Shown in pieces: positions 1 to 64,000 of a stretch of DNA of 64,000 nt. The first letter of the stretch is position 1; every line of letters starts with the position of its first letter. Origin of the DNA: Chlorella sorokiniana (lineage: Eukaryota > Chlorophyta > Trebouxiophyceae > Chlorellales > Chlorellaceae). Made by a program: the position numbers and the translations under genes. The notes beneath the pieces were generated by a model that saw only the letters and a program-made list of their open reading frames with translations, ran no database searches and was not told the origin of the DNA. The stretch lies in NCBI GenBank assembly GCA_025917655.1, contig CP084619.1, positions 1,116,001-1,180,000 of the forward strand, read 5' to 3'.

Positions 1-217
1 GCAGCACCAGGTCTTTGCCAGGCGCGCAGCGCCCGACAAGGATCCCGACCTGCAGGCAGGACAGAGGGGTCCAAAGCGCTAAAAATTGGATGCTATAAGG
101 GTGAAGCAGGATGCAGGCCGAATGTCGTCGCCCACGCACCTCTGCAGCCACTCTCGACTGCACGCGGCCTTCTGCATATTGCTGGATGGTTTCATCCACT
201 TGAACTGATCTGCCCAT
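1..217 (-). CDS. ODR4: ODR4-like protein, N-terminal part (runs off left edge)
   Basis: Two exons are visible on the minus strand. Exon 1 (217 down to 140) encodes 26 residues starting MGRSVQVDETIQQY and ends at a GTGCGT donor. Exon 2 (49 down to 1) follows a CTGCAG acceptor and reads VGILVGRCAPGKDLVL before the window ends. This order closely resembles the start of the ODR4 family: human ODR4 begins MGRTYIVEET and soon has a GLLIGQ...KDYV segment. ODR4 is an ER-membrane protein known to partner the UFM1 protease UFSP2. Only about 42 residues are seen, so the family call rests on this N-terminus. The start is the first ATG upstream of the conserved segment. It diverges from the N-acetylglutamate synthase gene with 149 bp between the two start codons. 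Confidence 0.68.
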   Translation of the reverse strand, partial: MGRSVQVDETIQQYAEGRVQSRVAAEVRGRRHSACILLHPYSIQFLALWTPLSCLQVGILVGRCAPGKDLVL

Positions 218-366
218 CGTACAAAATGGCGTGATGTGCGTTCAGGGGCCACAGTTCAGACCAGATGCCGGGACAGAGTGTACAGCGTGGCCTCTTCTCC
301 TTGTGGCCCCTTGACCCCCTGCTGCCTATTCAAAGAAATCGATGGGATCGATGTAAATTTCGAACG
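218..366. promoter_or_regulatory. Short bidirectional promoter, ODR4-like / NAGS
   Basis: These 149 bp separate two divergent start codons (217 minus, 367 plus). They must hold both 5' leaders and any shared promoter. I see no obvious TATA box. Confidence 0.45.
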
Positions 367-3300
367 ATGGCTGCGGCCCTAGCCTCCACCACGGCGTTGA
401 GGTCCAGCCCTCCTGGACTTCACGCAGCAGGGGCCCGTCCAGGAGCAATCAAACCACCTGCATCCGACCCGCGCATACTTCGATGTCGCCCTACTTGCAC
501 CGCGCAGGGGGCTGCGGCGGCGCAAGGGCCCGGTGCACCGCCGGCGCTCTCGCCTGCGGCCTTCTCCGCGCTGCCGCGGGTGCTGCGGGAGCGTGACTAC
601 GGCGCCCTGGACCAGAGCCACTTCTCGCTGTTCGTGCAGTTCTTCCGCCAGGCGTCGCCGTACATTGAGGGGCACCGCGGGCGCACCTTTGTGCTGGCCA
701 TCCCGGGAGAGGTGCATCCGCTGCCAGCGAGCGCGTCACAGCCCTGGCAGGAGCATGGCACAGCCGCTGCAGGCTTCAACCGCTTGTATGCTCCGTCAGC
801 CTCCCTGTTGCACCTCTTCCTCTTTATATGATCGAAGATCGACACCACTGCCCCCGGGGCCCTTCCACACCCTGCGGGCAGGTGGTCGACCAAAAGGACG
901 TGCTGCACTCGCTGCTGGAAGACGTGGTGCTGCTGCACGGTGGGAGGAGCGCCGCTGGCGCAGGGCCCGCTGCGCCCAGTCGCCGCCGCTCTGTGCCATG
1001 CACAGCCCCGGCGTGCCACCCTGCCAGACCCCCTGGCACCTGGGAAGGGTGTGGTGGGTGCCACACAACGCTGCGGCTGCACCTGGCCCGCCAACTCCCG
1101 CTGCTCCCTGCACTGAGCTGTGCCGCCCTTCCGCCCCCGCCCCCTGGCACAGGCCTGGGCGCGAAGCTGGTGCTGGCGGTGGGGCGCGCGCCCCAGATCA
1201 ACCGCGTGGTGCTGGAGGCGGGGGGTGAGCCGCGGTACGAGGCCGGCTGCCGCGTCACCGGCGCCGCGGCGCTGCAGGCGGCAATACGGGCGGCGGGACA
1301 GGCGCGCATGGAGGTGGAGTCGCGGCTGTCCAAGGTGCGGCGAGGGCGTGTGCGGGGGTTGTGGCGGTGTCTGTGGGCGCACGGGCGGTGCTTCCGTGGC
1401 GAGGGCGTGCCAGCATGGCTGCTGTGCACGGGTGCCGACGGAAGCAAAGGGCACAGGGAGCTGCGCGCGCAAGGATGCCGGGATGGCGGCGGCTTGCAGA
1501 GACGCCACGACTGCGAGCTTGCTGGGCAGGCGTGCCTGCCAGCCTGCCTGGGCCGCTGTGCTCGAAACCCCCCCTCCCCCGGCTCCACAGGGCCCCGCGG
1601 TGACGGTGGTGCGCCGCCACAGCCGCGGCGGCGGCAGCGGCGACGGCGGCAGCGGCGGGGCCAGCCCTCGTACGCCCCTGCCCTCACAACCGTGTCTGGC
1701 AACTACGTGGCGGCCAAGCGCAAGGGGGTGGTGGGCGGGGTGGACTACGGCGCCACGGGGGTGGTGCGCTTTGTGCAGGCGGGGCGGTGCGGCGCCAGCT
1801 GGCGGAAGGCAACGTGGTGCTGCTGAGCAACCTGGGCTACTCGGCGGCGGGGGAGGTGCTCAACTGCGACATACACACAGGTGGGTGGGTGGAAGTATGG
1901 CGGTGCTGTGTGGGTGTGGGTGTGGGGAGGGAGGGGGAAGGCGGGGGCCGCTGCATGCCCTCTCCCTTCCGCGGTTGTTTAAGGAAGCGGGGGGCCTCCA
2001 CGTGTGCCGTCCTTTCGGTCAAATGTGCAGCTGTTGCGCGCCCCCCCCCCCACACACACACACACTACGCCGTCAACCGCTCCCCCAATGCAGTGGCTGC
2101 GCGCGCCGCCATCGACCTGGCCGCCGACAAGCTCATCCTGGTGACCAGCCCCGACAGCCAGCCGCTGGAGCTGCCGCTTTGGCTGCCGCTGTCGGACGCG
2201 GAGGGGCTGCTGGCGCGCATGGCGCCCCCGGGCAGGAGCAGGCGCTGCTGGAGGGGGAGCTGCAGCGGGGTGGGTGGGTGGTTGTGTGTGTGTGTGGGGG
2301 GGCTGAAGCGGGTGGGTGGTGGGGGAGGGCGCCTTTGGGTGAAGCTTCCGCTCATTCATCCTCCTTTCCTCAATCAGCACCCGCACCTGGCTGCAGGCTA
2401 CTCGAGCGGCAGCGAAGGCGGCAGCGGCTCCAACGGTGGCGGCGGCGGCGGCGCGCCGCCGCCGCCCCCTCCGGCGCCGACCTCGACTTCGACCGCTGGT
2501 GCGAGCTGGGCCTGCCCCCGCGCTGCTGGCCGCGTGCGCGGTGTGCCGCAGCGGCGTCAAGCGCGCGCACCTGGTGGACTGCCGCGTGGACGGCGGGCTG
2601 CTGCTGGAGCTGTACTCGCGCGACGGCGTGGGCTGCATGATCTCCACCGACTTCTACGAGGGCATCCGCCCCGCCGGCATGCAGGCGCGCACCCAGCCCG
2701 CCCCCAAGCGGCGTGCCGCCCCACGCCGCCCCCGCCCCGCCGCGCCCGCGCCCCGCCCGGGGTGTCGCTGTGGCCGCCGCGCGGCTCCAGGCTCCCCTGC
2801 GCTGCCTCCTCGCGTTCAGCCTGCACCCGGATGTGTACCCCGACACGCGCAACCCCCGCCCCCTCCACCTCCACCTCCTGCTGGGGAGCAGGATCTGGCC
2901 GCCGTCCAGGAGCTGCTGCGCCCGCTGGAGGAGCGAGGCGTGCTGGTCAAGCGCTCCGAGGAGCAGCTGCTCAGGTGGGAGGGGGCGGCAGGGGGAGCCG
3001 GTGCTGGTGGCGTGGGGAGGGCGGGCACATCCCCCAACCACTCCATCGCTCGGCACGGGGCGACGGCAGCCCGGCCCGCTGCTGTGCATGGCTTGCAAGT
3101 CCACGCACACCAGCTTGCCCCCCTTTGCCCGGCGCAGCGAGCTGCAGCACTTCACGGTGCTGGAGCGGGAGAGCAAGGTGCTTGGGTGCGCGGCGATGAA
3201 GCCGCTGGGGCGCAACGCCGAGGGCGCGCTGGTGGCTGAGCTGGCCGCCTTCTGCGTGCACCCCGCCTACCGCGGCGGCGGCAAGGGCGACAGCCTGCTC

Positions 3301-3867
3301 GAGTACTTGGGTGAGTGGTGCTGGAAACTGTGTGGGTGGGTGTGGGTGGGTGGGCGTTTGGAGGTGGGGGCTCAGGCGACCGTGCTCCCTGTGCCGCGCG
3401 CTCCCTCTGGGACCCTGCACGCCAAGCAAGCAACGCCGCTGTGGGTGGTGCTGGAGGAGAGCTGGCTGGCTGCGCAGTTTTGACGTGCACGCAGCACGCC
3501 TCGCCTGCGCTTTATTGCATCGCGAGCGACTCAAACGCTACCTGGCCCTGGTCGCTGCGATGCGCCGCCGCTGGACGATGACAGGGCCCCGGCAATACAC
3601 CTCAGCACAACGCGCTCTGTAGTGTCACTGACGCCCGCGGCCGCCGCTTGACTCCGATGTGCTGCAGAGGCCGACGCGGCGCAGCGCGGCATCCAGCGCC
3701 TCGTGCTGCTCACCACCCGCACTGCCGACTGGTTCGAGCAGCGCGGTTTCAAGCCCGCGGGGGCGGCGCACCTCAGCTCGCTGCTGCCCGACGAGCGGCG
3801 GCTCAAGATCGACCCCTCCCGCAACTCGCAGCTGTTCAGCAAGCTGGTGGCGGGAGCAAAGCTCTGA
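367..3867 (+). CDS. NAGS: N-acetylglutamate synthase (amino-acid N-acetyltransferase), plastid-type
   Basis: The product transfers acetyl from acetyl-CoA to glutamate, the first committed step of arginine synthesis. The ATG at 367 opens about 60 residues rich in Ala, Ser, Pro and Arg that resemble a plastid transit peptide. An amino-acid-kinase-like domain follows (SHFSLFVQFFRQASPYI, then LVLAVGRAPQINRVV, YVAAKRKGVVGGVDYGATG, NVVLLSNLGYS). The C-terminal GNAT domain has the acetyl-CoA loop in AFCVHPAYRGGGKGDSLL and ends with DWFEQRGFKPAG. This kinase-plus-GNAT order is that of ArgA-type plant and algal enzymes. Clear introns include 1335-1590 and 1881-2093. Near 1785 the frame slips by one missing base between VVRFVQAG and RRQLAEGNVV with no room for an intron. 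The stop is TGA at 3865-3867. Confidence 0.85.
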
Positions 3868-3921
3868 CGGTGGTCAGCGTGCCCCCTCCTGCACGGGTCG
3901 CCTCCCTCTGTACACTGATGT

Positions 3922-4566
3922 TTAGGACATTTGATTGATACTGATCCCCTGCTGGAATTGAGACCTAAGGAGGGAGAGGGGGCTGGGAGTGGCGCCGCGG
4001 TGCGTCGAGGGCGGAGCAGGGTGGTACCCTTGGAAGGTCTGCACTGTATTCTGATCGCAATCAGCCAGGCTCAATTGGGTCCCGACGGCGCAATCGTGTG
4101 GGCAAAGGTTTGAAGAGCCCGCAAGCGGCCTTCCCTCCCTCATGCGATGCAGCCTGCTTTGCCAGTCGTCGTTCATCAGCACCCGGGCCTGGGCCTCCTT
4201 CTGCCCCATCATCGTGCAACTCTTGCTGCCAGATTGCTCCTCGAATTTGAGAAAGGTTTCCCGGGTGCCCAAAGCACAGCTCTCGATCGGCAGCGCGTCC
4301 CAGCCGGCAGCTGACTGACCGCCCCCAGGGCCTCCCCAGCGTAAGGTCGGCCGTTCCTCACGGCACCTACCTGAGGTGGAGGCAATCACCGCTGGATGGG
4401 CCAACGGCGTGAGGCGGGCAGTGAGCGCGGGGCGGCCTGCAGACCCCCGCAGCGCGTGGAGGACGCCAGTGGACCTGCGAAGAGGATCGGACCATTTGCA
4501 AGCCTCACACAGGTGCGCCAGCGGGAGCCTTGCCGGGCAGCGAACCGACCGGCCCTGCAGCGGCAC
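3922..4566 (-). CDS. Possible small hypothetical gene, unrecognised
   Basis: An open minus-strand frame ends at 3922, tail to tail with NAGS. Its most protein-like part (about 4300 down to 4130) reads ETFLKFEEQSGSK then KEAQARVLMNDDWQSRLHRM, a charged helical stretch unlike its GC-biased surroundings. A possible 60-bp intron (4370-4311) has a good GTAGGT donor and a CAG acceptor and keeps the frame. Upstream, the same strand reads AKPCYSPNFKRNS around 4600, which may be an earlier exon. No convincing ATG was found for it. I recognise no family, and this could be chance coding on the antisense strand. Confidence 0.28.
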   Translation of the reverse strand: MPLQGRSVRCPARLPLAHLCEACKWSDPLRRSTGVLHALRGSAGRPALTARLTPLAHPAVIASTSGRCREERPTLRWGGPGGGQSAAGWDALPIESCALGTRETFLKFEEQSGSKSCTMMGQKEAQARVLMNDDWQSRLHRMREGRPLAGSSNLCPHDCAVGTQLSLADCDQNTVQTFQGYHPAPPSTHRGATPSPLSLLRSQFQQGISINQMS

Positions 4567-4732
4567 TGTTTCGTTTGAAGTTGGGGGAGTAGCAGGGCTT
4601 CGCTGCGTCCAATTTCACAGCCTGAACACCGCCGGGCACGTTGCCGGTGCAAGCATGCACGCTGCAGCAAGGGGGAGCCCTGCCCTTGATTTTTGGTTGT
4701 CAAGTGGGCACTGATCCAGCCCCGGGCGTCAC

Positions 4733-5170
4733 ATGTGCCCTCAAACCGCATTCAGCAGCAAGTTGGCGGCTGAAGTCAGCCGTGTTTGGCGCGCAGACGA
4801 GCCAGGGTGCTTAACAACGCCATCACGCTTCCGTGCCGCCGCTGTTGCGGCCGCAGTCTTTGAACCCAAGCTGCTCCTGGCTCCTCTGCAGGGCGTAGTG
4901 ACAGCAGCAACCGGGGCTGGGGTTACATTGGTGCTGCGTAGGGCCTTGACAGGCACGGGAATGGGAGCCTCTGGGCTGGGTCAGGTGAGCTCCCACGGGC
5001 CAACTGCTGCCGCTGCCGGGAAACCGTGGCTTTGCACTGCTGCAGGCCTGCAACCCCCAACCACACGCCCCTGCCATCCGAGTCACGCCACCAAGCCTGT
5101 GCCCTGCCTGCAGCCCACCGGCAAGGAAGGCTCCGTGACCGCAGCAGCAGCAGCCAGCAGCAGCGCCACC
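4733..5170 (+). other. Possible upstream exon or decayed carrier exon
   Basis: An open frame starts at ATG 4733 and stays open to 5254, including across a candidate intron (4985-5113, GTGAGC...CTGCAG). It contains GVVTAATGAG directly after CAG at 4891. This is strikingly like GVVGAATGAG at the start of the second carrier exon, also right after CAG at 5610. It may be a true first exon of the carrier gene or the remnant of an exon duplication. Its frame does not join simply to the downstream carrier frame. Confidence 0.35.
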
Positions 5171-7047
5171 ATGGCGCCCACCACCGCAGCAGTGGCAGCC
5201 CCGCCGGGCGCCGCCGCCCCCGCCGCCGCAGCCCGACCAGAAGCCGGCGCATGACGTGGTGGCGGGTGCCATGGCGCGCGCGGCCTCCCAGTCCACCATC
5301 CACCCTCTGGACACGATGAAAGTGCGGATGCAGGCCGGGCGCGGCGGCGCCAGCAGCAGCAGGGGGCCCGTCTTGCCGCCGCGGCAGGCGTCAGCGATGG
5401 AGCGGCGCCTGCTGGAAGTGCGGGGGCTGTACAAGGTGCGTGCTACTGGAGGCTCTACGCTGTGCCTAGACGCGGCGTCCCGGGATGGGGGTGCTGGCGT
5501 TGTGCTTGCTGCAAGGCTGAGCAGCGGCTGCCACCTGCGAGCTCGCCTAGCTGTTACCCTGGTTTCCGCATGGCCCAGCTGCCCACACCCGCTCCCACGC
5601 CTTGCGCAGGGCGTGGTGGGCGCGGCCACGGGCGCCGGCATCATCATCGGCACCTACTTTGCCTTCTACTCCACCACCAAGCGCTTCCTGCGCGAGCGCA
5701 CCGACATGAGCGACGGCGCCACCGCGTTCACCGCGGGCGCGGCGGCGGCGCTGGGCAGCAGCGTGGTCAAGGTGCCGCTGGCGGTGTGCATCCGCAGCGT
5801 GCAGGCGGGCGTGTACCGCAACGTCTTCCACGCCTCGTCCTCCATCGTCCAGGCCGCCGGCGTGCGCGGCCTCTTTACGGTGAGCGGCGCAGCCGTGGGC
5901 TTCTGTGTCAGCGGGTTCTCCGCTGGTCGCACTGCGCTGTGCACACTGGTGGCCATGTACGGCACATGCCTCCCCGCACTCTCCAAACCGCTCTTCACCC
6001 TTTGCTACCCTTCCTCTCCCCCTCGCTTCGATCCCTCCAGGGCTTCTTGCCCACCGTGCTGGAGGACGTTCCGGACATGGCGGTCAAGTTTGCGGTGTAC
6101 GAAACCATGCGCAACGTGCACGCGCGCCTCAACGGCGGCCGCTCCGCCAACGTGGCCGAGGACCTGATCATGGGTGGCGTGGCGGGGCGGCGGCGGCCGC
6201 CGCCACCACCCCGCTGGACGTGGTGAAGACGGTGATGATGTGCAGCGCGTCGTCCCGCCCCACCATCGTGTCGGCGGCGGCGGGCATCATGAAGGAGGGG
6301 CGGGGGCTGGCGCCCTTCTTCCGCGGGGTGGGGCCCCGCGCCCTCTCCAACGGCCTCAACTCCGCCATCTTCTTCTGCTTCTTCGAGGCCATACGCCAGG
6401 TGGGTGGGGCGTGCCATGAGCGGGGCGGGTCGGCTGCAGACCGCAACTCCCTGCTGCTGGGCGGCTGCCGCCCTCGCGCAGTGCGCTCCAAACTTGTCGC
6501 CTGGAGCCCCTTGTGCTGCCGCCTGACTCCTGCCTGCCCTCTCGGTGCCCGGCAGGTGCTGATCAAGAAGCAGCAGGAGCGCCTGCAGCCCCTGCAGCAG
6601 CAGCGGCGCGTGCAGCTCAAGCATGCGGCGGCACCTCAGCACGGGCTGGTGGCCGCGCCGGAGCTGCAGCCCGCCGCTTCGGCGGCCAGGCGGCCACAGG
6701 GCTCGCCCGCTGCCTGCCTGACGCTAGCGCTGCCGGCCCCGGCTGGCGTCGGCAGTAGACAGGGCGCGGGTTGCCCGCGTCTCTCCGTCACAACCTGCGG
6801 CTGTGCCACGCTGGGCCCACCCCAGCTGGGCAGCCGGCCACATGTTCCGCACCTGGCGCCGCCTGCTCCCCAGGCGGGCGCTGCCGTGCGCATTGCAATA
6901 GCTAGAGCGAGCGAGCTGCCGGGCGGGGCTGCGGGTGCGCTGAACACGCCTGCGCCCCCTCCAGATCCCCATCGTTCGGGGCCGCGCCAGTTGCCCGCCA
7001 ACCCCCGCCGCCATCGGTTTATCGTCCAGAACCGCTGTACCTCGTAA
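5171..7047 (+). CDS. Mitochondrial carrier family protein (SLC25), substrate unknown
   Basis: Exons encode a three-repeat solute carrier of an organelle inner membrane. Repeat 1 has the signature IHPLDTMKVRMQA, and repeat 3 has TTPLDVVKTVMM followed by FFRGVGPRALSNGLNSAIFF. Repeat 2 is degenerate (KVPLAVCIRSVQ), lacking the acidic and basic signature residues. Introns are visible at about 5437-5609, 5879-6041 and 6400-6555. The layout recalls S-adenosylmethionine carriers, but I cannot fix the substrate. A base appears missing near 6185, between LIMGGVAG and AAAAAATTPLDVV. The start is uncertain: ATG 5171 is a Kozak-like ACCATGG but needs a frame change near 5225, and ATG 4733 is an alternative. 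The last exon adds a long tail of low similarity ending at TAA 7045-7047. Confidence 0.72.
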
Positions 7048-7545
7048 CCCTTTCCCTTCCTTCATGTTGATGCCTCCAAAGCTTCATTCTATGATGAGCA
7101 CACACCGTCATGCCCGTACTGCATCGTACTGCGGATCTGTCGATCATCGCACACTGTGCCGCCTGCCTGCCGCTCCTTCCTCCCCCTTCTTCCTTCCGAA
7201 TGAACGCCAGGCACTTGAGCCACCCGTCTGACACTTTCCTTTGCCCACTCCTGACACCGCCGGTGCACCTCCGCCACCTTTTGACGCTCAGTTGTCCAGC
7301 TGTGTCCCCGTGTAACAGCACGGCAGACAAGGTTTACAGCGGCTGCTGCGCGGATTGTGTCCTGGGCGGGTTTGGGTTTCCAGCGTAGCAAGCCGGGGGA
7401 GGGTGCAAGCAGGGCGATGAGCAAGGGAACATTGTTGGGGTGAAGGGGTCAGCAGGATGTACAGGGGTGCTCAAAACTGGGGCTATCTGTGGCGGAGGTC
7501 ATACATGGCCTGCCGGACTTGGGGGGAGCGCACGGCAGCGCCCCG
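7048..7545. other. Convergent 3' flanks, no gene seen
   Basis: This is about 500 bp between the stops of the carrier gene (plus) and the MYB gene (minus). It has one TGTAA on the plus strand at 7312 and one TTACA (TGTAA on the minus strand) at 7334, possible poly(A) signals for the two genes. I see no coding region. Confidence 0.4.
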
Positions 7546-8764
7546 CTACAAGGGCGGGCGCGGGATGGGCAGCGGGCCTGGGCGTATCCCGGCTGCGCCC
7601 AGGGGCAGCCCAGCTGGCAGGCCTGCGCTGGTCGGCGCGCTGGGCGCCACCACCGCCGCCACAGCAGGGTTCTGCCCCGTGATGGGCAGCGACATGAAGG
7701 TGGGGCCGGGGCGGCGCCGCCCATGGCGCCGCTTGCGTCCATGGGCGCCGGCGTGACGGTGGTGATGTCGTGGATGGATGCGCGCCGCTTGTCCTTCTTG
7801 TTTTGAGAGTTGAGGCGGATGAAGTACTTCTGGGCGTGGCTGGCCACCTGCGGGGGGGGCTGCTGGTCCAACTGAGCAGACTGGGGCTGGCCCATGCGCA
7901 GCGGCCGCTGTGTGCTGCCGCGGAAATGGAAGGCGAGGCCTTGCCTGCGTGGGGGTGCGCGTGATGACAAAGTTGCGGGAGATGGAGCGCCAGTCGCCCT
8001 TGCCGTACTTGGCCAGCCCCATGAGGAAGAGGCGGTGCTCCTCCTCCGTCCACGGGATGCCCTTGCGCCGCTCCGTGTCCTGGCTCTTCACCTTGCGCTG
8101 CAGCTGCGCCACCGACAGCGCCTCCCGGGCACAGGGTAGTTGGGCAGCTGCACGCGGCCGCAGTCGATGGCCTTGAGGTCCTCCTGCGGCGCAAAGGGCG
8201 GCGCTCCAGCGGTGGTTGAGCGTCCAGGGAAACACGGGCGGTTGCAGGCAGGCAGCGAGGGGCGGCAAGGGGCTGCGCGGCAGGGCATCAGCGACGCAGC
8301 CTGCGGCACATGCTGGCCCGCCACGCCCAACTGCCACCTAAGCCCACCCCACGACCTTACCTCTAGCTGCTGATAGCGCCGCTGCACCGCTGCCAGGTCT
8401 TTGCGTGATAGTAGCGAGGCGCACTTCTCAAGGCTGCAGAGGGCAAAGCCGCCGAGCCTGTGAATTGCGTGGAACAGCGTGCAGCGGCCGACAGCACTGC
8501 AGTCGGTGCTGCGTAAGCGCAGTGAAGGGGGCTCTTTACCGGTCATTGTGCTCCCAAAACTGTGCTAGCGCGTTCTCAAACACCTTGTCCTCCTCGGTGC
8601 TGCGGCAAACAAAGCGGAGGAGGCGGCGGGGAGCAGGCTGGGTTAGCGTGCTGGGCGTAGCGCCGTATGATGGTTGCTTTAAAGCTCGCTCCATTGGCGG
8701 ATTCTCACCTCCACACCGCGTCCACGGGCGCTCCGCGAAGCGGAGGCCTGATGGCGGCTTGCAT
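7546..8764 (-). CDS. MYB-related transcription factor, DIVARICATA-like (SHAQKYF class)
   Basis: Five exons are supported. They are 8764-8709, 8599-8540, 8433-8361, 8183-7945 and 7847 to the stop at 7546. The first three build an N-terminal SANT/MYB repeat: [18 protein letters not shown], then [20 protein letters not shown]. After [12 protein letters not shown] comes the second repeat, [20 protein letters not shown] and [16 protein letters not shown], spliced to [14 protein letters not shown], the diagnostic SHAQKYF helix of DIV/I-box DNA-binding factors. It is expected to act in the nucleus. The intron 7944-7848 is GC-AG. Two one-base slips are needed, near 8130 and 7715. The start ATG at 8764 gives a short leader directly before the first tryptophan of repeat 1. 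Confidence 0.82.
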
Positions 8765-9418
8765 AGGCAACGGCTGCTGCGCTAATTGAACTGTTGAACA
8801 CAATAGGAAGCTCTGATAACAAACTCAAAGGCGGAAGTGAAGGTCGGGGCTGCTGACATGGGGATAAGGAACACGCCAGCTGCCTCATCGCAGGCGGCCA
8901 ACTCTCTTGTTGTCGTTCACACTGTATTCTTTCGGGGTGTAAGGGTGGCATTCCATGATAAAACGTCCCTGTCTTGCAGCCTGCACCTTGGACTGGAGCA
9001 GGCGACTTGCTGCCCGCGCCTGCATGAGGCAACCTGCTGCAGCCAACCTGGGCATGCGGCACCAAGGGAATATGGCATCAGCCGCATATTATGTTATGTT
9101 ATGTTGCATGGTTGTACTTGCAGGCTGTAATATATGGAACGCATGTACATACAAACATGTAAACATGTCAAGAAGTACAGAGCTGGGACGTCGGGACAAA
9201 GCAGCAGGGGCATGCTCTGCTGACGGTGCCAAGGCCACCAGGCAGAATGGCAGGTCAATAGCCATTCGAAGTGCGTGATAGGCCTTGGAGTGCAGCCAAG
9301 GAAGGCAGGAAAGTCAGCTGAGTTGAGCGTGGGCGATCCAGATCACCGGAAAGCCAAGGACACAGGGTCAGGTGCATGGGCAGCGCAGAGCTGCCGTGCT
9401 CCAGCAAGTCACCGGCGT
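8765..9418. other. Intergenic, MYB promoter side / kinase 3' flank
   Basis: About 650 bp of lower GC. It includes a short TTATG microrepeat (about 9090-9103) and ACATG/TGTAA runs near 9140-9165. I see no gene. It should hold the MYB promoter and the 3' flank of the receptor-like kinase. Confidence 0.35.
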
Positions 9419-12400
9419 TCAAAGGCCCGCGGCATCGCTGCCGGCACTGCTTCTGCTGCTGGGCGGCCCTGGAGCCGCGGCTGCGACAGCGGCACCGCCG
9501 GCTGCAGGTGCCGGGTTGCCGGTGAACCAGGGGGAGTGTGCAAAAATGGAGGGGCCCTGGGGGCCCGCCGCTGCGCTGTCCTCCGGGCGACTGGCACTGC
9601 TGCCGCTGCCTGCACGCGCGGCAGCGGGTCTTGCGGAGGCTGCGCCGTGGTGGGCCCCGGCGGGGAGAAGGGCATGGGCCCTTGCCGCCCTCCCACCATG
9701 CCGGCGCCCGTCCTGCCGGGGGCGCCAGCGCCAGTGCAGGCCGGCCGGCCGCCCAGGCCGAACCGTCAAAGATGGATCCGGCCGCGGCGGCAGCAGGCTG
9801 TGCGGGCGGCAGGGCAGCGCCGCCCGTGAACCACGGCGAGTTGGCAAACACGCCTCCGGCGCCAGCGCCGCCGCTGCCGCCGCCCTGGCTGCTGCCGGCC
9901 CCGGCGCCGGAGCTGCCCTCGCCCCAGGCGCCGTCGCTGGCGGGGGTGGCGCTGCGACCCACAGGCACGATGCCCTCCAAGCTGGGCTGCAGGCTGCCTG
10001 CCAGCGAGGCGCCAGCTGGCCGGCCGCTGCCGCCGCCGCCGCCGCCGCTGCTGCCGGAGCGGGTGGCGGGGTTGTCCTGGGAGGAGGCTGCCCCCATGCG
10101 CTGCTGTGCCCGCTGTGGCCAGGCCGGCGCGGCGCTGCCCCCGAGCTGGCCCCCGGGCCCTGGGCGGGGCCGCTGCCTGAGCTGGTGCGTACAGAGGGGC
10201 CCGGCAGGGCGTCCAGCCCACGCGCGCCCAGGCTGCTGCTGCTGCCGGTGCCCGGGTGGGGGCTGGAGAGGGGCGGGGAGGGCGCCGCTGCGGACGAGGG
10301 GCCCGCCTTGCGCCCTCCACCCGCTCCTTTTCCGCCTGCAGCAATCAAGGGCAGCGCGTGGGAGAGTGGGCAGGAGTGAGTTTGGCAGACGCTAGGCTCG
10401 CGACTCGACGTTTGCACCGCCCCAGCACACAGCCAGGCAGCCAACTTGTTCGCCGCCGTCCCCCTGCCCAGCACGCGCTCCCAGCTGGCACCACCGCAAG
10501 TGATGCCGCCGCCGCAGGTGCCCCCGTATCCGCCTTCCCCCCAAAAAACAGAAAACACCCACTCCCACCACGCCCGCACGTGCCTGCAGCGCGGCTATGA
10601 TGTCCTGCATGGCGGGCCGCTTGGCTGGGTCCACATCCAGGCAGGAGCGCACCAGGTCCACCACCAGCTGCGGGGCCTCCCCGGGGACGCGGATGTCCCG
10701 GATCTGGCCCCGCACCGGCACCTCCCGCGTGCACAGCTCCCACAGCACTGGGGAAGGGGCGGGCGTGGGGGCGGCTAAGCAGTGCAGCGGCGCATGTGGG
10801 TGGGTTGGCGCGCATTGTTTGGTGGGGGCACGGATGGGGAGATGCACGTGACCCTGGTCCACGCAGCGGCAGCAACTGCGGTCGCAGCCCGCATTCCCTG
10901 CCTGTAGCTGCCTGTCGCTGTCAGTGCAGCAGCCTGCATGCAGGGTCAGTGCGCCCGCGCGCCCCCCCCCCCCCCCACACACACACACACACACCCACAC
11001 ACCAACAACAAAACAAGGACTTAGCAAGGAGAAGGTGACCCACCCAGGCCGTAAGAGTAGACGTCCGCCTTGGCGGTGCACTTGAGGCCGATGAGCTGCT
11101 CGGGGCGGCCCAGTTGAAGGTGCCGCCGTCGCCGGTGATGTAGGAGTGGTACAGGATCTGGGCCCACCCCACGTCTGGCCAGGAAGGGAGGGGGGGCAGG
11201 GGAACTTGTCTGGTGGGGGAAGTAGATGTGTGCTTGCTTTGGGGACACAGCTGGGGGCAGGAGGCGGGAGCTTGATGACAGCTTTGGCTGCCGCTTGGAG
11301 ACAAGGCCGGTGCTTGGAGGCGGTGGGCAGGGCTGGGGCGGGACTCGCGCAGCACAGGGGTCAGTGCATGAGTGCATGGGTTGCGCACCCGCCAGCTTGG
11401 CGCGGTTGTCGGTTGAGAGCAGGATGTTGGGGGACTTGCAGTCGAAGTGGATGATGCTGCGGCAGTGCAGGAAGTGCAGGGCCTGGGCCACGTCCAGGGC
11501 AATGTCCAGGCCGTGGCGGTACCACGACACCCGCCCGCTCTGCAGCAGCACAGCCAGGTGGGGCAGGTGGGGCAGGTGGGGGTTTGGGGGGTGGGGGGAC
11601 AGCTTTGTGGTGCACATGCATTTGTGGGACGGGAGGCTGGGGATGGGAGGCTGGGGCTGCCGCAGGGCTGCAGCAGCACAGCCCGGATCCGGTGGCGGCC
11701 GCAGCCGCCGCGGGGGCATGGACCGGGTGCGCGGCGGGGGCGGTACGCTGGCGGTACGTGCCTGCAGCGCGCGGTACAGGTCCGTGTCCATCAGCTCCGT
11801 GATCATCATGGTGGCGTCGCCGTCCACGCAGGCCCCCTGGAACTGCACGATGGAGCCGTGGCGGCAGCTGCGCAGGATGGAGATCTCGCGCCAGAAGTCG
11901 TCGGCGGGCACCTCGTCCTGCGTCTGGAACACCTTGACCGCCACGGGGTGCACGCCGTACAGGAAGGCCTTGTACACCTGGCGGGGCGGCGCGGCGGGCG
12001 GGGCACACAGGTTTACAGAGATGGAAACGTGGAGGAGTGGGAAGGCGTGGTTGCGGTGGTGGCATGTGTGGGCGTGTGGGCGTTTCTTTCTTTGAGTGGG
12101 AGTGAGAAGACCCCGACAGGGCAGTGCCGGGGCGAAGGCCAGCCAGACTTGCAGAGCTGGGCGAACAAGGTGCATGGCCCAGCTGGGCCACGCCCGGTGC
12201 TTCCCGGCGAGGCCAGAGGGAGCGGTGCCTGCCGGCGCAGCCTGGGCGCCGCGCATGACTCCCACCTGGCCATACGCGCCCGCACCCAGCTGCACCAGGT
12301 TGCCATCGGGGCCGCGGCAGAACATGATGTCAGACGGGTTGACAGCGCACTCCTTCAGCAGCTTGGCCGCCAGCGCAGAGTGCTGGGAGCGGCTGCGCTT

Positions 12401-15400
12401 GCGTGCCGCCGCCGCCGCCAGCAGGTCGGACAGGGGCTCGCCCAGTCGCGCTGAGGGGGTGGGGGTGGGTGGAGGGGGGACTTGGTTGCCGGCCTTAGAG
12501 GGCAGGGCACAGGGGGAAGGTCGGAAGCAGCAGCTCAAAGGCCTGGAATGAGTGCTGAAGGTACGGGCGCAGCGTGCTGGCGCCAGCGCAGCGTGGCGGG
12601 GCCCTCACCAGCGCCAGCTCAGCGTCCATCCCCTTGAGCGCCTGCCAGCGCCGCTGGTCGCGCCAGCGCAGCACGAGCACCGCGCCCAGCAGGCCGCAGG
12701 CCGCCACCAGGCTGGCCGCCGCCGCCACCAGGCCCAGCTGCAGGGCACTGAGGGCGGCGGGGGCCTGCGGCAGAGGGTTGTACGGCACCCAACCAGGCTG
12801 GTCCGACGAGCAGTTGGAGCGAAGCTGCAAGGAAGCCGTGGGGGAGGGGGGATGCAGGTAAGGAGCGCACGCTGGGTGCAGCAGGCTTACAGGCAACGGC
12901 AGGGCAGCCAAAGAGTTTTCTCCCGGCGGGCCGGGCAGCAGCGAGGCAGCAGGCCGCGCCTGCACGGGCTGTTGGCAGGCGGTTCCCTCCTCGCCGTAGC
13001 ACGTCACAAACTGGCCGACGTAGGGCAGGGTGCGGCACACGGTGGGGTTTCCAGGGGCCAGCACGCTGGTTGGGGGGATGGGGGAATGGGGGGCCATGGA
13101 GGGGGATCAGGGCGAGGCGTCGAGTGAGGTGGAGCTGCGTGGCGCTGCTCTGCCAGGCTGCCTAGTCACGGCACTCAGGCCAGGGCCCCACAAGCCAGCA
13201 AAGTGCTGCCAGGGCTTGTGGCGCTCATCGGAGGCGCCCAGCCACAGCGCAGCAGGAGCGCCCGGCAAGCGCGCGGCTGGGCGTGGCCCTGGCTGGCCCC
13301 CGCCCCCGACGCTCGCTCACAGGTAGTGCATCTGCTGCAGCAGGCCCCAGTTGGGCGGGATCTCCCCAGTGAAGTTGTTGCCCGCGATGGACACGGCGGC
13401 GAGGGAGGCGAGGGCGGAGCGCGAGGTGCCCCAGGAGGCGGCAGCGCCCGCCCAGCAGGTTGTGCCCCACATCCAGCTCGGTCAGGGAGGGCAGGCAGCC
13501 GTCGACGGAGCCCCAGGAGTCGGGCAGCGTGCCCGTCAGGCGGTTGTGGGCCAGCGAGCTGCAGGGCGGGAGCGAGCAGGAAGGGAGGAGGGGTGTGAGG
13601 GGGCGATGCAGGGTGATTGGCCATGCGTGGATCAGCTACGCCGCAGGGAGGCTGCAGCCGACTCGAGGTGCGAATGCGAGCAGCAGCCAGGAGCGCTTGA
13701 AGCACGAGAGGCGGCGCGGTGCGTGCGAGGATGAGGGTGGCGCTGCGGTGGCGGCGGCGGCAGCTCTTACAGGGAGTACAGCTGCTGCAGCGTGCTGTTC
13801 AGGCTCCAGTCGGTGGGGAGCGGGCCCGTCAGGTTGTTGTTGTGCAGGTACCTGGGGGGGGGGCTGCGCTCAGCAGCCACGCACCGCAAGGGCAGCAGCA
13901 AGGCGGGCAGAGGTGGGCCCGCCCAGGCAGGCTGGCCTGGCGCACGGCTGCACAGCCGGAGCAAGGCCGCCCGCGCAGGGAGTGCGTCCAGCCATGGGCG
14001 GCGGCGGCGGCGGCAGGCTCACAGCTGGTGCAGGCGGGGGAAGGAGAGGGGGCGCCCCACTCGCGGGGCAGGCCGCCGTCGACGTCGTTGTAGGACAGGT
14101 CCAGCCAGGACAGCGCGGGCAGCGCCCAAGGGTTGCCCCACCGCGGCGGCAGGCTGCCCGACAGGCTGTTGTTGCTCACGGTCAAGGTGGCCAGCTGGGG
14201 AAGCGAGCCGGGGCGGCCCACGCCTCGGGAAGCTGGCCCTCAAGGCGGTTGGCACTCAGGTCGAAAATGTGCAGCGCGCCCAGCGCAGCCCAGCTGCCTG
14301 GCAAGCTACCGCTCAAGCTGTTGTTCATCAGCAGGCTGCGCCCGGGGGTGGGTGGGGGGTGTATGGGAAGCAGTGGGGAGGCACGTGTTCGCAGGCACGG
14401 GCTGCTGCAGCAAGCGGGCCGGCCGCGATGAGCACGGAAGCATGACAGCTCAGCTCACAGCTCGGACAGTGCTGGCAGGCAGCCCCGCAGCCCCACTCGG
14501 GCGGGAGGCTGCCGCCAAGCTGGTTGTGCGACAGGAAGCTGCAAGCAGGGGATGGGGGTGGGTGAGGGGGCGGTGAGCGGTGGCAGGACAGCAGCTGGGG
14601 CCCCGTGCCTGGCAGCACAGCGCTGCAGCATGGACCGCTGCGGCGCGGTGCTTGCGGCCAGGCTGGCAGGGGGCAAGGCACAGGCTCACAGGGTCTTCAG
14701 CTTGGGGAAGCGGCCTGGGCTGGCCCACTCTGGGGGCAGGCTGCCGGACAGGCGCATGTCGCCCAGGGAGAGGTTGTCCAACTGGGGAAGCCGCCGTCCT
14801 CGCCCCACCCTGGGGGAAGGCTGCCGCTTGCGCCGCACGCGCTCAGGTCCAAAACCTGGAGGCTGGGGAACGCGGCACCCTGGCCCCAGCTGACGGGCAG
14901 GCTGCCGCTGAGCGCATTTTCCCCAGAACCCTGCAGGGACGCAACACGGGGGGGCATGCTTGGGTCAGGTACACAAGGCTTATTGGTTGGCTTGGGCAGC
15001 AGGCAAGCGTCCACGAAGAAGGAAGCTGGGGCAGGATGCCAAAGAAAGCACGCAAGCGTAGCAAGCGCGGGTGGGGAGATAGGGGTCCCGGAGGGGGCGG
15101 GAGGGGGGCGGCGTGCGCGCGCTGACATGCAGGCTGCAGCAGACAGCCTTGGCCCCAATCAGCAGCATGCAATGCCCCCTGCTCACAGCTGTTCGAGCGC
15201 CGGCCAGGAGCCTGTGGCGCCCCACTCGAGCGGCAGGCTGCCGCGCAGCTGGTTGCGGTCCAGGAGCAGGTTCTTGAGGGCGGGGAAGGCGGCAGGGGCG
15301 CCCCAGCTGCGCGGCAGCGCGCCGTTCAGGTGTGCCATGGAAAGGGAGAGGCTCTGCAGCGCAGGGAAGGCGCCCGGGCGGCCCAGGCTTCAGGCAGCTC

Positions 15401-16419
15401 GCCGCTGATGAAGCTGCCGCCCAGTCGCCTGCGCAGGAAGGGTTGGAGCCGACAACAGCGGTCAGTGGAATCGAGCGGGGGCAGCAACGCAAAGAACGCC
15501 CGCCGTAGAACCGCGACAGAGTGGGTCCTGGCAGCGCAGCATGCTGCACGCCAGCCCCGGCTGCCCCGGCGGAAGCGGCTCTCACAGCGTTTCCAGCCGG
15601 TCAAGCTTGGCCAGCTCAGCAAACACGGGGTCCTGGGCGGAGAGCTCGGGCGGGGTGCAGAACATGAAGTCATAACAGTCCAGGTTGCTGCGTTTCAAAG
15701 AAATGAAGGGAGCATTGGCGGGTGATGAGCCCTGGCTGGCACACGAGGGCAAGGCAGTGATGCTGTCGGGCTGCAGGAGCGGCTGGCAACCCGCTGCGAT
15801 GCTGCTGTGCCCTTGCCAGCACAATGCTCACATCTCCCGCACGCGCAGGTGGAAGTCGAGCACGACGCCCTTCCACAGGTAGGCGGGTGTGGTGTCGTCC
15901 CAGCCCTCCATGTTGCCGCCCGCCTTCACCGCCGCCCAGTTCGTGATGCTGTCGCGGAACCTGACAAGGATGTCGTCTGTGAGGGAGCGAAGGGGTGGGT
16001 GCAGGCAAGTTCAGGCGTCTTTCATCCGTTCTGGGTGCTATTGCATGGTTTGGGGGCAGAAGCTTGGTGACCAACAGCACGCAGTAAGGCAGTCGGGGCG
16101 GGGGTGGTGCCGCCGTCGATTCCCAATCGCTGCTGTGCATTTTATGCCTCCCCTCGAAACATTCTAACGAGCATCACTCGCTCTTTACCCAACGGACAAA
16201 GGGCAGGCGGTCAAGGCCCAGGGCAGCGTGCAACTGGGGAGAGAGGAACTGGCTGTGATGTGGCCCTGGTGCTCCTGGTCCCCAGCCCCCGACTTGTACG
16301 GGTCAGCGCTACTCACAATCCTTCTCCGGCGATCCGGCGCCTGATACTCCACCGAGCAAGGCCACCAGAGCAAGGAGGACTGCCAGGGCAAGGCGTCCGT
16401 GACGCTGCGCCCTTGTCAT
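9419..16419 (-). CDS. Leucine-rich-repeat receptor-like protein kinase
   Basis: The gene spans 7 kb with many exons. ATG 16419 starts a signal peptide (MTRAQRHGRLALAVLLALVA). Next is an LRR N-cap-like exon (about 15975-15838) with ILVRFRDSITNWAAVKAG. About ten or more plant-like LRRs follow (15670-13320), of the form N-x-L-x-GSLPxxWG, for example NSLSGSLPPRWG and NNLTGPLPTDW. One transmembrane segment lies near 12750-12690 (LVAAAASLVAACGLLGAVLV) and is followed by basic RWRDQRRW. The kinase domain (about 12400-10590) has LGAGAYGQVYKA, VAVKVF, HFDCKSPNILLS, DVGWAQ, APEQL and DVYSYG. HFD replaces HRD, so it is a non-RD kinase, and DVG replaces DFG. The Ser/Gly-rich tail carries three similar W motifs. 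Missing-base slips are needed near 10090, 9690 and 9580. It should sit in the plasma membrane; the ligand is unknown. Confidence 0.8.
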
Positions 16420-16769
16420 GCTTCTGCTGCCGAGGGGATGGATTGTATGTGCTAATGGCTGCGTATGTCAGCGAGAAGGCCCGCCATGGCTCCGAGGACG
16501 GGCAGCAGTGGGGTGAGGCCGAAGCCGCTTCAGAGGCGGACGTCAGCTGCTAAGAGACACTCTACCTGCATCTTCTTGTTCAAACAGCCCATGGAGCCTT
16601 GGGCGACATCAGAACAAAGCCGCTGGCGCCCAACCTTTCCTGCGCATACTTCTTCAAGCAGTCGTGCCGTTCTTTATTGCATTGGATACCGCTTGTGTAG
16701 GTTGCAAGATCAAGGGGCAGCTGGGCCGCTGATACTGCGGGAGCACTGCAGGCGCTCGGCCCAGCAGCT
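16420..16769. promoter_or_regulatory. Divergent promoter region, receptor kinase / tepsin-like gene
   Basis: 350 bp lie between two divergent start codons (16419 minus, 16770 plus). No coding region is seen. It probably holds both promoters and 5' leaders. Confidence 0.4.
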
Positions 16770-19700
16770 ATGCTGAGCTCTGTCGTGGGCTGGGCCAAGA
16801 TTAAACTACTGGTAGAGCAGGCTACAGGTGCCGACAATGAGCCCACGCCAAGTGAGTGGCCGTGATCAGCAGTTAAGGCCTTGGATCGTTCGTTACCTGC
16901 ACCATGGGCTGGTCTGAGGCCCATTTGACGCTTATGGATGTGTGGACAGCCGACTGACCTGGCGGTGAAGGCGGGTAGCCAGGGTCGTCTCCTTGGCAGC
17001 GCTCCCGCCGCCCCGTCCCCACCCAGCCCCTGTGCTGGCACATCCGCGGTCTGCCTGCTTGCATGCAACGGTCAATTGGCTGCTTATCATCTCTGATCCG
17101 GTCTGCGTTACGCACATCTCGCCCACTGCCCGCAGTTTACGTCATGGATGAGGTGGCGGCGGCGCTGGCGGCCGGCGATGCCCGTGCGGGGTGGACGCGG
17201 TTGTCGCACGCCTCGGCCACCGCTCGCCAGCAGTGAAGCAGAAGGTGAGGGTGGATTGGAGTTCATGCGGGCCAGCTGGGCGCTGCAGGAAGCACCCAGG
17301 CACACGAGTGCCTCACCTGGCTGCATGCCGCGCTTGTCTCGCCAGGCCGTCGCCACGCAGCAGACCCGCAGGCAGCCCGCATCGTTGCCTCCACCGCACC
17401 TGCCAAGGCATGCATCCACCGCGCTGATGCGCCACCAACCATCCGCTGAACCCTTGTGGGGTTGCAGGCGCTGCGCTTGGTGGCCCACCTGGGGCGCAAG
17501 GGCTCCCCGAGGTGCGGCGCCTGCTGGCGCGGCAGGGCGCCCCGCTGCGCGACCTGCTCCACTTCCGCTGCGACCCAGACCCCTTCACCGGCGACGCGGT
17601 GTGGCGGCGCGTGCAGCAGGCGGCGCAGGAAGCGCTGGCGGCAGTGCACGGCGAGCCGGAGGCGGCGGAGCCCACGCAAAGCAGCCTGGGGGTGAGCCTG
17701 GGGGTGAGCTCGTGGTCTTTAGGTGGGGGAGCTCGCACGTGCGTCGCGGCCTCCTGCCCTCCTGAAGAGCGGCGGCCATCTGAGCGCCGTGATCTGGCTG
17801 CAGCATTCCGCTCATGCTCCCTTTCGGCATCTGCCACGTTGCAGGGCCGCATCCAAGGCTTTGGCAGCGATGCAGCAAGCAGCGGCATGCGCGGCTTTGG
17901 CAGCGAGGGCAGCGGCGGCGGCGGCGGCGGCGGCGGCCGCATGGTGGGGTTTGGCAGCGCCGACGTGCTGCAGTCTGGGGTGCAAGCCGTGAGCTCAGGC
18001 GTGCGCAGCCTGGGCAGCAAGGCGGGGGACTGCTGCGAGAGGTGCGTGGGGTGTGGTGGGACCATGAGTGGTCATCCGAGCGGTGCCTTCGCCCTGCCAT
18101 GGCTCATTCATGCGTCAGAGCGCTTGTATCCAGATGTCAGCTGATTCTTTGCCGGTGTGGTGCGCCCCTCCCTGCAGGATGGCTACAGTTCGTCGCAGCT
18201 GGACGGCGGCGGAGCCTACGGGTACGGCGGCGGCATGGCACGCCCCGCTGCACCCCTCTCCCAGCCCATCGTCCAGGCCGGCGGCCCGCTGCTGGCCCCA
18301 CCCAGCGCGGCAGGAGCGCCCCGTCCCGCAGGCAGCAGCGGCCAGCCCAGCAGCAGCAGCAGCAGCGGGGAGCAGCGCGCGGTGGACCGAGTGTGCACGC
18401 CGGCGGGGCTGCGCGCGGCGCCAGCCCGCGAAGACCTGGCCGCCTTTGTGGCCGCCATTTCGCCCTGGACGGCCCCACCGTGGCCGGCCTGCTGGAGCGC
18501 AAGCTGGTGAGGGGCTGCTTTTGCTGGTGCTTACACGGGGGAGGGGCAGCAAGTGGACGCCCTCTGTCCTGCATCCCCCACCAGCGCCGCGCGCCCCTGG
18601 CTCCATGAACTGGCCCCGGCTTGTCGGTGACATGTGGCGTGGGGGCATCATGTGCCGCGTGTGCCCCCTGGCGTGCAGGAGGCGGGGCCGTGGCAGTCCA
18701 CGCTGCGCGCGCTGTGCGCCATCGAGGCGGTGCTGGAGGGCGGCGCCAGCGTGGCGTGCGGCCAGGTGGCGGCGCACTTTGCCGCCCACCCCGAGGCGGT
18801 GCAGCGGGCCGCCGACAGCCCGCAGGCCAGCGTGCGCCAGCGTGCAGCCAAGCTGCTGGCGGCCCTCGGGGCAGAGGGCGGCGGCGTGGAGGGCGCTCAG
18901 CAGCAGCAGCAGCAGCAGCAGCTGTTCACTGAGGACCTGCTGGGCGATGCTGAGGTGCCAGGGGTGCAGCCTGCCGGCAGCGGCGACACCGTTGCAGCGG
19001 CCACAGACCTGGCAGACCTGCTGGGAGAGCCTGCGTCGGCGGCGGCGACGGCCCAGCCCGGCGGTCGCGCCCCGCTGGCGGCGGCGCCAGCCGACTTGCT
19101 GGCTGGCCTGGACATCTCAGCCCCCAGCGACAGCCCAGCGCCAGGGCCTGCGGCAGTGCTTGGGCTGAACAACCCGCCGCCAATGTCAGCGCCGGCGGCA
19201 GCGGATCCTTTTGGCGGCATGCTGCTGGGGGCAGCTCAGCCACAGCTGGGGGCGGCTTCCTCTGCCGCTGCCGCGCCGCAGCCGGCAGCCTTTGCTTCAG
19301 ACCTGCTGGGTGGGTTGTCGCTGCAGGGCCCTACACCCGCGCCCGCTGCGCCAGCGCTGCAGGCTGGGGGGCTGGGCGACCTGCTGGGCGGGCTGTCTGG
19401 CGGGAGTGCCGCGGCGCCTGCCGCCCAGCTGGGAGGCGGCGCCTTCTCGCCGCAGGGGCTGCAGCAGCCGTTTGGCGGCATGGCACTGCCAGGCATGATG
19501 AGCGGCGCTGGGCCAGGCATGCCTGCGCAGCCAAACTGGCAGCAGTCCGCCGCGCCGCAACTGGCAGGCGTGCAAGGAGGGCCCATCGGCGGTGGTGCGG
19601 GCGGCACGCTGCACCTGCCCTTTGGCGGCAGCGGCCCTTTCCACCACGGCCGGCAGCCCTCACTTAATGGCGGTGAGCGTGGCCCTTCTGTTGCCGCATG

Positions 19701-19926
19701 TGTGTCTGTGTTGCCATCACAACTGTCAGCTCACACCCACAAACCAAAGGTTGGTGCGGTGGCGAGGCTCGTCGGCTTCACTCTCTTTCAAGCTGCTGCT
19801 TGCTGCGCTGCCGCTGACGCAGGGTCCATGTCGAGGCTGAGCAGCAGCGGCATCATTGACAGCGCCAAGGACTCATCCTTCAACTTTGTCGACGATGCCA
19901 TTGCTGCTGCACGACGGAAGAAGTGA
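16770..19926 (+). CDS. Tepsin / MTV1-like ENTH-VHS adaptor protein
   Basis: Tepsin in animals and MTV1 in plants are trans-Golgi coat accessory proteins (tepsin binds AP-4). Exon 1 (16770-16851) gives MLSSVVGWAKIKLLVEQATG. It splices (16852-17135) to YVMDEVAAALAAG and then SPAVKQKALRLVAHLG and LLHFRCDPDPFTGDAVWRRV. These match the MTV1 ENTH-like order (SPIVKQKALRL, LFHYKGHPDPLKGDAL). A linker repeats GFGS (RIQGFGSDAASS, RGFGSEGS, VGFGSADV). A second helical domain (about 18410-18890; WQSTLRALCAIEAVLEGG, SVRQRAAKLLAAL) resembles the tepsin VHS-like domain. The disordered tail has repeated DLLGG-type motifs and ends FNFVDDAIAAARRKK. One base seems missing near 17178, 17505 and 18465. The stop is TGA at 19924-19926. 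Confidence 0.8.
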
Positions 19927-20249
19927 GCCGCACCGCAGCCTGGATGGAGCCTGCCGTCAGCCCCCTGTCGCCCACTGGCAAGCACTGCAGGGCAGGCCTG
20001 CCACTTCACGCTTGCGGCAGCTGTTTCATATGTAAGTTCGTCAGTTTAAGCATTGTCAAGGATCGGACGGCACGCAGACCTAAGATGTAAGCGGGCTGGA
20101 CGCTGCTCTTACCCCGGGCCTCCTGCCACGCGAGCATGAGCCCCACACTAGAACCGGTCATCTCGTCCCAGAAACACATCGCCAGTTGGGCTGGAATCGC
20201 GAGAGACCTGCGGTGGGGAAGCTGAGCGGTGGAGCAGCGAGCAGCAACA
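19927..20249. other. 3' flank of tepsin-like gene and promoter side of S13 gene
   Basis: 323 bp without a gene. TGTAA motifs at 20031-20035 and near 20085 are candidate poly(A) signals for the upstream gene. Confidence 0.4.
20031..20035 (+). terminator. Putative TGTAA poly(A) signal
   Basis: TGTAA, the usual green-algal poly(A) signal, lies about 105 bp after the tepsin-like stop codon. Confidence 0.4.
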
Positions 20250-21848
20250 ATGGTGCTCACTCTCACGCAGCAGCTGTCCAAGCTGTCTGTTAGCAGCAGC
20301 AAGCAGGTGTGTATGGTTGCCTTGAACAGGCAATGCGCGTCAATGGGCCAGCAGGCGAGGTGGCAGCGGTCGCGCCCTCCGCAAAACACCACAGCCACGC
20401 CTCTTGACCGGCCCATTTCATGTCGCAGACCCTGAAGACCTTCGAGGGCTTCAAGGCGGCAGCGCCCTACAAGGCAGCAGCGCCCGCGTCCGGGCAGCGC
20501 AGGTGTGCCCGACGGCGGCTTGAAGTTGGCCCTTGTGCCTCCGCTGCGGGTCTGGCAGCTCAACATTGTTGCAACGCAGCGCTTTGGCCTGCGTCAGAGC
20601 AGCTGCTTAGCATGGGGCGCGCAGCGTTAGGGCCTGCATGCGGTCGCTGTCGCCTGACACCCCGTCGGCCGCGTCGCCCCCGGTGTCGCAGGCGGTGTTC
20701 CCCCGCCGCGCGCCGCTGCGCATCCAGGCTGCCCGTATCGGCGGCGTGGAGATCCCCAACCAGAAGTACGTGGAGTACTCGCTGCAGTACATCTTTGGCA
20801 TCGGCCACACCACCGCCAAGGCCATCCTGGCCTCCACAGGCGTGGAGAACAAGCGCACCAAGGTGGGCGGGGTGGGGGTGGGGGCAGCAGGTCTGGCTGC
20901 TTGTACCAAGGAAATGGTGGCTGGAAACTGACTGCGGCGGACGTTTGGCAGCTGGGCATCCAGCAGGGCAGCATCGGGCAGCTGGCGTACCAGCTTTGCG
21001 GGCAGGCCAGCGCAGCGGCGGCGATGGACCCTGTGCAGCCGCCTGCGCAGGGAGACGGGCTTGGTTGCTGGCAGCACCGCCAGTGGGTGTTAAGCATGCC
21101 ACTGGTAGCAGCTAGGCAGCGCAATGACAGCATCATTAGAGGGGGCATGACGCAAGCCAGCCCCCAAGTGATGCTCAGTGTCGCCCAGCACCGTCATGAC
21201 AGCTGGCATGGCCATCCAGCCGGCACTTTCCGTGTCCCCACGAAAGTTTCTGCTGGCCCCTAATCATGCCCTGCTTGTAACATCATCGCTCACGCCCCCT
21301 GTTGTGTTGTTTGTCCTGCCCCCGCAGGACCTGTCTGAGGAGGAGCTGACCCGGCTGCGCGAGGAGGTGGACAAGTACACGGTGGAGGGAGACCTGCGCC
21401 GCTTCAACGCCCTCAACATCAAGCGCCTGAAAGAGATCGGCTGCTACCGCGGCCGCCGCCACTACAACGTGAGCCTGCTGTGCTGGGACGCTGCCCCCCG
21501 CAGCGCGCCTGCCTGCACGGGGCAGGCATGCTGCTGGTTTTGACCGCGCTCCCCCTGGTCCTTTTCCGACGTGCCGCCCCCTCCCTGCTTTGGTGCCTCT
21601 CTGTCCCTGCAGAACCTGCCGGTCCGTGGCCAGAGGACCAAGAACAACGCACGCACGAGAAAGGTCGGTTGCTAGCGGGTGCCCTGTGGCCTTTTGAAGG
21701 AACAGCAGCATGTCACACGGAGCACTGGTGTGCGTGGTGCCCGGTTGACAGCATGATGGAGGCTCCTCACAGCTGCCCTGCCCTGCCCCCTTGTGCCTTG
21801 CAGGGCAAGGCCAAGCCCATTGCTGGCAAGAAGATCGGGCGCAAGTGA
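20250..21848 (+). CDS. 30S ribosomal protein S13 (uS13), plastid-type, nuclear-encoded
   Basis: Exon 1 (20250-20306) encodes [19 protein letters not shown]. Exon 2 (from 20429) adds a basic, Ala-rich stretch, and together they look like a plastid transit peptide. The S13 core starts in the exon at 20692 ([36 protein letters not shown]). It continues at 21329 ([34 protein letters not shown]) and 21613 ([17 protein letters not shown]). It ends [14 protein letters not shown] at 21848. [13 protein letters not shown] is the conserved rRNA-binding C-terminus. S13 sits in the head of the small subunit and contacts tRNA and S19. Exon 2 is out of frame with exon 3 by one base if the GTGTGC donor at 20503 is used, another probable missing base. 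Bacterial-type length and the presequence favour plastid over cytosolic S18. Confidence 0.85.
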
Positions 21849-22521
21849 GCACTTCATTCTACAGAGTCACATGTAACACCAAATCCTGCCAGACCTGAGT
21901 TCTTGTGCAAACCAAGCACGGGAAGCAGGGGGTGGATGCTGTGCACCGGCTGGCGGCTGCCCGTGCACCGTGTCTCGCTCTCAGCGGTCCAGGGCCAGGG
22001 CGGTTTTGTGCGTTCCCCCTGTCTCTCGTGTTGGACTGTGGCTGACGGGGGAGGGGAGCGCGTGGTGCGTAGTGCTGGGGTGTACCCGCAGGGCGGCGGC
22101 AGACCATGTTGGGCAGTGACGGCCGGTGGGGGCATCTTCGCTTGGCCATTGGTTCCCTTGTGCCCTATGCTTGTGGCAGCGCCCGCCCGACAGCTCAGAC
22201 GCATACACTTCGTGCCGGCGCAGCGCAAGGATGCCCACACAGTTGCCGCCCAGGATTTACACGGCTTGATACTTCTCAACGATCCACCACAGGTGCTTTT
22301 GGGACCAACGTAGCCGCCGAGCAGCTGGCGGCTATTTTGTGGGTTCTGAGTTTAGTGGCATAGAAGGAAGGAGGTGCCTCGCCAGCCAGTCTTTTTGATG
22401 ATGCACCGCTCGTCCAGTCGTCAACAGTGCATGCGAGCCGATTCGCGCACATGCCGGCGTTGAGGTGTATGCCCTGTTGTTGCTCTCCAAGCAGGAGCCT
22501 GCTTGTCCCGAGGACGGCACG
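21849..22521. other. Intergenic between S13 and ubiquitin protease genes
   Basis: About 670 bp. A TGTAA lies at 21872-21876, 24 bp after the S13 stop. The rest shows no convincing coding region and should include the promoter of the ubiquitin protease. Confidence 0.35.
21872..21876 (+). terminator. Putative TGTAA poly(A) signal
   Basis: TGTAA 24 bp downstream of the S13 stop codon fits a green-algal poly(A) signal, although the 3' UTR would be short. Confidence 0.4.
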
Positions 22522-25500
22522 ATGTCGCGGGCAGGCGGCAAACAGGCGGATCGACGCGCCTCCACCGTGCGGAAGGAGCTGTTCCGGGCAGAAGACCTGA
22601 CACTGGAGTGGCGGGAGATGCGGAAGGCGGTGAGTGGGGTCAAGGCCCCCCGCAACTTGCATAAGACGTTGCGTTGTCGGCCATCCTTGCGGAGGCAGAT
22701 GTGCAGTCAATGGGCAAAGCAGCAGCCCTTCAGCGCTGGTGTGCTGGTGCCATCATGGGCCGCTTCGCGGACGTACCTTGCACACAGGCCAGCGCCTGCG
22801 CTTTGTTTGTTGGCTGCAGGGCGCGGGCCTGCAGAACCTGGGCAACACCTGCTTCATGAACAGCGTCCTGCAGTCGCTGGTGCACACGCCGCCGCTGGCG
22901 GAGCTGCTGCTGTCCAGCGCGGCTCGCCTGCACAACGGCGCCTCAACGGCTTCCACCCCATCGCCATGGCCCAGGAGCTGGTGTCCCGCTCCCTGGGCCA
23001 GGCCACCCGCTCCCCGCTGGCCCCCGTGAAGTTTGCCAAGGCTCTGCGCCGCATCAGCCGCAGGTGCGGTTCTAGACGCTGCTCGCTGCAGCTTGGTCGC
23101 GGGGGATGGCTGCCGTTCGCGCTGCCGCTGCCACTGCTGCCGCCCGCTGCGTCGCCTGCACGGCTGGCGGCTGACGAAAAACATCAACTGGTGAGCTGCG
23201 ATGCCCTGGTACCCAGCGGCAGCAGCACATGACTCCAACCAATAGTCATAGTTACTCGAGACGCCCCTCGCTGCATCACCCCCGCTGCATCGGCTGCCGT
23301 TGCCCGCCCGCCGCCTCCGGCTGTGCCCCCCCCCTGCTGTGCTTCCAGCTGGCAGCCCCTGCTGCCCTCTCCGAGGCTTGCCCCTCCTCCTTCCAAGTTC
23401 ACCCTTTGACGCGCACCGCCCCTGGCGCCCCTTCGCCCTGTGCAGCTTCCGCCTGGGCCGCCAGGAGGACGCTCACGAGTTCCTCATTGCCCTGCTGGAC
23501 GCGATGCACGAGGCGAGCATCGCAGGCATGTCGCCCAAGCCCCCGCCCGAGCTGGCCCAGACCTCCTTCATCTACCGCATCTTTGGGGGCCGCATGCGCA
23601 GCCAGGTGGGCGGCGCGGCCCTGCCGCTGCGCTTGCTCCGCGCTGAACGACGACGGCATGTGTGGCCGCTGCGGGCGGGCTCAGCCCGGCATCACCAGCA
23701 GGCGCTGTGCGCACTCCCCGCTCGTGACCTCCAACCACCCTACTTTCCCCCTTGCCGTCGGCAGGTCAAGTGTTGCGAGTGCGGTTACGAGAGCAACACC
23801 TACGACCCGTGCATCGACCTGAGCCTGGAAATCACGCGTGCGCAGTCGGTCAAACGCGCCCTGGAGCGGTTCACTCAGGGTGAGAGCTGTGCACTGTGGT
23901 TGTGTGTGTGTGTGTGTGTGTGTGTGTGGTTTTGGGGGGTGTTGGCTGCTCATTGCGCCCGCAGCTGCAGCTTGGTTTCCTGCTGGGGCTGCCTCCCAGG
24001 GGTGCCAGCTTCAGCAGCGGATGAGCAAGAGGGGGCCTGCTGGCAGCCATGGCGTGGCTGGACGGCAGGCCCGCCAGCAGTGCTGCGGACTGCAAGGCGC
24101 AGCCCGTGTCCGCCGCGTCTCTCTGAGCCCCCAGCCCCTCCTTCCCCCCGCCCTGCCCCCCAGGCGAGGCCCTGGACGGCGCCAACAAGTACAAGTGCCC
24201 ACGCCAGGGCAAGGCGGTACGGGCGGTGAAGCGCATGAGCGTGGAGGATGCCCCCAACGTGCTCATGATCCAGCTCAAGCGCTTTGAGTTCTCCTTCTCG
24301 GGCCACAAAATCAGCAAGAAGGTGCTGGCGTGGCGACGGCCTGCGCATACCCCCGCTCCGGGGCATTGCGAGCTGGGGTGGGGGCTGCATGACAGCGGAT
24401 GTGCCGGCCGCCGGCCACCTGTTGCCTCCGCGCCAGGCAGACTGCTGGCCCGCCATGATCCTTGCCACCAGCTGGTGTCCCCTCGCCTCACTCCTTTGCC
24501 TCACCCCTCCCTGCGCGCCCCCCCCCCCCCCCACCCACACACCCAGGTCGACTTTGATCTGGAGCTGGACCTGGGGCCGTACATGAGCGAGGCGCCGCGC
24601 ACGCCCGCCCTGTACGACCTGTATGCCGTGCTGGTGCACAGCGGGCACAGCGTGCACAGCGGCCACTACTACGCCTACGTGCGCGCCCCCAACGGCATCT
24701 GGCACATCTGCGACGACACGCACGTGGCCCAGGTGGCGGAGCGCCAGGTCATGGCGCAGAAGGCCTACATCCTGTTCTACCTCAGGAGGCAGCAGCCCGC
24801 GGCCAGGCCGGCCCCCAGGCAGAGCACGCCCAGCAGCAGGGCCGCGCCGTCGCAGCCGCAGGCCGCGCCCGCGGTGGTGCCGCCGGCCGCCCAGCGCACG
24901 CAGGACGTGCAGCAGGCGCCCGTGCAGCAGGCGGCACAGCAGCAGCAGCAGCAGCAGCAGCAAAAGCAGGCGAAGGCGAGACAGCAGCAGCAGAAGCAGG
25001 CGCAGGCGCAGGCCCCGCTGGCTGCCGCGGCCGGCAGCAAGCGCAAGCAGCGCCGGGCTGAGAACGGCGAGCAGCAAGCAGAACCGCAGGCGGTTGCGGC
25101 GGGCAACGGCAACGAGGAGCAGCAGCAGCAGCAGCAGCAGCAGCCGGTAGCGCGGCCAAGCAAGAAGGCACGGCTGCGAGGGCACCCATCGCCCTTGCCC
25201 TCGCCCTTGCCAAGGTCAGCCGCCGCCTGAGCTGCGCATGGGCAGGCGAGGTGGCCCGGCACGGTGCCCCTCCCCGTGCCGCTCGACTGCCGCCTTGCAT
25301 ACACCTGCCTGGCTTGTTCTGCGTGTCGGTGGCGGCGGCGGGTGGGCGCCTGAGGGGTGACGAAACGCACTGGGCACTGACTGCCTGTGACTGAAGTGCA
25401 CTTGCGGGGCCTCAGAAACCCCCTGGCCGACCTCTGCGCACCACCCGCCCCCGCCTCTGGTTGAACATTGCACCGGCCCGTCATCATCCCCCTGCTCATC

Positions 25501-26690
25501 CTCGTCATCCCCTTTCTTTCATTCGCTCCTGTGTCTTTCACGCGCAGCCGTTCTTTCTTCGCTCTAAAGGCCACTCCGCCGCTCCCCCACGCAGGCTGCG
25601 GCCCTATGTGGGGCCCCTTCCCCTGTTTGGCCTGGCCTTCACGCGCGCGGCGCCCGCCTGGCAGAGGTGCTGTCCATCGCGCACCAGCCCATGCACCGCA
25701 GGCTGCGCCGCAGGGCGCTGCACAGGGAGGGCGGCGGCGGCGGGGCGGTGGCAGGCAACGGCGGTGAGGGGCCCAGCGAGGACTTGGGGCCTGCTGCCAG
25801 CAACGGCGGCTCGCCTGTCGTCTCTGCCCCCGACTGGCCGCCCGTCCAGCAGGCGCAGCAGGCGCAGGACGAGCGGCAGCAGCAGCAGCAGCGTAGCGGC
25901 GAGGTCGCTTCGGCGGCAAGCAAGCCGCGGCGGCGGCAGCAGCCAGGGCCGGCCGAGCAGCAGGAGGCTGAGCGCCAGGCTGCCGCGGCCACGCCCCCAG
26001 CCGCCCCCAACAGCGCCGACGTGCGCGCCTTCCTGAAGGGCGCCAGCGGCGGCGGCAGGCTGCGGCTGGAGGCCTGGCAGGAGGCCTCGCCGGGGAGAAG
26101 CAGCTGCAGGAGGAGTTGATGCGCCAGGTGACCGGCGGCAGAGGCATGTCAGCGCAGCGCGCCCTACTGCGCAGCCCAAGCGTGGGGCGCCCTCGCATGG
26201 AGATGCTTGCGATGCGGTCATGCCGGCTGGACGGTCCGCCCATCCCTTGCTGGCTGACCTGGCTCCCCTCTGCTGGCTCCCCCTGGTCCACCTCCTCCCC
26301 CTGCAGGAGGCCCCCAAGCGGCGGCGCCTGGATGAGTACGACCGAGAGTACGACCGAGGACGCACCAAGAAGGTGCGCAGCAAGAGGGCGGCAGATGGCG
26401 GCGACGGCGACAGCGACGGCCCCACCGCCCCCGGCTCAGAGGCCTTTAACGCGGCCTGGCGCCAGAAGCAGCGGGAGGGCGTGCAGACTGAGCTGCGCGG
26501 CAACCGGCGGCGGCGCTCGGCCGAGTTCCAGCAGCGGGGCGGCGGCGGGCGCGGGCGGGGACGGGGGCCGGGCGCGGCGGCGGCCGTCACGGCGGGCGAC
26601 GACACTCGTTTGGCCGGGCGGTGGGCGCGGCAGGCGGTAATGCCGCCCCCTTTCTATCTTTTCTATCCTGCGCTTCCTTGTGCAACATAG
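22522..26690 (+). CDS. Ubiquitin carboxyl-terminal hydrolase, USP36/UBP-like
   Basis: This is a cysteine protease that removes ubiquitin from proteins. The catalytic Cys box is at about 22835 ([18 protein letters not shown]). [19 protein letters not shown] follows, then the zinc-finger half [35 protein letters not shown] and the catalytic His box [20 protein letters not shown] (about 24655). A Gln-rich tail (24900-25145) could end at TGA 25230. However, a GTCAGC donor at 25216 and downstream exons (25592-26128, then from 26304) supply [16 protein letters not shown] and FNAAWRQKQ. These resemble the basic C-terminus of human USP36 (EFDRGKEKKIKK), so I extend the gene to 26690. USP36 is nucleolar, which suggests a nucleolar role. 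Missing-base slips occur near 22935, 25655 and 26095. ATG 22522 is the likely start. Confidence 0.8.
23901..23928 (+). repeat. (TG)n microsatellite in intron
   Basis: About 14 TG units lie just inside the donor end of a ubiquitin-protease intron (23881 to about 24162), whose acceptor end is C-rich. Confidence 0.9.
24938..25145 (+). repeat. CAG-rich tract coding poly-glutamine
   Basis: Two CAG/CAA runs (about 24938-24972 and 25119-25144) with Gln-rich sequence between them encode the disordered tail of the ubiquitin protease. Confidence 0.8.
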
Positions 26691-26990
26691 CTGGTAAACA
26701 AGTTCCAGTTCAGCAGCGGGCACGTTGAGCAAGTAGCAGCGCGGCAGGCCCAGCTGGCTTTTGTTCTGGCAGCCTGTGGCTTTCCTGCTCATCACCCAGC
26801 AGCTAAGGCTTCTCGGATTTGCAACATGCACCAGAAAGCTGAAATTTTACAGCGCTGCCCGACAAAAAAATTTACAGCGCTGCCCGACAAAAACATCCGC
26901 ACGCCAGTGCAGCAGTGTCGGCGGAGTGGGGCCGCCCGTCCCCACGGCAGCTGCGGCCGCGCCACCGCATGCAGCAAGCGCGTCGCCGCC
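26691..26990. other. Convergent 3' flanks with duplicated poly(A) motif
   Basis: 300 bp between convergent stops of the ubiquitin protease (plus) and the epimerase (minus). A 25-bp tandem duplication at 26846-26893 carries TTACA in each copy, which reads TGTAA on the minus strand. No gene is seen. Confidence 0.5.
26846..26893 (-). repeat. Two-copy tandem repeat carrying TGTAA
   Basis: TTTACAGCGCTGCCCGACAA plus an A run occurs twice head to tail (26846-26870 and 26871-26893). On the minus strand each copy contains TGTAA about 115 and 140 bp after the epimerase stop, so both may work as poly(A) signals. Confidence 0.75.
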
Positions 26991-28421
26991 CTAGCTCTCC
27001 CCCAGGGTGTCGTATTCCAGGGTGGTTGAGCCCTCCCAGACGGCCCCCGGCTCCAGCTGCACAGCGCCGCCCGCGCCTGCGCCACCTCCAGGCACACAAA
27101 GCGGCGCCAGTGCGCCGCCCCCAGGTCGCCCATGCCCCCGCCTTGGCCTCGCCGGGCTCCACACCACCGCGTCGCCAAACCCGGCCTTGTGCACCATGAC
27201 CACGCTGCGCTGCGCTGCATCAGCCACCTTGAGCGGGCTGGGAGCGGACACGTAGGTGCGGTCCAGCTGCGGCGGCGGGAAGGGCGCGCACGTACAGCAA
27301 GGTCAATGGATGTGATGGGTGGTCGTTGTGCCGGGCAAAAGCCATCCGGGTCTTTCCAACAGCGAGTCTTCTGCGCAGGCCATGGCAGTGCAGAGCAGCA
27401 GACCAGAATGTGGCGGGCGCAGGGCTCCTTGCCGCGTTGGGCACCGCACCTCGCCATCGAAAGTCACGGCATCGGCGGCGTCGGTGGCGGTGCCCCCCCG
27501 CGTTGTCCCAGTACTGCAGCCCCTTCAGCCCCACCACGCTCACGTTGCCCACATCTGGTGCAAGCACAGCAGGAACGTCGGGCAGGGGCAGGGGGCTGCA
27601 GAATCCCAGCAGCACGCCAACTGCACCGCTGGAAAGCGGCGCTGGGCAGGGCTGCCATTTGCGCACTCTGACCGGCCCAGGGGGCGCCCAGGCTGCCGAC
27701 CCCGCCTCACCCGACACCTTGAGGTAGGTATGCAATGCGGTGGTGAACTCAAACGGCGTGTCTCCTGTGTTACGCACCCCCAGCACCTGCTTCAGCACGC
27801 CGCTGGCCAGCAGCGACACCTGCGGGGGTGCAGCACAGCTGGGGGGCCGCTGACGGTGTGCCCTTGCTGCTGTTGCACTATTGAGGGGCACACGCTGGCC
27901 CTGCCGCGCTGCATCAGCAGCCAGCCGATCGTTCCCGCCCTCCCCACGTGCCTGCAAGGTCAGCTCAAAGTTGTGGGGCCACTGCGACAGCGTCTCAGCG
28001 CTGGAGGCCAGGGCCAGAGTGCAGCTGTCGTCTGCCAGCTCGCCCACCCGCCACTCCATGTTACGTGCAAAGCCATGCTGGGCCTGCAAGGGGACGGCAT
28101 GCAGCAGCGGTGACCACAACTTGCCCTACGTGCGCAGCATCGCCTCCATGCGCCCGGCAGGAATGGCGGAAGGACAGCAGGGCAGGGCCCCACCTTGAGA
28201 GGCCCCAGCATGGCGAACTGCGGCCAGCAAACGGGCACGCCGCCACGGATGGCCTTGGGCGGCGCAAACACGGCGTTGGGCGACACAAAGATGCGTTCTT
28301 CGCCACCCACGGCCCAGCTGGTTAGCGTGGCACCATGCTGGTAGAGCTCGGCTGTCGCGCTGCCGTCGGCAGCGCGCAGCTGCACGGTGGGCAGGCCGCC
28401 GTTGCCTGTGGCCACCGGCAT
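26991..28421 (-). CDS. Glucose-6-phosphate 1-epimerase-like (aldose epimerase family)
   Basis: This family interconverts alpha and beta anomers of hexose 6-phosphates. ATG 28421 opens MPVATGNGGLPTVQLRAADG, with no clear presequence. Then come LYQHGATLTSW, GGVPVCWPQFAMLGPLK, AQHGFARNMEWRVGEL (conserved HGFAR), TTALHTYLKVS (conserved HTYL), VVGLKGLQYWDN, VMVHKAGFGDAVVW and FVCLEVAQARA. The end is WEGSTTLEYDTLGES, with TAG at 26991. These are the usual landmarks of YeaD/At3g61610-type epimerases, including the expected catalytic His and Glu regions. Three single-base slips fall between 27170 and 27055, where VVW, PGEAKAG, MGDLGAAHW and VQLEPG lie in successive frames. Introns are short and standard. 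It diverges from ERO1. Confidence 0.8.
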
Positions 28422-28931
28422 GTCGTTCCGCGCTTTGACTTATGAGGTGCGACAATCACGTGGGTTCTGCAACCTGCCTGCTATGAGACGAGCTGCCTGC
28501 TTGTGTCGGGCTGGAAGAGGAAGGCAGGTTCGATGCGATGCCAAGCACGATGCAGTTGAGACACAATTGCCCGATTGTCGATTAGGCGAGACCGTGCACT
28601 TCTGTACTTCACCGCCTGGTCATCCCCTCCGTCACAGGCTTTGCGGTACGCCGGGCCGCTGGCAATGTACTTCAACAAGAAACAAGGGACACCGTCCCAT
28701 TGGCTGACCATCCAGAGTTTCGATCACGAGTCTGGGAGTGCGACTTCCCCAGATCCGTGTTTGCCTGTCTTGAGCAGGGCCCATCGCAAACCAGCTTAAT
28801 CGGCGAAGCCTACCGCGCTTAGGACAGCCAGAGAGCATTTTGGAGACAGTTGGTTACCCCAACACATCGACAGCTGCTGCCCAGGTCTCTCGACCTGCCC
28901 GCCGACACCCGCGAGCGTCATTTTGCGAAGT
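28422..28931. promoter_or_regulatory. Divergent promoter region, epimerase / ERO1
   Basis: 510 bp between start codons at 28421 (minus) and 28932 (plus). A G-box core CACGTG lies at 28457-28462, 36 bp upstream of the epimerase ATG, and a reversed CCAAT (ATTGG) lies near 28698. I found no full ER-stress element (CCAAT-N9-CCACG). Confidence 0.35.
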
Positions 28932-31900
28932 ATGCTTCGACTCAGAACGGTCAGCATTGGCGTGGTCCTCTTGGCGCTAGCCATAGCTGTGGCTCAAAAC
29001 AAGGGCTTCGTGCAGCGAGAACACTTGCAGCAGGTGCTGCAGCAGCCAGCTGTGGCGACTGCTGTGGCCCGACTGCGAAGCCTTCCGCTAGTCGGCCCGC
29101 TTCTGCCCGACCCAGCAAGCTGCGCCTGCACGGTGAGCTGACCGGACTGGGATGTTCAGGAGCAGTCAAAGTTTGCAGTGAGTTTATGAGAACTCGACTC
29201 ATTATGACCTTTATCGCTGTTCCGCATCCCTCTCATGCAGGCTGACGCCGATGCAGCGGGAGAGCAGGCTGCCTGCAACCTGTCGGGCAACGTCACAGAC
29301 TGCTGTGAGCGCCAGCTGCGCTTCAGCCTTCTCTGCTGCGATAATGCTGTTTGATCAATGGAAAGTTGAGTTCAGCCTCCTTTTTCCAGTCTGGACTGGC
29401 ATTCCGCTCAGCCAGGTCGGCGCTGGCTGCGTGCTGACTAATGCCCGCAGCCGTTCCCCTCTCTGCCCACCCCAGGCTGCACCTATGCGGCGGTGGAACG
29501 TGTGAATCTCAACGAGGTGAAGCCGCTGGTGGGTGATCTTGTGAAGACGCCCTTCTTCCGGTACTTCAAGGTGCGACAGGAGCGCACGCCACAGGGGTGG
29601 GGGCGGGTTGGGGGCAGGGGGAGGGGCTCGTCGTGGTTGTGGGGTTGTGGGGCTGAGAAGAATGCATCGATCATGGTGGTTCTTTGCTTGACAGCACACC
29701 ATATCACTTGTTACGCAGCATGCGTGGGCTCTGGGCATTTGCGCTGCTCTTCGCCCCCCGTTGCACACACGCAACCACCACCCCGCCGCTCACAGGTAGA
29801 CCTGTACTGCGAGTGCCCTCTGTGGCCCGACGACGGCATGTGCTCCCTGCGCGACTGCTCTGTCTGCGAGTGCGAGGAGCACGAGATCCCGGAGCCCTGG
29901 CGCAAGGCTGAGGCGGTGGAGGCCTGCGACAGTGAGCCTCGGCGCTGAAGGCGGCTTGCTGCTGCACCACCTGCACCGTGGAGGAACTTTTGCCAGCCTG
30001 AAGCGCAGCAGTCACCCCTGGTTGGTTAGGGGATAGCATCCGCAGGGTCAAGCTGGGTTGCTCAGATCTTATTTCCCGCGCCTTTGTCCCAACCTGTGTC
30101 GCCGCAGGCGTGCAGCTTGAGTCGAATGTGGACCGCACACTAGCGCCCCACGTCAAGGCCAGCCTGCTGAGCGTGCGGGATTGGCGCGGGTACCGCAACC
30201 CGTGGATGCCCGAGGGGGTGCGTGCCGTGCTTCCGCTCCGCCTGACCGTAATGCTGCCCGTGGTGCCCAGTGGTGCCGCTCACTGGCTGCCTGTCGTAGC
30301 AGCTTGATGCATTGCCAAGGAACAGCCAAGGAACAGCCTGGGCCACCTTCATCTGGTCCCATGCGCCCCAGCCTGCTGCCATCCTGGTGCCTTCTGCTCC
30401 ATCTTCAACTCCCAGCACAGTCCGTGAACCCCCGGCGCGCCTGCCCCTCTCTTGCAGACGACAAGGTTGAGTACAGCTACATCAATCTGCTGCGCAACTC
30501 GGAGCGGTACACAGGGTATAAGGGGGAGCACGCGGCGCGCGTCTGGGGCGCCATCTACTCACAGGACATGTTCCGCGGAGTCAACGAAGATGGCGCGCCG
30601 CCCGAGCAGCGGGTCTTCTACAGGCAGGGCTGGGCGCAAGGGAGCCCAGGGGTGGTGGGGCAGCGTGTTGCTGATCAGGAGATGAGGTGTCAAGTGGTGT
30701 GCACAAGCATGGGTGCAGACACAGACATCTTCTGCTACGCGTGTGCAGCAGAGCAGATTGAGATTGACTATTCAGCCTTTGCCTGCCTAGCGCCCTCGGT
30801 TCCAGTGTGGTCTGATGCACGCTGGCACCACCCCTACCTTTGCCCCGCCCCTGTGCAGGCTGATCAGCGGCATGCACTCCTCCATCACCGCCCACGTGGC
30901 CAATGACTACCTCATTGACGAGGCCACCCTGACCTGGGGCCCCAACCTGGAGATGTTCAAGTGGCGGCTGGGCAACCCGCAGGTCAAGGACAGGTGGGCC
31001 CCGTGCCTTGTTTGTGTGCGTTGGGCGGTGCATGCTGAGCAGTTCTGCCCCGCAATGTGTGGTGGCGTGGCTGCACTGCGTGCCCAGCTTGGCTGGTTGT
31101 CATGGCAGCTGCAAGAGCCCGGGCTTTTGTCCAATGCGGCTAAGCCGCTTTCTGGGCTGCACCCCTGCTGCCTTGCTCCCCGTCACCAGGGTGGAGAACC
31201 TGTACTTTTCGTACCTTTTCATGCTACGTGCGGTCATGAAGGCGGCCCCCATCCTAGCCGCCGCCCACTACGACACCGGCAACCCATCAGAGGATGCGCT
31301 TACGCGGGATCTCATGCGCAGGTGGGCATGCACAGCGCAACGGGCAGGCCTGCTGGGGTGCGCAGGCTACGCAGCAAGCCTTTCAACCGCCGGTTGCAGG
31401 CCGACTGGGTGGAAAGGAGGCATGACCTGCCAGCGCATTCCGCACAATCAGCGCCCTTTCTGTGCCACAGGTTGGTGGATAGCGAGGCGCTGCGGAAGGC
31501 CTGCCCCATTCCGTTTGACGAGGGGCGGTTGTGGAAAGGGGAGGATAGCGAGACCCTCAAGCAGCAGTTGCAGGTGGGTGGGGGCGTGTTGCGATACGGC
31601 CCGCTGCTTGCCACAGCTGCTTGCCACAGTCCGGCTGACGAGAAGCAACGTATCGAAGTGCGATTGTTTGGTGCTGCTGGCTGCGGTCTCAGTTGGCAGC
31701 GTTTTGCAGGGGCGTACATCACAGGTTGGCATCATACACAGCATATCAGTTCAGGAGTGCTAGCTCGCCCGAAAAATGGTGTTGGTGCTGACCCCTGCTT
31801 GCCCCTTGCCCTGCTTCTCACAGACCACCTTTCACAACATCACTCGCATCATGGACTGTGTGGGATGTGAGAAGTGCAAGATGTGGGCCAAGCTGCAGCT

Positions 31901-32384
31901 GTTGGGCATCGCGACCTCCCTCAAAATCCTGTTTTCTGCCGAGGATTGCGGCGGCGGACCGGGAGACGCCGGTGAGCGGTTATGCTGGTTGCGCAGCAGA
32001 CCAACTCATATGCTGCTGCTTGTAGCTCACTCCAGGCTTGTCTTCTTGCTGCCCTACCACCGGTGGTCGTCCCTGATGTGCTCACGACCATCATTCCTCG
32101 TCTACGAACCCCGTTGCCCAGGACTGGTGCTTGAGCGCAACGAGGTGATCGCCTTGTTCAACACGCTGGAACGGCTGGCAGCAGCCGTAGAGGTCGTGCG
32201 CGACCTTAGCCTGCAGCTGAGGTGAGCGAGTGTGGTGGGTGCTGCCTGCTTGTCTCTGCGATGGGCTTTCCTGGGCACCTGGTGAACAGATTTGTGCCGC
32301 CGCTGATATGCTTTCCGTGCGCGTTTTGCCCATCGCAGCAACGGGGAAAGCACCCAAGCGGCCTTGGCGCGATTCAAGATGTGA
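28932..32384 (+). CDS. ERO1: Endoplasmic reticulum oxidoreductin 1 (ERO1)
   Basis: ERO1 is an ER-lumenal flavoenzyme that oxidises protein disulfide isomerase and passes electrons to oxygen. A signal peptide ([20 protein letters not shown]) starts at ATG 28932. Then come [20 protein letters not shown], the shuttle pair in [93 protein letters not shown] and the active-site motif [17 protein letters not shown] (CxxCxxC). The C-terminal [16 protein letters not shown] matches the family. After LQLR the GTGAGCG at 32222 can be a donor: splicing to CAG at 32338 gives [15 protein letters not shown] and stop at 32384. Without splicing, translation stops at 32225. The intron 30624-30858 is GC-AG. Confidence 0.88.
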
Positions 32385-32778
32385 CCGGGGGCAGCCCGCT
32401 GCCAGAGAATCTGCGGACCTGATACAGGGCATGCTTGGGGTGTTGCATGGTTTGACGATTGCACCCCTAACGAAGGCCCCAGCCATCAAGATTCAGCAGA
32501 CCATGCAAAGTGTGTCATAACCCACAAGAGAAGCATGACCAATCTCACGCAATAAGCAGGGCAGTTGCGAAGCAGCCCCATATCCGGGGTGGGCGGATCC
32601 AGTGCGCACACACACCAGAGCCAGCCTTTGCACAGCCAAAATGCAAGGCTCAGCACGACCCAAATGTGTGATCACTTGGCGACCAGCCAGCGCTCTCAGC
32701 GCCGGTGCCGCCTGCACCGCTGCCCTCCTCCCCCCCGCCGCTGTTGGTCTGCACTTGGGTGGGATCCAGCGTTGCAGG
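32385..32778. other. Convergent 3' flanks, no gene seen
   Basis: About 390 bp between convergent stops of ERO1 and the large unknown gene. It is lower in GC and I see no coding region. Confidence 0.4.
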
Positions 32779-35700
32779 TTAATAAGTACTGAGCATATGC
32801 TGCCACGCCGGTGAGCCCACCACTGCCCCCAGCCTGCTGTCGCCTTGCGACCACACATGCGCGTACTGGGCCTCCTCTCCACCGCTGCCCTCCGCCATCT
32901 CCTCGTCCCCACCGGTGCCCGCCGCCTGTGCTGCCTGCGGCTCCCTGTTGGTGGCGGCTCCCGCCTCTGCCGCCTGCTGTGCATGGAACTCCGCCGCCGC
33001 ACGGGCGTCCGACTCCTCGCGATCCCAATTGGCGGCCATCTCCCGCCCTCGGGTGTCAGGGGTTGGAGTCGGGGACCGTGAGCAGCCACATGCTCGATTC
33101 CCCTGGCCCGCCGCCCTGCTGCTGCTGCTGCACGCCCAGCTGCGTGCCCGCTGCTGGCTCCTCCAGCACCTCGATCGCGGCCAGCAGCGCGCAGGGGTGG
33201 ATGCCGCTGCTCTCGGGGCCAACCGGCGCAGGGTGAGCCACGGCCTCAATCACCGGCCCCGCCGCTGCCGCTGGCCCCGCCGCTGCTGCCACCCCTGCGC
33301 CAATCGCTCCCGGGTAAGGTGGCGCTACGGGCAAGCCGAGGGACCACGTCGCGCTGCTCATGGCTGGCGGCGGCGCCAGCTCGCCTGTCTGGGGCGTGTA
33401 GAGGAAGCCAGTGTGGCCGGTCATCGACAGAAGCGGGCTGGGGAAGGTGGGGCTGTCTGGTGGCGGCAGGCCCTGACCATGCTGGGGCGCGGCGTCCCAG
33501 ACGGCGACGACGGAAGCGGCTGCTGCACCTCCACTTGCCGCTGCTGGGCCTGCGGCTCCGTCTGCTGCCGCTGCTGGGCCTGCTGCGCCGTCTGCTGACG
33601 ATGCTGGGCCTGCTGCTCCGTCTGCTGACGCTGCTGGGCCTGCTGCTCCGTCTGCGGCGGCTGGGGCTGCTGCTCCGTCTGCTGCAGGGACCGCTCGCCG
33701 GGAGGCGGCTGCAGCTGCAAGCTTGCGGCCAGGTGGTGGCCGGAAGCAGCTGCCTGTGCCACCGCTGCCACTACACCTGCTGCCTGCGCCTCGGCCGGCG
33801 GCGGGCCTGGCTCGCTGCCGTCCGCTGCTGCGACTGGTGCCCCTGCAGCAGCCGCCTCGCCCGCCAGCTCCGCCTGGGCGGCCGCCACGCCGGCCTGCTC
33901 CTCCATCATGAGCTCCTGCTCTTCGTCCAGGGGTGGCAGCGGCGGTTCAAGCACGCCTGCTGCCAGCTGCTGACGGCGCGCCCGCTCCGCTGCCGCGTCC
34001 TGCCCAGCTGCACGCTGCGCAACCTGTTCAATCAGCTGGCCGGGCCGCAGCCACATGAGCAGCGGCTTGGCAATCGGCACCAGCACGTCGTGGCCTGCCC
34101 AGCTGGCGGGCAGCAGCGGGCTGGAGTGCAAGACCTCCACCACCTGCAACACGAAAGCGTAAATTCTTTGAACACAATGACATGAAAGCAGTGCTGGCGA
34201 ATGCCTGAGCACGCGCGTGATGCTGCCTGCTGAACACTCGCTCCAGGCTGAGCAGCCGCGTGCCGGCTGCTGTCATAGGTTCACCTGCACCGTCCTGTAG
34301 AAGGGCGTCATGGCGGCGTTGAACATGGTGCAGGTGACGCCGCGCTTGACCAGCACGTGCGCCACTCCGACGCTGGTGATGGGGTCCACGACGAAGGCAG
34401 CGCCCACGTGGGTGCACCGCTCGACCGCCTGCGCCACCATGGCCAGCACGCGCTCCGGCTCTGAGTACACAACGACAGGGGCGGGCGCGGCAGCTCGCTG
34501 CTGCTGCAGACCGGCCACCCCCTGTCGTTGTGTACTCAGAGCCGGAGCGCGTGCTGGCCATGGTGGCGCAGGCGGTCGAGCGGTGCACCCACGTGGGCGC
34601 TGCCTTCGTCGTGGACCCCATCACCAGCGTCGGAGTGGCGCACGTGCTGGTCAAGCGCGGCGTCACCTGCACCATGTTCAACGCCGCCATGACGCCCTTC
34701 TACAGGACGGTGCAGGTGAACCTATGACAGCAGCCGGCACGCGGCTGCTCAGCCTGGAGCGAGTGTTCAGCAGGCAGCATCACGCGCGTGCTCAGGCACC
34801 CTGCGGGTGCGGCCTGCTGTCCAGCCGCGCGCGCAGCGTGACCGCCATGCCGCAGGACAGCGGCAAAGGCCGCCTCGTTCACGTCGCTCAGCCCAAACAT
34901 CTCGATGACAGGCGCTGCCTGCACCGTGCCGCCCTGCATGAACAGGAGGGTGCATGAACGAGAGTCTGGAATCTGAATGAATGTAAAACAGGGCAGCGAC
35001 ACCAGCGCCATGCAAGAACCGTTTGGGAGCCGCCCCCACCCCACCCCACCCCACCCGCCCAGCAAGGACAACTGCCCACTGCTCACCGCGCTGGCAACCA
35101 CCAGTGACTGCTGAAGGCCGCGCGCCGCCTCCATCCTCCTCATCGTGCCGTAATTCACGGCCGGAGCACCCGCCACAGCCACATGCCTCTGCTTCCAGGC
35201 ATGGCTGTTCAAGTCCAGCATGAAGACCTGCAGCCGGCTGCCGCTGCCCTGCAGCAGGCGCTGCGCAGACGCTTGCATGCGGCACGTCCTCTGCAAACAG
35301 GGACACGATATCACGTGTGTTTGATACGCACCCTGAACCTGAACAACCCGAAGCCGGCTCCCGCCTGCTCTCTCCCACCGCTGTGTGCCGAACTTCCTGG
35401 TGCTCACCAGCTTACCCTCCTCCTTCGGCTTCTCAACCCGCACCAGCGCGCACGCTTGCATGATGTACACAATGACATTCTTCCCCAGCGGACCCACCTG
35501 CAATCGTTCCGGATGATGGCAGGAGTGAGCAAGGCGCAGGAAGCATGCACAGCGCGTGGCGCATGACGGACAAGCAGAGCACATCCCAAGCAGCATGCCA
35601 TGCGCGACCCGGCTGCCTCACGTTGAGCTTAGCGGCCATCTGGGGCCAGGGAGTGTCAGTGTTCCACACCCTGACGCCGCCGCCTCCACGCGGCACGGCG

Positions 35701-38700
35701 GCGCACAGCTCGCTCAGATCCTGCAGGCGGGCAGGACGGGATGTCATGCAGCAGCAGCAGCAGCGGCGCAGCAGCGGGTCCGGGCGTTGGGACAGCCATC
35801 ATGGCCCTCTTGACCAACAAGCAGGCAAGCATGTACAACATGCCATGCCAGGTTTGCACGGGCGGCCCCGGCATTCCCATCACCTTCTCGCTCGTCCCGC
35901 TTGCCAGCAACAACGGGTTGAGCGGCACGCCGGCGGCCCTGACGTGCGGCAGGAAGGCGGTGAGGATGTTCTCCAGCGTGCGCATCGTGCGCTCAGCCTC
36001 GTGCTCGTAGGCCAGAACACCCTCCACCGTCAGCCGCCCAGCCTTGCCGTACGTGGTCTGGAGGTCGGTGATGGCGCGCAGCTGGCCGGGAAACGGCGCC
36101 GCCGCGGCCTGGCCCAGGACCGCCAGCACCTGGATCAGGTTGGCACGCGCGACTGCAAGCAACCGGCAGCGTGAAGCCCAGTCAGACCAGCTGCCGTGCA
36201 TTCAGTTGCCTTGTCATCCCAGGCAGGCTGGCGGAAGGAAGGAAGGGCCCCATGCCAAACCCACCCGTCCTGGAGATCAGTCCGTTGTCGCGCAACGGGG
36301 TGCTGCGACTCTGCAGGAACGCGGCGGTGGCGCCGCGGTCCGCGGCCGCCAGGTACTCATGGGGCTGGAGGGTCTTGGTGACATCCGCCGCCGCGTCGTA
36401 GTTGAGGGCCTGGCGGGCGTCCACCTCGGTAAGCAGCAGCGAGTGCCCGCTGTGCGCGGGGAGGCCCTTTTGCTGCAGCACGTCGACTGGAATGTCCATG
36501 GCCGCAATGCGCAACGTGCGGGCGGGGTTGTCGCCCAGCAGGGGCAGCTCCACCTGGTGGGAGAGCGCAGGTGCAAAAGAGCAGACGTGGTCAATGCAAA
36601 GCGGCGCCGCCAGATGGCACCCTGACTGCCAGCCAGATGCAGGGCGAAACGGCTCAGAAGGGAGCATGCCCATCAAACGCGGGCGCAGCGTGGCGCCGGG
36701 GAGTGCAGGCGCTGGGCGTGCACGGAGAATCTGGGCGGGACGTTCCCCGGCAACCCACCTGCACCTCGAAGGTGACCAGCGTCCCGCTCACAGCAACGGC
36801 TCCCTCCTTGAGCATGTGGCGGAACGCTCCCACCTTGCGCGGCGGCAGGAGGGACAGCATGGGCATGTAGGGGGTCGTCTTGCAGGGGCGGCATGGAGCG
36901 GAATCGCTCGAGCCAGGGCGCAGCCTCGCGTAGGTTGCGGCATCCTCCGTGAGCGCCTTCCACAGCCTGCATGCGACGTGGAAAACGATGCAAGCGAATC
37001 AAAGGGCGAAAGGGAAGCTCGCCGCGTGGGAGAGCGCCCGCATGCGAGCCTGAAGGAGGGTTCGGCCGGCGCAGCGGCGCCTCCTGCTTCCCACTCACTG
37101 CTCGATGAAGCGCCCCACGACGCCACGCCCCCTGAGCGCCACGCTGTGCATGGTGCGCCCATCTGGCCTGGTGCGCGTGTCGACCTTGGCCGGGCCGTAG
37201 CCGGCAGCCTCTAGGAAGGGGTTGACGAGGTCAACCGTCACCTCAGCCATGGCGCGGTTTTCGCTCAGAATGCAGAAAACTTGAGCCTGGGGCTGCTGGC
37301 ATCCCGCCTGCAAGGATGCACGGATTCAAAAGAGTCGTTGTGGGCAGTCGCGCAGGGCAGGCACCTCGGCAGATGGGAAGAGAGTCTCGGGGCAGCCAGA
37401 AGTAGGCACCAAACTGGAACGGCCGGGCATAAGATCCACGCCCCCAAGCGCCGCCATTTCACCTGCGGCTCGGCGCAGTACAGCGCGCCGTCGCCCGAAA
37501 AGCCCCCAGGATGGCCGCCACTTGTGCGGGTTTGGAGGGAAGGTGGCGCCTGCGACACGCAGTGCGGCAGCAATGGCTGGCGACCCAAGCGATCAGGAAA
37601 TTGGCTGGAGCAGGGAATGTGAAGCTCCGCAACGCACCGCCTCGTGCAACAACGCAGGCCGCAGGAACTCACTTGAACATCTCTGCTTCCTGCTTGCCGA
37701 AGCGGCGCGTCTTCCCCCGCTGCCGCGGGGAAAACGGCGTCCAGCCCCTCCCAGACACCATGCGATGCGGCCATGCGCACGACTGCCTTGCACTGCAGGG
37801 TGGCCGGCCGGTTGACGCGGGCGGGCCAGGGCTCGATGACGGCGTGCAGGCTGCATTGGCATTGGGAGCGTAGAAACTGGGGAGAGAGGCGCGGGGGCGT
37901 GAGGTCGCAAGAGGTGGACAGAAGAGCGCGGCATGGCTGAAAGGGAACCGCAAAGAACTCCCGCTGTCAGCCACATGAAGCTGGAATGCATCCACCCACC
38001 TGGTGCTGCCCATGATGCCAGCCATGCGAGGGAGCTGCAATGCCCAGCCCGCGTCTCCCGCCTGCAGGCCGTGCCTCACCGCGCAGACGCGGCTGCCGCT
38101 GTACTCGAGGCCGCAGTCTGTCATCGCCAGACCCAGGCCGACGCCTGCCGCCAGCGGCTGGTTCTGCAGCAGCGGCTGCGGGGAGCTGGGGGCCAGGTGG
38201 CTGTCCAGCTCCCGCACAGGCCGGCCCAGCAGCCCCTCCAGGTCCACACGCCCGCGCACAGCCTTGCTCTCCAGCTTCAGGATCCGCTTGTTCTCCTCCG
38301 CCATCTCTGCCGCGACCTCCTTGGCGTAGCGGAAGCTGCCCCGGTGCGTCAGCTCCTTGAACCAGCCAGGCAGCTTGTCCGGCGGTCCATCCACCACTGC
38401 TACGCCGTACAGGTGCGTCTGCAGAGGCGAGCATGGCAAAGGCCAGCTGGGGCAGTGTGGCTTGGATGCCCTTGGATGCTGGACCGGGAAACTCGCCCAT
38501 GCTGACCATCAGCACGCACCTTGGCCACCTCGGTTTCCTGCGACTTCATCGCCGCCGCCGCCTTGCGCTCCACCAGGTTCTTCACCACCGGCAGGAAGGC
38601 GCGCATCACGCGCTCCTGTGCCGTGGCCGCGGCCGCGGCCTCCGCCTCTGCGCTGCCCGGCGGCGGCGGCTCAGGGTCGGGGCGGTGCGCCGCCGCTTGC

Positions 38701-39297
38701 CCTCCTTCTCCCGCTCCTCCTCCTGCTGGTCCTCCTCCAGCTGCTCCTCCTCCTGCTGCTCCTCCTCCAGCTGCTCCTCCTCCTCGCTGCTCGACCCATC
38801 CAGGCCTGCCGCCTCCGCGTCGAAGGCTGGCGGGACCGGCAGCGCAACAGCCAGCAGGGCTTCATGCGGCGACTCTTGCTGGCTGCAGGGGTTGGGGGGG
38901 AGGCACACTGCGTGTGGGCCGTGCGTACAGCAAGGCAGGCAGGTCTTGCCCTCCACCCGGGCCAACGCTGCGCGCCCCCTCGCCGATCAGGCCGTCCCCC
39001 TCCCACCCCTCGTCGTGCGCGCAAAACCCACTTTGTTACGATGCCCAGCTCGAGCGCCATCTGGTAGCGGTACAACTTCCGTCCGCCCGCGTCCTGTCCA
39101 GCGCCCCACCGTCCACAGTGCAGCTGCTGCAGCGCGAGGCGCCTCGCGGGGGCGCCAGCGGGGGTGCTGCTCATGAAGCGCCACCCCGTCAGCTGCACCT
39201 TGGCTCCACCAAGGCCGTGCACAGCCCGTGCAGCCCAGGCCTCAAGTTCCTCTGGGCCGTCTACCTCTGCCACTGGATAGGCGTTCTGGGCTGCCAT
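32779..39297 (-). CDS. Large multi-exon protein, unrecognised
   Basis: At least ten exons with normal GT-AG introns read as one protein. From the N-terminus they give MAAQNAYPVAEVDGPEELEA and LYRYQMALELGIV; an acidic EEEEQ repeat then a basic RRR stretch (38790-38690); and RAFLPVVKNLVERKAAAAM. GWFKELTHRGSFRYAKEVAA, EVTVDLVNPFLEAAGYGPAK, YMPMLSLLPPRKVGAFRHML and AAMDIPVDVLQQKGLPAHSG follow. Then come LTVEGVLAYEHEAERTMRTL, LGKNVIVYIMQACALVRVE, FMLDLNSHAWKQRHVAVAG, ERVLAMVAQAVERCTHVGAA and VLVPIAKPLLMWLRPGQLIE. The C-terminus is Ala/Gln-rich with a 10-residue repeat. I recognise no domain. It is probably an intracellular protein, since no signal or membrane segment is visible. A perfect 280-bp inverted repeat interrupts one exon. 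N- and C-terminal limits are uncertain: upstream frames to about 39614 are open, and frame changes are needed near 33060. Confidence 0.55.
33541..33690 (-). repeat. 30-bp tandem repeat, about 5 copies, Gln-rich coding
   Basis: Four exact-length 30-bp units (33541, 33571, 33601, 33631) and a diverged fifth encode the decapeptide QQTEQQAQQR with substitutions. It lies in the C-terminal half of the large unknown gene. Confidence 0.85.
34202..34481 (+). repeat. Left arm of perfect 280-bp inverted repeat
   Basis: The reverse complement of 34519-34798, base for base at every position I checked. On the minus strand this arm holds the sense copy of the exon encoding YSEPERVLAMVAQAVERC through MTPFYRTVQ and its GTGAACC donor. 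Confidence 0.95.
34519..34798 (-). repeat. Right arm of perfect 280-bp inverted repeat
   Basis: An antisense copy of the left arm, separated from it by a 37-bp spacer (34482-34518). Removing exactly this arm joins the minus-strand reading frame before it (QQAAPAG) to that in the spacer (VAGLQQQRAAAPAP) without a shift, so it looks like an insertion into an exon. Confidence 0.95.
38699..38790 (-). repeat. GAG-rich imperfect repeat coding an acidic tract
   Basis: Repeats of the form EEEQLEEEQQ encode about 30 acidic residues in the N-terminal part of the large unknown protein, followed by a basic KRRR/RRRR stretch. Confidence 0.8.
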
Positions 39298-40882
39298 CGT
39301 GCGGGTCGCCGCTCTTCGAGGCCAGCTTGGGGCTTCATGATCTTGCTTGGCTACCAGCAGAAGGTGCCAAGGTGGCCGTCCTTCTCACACAGCTGCTTGG
39401 CAACTGGCGTTCTCACCCCATTCTCACGCGCACCCGATTCAGGCAGTAACTCGGTAGCATGGCTACCTGTGGAAATGCCAGCGGGAGAGGCTGTCGCGAC
39501 ATGTCGCCATCCGGGCATGCTGGGCGCAGCAAGCGAACATCTGGAACCGAAAGGGGTGAGCTCTCGCACGCGAGGGACGCAGCTTTGAGAGGAGACCCGT
39601 CGTCTTGTAGCCACCGCCGCCCGGCCCGCCTCACCGCCGCCCCTGCCGGCAGCACTCCCTGACCTCAGCCTTCTCCCTTCCCTTTCTTCCTGTGCAGTCT
39701 TGCCTCATTTGAAGTGTAGCTGACCATGCCCACTGGACCCAACACGCCAATAGAGGGCCTTATACTTGTAAGTTGACTGCACGAGACCCATTGCTGCCAT
39801 TGCTTGCTCAAACGCCTGCTTTGTTGTAAGGTGCAAGCTGCCTTGTGATTCTAGAACACGAACTAAATGTGCCTGCTGTTGGTCCCTCTCCTACCTGAAG
39901 TTCCTATCTGGACCTACTCCCTATGTGGACCATTATGAAAATTGGTTCAGTTGGTCCGTGCCTCGTGACCTGGCGCACCCCACGGTGTAACGGGCACAGA
40001 CCTGCACCAACCTGCTACGAGTGGCCCACAGCTGACACCCTGCAAAGCTGCAGAAGCTGTAGTCCCTGCCCAAACTGCAGCAACAACACTGCTCAGGCAA
40101 CTGCTCCTGTTACAGCCACACCTGGCTAACACCTAACAGAGAGGAGGAGAGGGGCACAAAGCAGAGATAAGAGCCAAACAGCGGAGGAAAGCAAGAAAAG
40201 CAATACAGAAGTACACTGCATGGGCTGCAGGGTACGTGTAAGGGTCAACCCCTTACACACGGTGATCCCGCGCCGTTCCCAAGCATGGGCCCTCCACATT
40301 ATACCACAGTGACCGAAATTGTACTGTTCCTTGTCCCATTGATGCAGTCTGGTCCACTGCTGGCATCCAAGATCCTTTGGTGGCTGTGCCTTGGAGCCCC
40401 CTTGTATCCTCACGTTCAAGGCAATCAACCCGGCCTTGTGGTGGGTGATATGATATATACATACTGTTACTTCTGTCTCACACCCTGCATCCTTTCTGCA
40501 AGCTTTGGCAAACTTTCTGCAGACGAGGAGCCAGCTGAAATCCAGGCACAACCGCTTGCCAGATATCTCGATGTTTGACGATGCACGAATGGGAGCAGGC
40601 TTGCCTCCCTTATCTCTTCAGCTCGTTACCACTACTGCTTGCAGTGCATTAACAGGGAGGGATCTAAAAGCTGAACTGAATCCTACACGAAGCAGCTGTC
40701 ATGCACATACCTTTCATTATTGACTGTAATGTCCACCTCACTGTGAGATAGACAGGAATGAACATAGATTGGCTAATCTGATTGCACCAGCCGCACCAGG
40801 CAGGGAAAAACAAAGATCGTCCAAATGACGATCAGCAACCAAAGAAGAAGTCGGCGATGATGCCGCTAACCATTTTTGCCGA
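39298..40882. other. Lower-GC, gene-poor stretch
   Basis: From about 39680 base composition drops visibly to near-even GC, with no exon-like coding. A 9-bp-stem hairpin (GTGTAAGGG, loop TCAAC, CCCTTACAC) sits at 40236-40258. Two antisense open frames (minus 40551-40126 and plus 40285-40578) show no recognisable domain. It may be a decayed mobile-element remnant. The first 380 bp may hold the promoter or a first exon of the large unknown gene. Confidence 0.35.
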
Positions 40883-40955
40883 TGATCCTACCAGGGATCG
40901 AACCTGGAATCTTCGGTTCCGTAGACCGACGCCTTATCCATTGGGCCATAGGACC
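40883..40955 (-). tRNA. tRNA-Arg (anticodon ACG)
   Basis: Read 5' to 3' on the minus strand, the acceptor GGTCCTA pairs with TAGGATC (one G-T). TGGCCCAATGG fits the A box and D arm. Anticodon stem TCGGT/ACCGA encloses loop CTACGGA, anticodon ACG. T arm CCAGG/CCTGG encloses TTCGATC, and GGTTCGATCCC fits the B box. It is 73 nt including discriminator A, with no intron and no encoded CCA. The nearest T-run on this strand is TTTTT at about 40810-40806, some 75 bp downstream, longer than usual for Pol III termination. Confidence 0.93.
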
Positions 40956-40989
40956 TTGGGTTGTTGAAACAGGCACATTTCTGTTAAAT

Positions 40990-43900
40990 ATTAAGCCAGA
41001 AAACGTTTTTCTGAGGCTTCCCGCTCTTTCATCCAGTGGTGGCCCAGGTTCCAGCGCGCCCTCTACATCTTCTGCCGCCGCCTGCACCGCGCCAGCCGTG
41101 AGCTGGGCCCCCGCGCCGCCACCGCCCTTGCTGCCCTGGAGGCAGCTGCTCAGCGGTGGGAGGCTGGGGACGACGGCGCCCTGCCAGAGCTTGCCGCAGC
41201 GCACGAGGCGTGGCGGCGGGCAGCCCACTCGGCTGGCATCGCCGAGGCCACCCAGTTGCGCCGCTACACCTGGCTGCATTGCGGCGAGCGGCCCAACCCC
41301 TCCACCTCCCGGCAGCTGCAGCCTGCCCGGCATGTTACCACCATCCCTGCGCTGCGAGGTTCCGGCGGCGCCTTGCACACCGGCCCCTCAGCCGCAGCGG
41401 TGGCGGTGCAGGCAGCCGCGGCCATTTCTGCAGCGCCCACCACCTCTGCCGCCGCCCAGGATGAGGTCAGCGCAGCGGTGCGCAGTGGCCGCCGCCTCAC
41501 CGAGCTGCAGGCAGCTTCCCTGGGCGAGGCTGCCTTCTCTGCCGAGGAGGTGCTGCGCGCCATGCGACGCGTCAAGCCGGGCAAGTCGCCTGGCCTGGAC
41601 GGCGTCCCCCCCGACCTGTACCGCCACCTCCGCACCGCCTTTGCCCCCTCTTCTCCCGCCTCTTCACCGCCATTGCCTCCACCGGCCAGCTGCCGCGCTC
41701 ATTCCATGAGGGGCTCATCACCTTCCTCTTCAAGGCTGGCGACCGCGCTGACCCCGCCTGCTACCGCCCCATCACCCTGCTCGGCGCCGACTATCGCCTC
41801 TATGCGCTTGTCCTGGCCCGCCGCCTTGGGCCCTGCCTCCCCTCCGTCATCGACCCAGAGCAGGTTGCCTTTGTGCCCGGCCGCCGCATCGGCGACAACA
41901 TCATGGCCCTGCAGCTCCTCCCCCACCTCCTCCGCCGTGCGGGCCGCTGGGCGCTGGCGGCCTTCTGCGACTTCCGCAAGGCCTACGACACCATCGACCG
42001 CTCCTTCCTCTTCCGCATCATGGCGGACCTGGGCGTCGGCGAGGGCTTCCTCTCCCTGGTCCGCCCCCTCCTCCACGGCACCCGCGCCCGCGCCCTGGTC
42101 AGCGGCTTCATCTCCTCCCCCGCCGACTTCCTCGCAGGCGTGCGCCAGGGCTGCCCGCTGGCCCCGCTGCTCTACCTGTTTGTCGCCCAGGCCCTGCTTG
42201 CCTTCCTGCGCCAGCGTGGCGTTGGCCTGCGCGACCTCCTGCCCGGCTCCTCCCTCACCACCACCACCGGCTGCTATGCTGACGACGCGCACATCCTGCT
42301 GGACTCTCCAGCCCAGCTGCCCGCCTTCCTGGGCGCCATGGACACCTTTGGCGACGCCACCGGTGGCCACCGGTACCGGGCAGCGCCTCAACCCCTCCAA
42401 AACGCAGCTGCTCCCCCTCGGCGCCGTGCCCACCGACGTGGAAGCGGCGCTGCCACCCCGCGGCGCGCCGCGGCCTGCGCGTCGTCTCCTCCGTCACCGC
42501 CCTCGGCATCCCCTTTGCCAACGGCGAACCGCCCGCAGCCGCCACCGCCGCCACCTGGGCCTGCCTGCTGGCCCGGGTGGAGACCGTGTACGCCCGCATC
42601 GCCCGCCTTGGCCTCTCCGTCTTCGGGCGGGCCTTTGCCAGCGCCGGCTATGGCGTGCCGAAGCTGCTCTACCACTCCGAGTTCCTGGGCCACCCCCGCC
42701 GCCATCGCTGACCGCCTTGCGCGCATCACGGCGCGCCTTGTGGACCGCAGCCAGGGCCCCTCCGCCACGCAGCGGCGCTTTGCCGGCCTGCACCGCGACG
42801 TCCTGCCTGGGCGGCCTGCTGACGGCGGCTTTGGGGCGCTGCCCTGGCTCCTCCACATCTCGGCCCGCCATGCCAGCTGGGCGGCCCGCCTCCTCACCTC
42901 CCCTCCGCCTCCCCTCACACACCTCGCAGGGGCGGCGGCCCCTCCCCCGACCCGCCACCTCCCTTGCCTCCCCTTCCGCCGCTCCCGGCCGCCGCCCGCC
43001 CCCACCTCCTGACGCACCGGCCCCTCCGGAGGAGCGGCTCCCGCCCTGGGTGGCGCTGGCGTACGAGCTGCTTGACGGCCTGCCGCCAGCGGGCCTGCTG
43101 TTCTGGCCCATCCACCAGCCCCTGCCGGCGTCGCTCGCCCACCTGCCACCGCCCTCCTCCGCCTGCGGGCCGCCCTCGCCTCCTTGCCACCCCCAGCCGA
43201 CCTGGCGCCCCAGCAGCTCCGACCCGGCCCCTGGTGCCTCTCCCTGCCCCTGTGGGGCAACCCCTTCCTGGTCTCAGCAGCCCACCCCGCCGGCCTGGAC
43301 CACGCCTTCACCGACTTCCTAGCAGCAGGGGTGGGCACCCTCGGGCGCGCGCTCGCTGTTGAGCGGGCTGTGGCGGCAGCGCCCACGCAGGCGGCTTACG
43401 TCAGCCTGGTGCGCCACCCGCTCTTAGCCTCCTCCCGGCGTTTGCACAGCGCCACATGGCGGCGGAGCGCCTCGCAGCTCTGCTGGCGGCGGTCCCCGCT
43501 GCTTGGGTAGCGGCAGCGCGCGCGGCCGCTGCTGCTGCGGCCCCACCGCGGCCGCCCTCCCCGCCCACGTCCTCCACACCCTCCTTCTCCCTCGCCTGGC
43601 CTGGCGGCTGCCCGCCGGCCGGACCGTCAGCTTCGCGCGGCTCACCGTGCGCACAGCCCACCGCGCTGCTGGCGGCGCCAGCTGCTCAGCAGCGTGCCAG
43701 CCTTCGCCTTGCCCCCTTTGCGTCGCTCGCCACCGCCGGCAGCCCCCTTCCCCTTCCCACCTCCCGAGCTCCAGGCTGCCATGCGCCGGCTGTGGCGCCT
43801 GCCCTGGGAGAATGGACGGAAGGAGGTGTTCTTTCGGCTGGCCTACGATGCCCTCCCCACCGCAGCCCGCCTGCACCGCGACCAGCCGTGCGAGTGCGGG

Positions 43901-45000
43901 CGCAGGCCCCGCCCAGACCGCCACCACCACTTCTGGGCATGCCCGGTGGCGCAGGCCGTTGTCGCCGCTGTCCAGGCGGCGGTGGCGGCCGCGGCGCCCC
44001 CTGCAGAGCAGCCTGCCCCCTTTTGCCGGCCAACGTCTGGCTGGCCCGCGCCCGCCCGGCCTTGACGCTGGGGTGTGGGGGTGGTCTGCCTGGCGGCTGT
44101 CGAAGCCATGGACCGTGGCCGGCGTTCTCTGGCTGCGGCGGCGCTGCGGCGCCGGAGCGAGCAGCAGCAGCAGCAGCAGCAGCAGCCCCGCCTCGTCCAG
44201 CGCTCACTTGACGGCTTCCTGCGGCAGGCCCAGCCTCCTGAGCCCCTGGCGCGGCGGCTTCGGCCGCCGCCAGCCAGGAGCCCCCGCCCCCGAGAGCCGG
44301 CAGCGCCCCCGGCGCCGCTGCCTCAGCCCCCAGGCCCCCTCCCCGCCGCCTGCCGCTCGGCGGTCGGTGCGTTTTGGTCTCTCCTTGCTGATTTTCATGC
44401 CCTGGACCTGGCGCCTGCCGCTTGGCTTGGCCGCATCCCCACCACACACCCCTTCTTTTTCACAGAAAATGGCCGCCTGCAGTTGCGGCCTCCCCCACTC
44501 CCTGACGCCTAGCGCCTGATCCCGGCCCCTGTGCCCCGCCCGCCCTGCTGGGCCTGCGGGCGGCCCTGCCCTCGTCCCCATCTCGTTCCTTTACAGTTGG
44601 TCCCCTCTGCTCCTCTCCTGCCTGACCTGCTGCATGACGCTTCAGCGTCCCCTGCCTGCCCTGTGTCGTTTCCGCCCGCCCGTCTGGCCGCCTTCCGGCT
44701 ACTGTGCCGGGCGGGCTGCGTCGCATGGCTGTCAGCGGCCTGCTGCTGCCTTGCTGCGGGGCCCTGCCTTCCCCCTTTCCATCCCCGTTCTGACCCGTGC
44801 TGGCGGCCCTGCAATGGCGTGCGATGGTGCCCGCGTGCGTAACCGGCGCCCTGCCTCCCCGCCTTCCTGTGTCTGCTGCCTCGCTGGCGGTGCTTTGGGT
44901 GTGCTCCCAGGCGCCCTCCGCTCCCCTACCGCCCTCTGCGCCCGATCCCCGGCTTGCGCCGGTGCTTACACCCCTGCCCGCCCGCCCGCCTGCGATGCTT
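40990..45000 (+). mobile_element. 5'-truncated LINE (non-LTR retrotransposon)
   Basis: The element begins about 35-50 bp from the 5' end of the tRNA-Arg gene, where sequence changes from AT-richer to very GC-rich. It has the reverse-transcriptase and C-terminal half of a LINE ORF2 and no endonuclease domain. After the last stop (44512) about 490 bp of GC-rich sequence looks like its 3' UTR, ending near 45000 where GC falls again. I could not define a poly(A) tail or target-site duplication. Loss of the 5' part is normal for LINE insertion. Confidence 0.75.
41036..44512 (+). pseudogene. LINE ORF2 remnant: reverse transcriptase plus zf-RVT
   Basis: Reverse-transcriptase motifs in order: KPGKSPGLDGVP (about 41577), CYRPITLLGADYRLYAL, motif A AFCDFRKAYDTIDRSFLF (about 41960), motif B GVRQGCPLAPLLYLF (about 42140), motif C CYADDAHILLDSP (about 42272) and RLNPSKTQLLPLG. 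The downstream thumb region contains GLSVFGRAFASAGYGVPKLL. Near 43880 CECGRRPRPDRHHHFWAC is the Cys/His zf-RVT knuckle. A final segment has a CAG/poly-Gln run (44160-44184) and QRSLDGFL, a PIP-box-like motif. The reading frame changes at least six times, so the copy as given cannot encode an intact protein. Some breaks may be sequence errors. Confidence 0.8.
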
Positions 45001-45578
45001 AGATGTTGTACCGGAGCTAGTGGGATGCACTGCTGTGTGTCCCCAGCGCGTTACCGCGCCTGGTCTCTATGACAGTAAAGTCAATGCTTTTCAGCTTTCG
45101 TGCCGGGTTGGGTCGCGCATCAGCGTTGGCAGTGGTTGTGTACCGCGTAATAACCAAGAAGAAGAATGCGGCGGTGGCCCGCTGCGGCTGCCTGCCTCCT
45201 CCATGCTCGCTCTGGAGCAGGCAGTGGGATCCGCACTCCCGACCAGTCGTGGCGGTGACCACATGCAGAACCGGCGCCCGCCTGCGCCCTTTGACCGCCA
45301 CCATAACTTTCCTGGCTGCCAAAGCCGTCAATGGCGCATTACAAGCAAGGCCGGCGACTGCAGCGTCAAACATTTCTCACAATGGGCTTGTTCTTATCCT
45401 CTTATCCACAAAGGTTGGGGGCGGCATGCCTGGTTGCACATTGAGTTGAGGACTCACACTAGCCGACTCCATGAAATCCGCCAAGTTGCTCGGAAAGACG
45501 CGCACTCAAACAAAATGCATCGTCAAGAAACCAAGGACAAGGTGAAAGTACAAAAGCCTGCAACCCGATGTAGAGTGC
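45001..45578. other. Lower-GC flank between LINE and plastid-protein gene
   Basis: 578 bp with no gene seen. A TTACA at 45339-45343 (TGTAA on the minus strand) may be the poly(A) signal of the downstream minus-strand gene. It probably contains the LINE 3' junction. Confidence 0.35.
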
Positions 45579-47524
45579 CTAGAACGGCAAGCTTGCAAGC
45601 TGCGTTTCTGCTGCCTCCCGCTGCTCGGCTGGCATGAGCGCCAAAAATTCCCGCAACTTGGCCTGCCAGACACAGGAAACAGAAGAACTGCGTTTGAGAG
45701 TTGGCGGAACTGAGGCGATTCTAGTCCTCCAGCCAAACACAACCAACGATGTCACCAACAAAATTTGTGCAGTAGACGTTCACCACCGCAGGCTTGCTTG
45801 GCTCCACCCGCCCACCCACCTGCGCTGCGCGGGCAGACTTCAGGCTGAAGTCGTAGTACTGCTTTTGCACATTGCCGTCCCGCGGTGCGCCTCGCATCGT
45901 CTCGAAATACTGCCAATGGGGAATATGGATGTATGCTTGTAGGAGGCGGGCCGCAGCCTCCATCCTGCTGGCCCAAAGCAGTTTGACATGGCAGCAAATA
46001 CATGCTCAAGTCGAAATGGCACCACAATAGCAGGTGCAGCACGTCCCGCGCCCACCTTGTCATAGTCTATCTGCTGCACATACTCAAACACGTCGCGCCC
46101 AATGGCCTTGGCCTTTTCCACCTCCTCAGTGGTGGGCAGGCCTGCATGGTCAAGGCGGCGTGGCTGATTGCCGACTTGTGATTCCCGCTGCAGCCAAAGG
46201 TTTGTGACGTAATAGGTTTTGGAAGGCAGGCAGCAGTCAGCAGCCTTCGCACGCCTTGCTCACATGCCGCAGCGTCCCGAAGATTCTGCTGCAGATTGTT
46301 GGGCTGCTCCAGCACGCGGTTCAGCAGCGACTTGAGCGCTGCCAGGTCGCCCTCCGGCACCAGCTGCTCCGCCTCCTCCAACAGCTTCTGGGACCTGTGG
46401 GGGCGGAATGGGGCGAAATCATTGTGGGCGAGGACGCATGGTCAGAGCGGGGACCTCGTACCACACCACTGCCGCCGACAGCAAATGTCTCAGAACTGAT
46501 GACCATAGCAAGCGGCATGATGCACGGGGCGCAGTGCTCACCTGAGCAGCGGTACGAGGTAGAAGAAGAGCGGCTTGGAGGGCTTGCTCAGCTGCAGCTC
46601 CTGCGTGGGCACCAGCGCAAACGCGCCCAGCCCAACCGATGCGAGCACGCCCAGCAGCAAGCGCCGCTGCAGGCAGGGGGCAGCATCCTTCATCCGAGAA
46701 TGCAAGCAGACACCCTCACAGCTGCAGCCGGCCCATGGCGTCGCCCAACTACTACTGCTGCAGCAGGACACTGGCGATTCCGTGGTCCCCGTCAGCAGCA
46801 GCGCTGCCGCACCCCCACCTTGACCACATCTTGCTCCTCGGGGCTGACACCGCTGCCGTCGGCCTCGGAGGGGCCGCCTCCCGTGAAGAAGCTGACGTCG
46901 CTCTCGCTCAGCCAGTTGCGCTGCTTGCTTTCCACCCCGGAGAACAGCGTCTGCGGTGGCGGCGGGTGCGCAGCGGACTTGCTGACCAACATGGAGCCTG
47001 GCTAGACTGGGTAGGCCCGCTGGAAAGCTTAGCGACCAAACAGCGCAGGCTGCCAGCGGAAAACGCACCTCGCGGCGCAGGTCGCCGCCGTCGATGCGCG
47101 AGGCGGGCTTGGCCTCAGCGGGTGATTCTGCAACTGTGGCAGTGGCCGCTGCCTGCGCAGGCAATGGATTACGCCGGGTGAGAAGCGGTCGCCTTGGGGT
47201 GAAGACCTGCTCCCTCAACCAGGCCTACCACCCGCCGGCAAGCCGGCGCAGGCTTGGCAGCAGGCAGCCCAATGCAGCCTCCTCGCACAAGCTCACCGCC
47301 GCCTGAGCTGCTGCAAGTTCCTTTTTCAGCCGCTGCGCCTCCTCCTCTGCTGCTCGCAGCCTGGCAATGACATCCTCAGAGACCGCAGGCTCGCCCTCCT
47401 GAGCCCTGGGCGCCTGATGGAGTCTTCTTGCAGGGGCAGTGTGCCTGATTGCGGGCCTGGGCTGGAAGGAAGTCGGCCCAGGCCGAGCAAGGCTGGCTGC
47501 AAGGGGCGAGACAACAGCAGCCAT
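45579..47524 (-). CDS. Predicted plastid membrane-anchored helical protein, unrecognised
   Basis: About eight exons read through without any frame break. They encode roughly 270 residues. MAAVVSPLAASLARPGPTSF to about residue 45 looks like a transit peptide. A coiled-coil helix (VSEDVIARLRAAEEEAQRLK) follows, then SGVESKQRNWLSESDVSFF. One membrane or thylakoid-transfer helix (RRLLLGVLASVGLGAFALVP) comes next. A four-helix-like C-terminal domain has LLEEAEQLVPEGDLAALKS, LEQPNNLQQNLRDAAA, KAIGRDVFEYVQQIDYDKYF, QKQYYDFSLKSARAAQ and KLREFLALMPAEQREAAETQ. It ends at TAG 45579. The helical domain recalls PsbQ-like plastid proteins, but I cannot name the family. A thylakoid location is an inference. 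Confidence 0.72.
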
Positions 47525-47798
47525 TCTAAAGCCCTCCTTCTCCAGTTCAAAAGACTATGAGACAATGCGGCAGCATGTCAGCCTGCTCGCTGTCGTGTCA
47601 ACCTATGGCCGGGTACAGCAGCCCACAGCATGTTCCACAGCACCGGCACGACAATGCGCAGCTCCCCTGCAACTGCCTCGCACAGTCCGTTGTCCAATGA
47701 ATTGCAGAACGGTGTGCAATGCGCAAGGTACTCTGCAAGCACACATTGCTGGGCCAATGGCAGCTGAGGTAAGACTCGCTGGTTTGCCCCTCTCGACC
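47525..47798. other. Spacer between UBA5 3' end and plastid-protein gene start
   Basis: 274 bp between two minus-strand genes. No coding region is seen. It should contain the promoter of the plastid-protein gene. Confidence 0.35.
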
Positions 47799-50166
47799 CT
47801 ACTTGGCCGCCGACAGCTGCTCTAGCTGCGCCAACAAGTCGTCCACCCCAGCATCTGTCTGCTGCACCGCCTCCTGAGCGAGGGCTGCAGCGTCCACGCC
47901 ACCGGCCGCAGGCATGGCAAACTGCAGACCCTCGGGAAGAGCCTGTTCAGCGGCAGGCAGCAGCGCTGCCGGCGCAGCAGGCGCCGCCGCGGCAGCGCAC
48001 CCGCCGCCTTCCTCTTTCTCGGGCACCACCTCGATGCCCCACTCGTTCTCCTCGTGCATCGGACCAGCAGCCGCGCCAGCTGCTTCCGCTTCCGCTGCCG
48101 CGGCTGCCGCGGCTGCCTGGCGTGCGGCGGCGCCCGCCGCCCACTCTGCCTGGCGCTGGCGGCACATGCTGTTGGTGCAGGAGGGGTTGGGTTTAATGTC
48201 CATCGTGGGGAAGAAGTCCTTGAGGGAGGAGTATCCCAGGTACGGGGTCACCTGCGGTACAATTTTTGGTACCGTAACACAACCTTGAGGCAGCTGCGAC
48301 TCATCTACTCGCTGCCAAGAGCAGCCAGCCGTGTCCCTCCAGGCAGGGCAGGCGCAGCCTCGGCGCGCACGGCTCCCGCCGCGCCGCTCCCACCTGGCCA
48401 AAGCCCAGCAGGTGCTTCAGGCTATTCTGCACCAGCAGCCCCGCCACAATGCCCATGGTGGTAGGTAGCGACGCGGCGCACACGCCCCGCGCTTGAGGGT
48501 GCGCTCGTCAATGCCTGGCAAAAGGGTGCAAGTGGGAGCACTGTTGAACTTGCCCTAGGGTTTTATAGACACAGTGATGCAGACGAAACGCCTGACTGCA
48601 CGCGGCAGGCCAGCCGCAGGCCGCAGCTGCGGGCCAGGCCAGCGAAAAGGGCAAGGCTGGGTGTGGCGGCACCAGCATGCGGGAGTTGACACAGCGGCCT
48701 GGGGCGCAGTGTCGCCCCCCCAAAAGACTCTCACCCGATGCCACCACCAGCGGCGGTACGCACGCAAAGCACGCGGTGCGGCCGGGGTCCACCACCTGGA
48801 TGTGCCCGGACACAGCATCCTCGCTCACCCCAGACTCCATCCAGGTCTGGCCCAGCTCTAGGCACACCTGCGCACGTGCAGACGGGCGCAAGCTGTGAGG
48901 ACACAAGCTGTGAGGCCGGACTGCTTGCAGGGCGGCGCCCGGCACAACCCGGGGCCAGGATGTGGGCCTCAGGCAGCCACCGTTGCCAGATTTGCAGCCG
49001 TGCCCTTGCATGCGCCTGCGGTTCAGCGTCGCCATTGACACCCCCAGGCAGGACGCCCCTTGGCTCCTCTCGCACCTGCCCGGGCAGACATCCACACCCC
49101 CGCCCGCACCCCGCCCCTCCCAGCCCGCCTGGTTGATCGTCATGCGCGCCTCGTAGTTGTCCACGCAGCTGAGCACCAAGTCCACGCGGGAGGAGGGGGC
49201 GACGACGCCCCCGCCAGGCAGGCCTTGAACTCCTCAAAGCCAGCCACGGTGGTGATGTTGAGCGTGTAGCTCTCCAGCGCCACGTCGGGGTTGATGCCGC
49301 CCAGCGTCTGCGGGCCCAGGGGACGTGTGGGGGCGGTCACGGCGGCGCCGGATCGGTCAGCCGGAAGCTGGCATGACGGCCGCTGGGCTGCAGGGATTCA
49401 AGCGGTGCAAGGCGGCTGCCTGGCGGGCCGCCCCGTCATCGGCGCCGCGTGCAACGCACCGCAGCCCCCGCCCACCGTCCCTCGGCCCCAGCCTCGCCTG
49501 TGCTGCCGCGTCTGTCTTGGTCATGCCGCACTGCTCGGGCCTGAAGAACAGCCTGTTCATGTTGGCCAGCTCCACCGAGTCGTAGTCGAAGAGCAGCAGG
49601 CGGCCCACGCCGCACCGCGTCAGCATCTCCGCGGCCACGCTGCCCACGCCGCCCACGCCAACAATGGCGACCTGGACGGGGTAGCAAGGAGCAGGATAGG
49701 GCACTCAGCAGCGAGAAGGGAAGGGCATCGTCGACAGCGCGCCGCGCTTGTGCGCTGTGCCGCAGCCCCTTCCGCAACCCACCTGCCAGCCGATGACGGG
49801 AGCACGCGCCTCCCCCTCCCGCCTCTCCTTCCCCCGACAAGCGGCACCAAGCATGCGAGCAAGGAAACGCACACGCGCTCACCGTCTTGTTGCGGATCTG
49901 CTCATAGTCCCTGACGATGCCCATGCGCTGCAGTGCCATCAGCCGGCTGTACGGGTTGCTGTCCACCACCTCCCCGCTCATCTTGTCGATGCGCTGGCGC
50001 GCGGGGCTGCTGCGGGCACGCCCTGCATGCGGGATATGGCCACGAGGTGTATCAGCTGTAGTGTGGCTTCCATGTGGCCGAGCCGCAGCAGGCCGGCAGC
50101 ATGCAACGGCTGGCAAAGGCCCCGAACCAGGACGCCTCTCGCCTGTGCTGCCGCCGCCGCTGCCAT
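47799..50166 (-). CDS. UBA5: UFM1-activating E1 enzyme, UBA5
   Basis: UBA5 adenylates UFM1 and carries it as a thioester for transfer to UFC1. The conserved block starts [20 protein letters not shown]. Next are the nucleotide-binding [20 protein letters not shown] and [20 protein letters not shown], then [53 protein letters not shown] and the zinc Cys pair [22 protein letters not shown] leads to [11 protein letters not shown] with the catalytic Cys, then [20 protein letters not shown]. The C-terminal tail has the UFM1/UFC1-binding-like [12 protein letters not shown] and ends [15 protein letters not shown] 50166 adds a helical N-terminus in the adjacent frame, joined by a missing base near 50015. 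Similar slips lie near 49200 and 48490. If those slips are real, 49981 is the first in-frame Met. Confidence 0.88.
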
Positions 50167-50479
50167 GCTGCCGGCCGCTCAGTGATGTATGAAAGGCCTC
50201 TGCACCGGTGTTACTTTGCACTTGAGGTTCCAAGAATGGCGGGGAGAACCGCGTGGATGGCCGATCAAGAGCAGCGGATTCTTGGCTGGACCACTGCCCG
50301 ATTGTTGGCTGTTCAAGCCAATCACTGTTCGCTTGCAATAAAACTGCGATGCGGTAAACTGCAGAAGGGGACGTCGCATATGCACGGCACTTCGCGCCGT
50401 ACGAGCTGCAGTTTTGATGGAGGCCTTGCAAGCACTTTATAGCTTAAGTATTGTCAAACCAGTTTATTTCGCTGAACAG
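50167..50479. promoter_or_regulatory. Divergent promoter, UBA5 / plastid PDZ protein
   Basis: 313 bp between divergent start codons. A CCAAT box (AAGCCAATCAC) lies at about 50318-50322, with AATAAAACTGC nearby. No coding region is seen. Confidence 0.4.
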
Positions 50480-51328
50480 ATGGCTTCTGCAAGCGCTCGC
50501 CTGACAAGGCCTTTGCAGCCTTCACTCCTGTTTAGGCCAGCAGCCTCCCGCAGACAACTTACAGCAAGCCGTATACAAGCAGCAGCGAATGAGTGAGCGG
50601 TTGCCGCAATATATGGGTGGGGTAGCTCTGCGGCGCGGGCGGGAGTCGAGCGGGGCTGCCGCTTGACACCCGGGCCCAGATGGAGCCTGTCTTGATATGG
50701 CTCCTTATGGCCGAGTCTACAACCTCATCCCTTCAACAAACACAAAAAAATCGACTGCAGCTGGACTTGACTGTGCTTGGCCTCGCCGCCACCCGGCCGG
50801 GTGCAGGGTGTCGTCGCGGCAGGTGTTCCAGCTGACGCTGAAGAAGCCGCTGGGCCTGGTGCTGGCTGAGCGCCAGCTGGCCGACGGCAGCGCGCAGGTG
50901 TGGGTGGAGGAGGTGGTGCCCGGCGGCAACGCCGACCAGGACGGCCGCGTGCGGGCCGGCGACCTGCTGACCAAGTGCAGCGCCACGGTGCTCAAGGCGG
51001 GCAAGGAGGGCGAGTACAGCCGGGAGGGTTACGGCCAGAGGCCCTACGATAACTGGGAGACGGTGTGGTTCAACTGCGAGGGCAAGAAGTGGGACACCGT
51101 CATGTCAGCGCTCGGCAGCAACTCGGAGAGGTGAGGCTGCGGCGCCTGCCCGCGACCTGCACGCACTCTCTGCGGTTCAGGTTGGCACCACATCGGTTGC
51201 CTGCGCATTGGTCAGGGCCCGCCCATTGACTTGCACCCTTTGCTCCATGCTGCGCCGTGCTGTGCAGGTGGGGTATTTTCTCTATCCAGCTTGAGTTTGC
51301 GAGGGAGGGGCCCAGCAGCGAAGAGTGA
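50480..51328 (+). CDS. Small plastid-targeted PDZ-domain protein
   Basis: Three exons (50480-50592, 50807-51130, 51268-51328) encode about 165 residues. Exon 1 is a typical transit peptide (MASASARLTRPLQPSLLF...RRQLTASRIQAAANE). Exon 2 is a PDZ fold with VFQLTLKKPLGLVLAER, VWVEEVVPGGNADQDGRV and AGDLLTKCSATVL, then WETVWFNCEGKKWDTVMSA. Exon 3 ends WGIFSIQLEFAREGPSSEE at TGA 51328. The GLVL carboxylate-loop and PGGNAD segments resemble those of plant plastid PDZ proteins such as ZKT. No catalytic domain is present, so it probably acts as a peptide-binding or assembly factor. All splice sites keep the frame, and the start is the only ATG of exon 1. Confidence 0.8.
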
Positions 51329-51829
51329 AGGTCCAGATGGCTGCGCCATTGCTGAATTTATCCTGTAACAGAGCGCATTTCTTTTCTGTTCAACATCTCC
51401 TTGTTGTATTTATCCTCGCTCTTGTAGTTCACACGTGAATAATACGCTTGCTGGCAGGCAGAAATAAGGATGAAATGAACAAAAGCTGGGGCGCAGAGGG
51501 AATTCTGGCAACCAGAGGATGAAGTAACATTCACTCACATGCTCGCAGGCTGTGCACGCAGGGATTTGTAAATGTACGGCAACAAAAGCTCTTTCAACAC
51601 AAAATGGTGACGATGTGAAGCAATCAAACTCTCAGAATCCTTCTCTGCATCGCTGGTTCAAAACCGTCGCTGACTCTCGCGCTGGGGCAGTGGCACTCAA
51701 AAACTGTCCTCTCCAGGAAGGTTGCAGTACACCCTCGCTCGCGTTTGGCTGCCCTTCATGGAAGGGCACCACTCGCCATGTATCCGTTGCACTCTGCTCC
51801 GATGTCGGGTGCAGTGCGAGCCGCGCCCC
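51329..51829. other. Convergent 3' flanks
   Basis: 500 bp of lower GC between convergent genes. TGTAA at 51364-51368, 36 bp after the PDZ stop, is a likely poly(A) signal. No gene is seen. Confidence 0.4.
51364..51368 (+). terminator. Putative TGTAA poly(A) signal
   Basis: TGTAA 36 bp downstream of the PDZ-protein stop codon. Confidence 0.45.
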
Positions 51830-54800
51830 TCAGGCCACCTCCTTGATGGGCTGGAGCAGCGGCACGGCGTGGTTTGCGCCGCGCATGCTGCGGTCCAGCA
51901 GGGAAGCCTGCGCCAGCGCGCCCAGGCTGCCCGAGGAGCCGTGGCTGCCGTGGCGGTCGTCGTACAGCTCCAGGCAGTCGGCGGAGCCGGCACGCAGCAT
52001 GCGCACAAACTGTTGTGTGTGGGGGGTGGGGGATGGGGGCTGGTTGGGGGCTGCAGAGCTTAAGGGAGCCGTCGGCACTCGGAGGCTCACGACCAGCAGA
52101 GGGCGGGCGAAGGGTGCAATGGCAACGCCCGCCGCGCGTCCGCGCACCCCCTCCCCCGCCCCCAAACAGCCACCCCACCTGGCGGAAGGACATGCCGTCG
52201 CGCACGCTGTCCCCGCCGGAGCCGGTGCTGTGCACGCTGCCCTCGCCCGCAGCGCCGCCGCGGTGCAGGGAGCCCTCGGAGCGGCGCGCGGCCTCCTGGA
52301 GCGCGTGGCGCACTGCGGCCTCCACCTGCACGTGGCACGCGCCTCGGACAGGCAGGTCAGGCCTTGCAGGGGGCAGAGCAGCAGCGCAGCCGCGGCAGGA
52401 ACGCCTCTGCCTTTCCAGTTCCAGCTGCAATCTCGGGGGACACGGTCAACTATATCCAGGGCGGGGATTTCGTCCCCCGTTAAAGCTGCTTTGAGGTACT
52501 CGATGCCGCTGCTTTGCGCTGTTGCCAAGGTGCTGACCACGGGCTCAAGCCTGGCGGGGCAGGTGTGCTCACACCCGCACCGCCTGCACACACTCCCATC
52601 CCGCATGCCCCCATCCACGCCACCAGCTGCCCGCCCAGCAGCAGCGCCACCTCCGCCTGCGGCAGCTTGTTGCGCAGCAGGGCCACCATCTCGCTGGAGC
52701 TGATCACGCCGTCGCCGTCGGCATCCAAGTCTGCAAGAGGGGAAGGGAAGGGGGCAGGTAAGGAACCTTGCCAGGCATGAGGCCTGGCCCATTCCAGCAG
52801 AAGGTAGGGTCGGACAAGCGGTGCGGCTGGCAGGCGAGGACACGCCCGCGGGCGGCGTCCCACCTTGGAAGGTGCGGCGCGCACACTTGAGCCAGCGCTC
52901 CGTCTGGTTCTGCTGCAGCACGCTCCAGTCGATCTGGGACGCCGCGATCTGGCTCTTGCCCACCTTGCCTGCAGCACGGCAGCCGAGGTGGACGGGGCAG
53001 CTGCTGAAGAAGCGGTGGCACATGCGTGGCACACCACCAGCCACCCTGCCCTCAACACACCAAACACACACATCAGCGCACCATAGGTATTACATACACA
53101 GCCGCCGGCATCCCAAACACCACATCCCCGTGGCGTCGCCAGCCACCACCCAAGCCATCATTAAAGCCATCACCGTTGGAAAGCATTAAAGCCATCACCC
53201 ACCCGTGTTGCCCGGGTCCAGCTGGTCCAGCAGGCGCTCCAGCTCCTCGGGGTCAGCCGATAGCCTGGGGGGGGCCAAGCCGGCCAGCGTCAGCAGCGCT
53301 GCCTCCGCCCCGCTGTACGCGTGCACCTGGGCCCCGCGCTGGCGCCTCACCCAGCTGCTCCAGCCCGTCTGCCACCTCCTCCCTGTCCACCAGCGCCTTG
53401 TCGGTCATGGACAGGTGTTCGTACAGGTACTCCAGCGGGGAGGCCTGTGTGTATGTGGTGGTGGTGGTGGGGGGCGGCGGCAAGCTCAGTTCTGAGTGGC
53501 TCAGTGCAGGGGCTGCGCCCTACCTGTGGACTCCCAGGCAACACGAAGCAGCAGACCGAGCAACGGTGATAACCAGGCGGCGAAACGGCCGGCAACCCTG
53601 CCTCCATCCCCGCACGCGCCCTGGCCGCAGCAGGGGCCCACCTGCGGGTCTGTGATGATGGGCACGGCGCCGGCGCCGATGGGCACCGCGCGCTCGGCGG
53701 TCTCGGGCCCCTCCCTCATCAGCTCCTCGGCAATCATGTCCAGCACGCTGCGCTTGAACACGCTGCCCTGGGAGTAGCGCTGCGGGGGTGGGAGGGGGCG
53801 GAGGGGATGCGCCGCAGCAGAGCAGCCGCGTGAGGCAAGGGAGCAAACCGGCCGGTAAGGGTTAAGGGAGGCATAAGTCTGGCTTGCAGACATGGCGCCG
53901 CGCAGCGGCCGTCAGCCCCACCAAGCGCCCCCAGGCGCCCACCTGGATGCGCTGCACCACGCCCATGGCCAGCTTCCTGCCGTGCGACCGCTCGCTGGCG
54001 CCGGGGCCCCGAAGCCAGGGGTGCTTCAGCGCCTCGTGCGCGCTGGGGCGCTTGGCGTGGTCCTGCATTGGTGGGGGTGCTTGGCGGCGTTCATCTGTCT
54101 TAACTCGTGTGGCGGGTGGTCGTTTACGGCCATCGGATGCAGGGCGGCTTGGGGCCCCTGCACAGTTGTCTCCCCTTCCCCCCCCACACACACCCCACAC
54201 ACACACGCACACCGTCGCACACACACACTCACACACACACCACCACACCCACCTTGTTTAGCAGCAGGCGCACAAAGTCCTTGGCCTCCTCGCTGATGCC
54301 CTGCCAGTGGCTGCGCCCCAGGTCCAGCTCGTCCGCCAGGATGGAGGCCCACACCTTGGAGAGCGAGGGTGCAAAGGGGTTGGAGCGGTCGTCAAAGGGG
54401 AAGCGCCCCGTCAGCAGCTGGTGCGCCATCACGCCCGCAGCCCACACGTCCGAGGCAGGGTAGACCTCGCTGCGCAGCGTTTCGGGGCCATGAACCTGCG
54501 GCGGGGCGAGGGGGCGAAGCAGGAAACCACCCGTGGGCTGGTGTGCGGGAGGAAGGGTGGGAGGCTGAGACAGGCAGGCTGGGGGCGCGGGGTTGGGGGT
54601 TGGTGCAGGCGCGGGCTGCGCGGCGGCGCCTCACCAGGGCGTCCCCTCCAGCCCCAGGTCGGTGCGTGGCAGCTTGCCCTCCTCGAAAAACACGGCCAGC
54701 CCAAAATCGATGGCCTTGAGGCGGGCGGCGGGGTCGTCAGAAGCCAGCAGGAAGTTGCCTGCGGGGGGCAGCAAAGGCAGCACATGCCCGTCAAAGGTGC

Positions 54801-55863
54801 ACGCAGTGCTCGTCAGCAGGCACGGCTGCGCAGCGCACGGGAGGGGCGGCTGCGCTGGCTGCTCGTCGGCGCTGCGCCGCCGCACCCGGCTTGATGTCGC
54901 GGTGCAGGATGTTCTGGGAGTGGCACTGCGCCAGCGTGCGCAGCACGGCACGCATGTAGGAGGCCACCGTGCGCTCTGCGGTGTGGATGGGACGTGGCGG
55001 GGACCAGGGGTGCATCAGATGCAAGGTCGGAACCTGCCCCACACACCGCCGCCCAGCCCCCATGGAAAAGCAGGCACTCCTCGCTGGCGCAGCCGCGGGC
55101 GCGCAGCGCTCCCCAATCTGCCAGCCAGCCCTCACCCGAGTAGTGTGTCTCGCCGATGCGGTGGTGCAGCTCCCCCGCGGCACAGCTCCAGCACCATGTG
55201 CACGTGGCCGTCGTCCTCATACACATCCTCCAGCGCCGCCACGTTCAGGCAGCCGCGCAGGCGGCGCAGCACCTCCACCTCGCGCTTCACGGCCTCGGCG
55301 TGGCCCTTGCGTTTGCTGCAGGGCGGGGTGGCGGGAGAGGGGGCGGCAGCTTGAGCGGGGCGGGGGAGGAGGGCGGGGGGCAGGGCTCGCTCGCGGCACC
55401 CGCTGCACGGCCAGCCAGCCAAGCAGGGTGCGGCGGCAGCGCACGTTTCGGAGAGCTTGGGGTCGTTCAGGACTTTGGGGATGGACTTGAGGGCCCATTC
55501 AGCGCCCGTGGCCAGCTCCTCGACCACGCGCACCACGCCGTTGCCGCCGCGCCCAGCTCGCGCAGCACGCGGTACTTCCGCTCCAGCCCTCGCTTGTAGC
55601 CAAAGTCGGCAGGGCCGTCCCCTGCAGGGTGCTCCCCGCGCTGGCGCTGCTGCCGCTCACGCTGCTCCGCGGGGGCGGCTGGCGCTGGTGCGCTCCAGTG
55701 AGCTGCCGGCGGGCGGGTCCAGCACCGCGCAGCCAGCGGCCGCCGCGGTCACTTGCACCGCGGACCGCGAGTCCTTCGGGGAGGGCGCCTTCTGGTTCCA
55801 CCGCGGCACAACAGTGCGCAGTGTGCCCCAAACGCCCGTGGACTTGGTGGCGGCCTCGGACAT
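51830..55863 (-). CDS. Calcium-dependent protein kinase (CDPK)
   Basis: A Ser/Thr kinase domain is followed by a junction and EF-hands in one protein. After MSEAATKSTGVWGTLRT (ATG 55863) come YKRGLERKYRVLRELG, GNGVVRVVEE and ATGAEWALKSIPK (ATP lysine). VYEDDGHVHMVLELCRGGEL follows, then ILHRDIKPGNFLL (HRD), LKAIDFGLAVFFEEG (DFG), MAPETL, DVWAAGVMAHQLLTGRFPF and RPSAHEALKHPWL. The junction region (KLAMGVVQRIQ, YSQGSVFKRSVLDMIAEEL) is followed by a degenerate loop in LDQLDPGNTGKVGKSQIAAS. A canonical EF-hand DLDADGDGVISSSEM lies near 52720. The C-terminal part has SVRDGMSFRQ and FVRMLRAGSADCLELYDDRH and ends QPIKEVA at 51830. The N-terminus lacks MG, so myristoylation is not predicted. It should phosphorylate targets in response to calcium. 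Confidence 0.83.
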
Positions 55864-56424
55864 TTTCTCCCACACCGCGTAGCGGGGGCGCAGGGCCGCT
55901 CGGAAGTTCAAATACTATCTGCGATCGCCCCGGTAGTGCAAGCTGGCGGCTGGGCGAAGGGCGGGAAGGCGGACGAACAGTTCCCGGTTCTGCCCTCTTC
56001 TCTTCAGCTGCGCCACAAATTTCCAGGCTCTGGATGCGCGAAAGCCGGAAGACACCGATGTGGTCCAGCCGACACCCTTTCAATCAGGCATGGTTGTACC
56101 TGCACGCCAAGGTGGACGTTCCGGCGACTGAAGTGCCGCCCCGCTTGGCCAAGGATGTAGCATTCATGAAAGTAACGGTCACATGAATCAAATGCACTTA
56201 TGGGCCATGGTAACTGAACAGCGCATGGCAGCGCCGCCCCAGAGGCGGGCATTTTGGATGTCATGGGCGGGCGAAGGAAAACAGTACTGACAGCAGGGAG
56301 GCGCTGTTGACCAAAACTGAGCGGGCGAGTGCCACGCTTTGTATACACTTGCGTTGAAGCAGGGCTCAGGGGGCTCATGCGCCGCAGACAGCAAGCCAGA
56401 CTGAGGTGAGCAGGCTGCGCGCAA
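55864..56424. other. CDPK promoter side and thiolase 3' flank
   Basis: About 560 bp between two minus-strand genes, with no coding region recognised. Confidence 0.35.
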
Positions 56425-59049
<2,625 letters not shown>

Positions 59050-59658
59050 AAGAAAGTCCCGGGTTAGCAATTCGATACGAACGAGGCTAGGGAAACTTTG
59101 TCAAACAAAGCTTTGATCGCGGTGCAGGGCAAACCCTATTACATCAGCCGAAATAGGCCAGAATAGTCCGTCGTCTTCTACTGTGGGACGAGATGGTACC
59201 CTTGGGCGGTACACAAAGCAGACGGCCAACACGGACTGTATGAGCTCCCCCGATCAATGGACCAAGCCAGGGAGCGAGACATGCTGGGGGGCCTGTTTCG
59301 ACGCTTGTCTCCGTGCCTGAGATCGAGGGCGTCACATGCTACATGCTACATGGAGTTTGACTTCTTGGTTGATGCCCAGGGGTGGAATCACAGGAACCCG
59401 CATGAAGTAGAACCATTTGGATTGTGGCTCGAGAAAGTGGTTCAGAAAATTGCAGGACCTGTCACTGCCTGGCAGCATCGAGGTCTCCTGCCACTCGTCT
59501 ATCGGTGGCGGTGCTAGCAAGGATGCTCATAAACGATGCTTAATAAAGCAAAATGCAGTAACTTGTTGGTTTGTACGCCAAGAGAAACACGCACCTCCTG
59601 ACATCCTGGGTCCTGGCAAAGGCTGTTCAGCTGCCTTGCTACCGACGCTTGCTAAACG
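59050..59658. other. Intergenic, thiolase promoter / RecQ 3' flank
   Basis: About 610 bp of lower GC. It contains a short CATGCTA microrepeat (about 59335-59352) and an 86-codon plus-strand frame (59257-59517) starting MDQARERDMLGGLF. I see no domain in this frame and do not call it as a gene. Confidence 0.35.
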
Positions 59659-62600
59659 TCAGCGGCGGCCAAATCCACCGCCAAAAGCATCAGATATGTT
59701 GTTTAGCACCGTTGATTGCACCAAGACCCGATCTGCTCCTTGCTGCTGTTGCTGCCTCTGCGTGTTGATCTGGGCTGCAGGCACACCGCTGGCGCCGCCG
59801 CGCTTCTTTGATCGCCATTCTGGCGACGGGTCGGCCGGCTCGTTGCGCTGTGCCTGGCATGCAGCTTGACCTGCAGCATGGTTGTAGCTGACACCCTCTG
59901 GCCGCCCAAACGGGCCAGCAGACGAGGGGCGAGCCATGGGTTGCGGGCCGCTGGGATGCCCACCCATCTGTTGCTGCTGCCGCTGCTGCTGCCAGGGCGC
60001 TTGTTGCCGCTGCTGCTCGTGCACCTGCTGCTGCTGTTGCGCTCCTGAGCTGGAACGGTGGTGTGCTCCTGCCTGACCGCCAGGGCCACCGCTGTACCGG
60101 AAGTTTTGCAGGTCCTGGGCTGCAGCTGGGGCGCCGACGCCAGCTCGGAAAGCTGCATCCGCCACCTTCGGCTGCTTGGGGGCTGGGTGCCTGCTGTTCC
60201 CCACGGCCGCACCACCCGCTGGGGCCGCGACCTCTACGGGGGGCATTGTCCCTCCATGAGTCGGCTCAGCTGAGCGAAGCAAGGCGGGTGGACGACTTTA
60301 TTCGCAACAAGGCAAGAGCGGTGCTTGGGCAGGGTGTGCACAGGAGCCCCCCTCACCATCCACCCAGTCGTCGTCGTCGTCGCTCCAGCCGTCCTCATCG
60401 CGCTGCCGCTTGGCCTGCGCCCCGTTTACGCCCTGCGCATAGAATGCAGGCAGCCGTTGTGAGGAGGACTTCAGCACAGGCGCGAGGCGGGCCAGCACAG
60501 CCATTTATGACAGCTTGAGGAGGGCAGGGCTGGAATCGATGACACAGCAACCCGTGCCGCGCACAGCGTGCCTGCTGCGCCCGCTGCTGGGGGAAGATCT
60601 TGGCGGCGTCCAGCTGGAACTCCTGGACCTCGACGCCCCCGACTGCACGCGCGGCAGGAAGGCGTCCGCCTGCGCCACCGCGGCCACGATGGCGGGGCCG
60701 TAGGTGCGCTTGACGTGGTGGCTCAGGCCGTTGATTTGCAGCGCCATGAACGCCTCCAGGGTCCTGGGGCCCTTGACCGCAATCTGCAGGCAGCATGCGG
60801 CACGTGCTCGACGCAATGTGATGAGCACAGCACGGCAGGGGAGCCGGCTTTGCACAGGCAGCGGACAGGCGCAGGCCAAGCGTAGTTTGCCGCTGCGTGG
60901 CACAGAGATCCAGCGGCACGCACGTTGGACTGCAGTTTGGTGTTGATGGGGACGCGTCCCAGCTTCCAACGCTCGCGCAGCACGATGTTGAGCTGGCGCA
61001 GCGCTTCGCTGATGAGGGCGGCGCGCTGCGCCACATCCTCCCCCGCATCGTCCTCATCGCTGTCGCACAGCACAATGGGGTCCTCCTCATTGCCCAGCCT
61101 GCCAGGAGGCCGCGCCACAGTGCCCGCATCAGCCCCTGGGGCGGTCGCGGCAGCGGGCTTGCCAGCGGGCTTCGCAGGCGCGCTGCCCGGGCGTGCCGCG
61201 CGGCCCTTGCCAGCGGCAGCCGCGCCGCCCTTCTGCACCACGTGCATCTTCAGTTGCAGCTGGCCGGAGAAGAGGCAAGACGCTGCCGACTCGTTCACCT
61301 GCATAGCCGGGCAAGTGGCATTGGCGCCCAGCAAAGTATTGAGAGGACGCCCAGCAGACCAGGAGGCACCAGATGGCCCTCCGTAATCACGCTCCCAACC
61401 TGGCAAGGCACCATTCACCCCAAACAACGAAACGCGCTGCAGAGCGAAAAGGCGGCGCCATGCCGGGGGCGGCAGCGCGGGCGCAGCAGCGGCGGCAGCG
61501 CAGCACAGCAGCGGCGGCGCAGCGCACCGCCAGAGTGGACAGCACCGCCAGGTGCATCTCTGGGCGGTGCGTCTCCTCCACCAGTATGCCGCGCACCACC
61601 ATGCGGCGCACCAGACGCTCCGCCTCGCCGTTGTTGCGGCAGCAGGTGCGGCCGATGCCGTGCACTGGTGCGGAGCCGTGGCCCGCGCGGCGCACCCCCA
61701 CCGTGTTGTTGCCGCGGAACACGTCCACCACGTGGCTGACAGAGCCGCCGCCGATGCAGCGAATCACCTCCACCACTGCGGTGTGAGTGGCAAGGAGGTA
61801 CCAGAGTCTGCTGGCATGTGTGTTCAAGGTGCTGCCACGCAAGCGGCAGTGGTGGGTGTGCTGCAGGGCAGCGGTGCTCTGCCCACACCCCGCCACGGCC
61901 AGCCATGCAGACTGACGGAAACACAGCTCTTGCTGGCCCGCCGCCCCCGGACCCTGCTCGCCCTTCTTTGCGGCATCTGAAAGGTCCTCCTCGCCAAAGC
62001 TCTGCCCCGCTGTGTTCTGGCAGTTGTCGCAGGTGCTGCGGCAGTGCTGGCGCGCAAAGCCCCCCTCCCCAAAGTGGCTCAGCATCATCACGCGCCGGCA
62101 CTCCACCTGCTCCTCGCAGTAGTTGATCTGCGCGGGAGCGGGGCAAGCGGCGTCGAGGGAAGGGGAGCTGGGCTGAAGGCCAGCAAGCTTGTGACAGCAC
62201 CATCTCAGGCTCTTGCGCTGAAGGAGGCATGCAAGAAAGACGCTCGCGCGCGCCCCCAACCCCAACTCCCACCCCCGCCCCACCAGCACCCCCGCCAGCC
62301 CACCATGGCATTGAGCGACTCCATGTTGGAGCGGGTCTGCTCCTCGGGGGCGCGTTCTCCTGCGCCGAGGTGCGGATCATGTGGCGCGACTTGGCTGCGT
62401 CGCCGTACGTGTAGTACAGGATGCAGGTGGAGGCGCGCCCGTCGCGCCCGCACGCCCGCTCTCCTGCAGGGTGGCGGGGTGGGGTGGGTGGGGTGCCGGG
62501 ATGGATGTGGAAGGGCAACAAAGAAACTGGGGGCGATTCCCGGTCGAGCGACATCACACGCGACTGCTGGCAGTGCCTGCGCGGCTGGGCCGCCCAGGTG

Positions 62601-64000
62601 CAGGCCGGGGCTGCACCTGCAGGTAGCCCTCCAGGGACTTGGGCAGCGAGAAGTGGAACACAAAGCGCACTGCACAGAGAGGAGGAGACGAGGGGGCACA
62701 GCGTGAGTGAAGCCTGGCAGCGAAGCACTGCACCCTCAGCAATAGCAGGTCCTGGGCAGGTACCAATGGCGCCGCACCATCAGCCTTGTTGATGCCTGCA
62801 GTCAGTGAAGCAGTGGCGCTGCATGAGCGCGGTTGCCAGGGGAGGGCTGGTGGCACGCTGCAGCTGCAGGTCATGGCAGGCTGCTCTTTCTGGCAGGCTG
62901 CTGTTGTGCCGCGCACCCATGCCGAACGCGATCGTCGCCACAATGATGGGCACGTCGCCGTTGGTCCACTCAGCCTGCACCGCCTCGCGCTCCTCTGGCG
63001 ACAGGCTGGCATGGTAGTGCCTGGCATGGAAGCAAAGACCCCTCCCACATGTATTCAACACGGACTGCAGCAATGTGCGCTTCAAGCAATCCCAGCAACC
63101 AACAGTCTCTCTTGAAGGAACAGAGCCCCTCATCGCTCACTTGACACGGCGGCGGCCACGAGGCAGCGGGTAGATGGCCTCCGCCAGCTTGCCCTCCAGT
63201 TCATCCGCCACACGCTCGCACTCGGCACGGGCCAGGCAGTACACAATGCCGCACTGGCAGGCAGGAGGACGCGGGTGGGGTGGGAGGGGGGCGCAGGCGG
63301 GGTGAGGGGGCGCGTGCATTGCCAAGCTTTGCTGTGTGCAGTGGTGCCAACGTGCCTAGAGTCCACCACTGCGTCCGTGGCACTGCCCCAATGGCGAACA
63401 GAAGCAGGCAGCATGTTGGGAAGGGAGGTCGTCGGCAGCCTGGGGCCTGCTCACCTGCACGTGCCAGGAGCGCTTGTTGCCCGGCTGCACCTTGCGCGTG
63501 AAGTCGGAGAGGATAAGCTCCGCCATTTCATCCACGCACCCCTTCTTCTTCTTGCGCACTTCGTACCTGCAGCAAGCGGCGGCGGCAGCAGTGATGAGGG
63601 CAAGGCCCAGCGTGTGTTTTGAAGGGAAGGGATGCGTCACGCAAGGCTCCCACAGGGAGTCGTGCGACAGCTCGGCTGGCCTGAGGTTTGGACGGTTGAA
63701 CGACGACTTGAACATCAGGCAGCGCGCGATGCCCAGCTGGGCAACCACGTCATGCTGCACGCGCGGCGTGGCGGTGGCCGTCAGCGCCAGCAGAGGCACA
63801 GCGGGAAGCGCTGCTTGAAGAAGGAGAGGCGGGTGTAGTCTTTGCGGAAATCTGCGGGCGGGGGAAGGGGGACAGTGTGCTGGGGTGTGTGGGTTGGCGC
63901 AGGGAAAGCAGAGGTCGAGAGTGTGAGCGCAGGACATTCACAGGCCTTGCACTGCGGCAGCGAAAAAGCACAGGGGCCCTGCGAGAGGCAGAGGCGGCCT
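59659..64000 (-). CDS. RecQ-family DNA helicase, C-terminal two thirds (runs off right edge)
   Basis: RecQ helicases unwind DNA 3' to 5' in recombination and repair. The first visible exon (63851 down) reads DFRKDYTRLSFFKQRFP, normally just after the DExH and WGH region. VPLLALTATATPRVQHDVV (motif III), FKSSFNRPNLRYEVRKKKK, GIVYCLARAECERVADEL (motif IV), HYHASLSPEEREAVQAEW, VPIIVATIAFGMG (motif V), FVFHFSLPKSLEGYLQ and GRDGRASTCILYY (motif VI) follow. The RQC zinc site is RVMMLSHFGEGGF...CRSTCDNC (about 62100-62015), followed by a winged-helix region. Near 60770, GPRTLEAFMALQINGLSHHV may belong to an HRDC-like domain. The tail is acidic (WSDDDDDWVD), then Gln-rich, ending ISDAFGGGFGRR at 59659. 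A missing base lies near 63815. The N-terminus lies outside the window. Confidence 0.85.

What the first reader, a model, noticed from the sequence alone, without database searches (positions are those of the whole stretch)
34202..34798. Perfect 280-bp inverted repeat splitting an exon of an unknown gene
Arms 34202-34481 and 34519-34798 are exact reverse complements around a 37-bp spacer. The left arm carries the sense copy of an exon of the surrounding minus-strand gene, and the right arm is an antisense copy. Deleting only the right arm joins QQAAPAG directly and in frame to VAGLQQQRAAAPAP and then YSEPERV. So the right arm is the intruder. It is either a very young fold-back (templated, snap-back) duplication or a read or assembly artefact. 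If real, it would give the transcript a 280-bp hairpin, a possible source of small RNAs.
Basis: seen in the sequence. Interest (0 to 1): 0.8.

Follow-up and report, generated by a model that had tools for sequence, protein, structure and literature searches.

The report
Fold-back copy splitting an exon
A 280-base piece of a gene has been copied backwards and pasted right beside itself inside an exon, most likely by one recent DNA-repair or replication error that broke the gene; it is a large, very fresh example of a known kind of mutation.

Summary
A search of the 38.8-Mb assembly with the left arm plus spacer matched only these two arms. They lie in a minus-strand, many-exon gene of an unnamed photosynthetic eukaryote. 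Only the left arm carries the sense copy in the right place, so the right arm was added. As assembled, the insert adds 32 foreign codons and a stop; in-frame splice bypasses exist but are weak. Best explanation: one fold-back (snap-back) synthesis event at a break or stalled fork, copying 280 bases of the neighbouring strand and rejoining with 0-3 bases of homology. Zero differences put the arms below about 1.1% divergence. An assembly artefact cannot be excluded without reads. The genome has Argonaute, RNase III and POLQ-type matches, so a self-silencing hairpin is possible but unshown. New member of a known kind of mutation.

The parts
34202..34481 (-). Left arm: the original (template) copy; 197 nt of exon 15 of the model (34481-34285) in sense plus the first 83 nt of the following intron (34284-34202)
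   Evidence: identity of arms; exon and splice sites CAG|GTGAACC at 34284 and GTTGCAG at 34144; paralogues
34482..34518 (-). 37-nt spacer, the hairpin loop; in the gene frame it reads as part of VAGLQQQRAAAPA; it belongs to a linker of about 18 residues absent from both paralogues
34519..34798 (-). Right arm: antisense copy of the left arm, the inserted segment; its start and the right flank share CCC (junction ambiguous over 3 bases)
34799..34933 (-). Exon part upstream of the insertion (GGTVQAAP...QQAAPAG)
34700..34702 (-). TAG stop reached 32 codons into the insert
33421..34143 (-). Next exon of the gene (VVEVLHSSPLLPASW...), 48% identical to the contig-3 paralogue in the stretch that matched
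33421..39297 (-). Host gene, about 16 exons by hand model, no Pfam family above cut-off; joins of exons 1-3 and frame of exons 5-6 uncertain

Best explanation
One recent fold-back synthesis event. A break or stalled fork near the present 34518/34799 junction left a single-stranded 3' end; the end folded back on its own strand (observed register: terminal CCC on GGG, GCC on GGC, two mismatches between, loop of 27 bases), was extended for about 280 bases copying the adjacent exon and intron, then came off and was joined to the other side with 0-3 bases of homology and no detectable loss of coding frame. The result is a perfect inverted repeat that interrupts the exon and ends the reading frame after 32 foreign codons. 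Shown: exact repeat, uninterrupted frame in two paralogues, junction sequences, stop codon. Inferred: that the DNA is real, the fold-back intermediate, the polymerase (delta or theta type), loss of function.
For: Exact 280/280 inverted copy of immediately adjacent sequence with no third copy matched in the genome, so no mobile element or distant donor is needed. Paralogues C3:3592129-3592751 and C11:776693-777215 match across the site and an open frame of each runs through it. Frame is kept across the flank junction. CCC is shared by the insert start and the right flank. In the observed register 6 of the last 8 bases pair, with the terminal 3 paired. A closely similar process is described in yeast: a 10-bp imperfect inverted microhomology with a 41-nt loop, polymerase-delta extension, NHEJ capture with 0-5 bp homology (PMC11724301, passages). 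POLQ_helical matches exist in this genome.
Against: The pairing at the priming site is weak evidence: 17% of 3,000 random points in the window offer as good a match at some loop of 10-60 (0.5% of 20,000 at loop 27), and junction homology of 3 or more occurs at 6.9% of 20,000 random points. The insert end shares no base with the left flank. The yeast fold-back inversions were 2 to about 150 bp, mostly under 14 bp, so 280 is long for that route. No strain without the insert was available. The paralogues lack the linker in which the junction sits, so the exact pre-insertion sequence is not proven.
Confidence: 0.72

Rival explanations
1. Sequencing or assembly artefact: the right arm is a fold-back chimaera (missed adapter, library template switch or local misassembly) and the genomic exon is intact.
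For: Arms are identical with no private mutation. The insert would break a gene that otherwise has consistent splice sites. Only this one case was printed in 285,936 bases. No reads were available.
Against: Both outer flanks are unique and continue the same gene, so two precise junctions would be needed in the consensus; typical fold-back read artefacts do not return to the far flank (recalled, from no call).
Confidence: 0.2
2. Nascent self-silencing hairpin gene (can be true together with the best explanation): the pre-mRNA folds into a 280-bp duplex that Dicer-like enzymes cut into small RNAs against the gene itself, an early step of microRNA or hairpin-RNA gene birth by inverted duplication.
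For: Predicted perfect hairpin. Argonaute exons (4 Piwi matches in about 1.3 kb), RNase III domains (3 matches, 2 over the cut-off); one RNase III locus has a frame that reads by eye like a double-stranded-RNA-binding domain (not scanned). Template switching making hairpins in one step is described (PMC8794818, abstract).
Against: No expression or small-RNA data. No sequence reach to the two paralogues: best 21-nt window 17 of 21, longest exact match 9-10 depending on locus and strand, as for 20 shuffles of the arm against one of them (9-13). A complete Dicer gene was not shown. A chance by-product needs no function.
Confidence: 0.05
3. The right arm is removed by splicing and behaves as (part of) a new intron, so the gene still works (can be true together with the best explanation).
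For: In-frame pairs exist, for example donor 34882 with acceptor 34503.
Against: Their scores, 5.7 and 4.5, lie below all 13 introns used (donors 7.2-13.3, acceptors 6.9-14.4; these introns trained the matrix, so their own scores are inflated), and 28 residues before and 5 after the insertion would be lost. The hairpin would also bury the normal donor at 34284 (inference).
Confidence: 0.04
4. Foldback-type transposon or MITE with long terminal inverted repeats.
For: Long inverted arms around a short centre; CCC shared by the start of the right arm and the flank after it.
Against: The left arm is the gene's own exon and intron, its exon part shared in place with paralogues. The only two places matched in the genome are the arms themselves. 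The outer ends of the whole structure, GAA and CCC, show no target duplication.
Confidence: 0.01

Closest known systems
Fold-back templated inverted insertions at double-strand breaks in yeast (PMC11724301; passages including part of the abstract)
   Same: Local inverted copy next to the break, short imperfect inverted microhomology, loop of similar size (41 nt there, 27-37 here), second end joined with 0-5 bp homology
   Different: Those were 2 to about 150 bp, mostly under 14 bp; here 280 bp, found in a genome and not induced, in another lineage, enzymes unknown
Short-range template switch mutations, four-point model (PMC7954356 passages; PMC8794818 abstract)
   Same: Reverse-complement copy beside its source giving a perfect inverted repeat and hairpin
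   Different: Defined there by comparison of related genomes or ancestors; here by paralogues and frame. Event sizes there were not retrieved (the length terms tried had no hit).
Coding palindromes of nematomorph mitochondrial genes (PMC6649704 abstract and passages)
   Same: Perfect long inverted repeats inside protein-coding sequence (largest arm 142 bp there), mean spacing 37 bp there and 37 here
   Different: There both arms code conserved protein and function is kept; here only one arm is in coding sense and the other brings a stop; not a mitochondrial gene
Inverted-duplication origin of plant microRNA genes (recalled; one search listed papers holding the words, none was opened)
   Same: Inverted copy of a gene fragment able to make a hairpin RNA
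   Different: There a separate locus transcribes the hairpin; here the copy lies inside its own source gene

Membership tests
Fold-back / template-switch inverted duplication | Inserted segment is an exact or near-exact reverse complement of adjacent sequence | tested here: met
   280 of 280
Fold-back / template-switch inverted duplication | Flanks are contiguous in the state without the insert | tested here: met
   Protein level: two paralogues have one continuous frame across the site and frame is kept here; base level not provable, as the paralogues lack the linker
Fold-back / template-switch inverted duplication | Inverted microhomology at the priming point | tested here: inconclusive
   6 of 8 with terminal 3 paired, but 17% of random points offer as much at some loop of 10-60
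Fold-back / template-switch inverted duplication | Allele or strain without the insert | not testable with these tools
   No relatives of this genome are held (text)
Foldback transposon / MITE | Dispersed copies | tested here: not met
   The only places matched were the two arms
Foldback transposon / MITE | Target-site duplication outside the arms | tested here: not met
   Outer flanks GAA and CCC
Coding palindrome (nematomorph type) | Both arms code conserved protein in the gene's frame | tested here: not met
   Right arm read in frame gives a stop after 32 codons
Hairpin-RNA / proto-microRNA locus | Small RNAs from the arms bound to Argonaute | not testable with these tools
   No RNA data
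Hairpin-RNA / proto-microRNA locus | RNA-silencing genes in the genome | tested here: inconclusive
   Piwi domain matches and RNase III matches are there; a complete Dicer gene was not shown
Newly gained intron | Splice sites that remove the insert in frame | tested here: inconclusive
   In-frame pairs exist, but the best scores below all 13 introns used; no RNA data

The most novel reading that the evidence does not exclude
A hairpin-RNA gene caught at birth: one fold-back event turned an exon into a 280-bp hairpin inside its own gene, and the product now silences the gene (or its other allele) through the genome's Argonaute and RNase III proteins before any divergence of the arms.
Probability: 0.06. 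Interest if true: 0.65.

Novelty: new member of a known kind. Interest (0 to 1): 0.35.

Why it matters
If the DNA is real it is a long and fresh fold-back insertion with both junctions, source and uninterrupted paralogues visible, useful for studying which polymerase makes such events and whether a perfect coding hairpin is silenced, spliced or lost. If it is an artefact, it is a clean example of an assembly error that would mis-annotate a gene.

Tried and rejected
Protein relatives: one search of residues 560-1070 of the hand-joined protein scored the 7,985 candidates sharing most words and none reached E 10; that database may hold few algal proteins, so this is weak. Pfam gave nothing above its cut-offs for 6 frames (sub-threshold names at E 0.13-0.53, among them ARID, Flu_C_NS1 and TraT, read as noise) and nothing for 4 joined pieces. 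PDB gave three weak hits (best E 0.0047, an Ig-like domain protein), not pursued. So the gene's function is unknown beyond having two paralogues.

Organism: the eukaryotic SSU rRNA search did not complete five times. 41 light-harvesting (PF00504) matches and spliced genes point to a photosynthetic eukaryote; green alga is my guess from recall, not a test. A paper search for a 38.8-Mb green alga genome returned none.

Rejected: transposon; nematomorph-like coding palindrome; left arm as the intruder. The 6-base CAGGGG/CCCCTG pairing that I first considered as the primer does not fit the observed register (5 Cs at the junction); the register that fits is the weaker one given above.

Full report
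What is there. The arms 34202-34481 and 34519-34798 are exact reverse complements over 280 bases with 37 bases between; with two mismatches the pairing extends to 285. A search of the assembly (38,804,885 bases, 15 contigs) with the left arm plus spacer matched only the two arms; that search scores only its best candidates. In 285,936 bases of window and fetched loci no other exact inverted repeat of at least 24 bases within 5 kb was printed; the scan dropped low-complexity arms uncounted, left out the two loci that repeat the window, and counted four overlapping Argonaute loci in full. Of that sample 200 kb are 20 stretches of 10 kb on contigs 1 and 2 only, so it says little about the genome-wide rate.

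The gene. The arms lie in a minus-strand gene from about 39297 to 33421, about 16 exons by hand. The thirteen introns I used have GT-AG ends and lengths 101-205. The concatenated frame of my script failed at the first exons, so I read frames exon by exon; joins of exons 1-3 and the frame of exons 5-6 are uncertain, the part around the finding is not. The left arm holds 197 bases of the exon ending at 34285 and the first 83 bases of the intron after it. The right arm holds the antisense of the same.

Which arm is new. A search of the own genome with the joined C-terminal part found two paralogues, C3:3592129-3592751 (48% and 39% identity in two stretches) and C11:776693-777215 (51% and 35%). 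In both, one open frame runs from the stretch matching the exon part before the insertion straight into the stretch matching the left arm (alignment: 40% and 38% identity to the joined exon). Reading by eye, both then change frame and continue VDEVMLPSAFMPAEW (C3) or VDEVLLPSAFMPAGW (C11), which match the exon after the left arm (VVEVLHSSPLLPASW). So the sense copy in the left arm is the resident and the right arm was added. Against full certainty: both paralogues lack the linker of about 18 residues in which the junction lies, so the base-exact empty site is inferred from the kept frame.

Consequence. Reading on from the upstream exon, the insert gives 32 codons and a TAG at 34702-34700, losing about 318 codons of the model (exons of 234 and 723 bases). 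The best in-frame splice bypass (donor 34882, acceptor 34503) scores 5.7 and 4.5, under every one of the 13 introns (7.2-13.3 and 6.9-14.4), although those introns trained the matrix. I therefore expect a null or truncated allele, in a gene with two relatives that may cover for it (inference).

How it arose. The insert start and the right flank share CCC, giving 3 bases of ambiguity; the insert end shares nothing with the left flank. In the register fixed by the sequence the folded 3' end pairs 3 terminal bases, then two mismatches, then three more pairs, loop 27. This is suggestive, not strong: 6.9% of 20,000 random points give junction homology of 3 or more, 0.5% of 20,000 give the 6-of-8 pairing at loop 27, and 17% of 3,000 give it at some loop from 10 to 60. 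The yeast study of fold-back inversions describes the same anatomy: priming at a 10-bp imperfect inverted microhomology with a 41-nt loop, polymerase delta extension, capture by end joining with 0-5 bp homology (median 2), lengths 2 to about 150 bp (PMC11724301, passages). Polymerase theta is reported to extend single strands by stem-loop synthesis from only two 3'-terminal bases (PMC11292364, seen only as the cut start of its abstract in the listing). This genome has two POLQ_helical matches 1.1 kb apart on contig 12. Which enzyme acted is not known.

Age. Zero differences in 280 gives a 95% upper bound of 1.06% divergence between arms. Gene conversion between arms could also keep them equal, so youth is likely but not proven.

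RNA silencing. The transcript would fold at -705.2 kcal/mol, z -56. The genome has an Argonaute (4 Piwi-domain matches within C1:3585026-3586341) and RNase III domains (3 matches, 2 over the cut-off). Small RNAs from the arms would not reach the two paralogue loci (best 17 of 21). Whether any are made is unknown.

Artefact. No reads were available. Return to the correct far flank argues against a simple fold-back read, but I leave 0.2 for it.

Known or new. Perfect inverted repeats from template switching are well described (PMC7954356 passages; PMC8794818 abstract), and coding palindromes of comparable size exist in nematomorph mitochondria, where both arms code (PMC6649704 abstract and passages). 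Filed as a new member of a known kind.

Noticed in passing
window 41028 to about 45084, + strand: Non-LTR-like retroelement with a reverse transcriptase frame (RVT_1, E 1.5e-20). A 701-base stretch of it matches 9 other places over nearly its whole length at 96-99% identity, plus shorter or more diverged ones (25 matches listed in all, the window's own included), so the family moved recently. At the 5' end, 6 of 10 other copies examined go on beyond 41028 with a shared sequence that the window copy lacks; at the 3' end 9 of 10 matched, several as nested or repeated pieces.
   Followed up: partly
window 40883-40955 (minus) beside the element start at 41028; L041; L043: 72 bases separate a tRNA-Arg gene from the truncated 5' end of the element. 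Of 10 other copies, 2 have a tRNA gene about 0.4-0.6 kb before their matched start with the tRNA 5' end facing the element (L041 Lys; L043 Phe, with a Val gene further out in the other direction); 8 of 10 show none. Background: 0 tRNA genes in 20 stretches of 10 kb, 0 in the 10 3' sides. A lead for tRNA-near insertion, not a result.
   Followed up: partly
window 33536-33685: 30-bp minisatellite, about 5 copies, in the last exon of the host gene model, coding Q-rich repeats such as QQTEQQAQQR.
   Followed up: no
G000 C3:3592129-3592751 (L035) and C11:776693-777215 (L037): By eye the two paralogue loci resemble each other far more than the host gene, and both also hold a flanking frame beginning GKSNAWEAINVPGPY, so they look like a fairly recent segmental duplication.
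   Followed up: no
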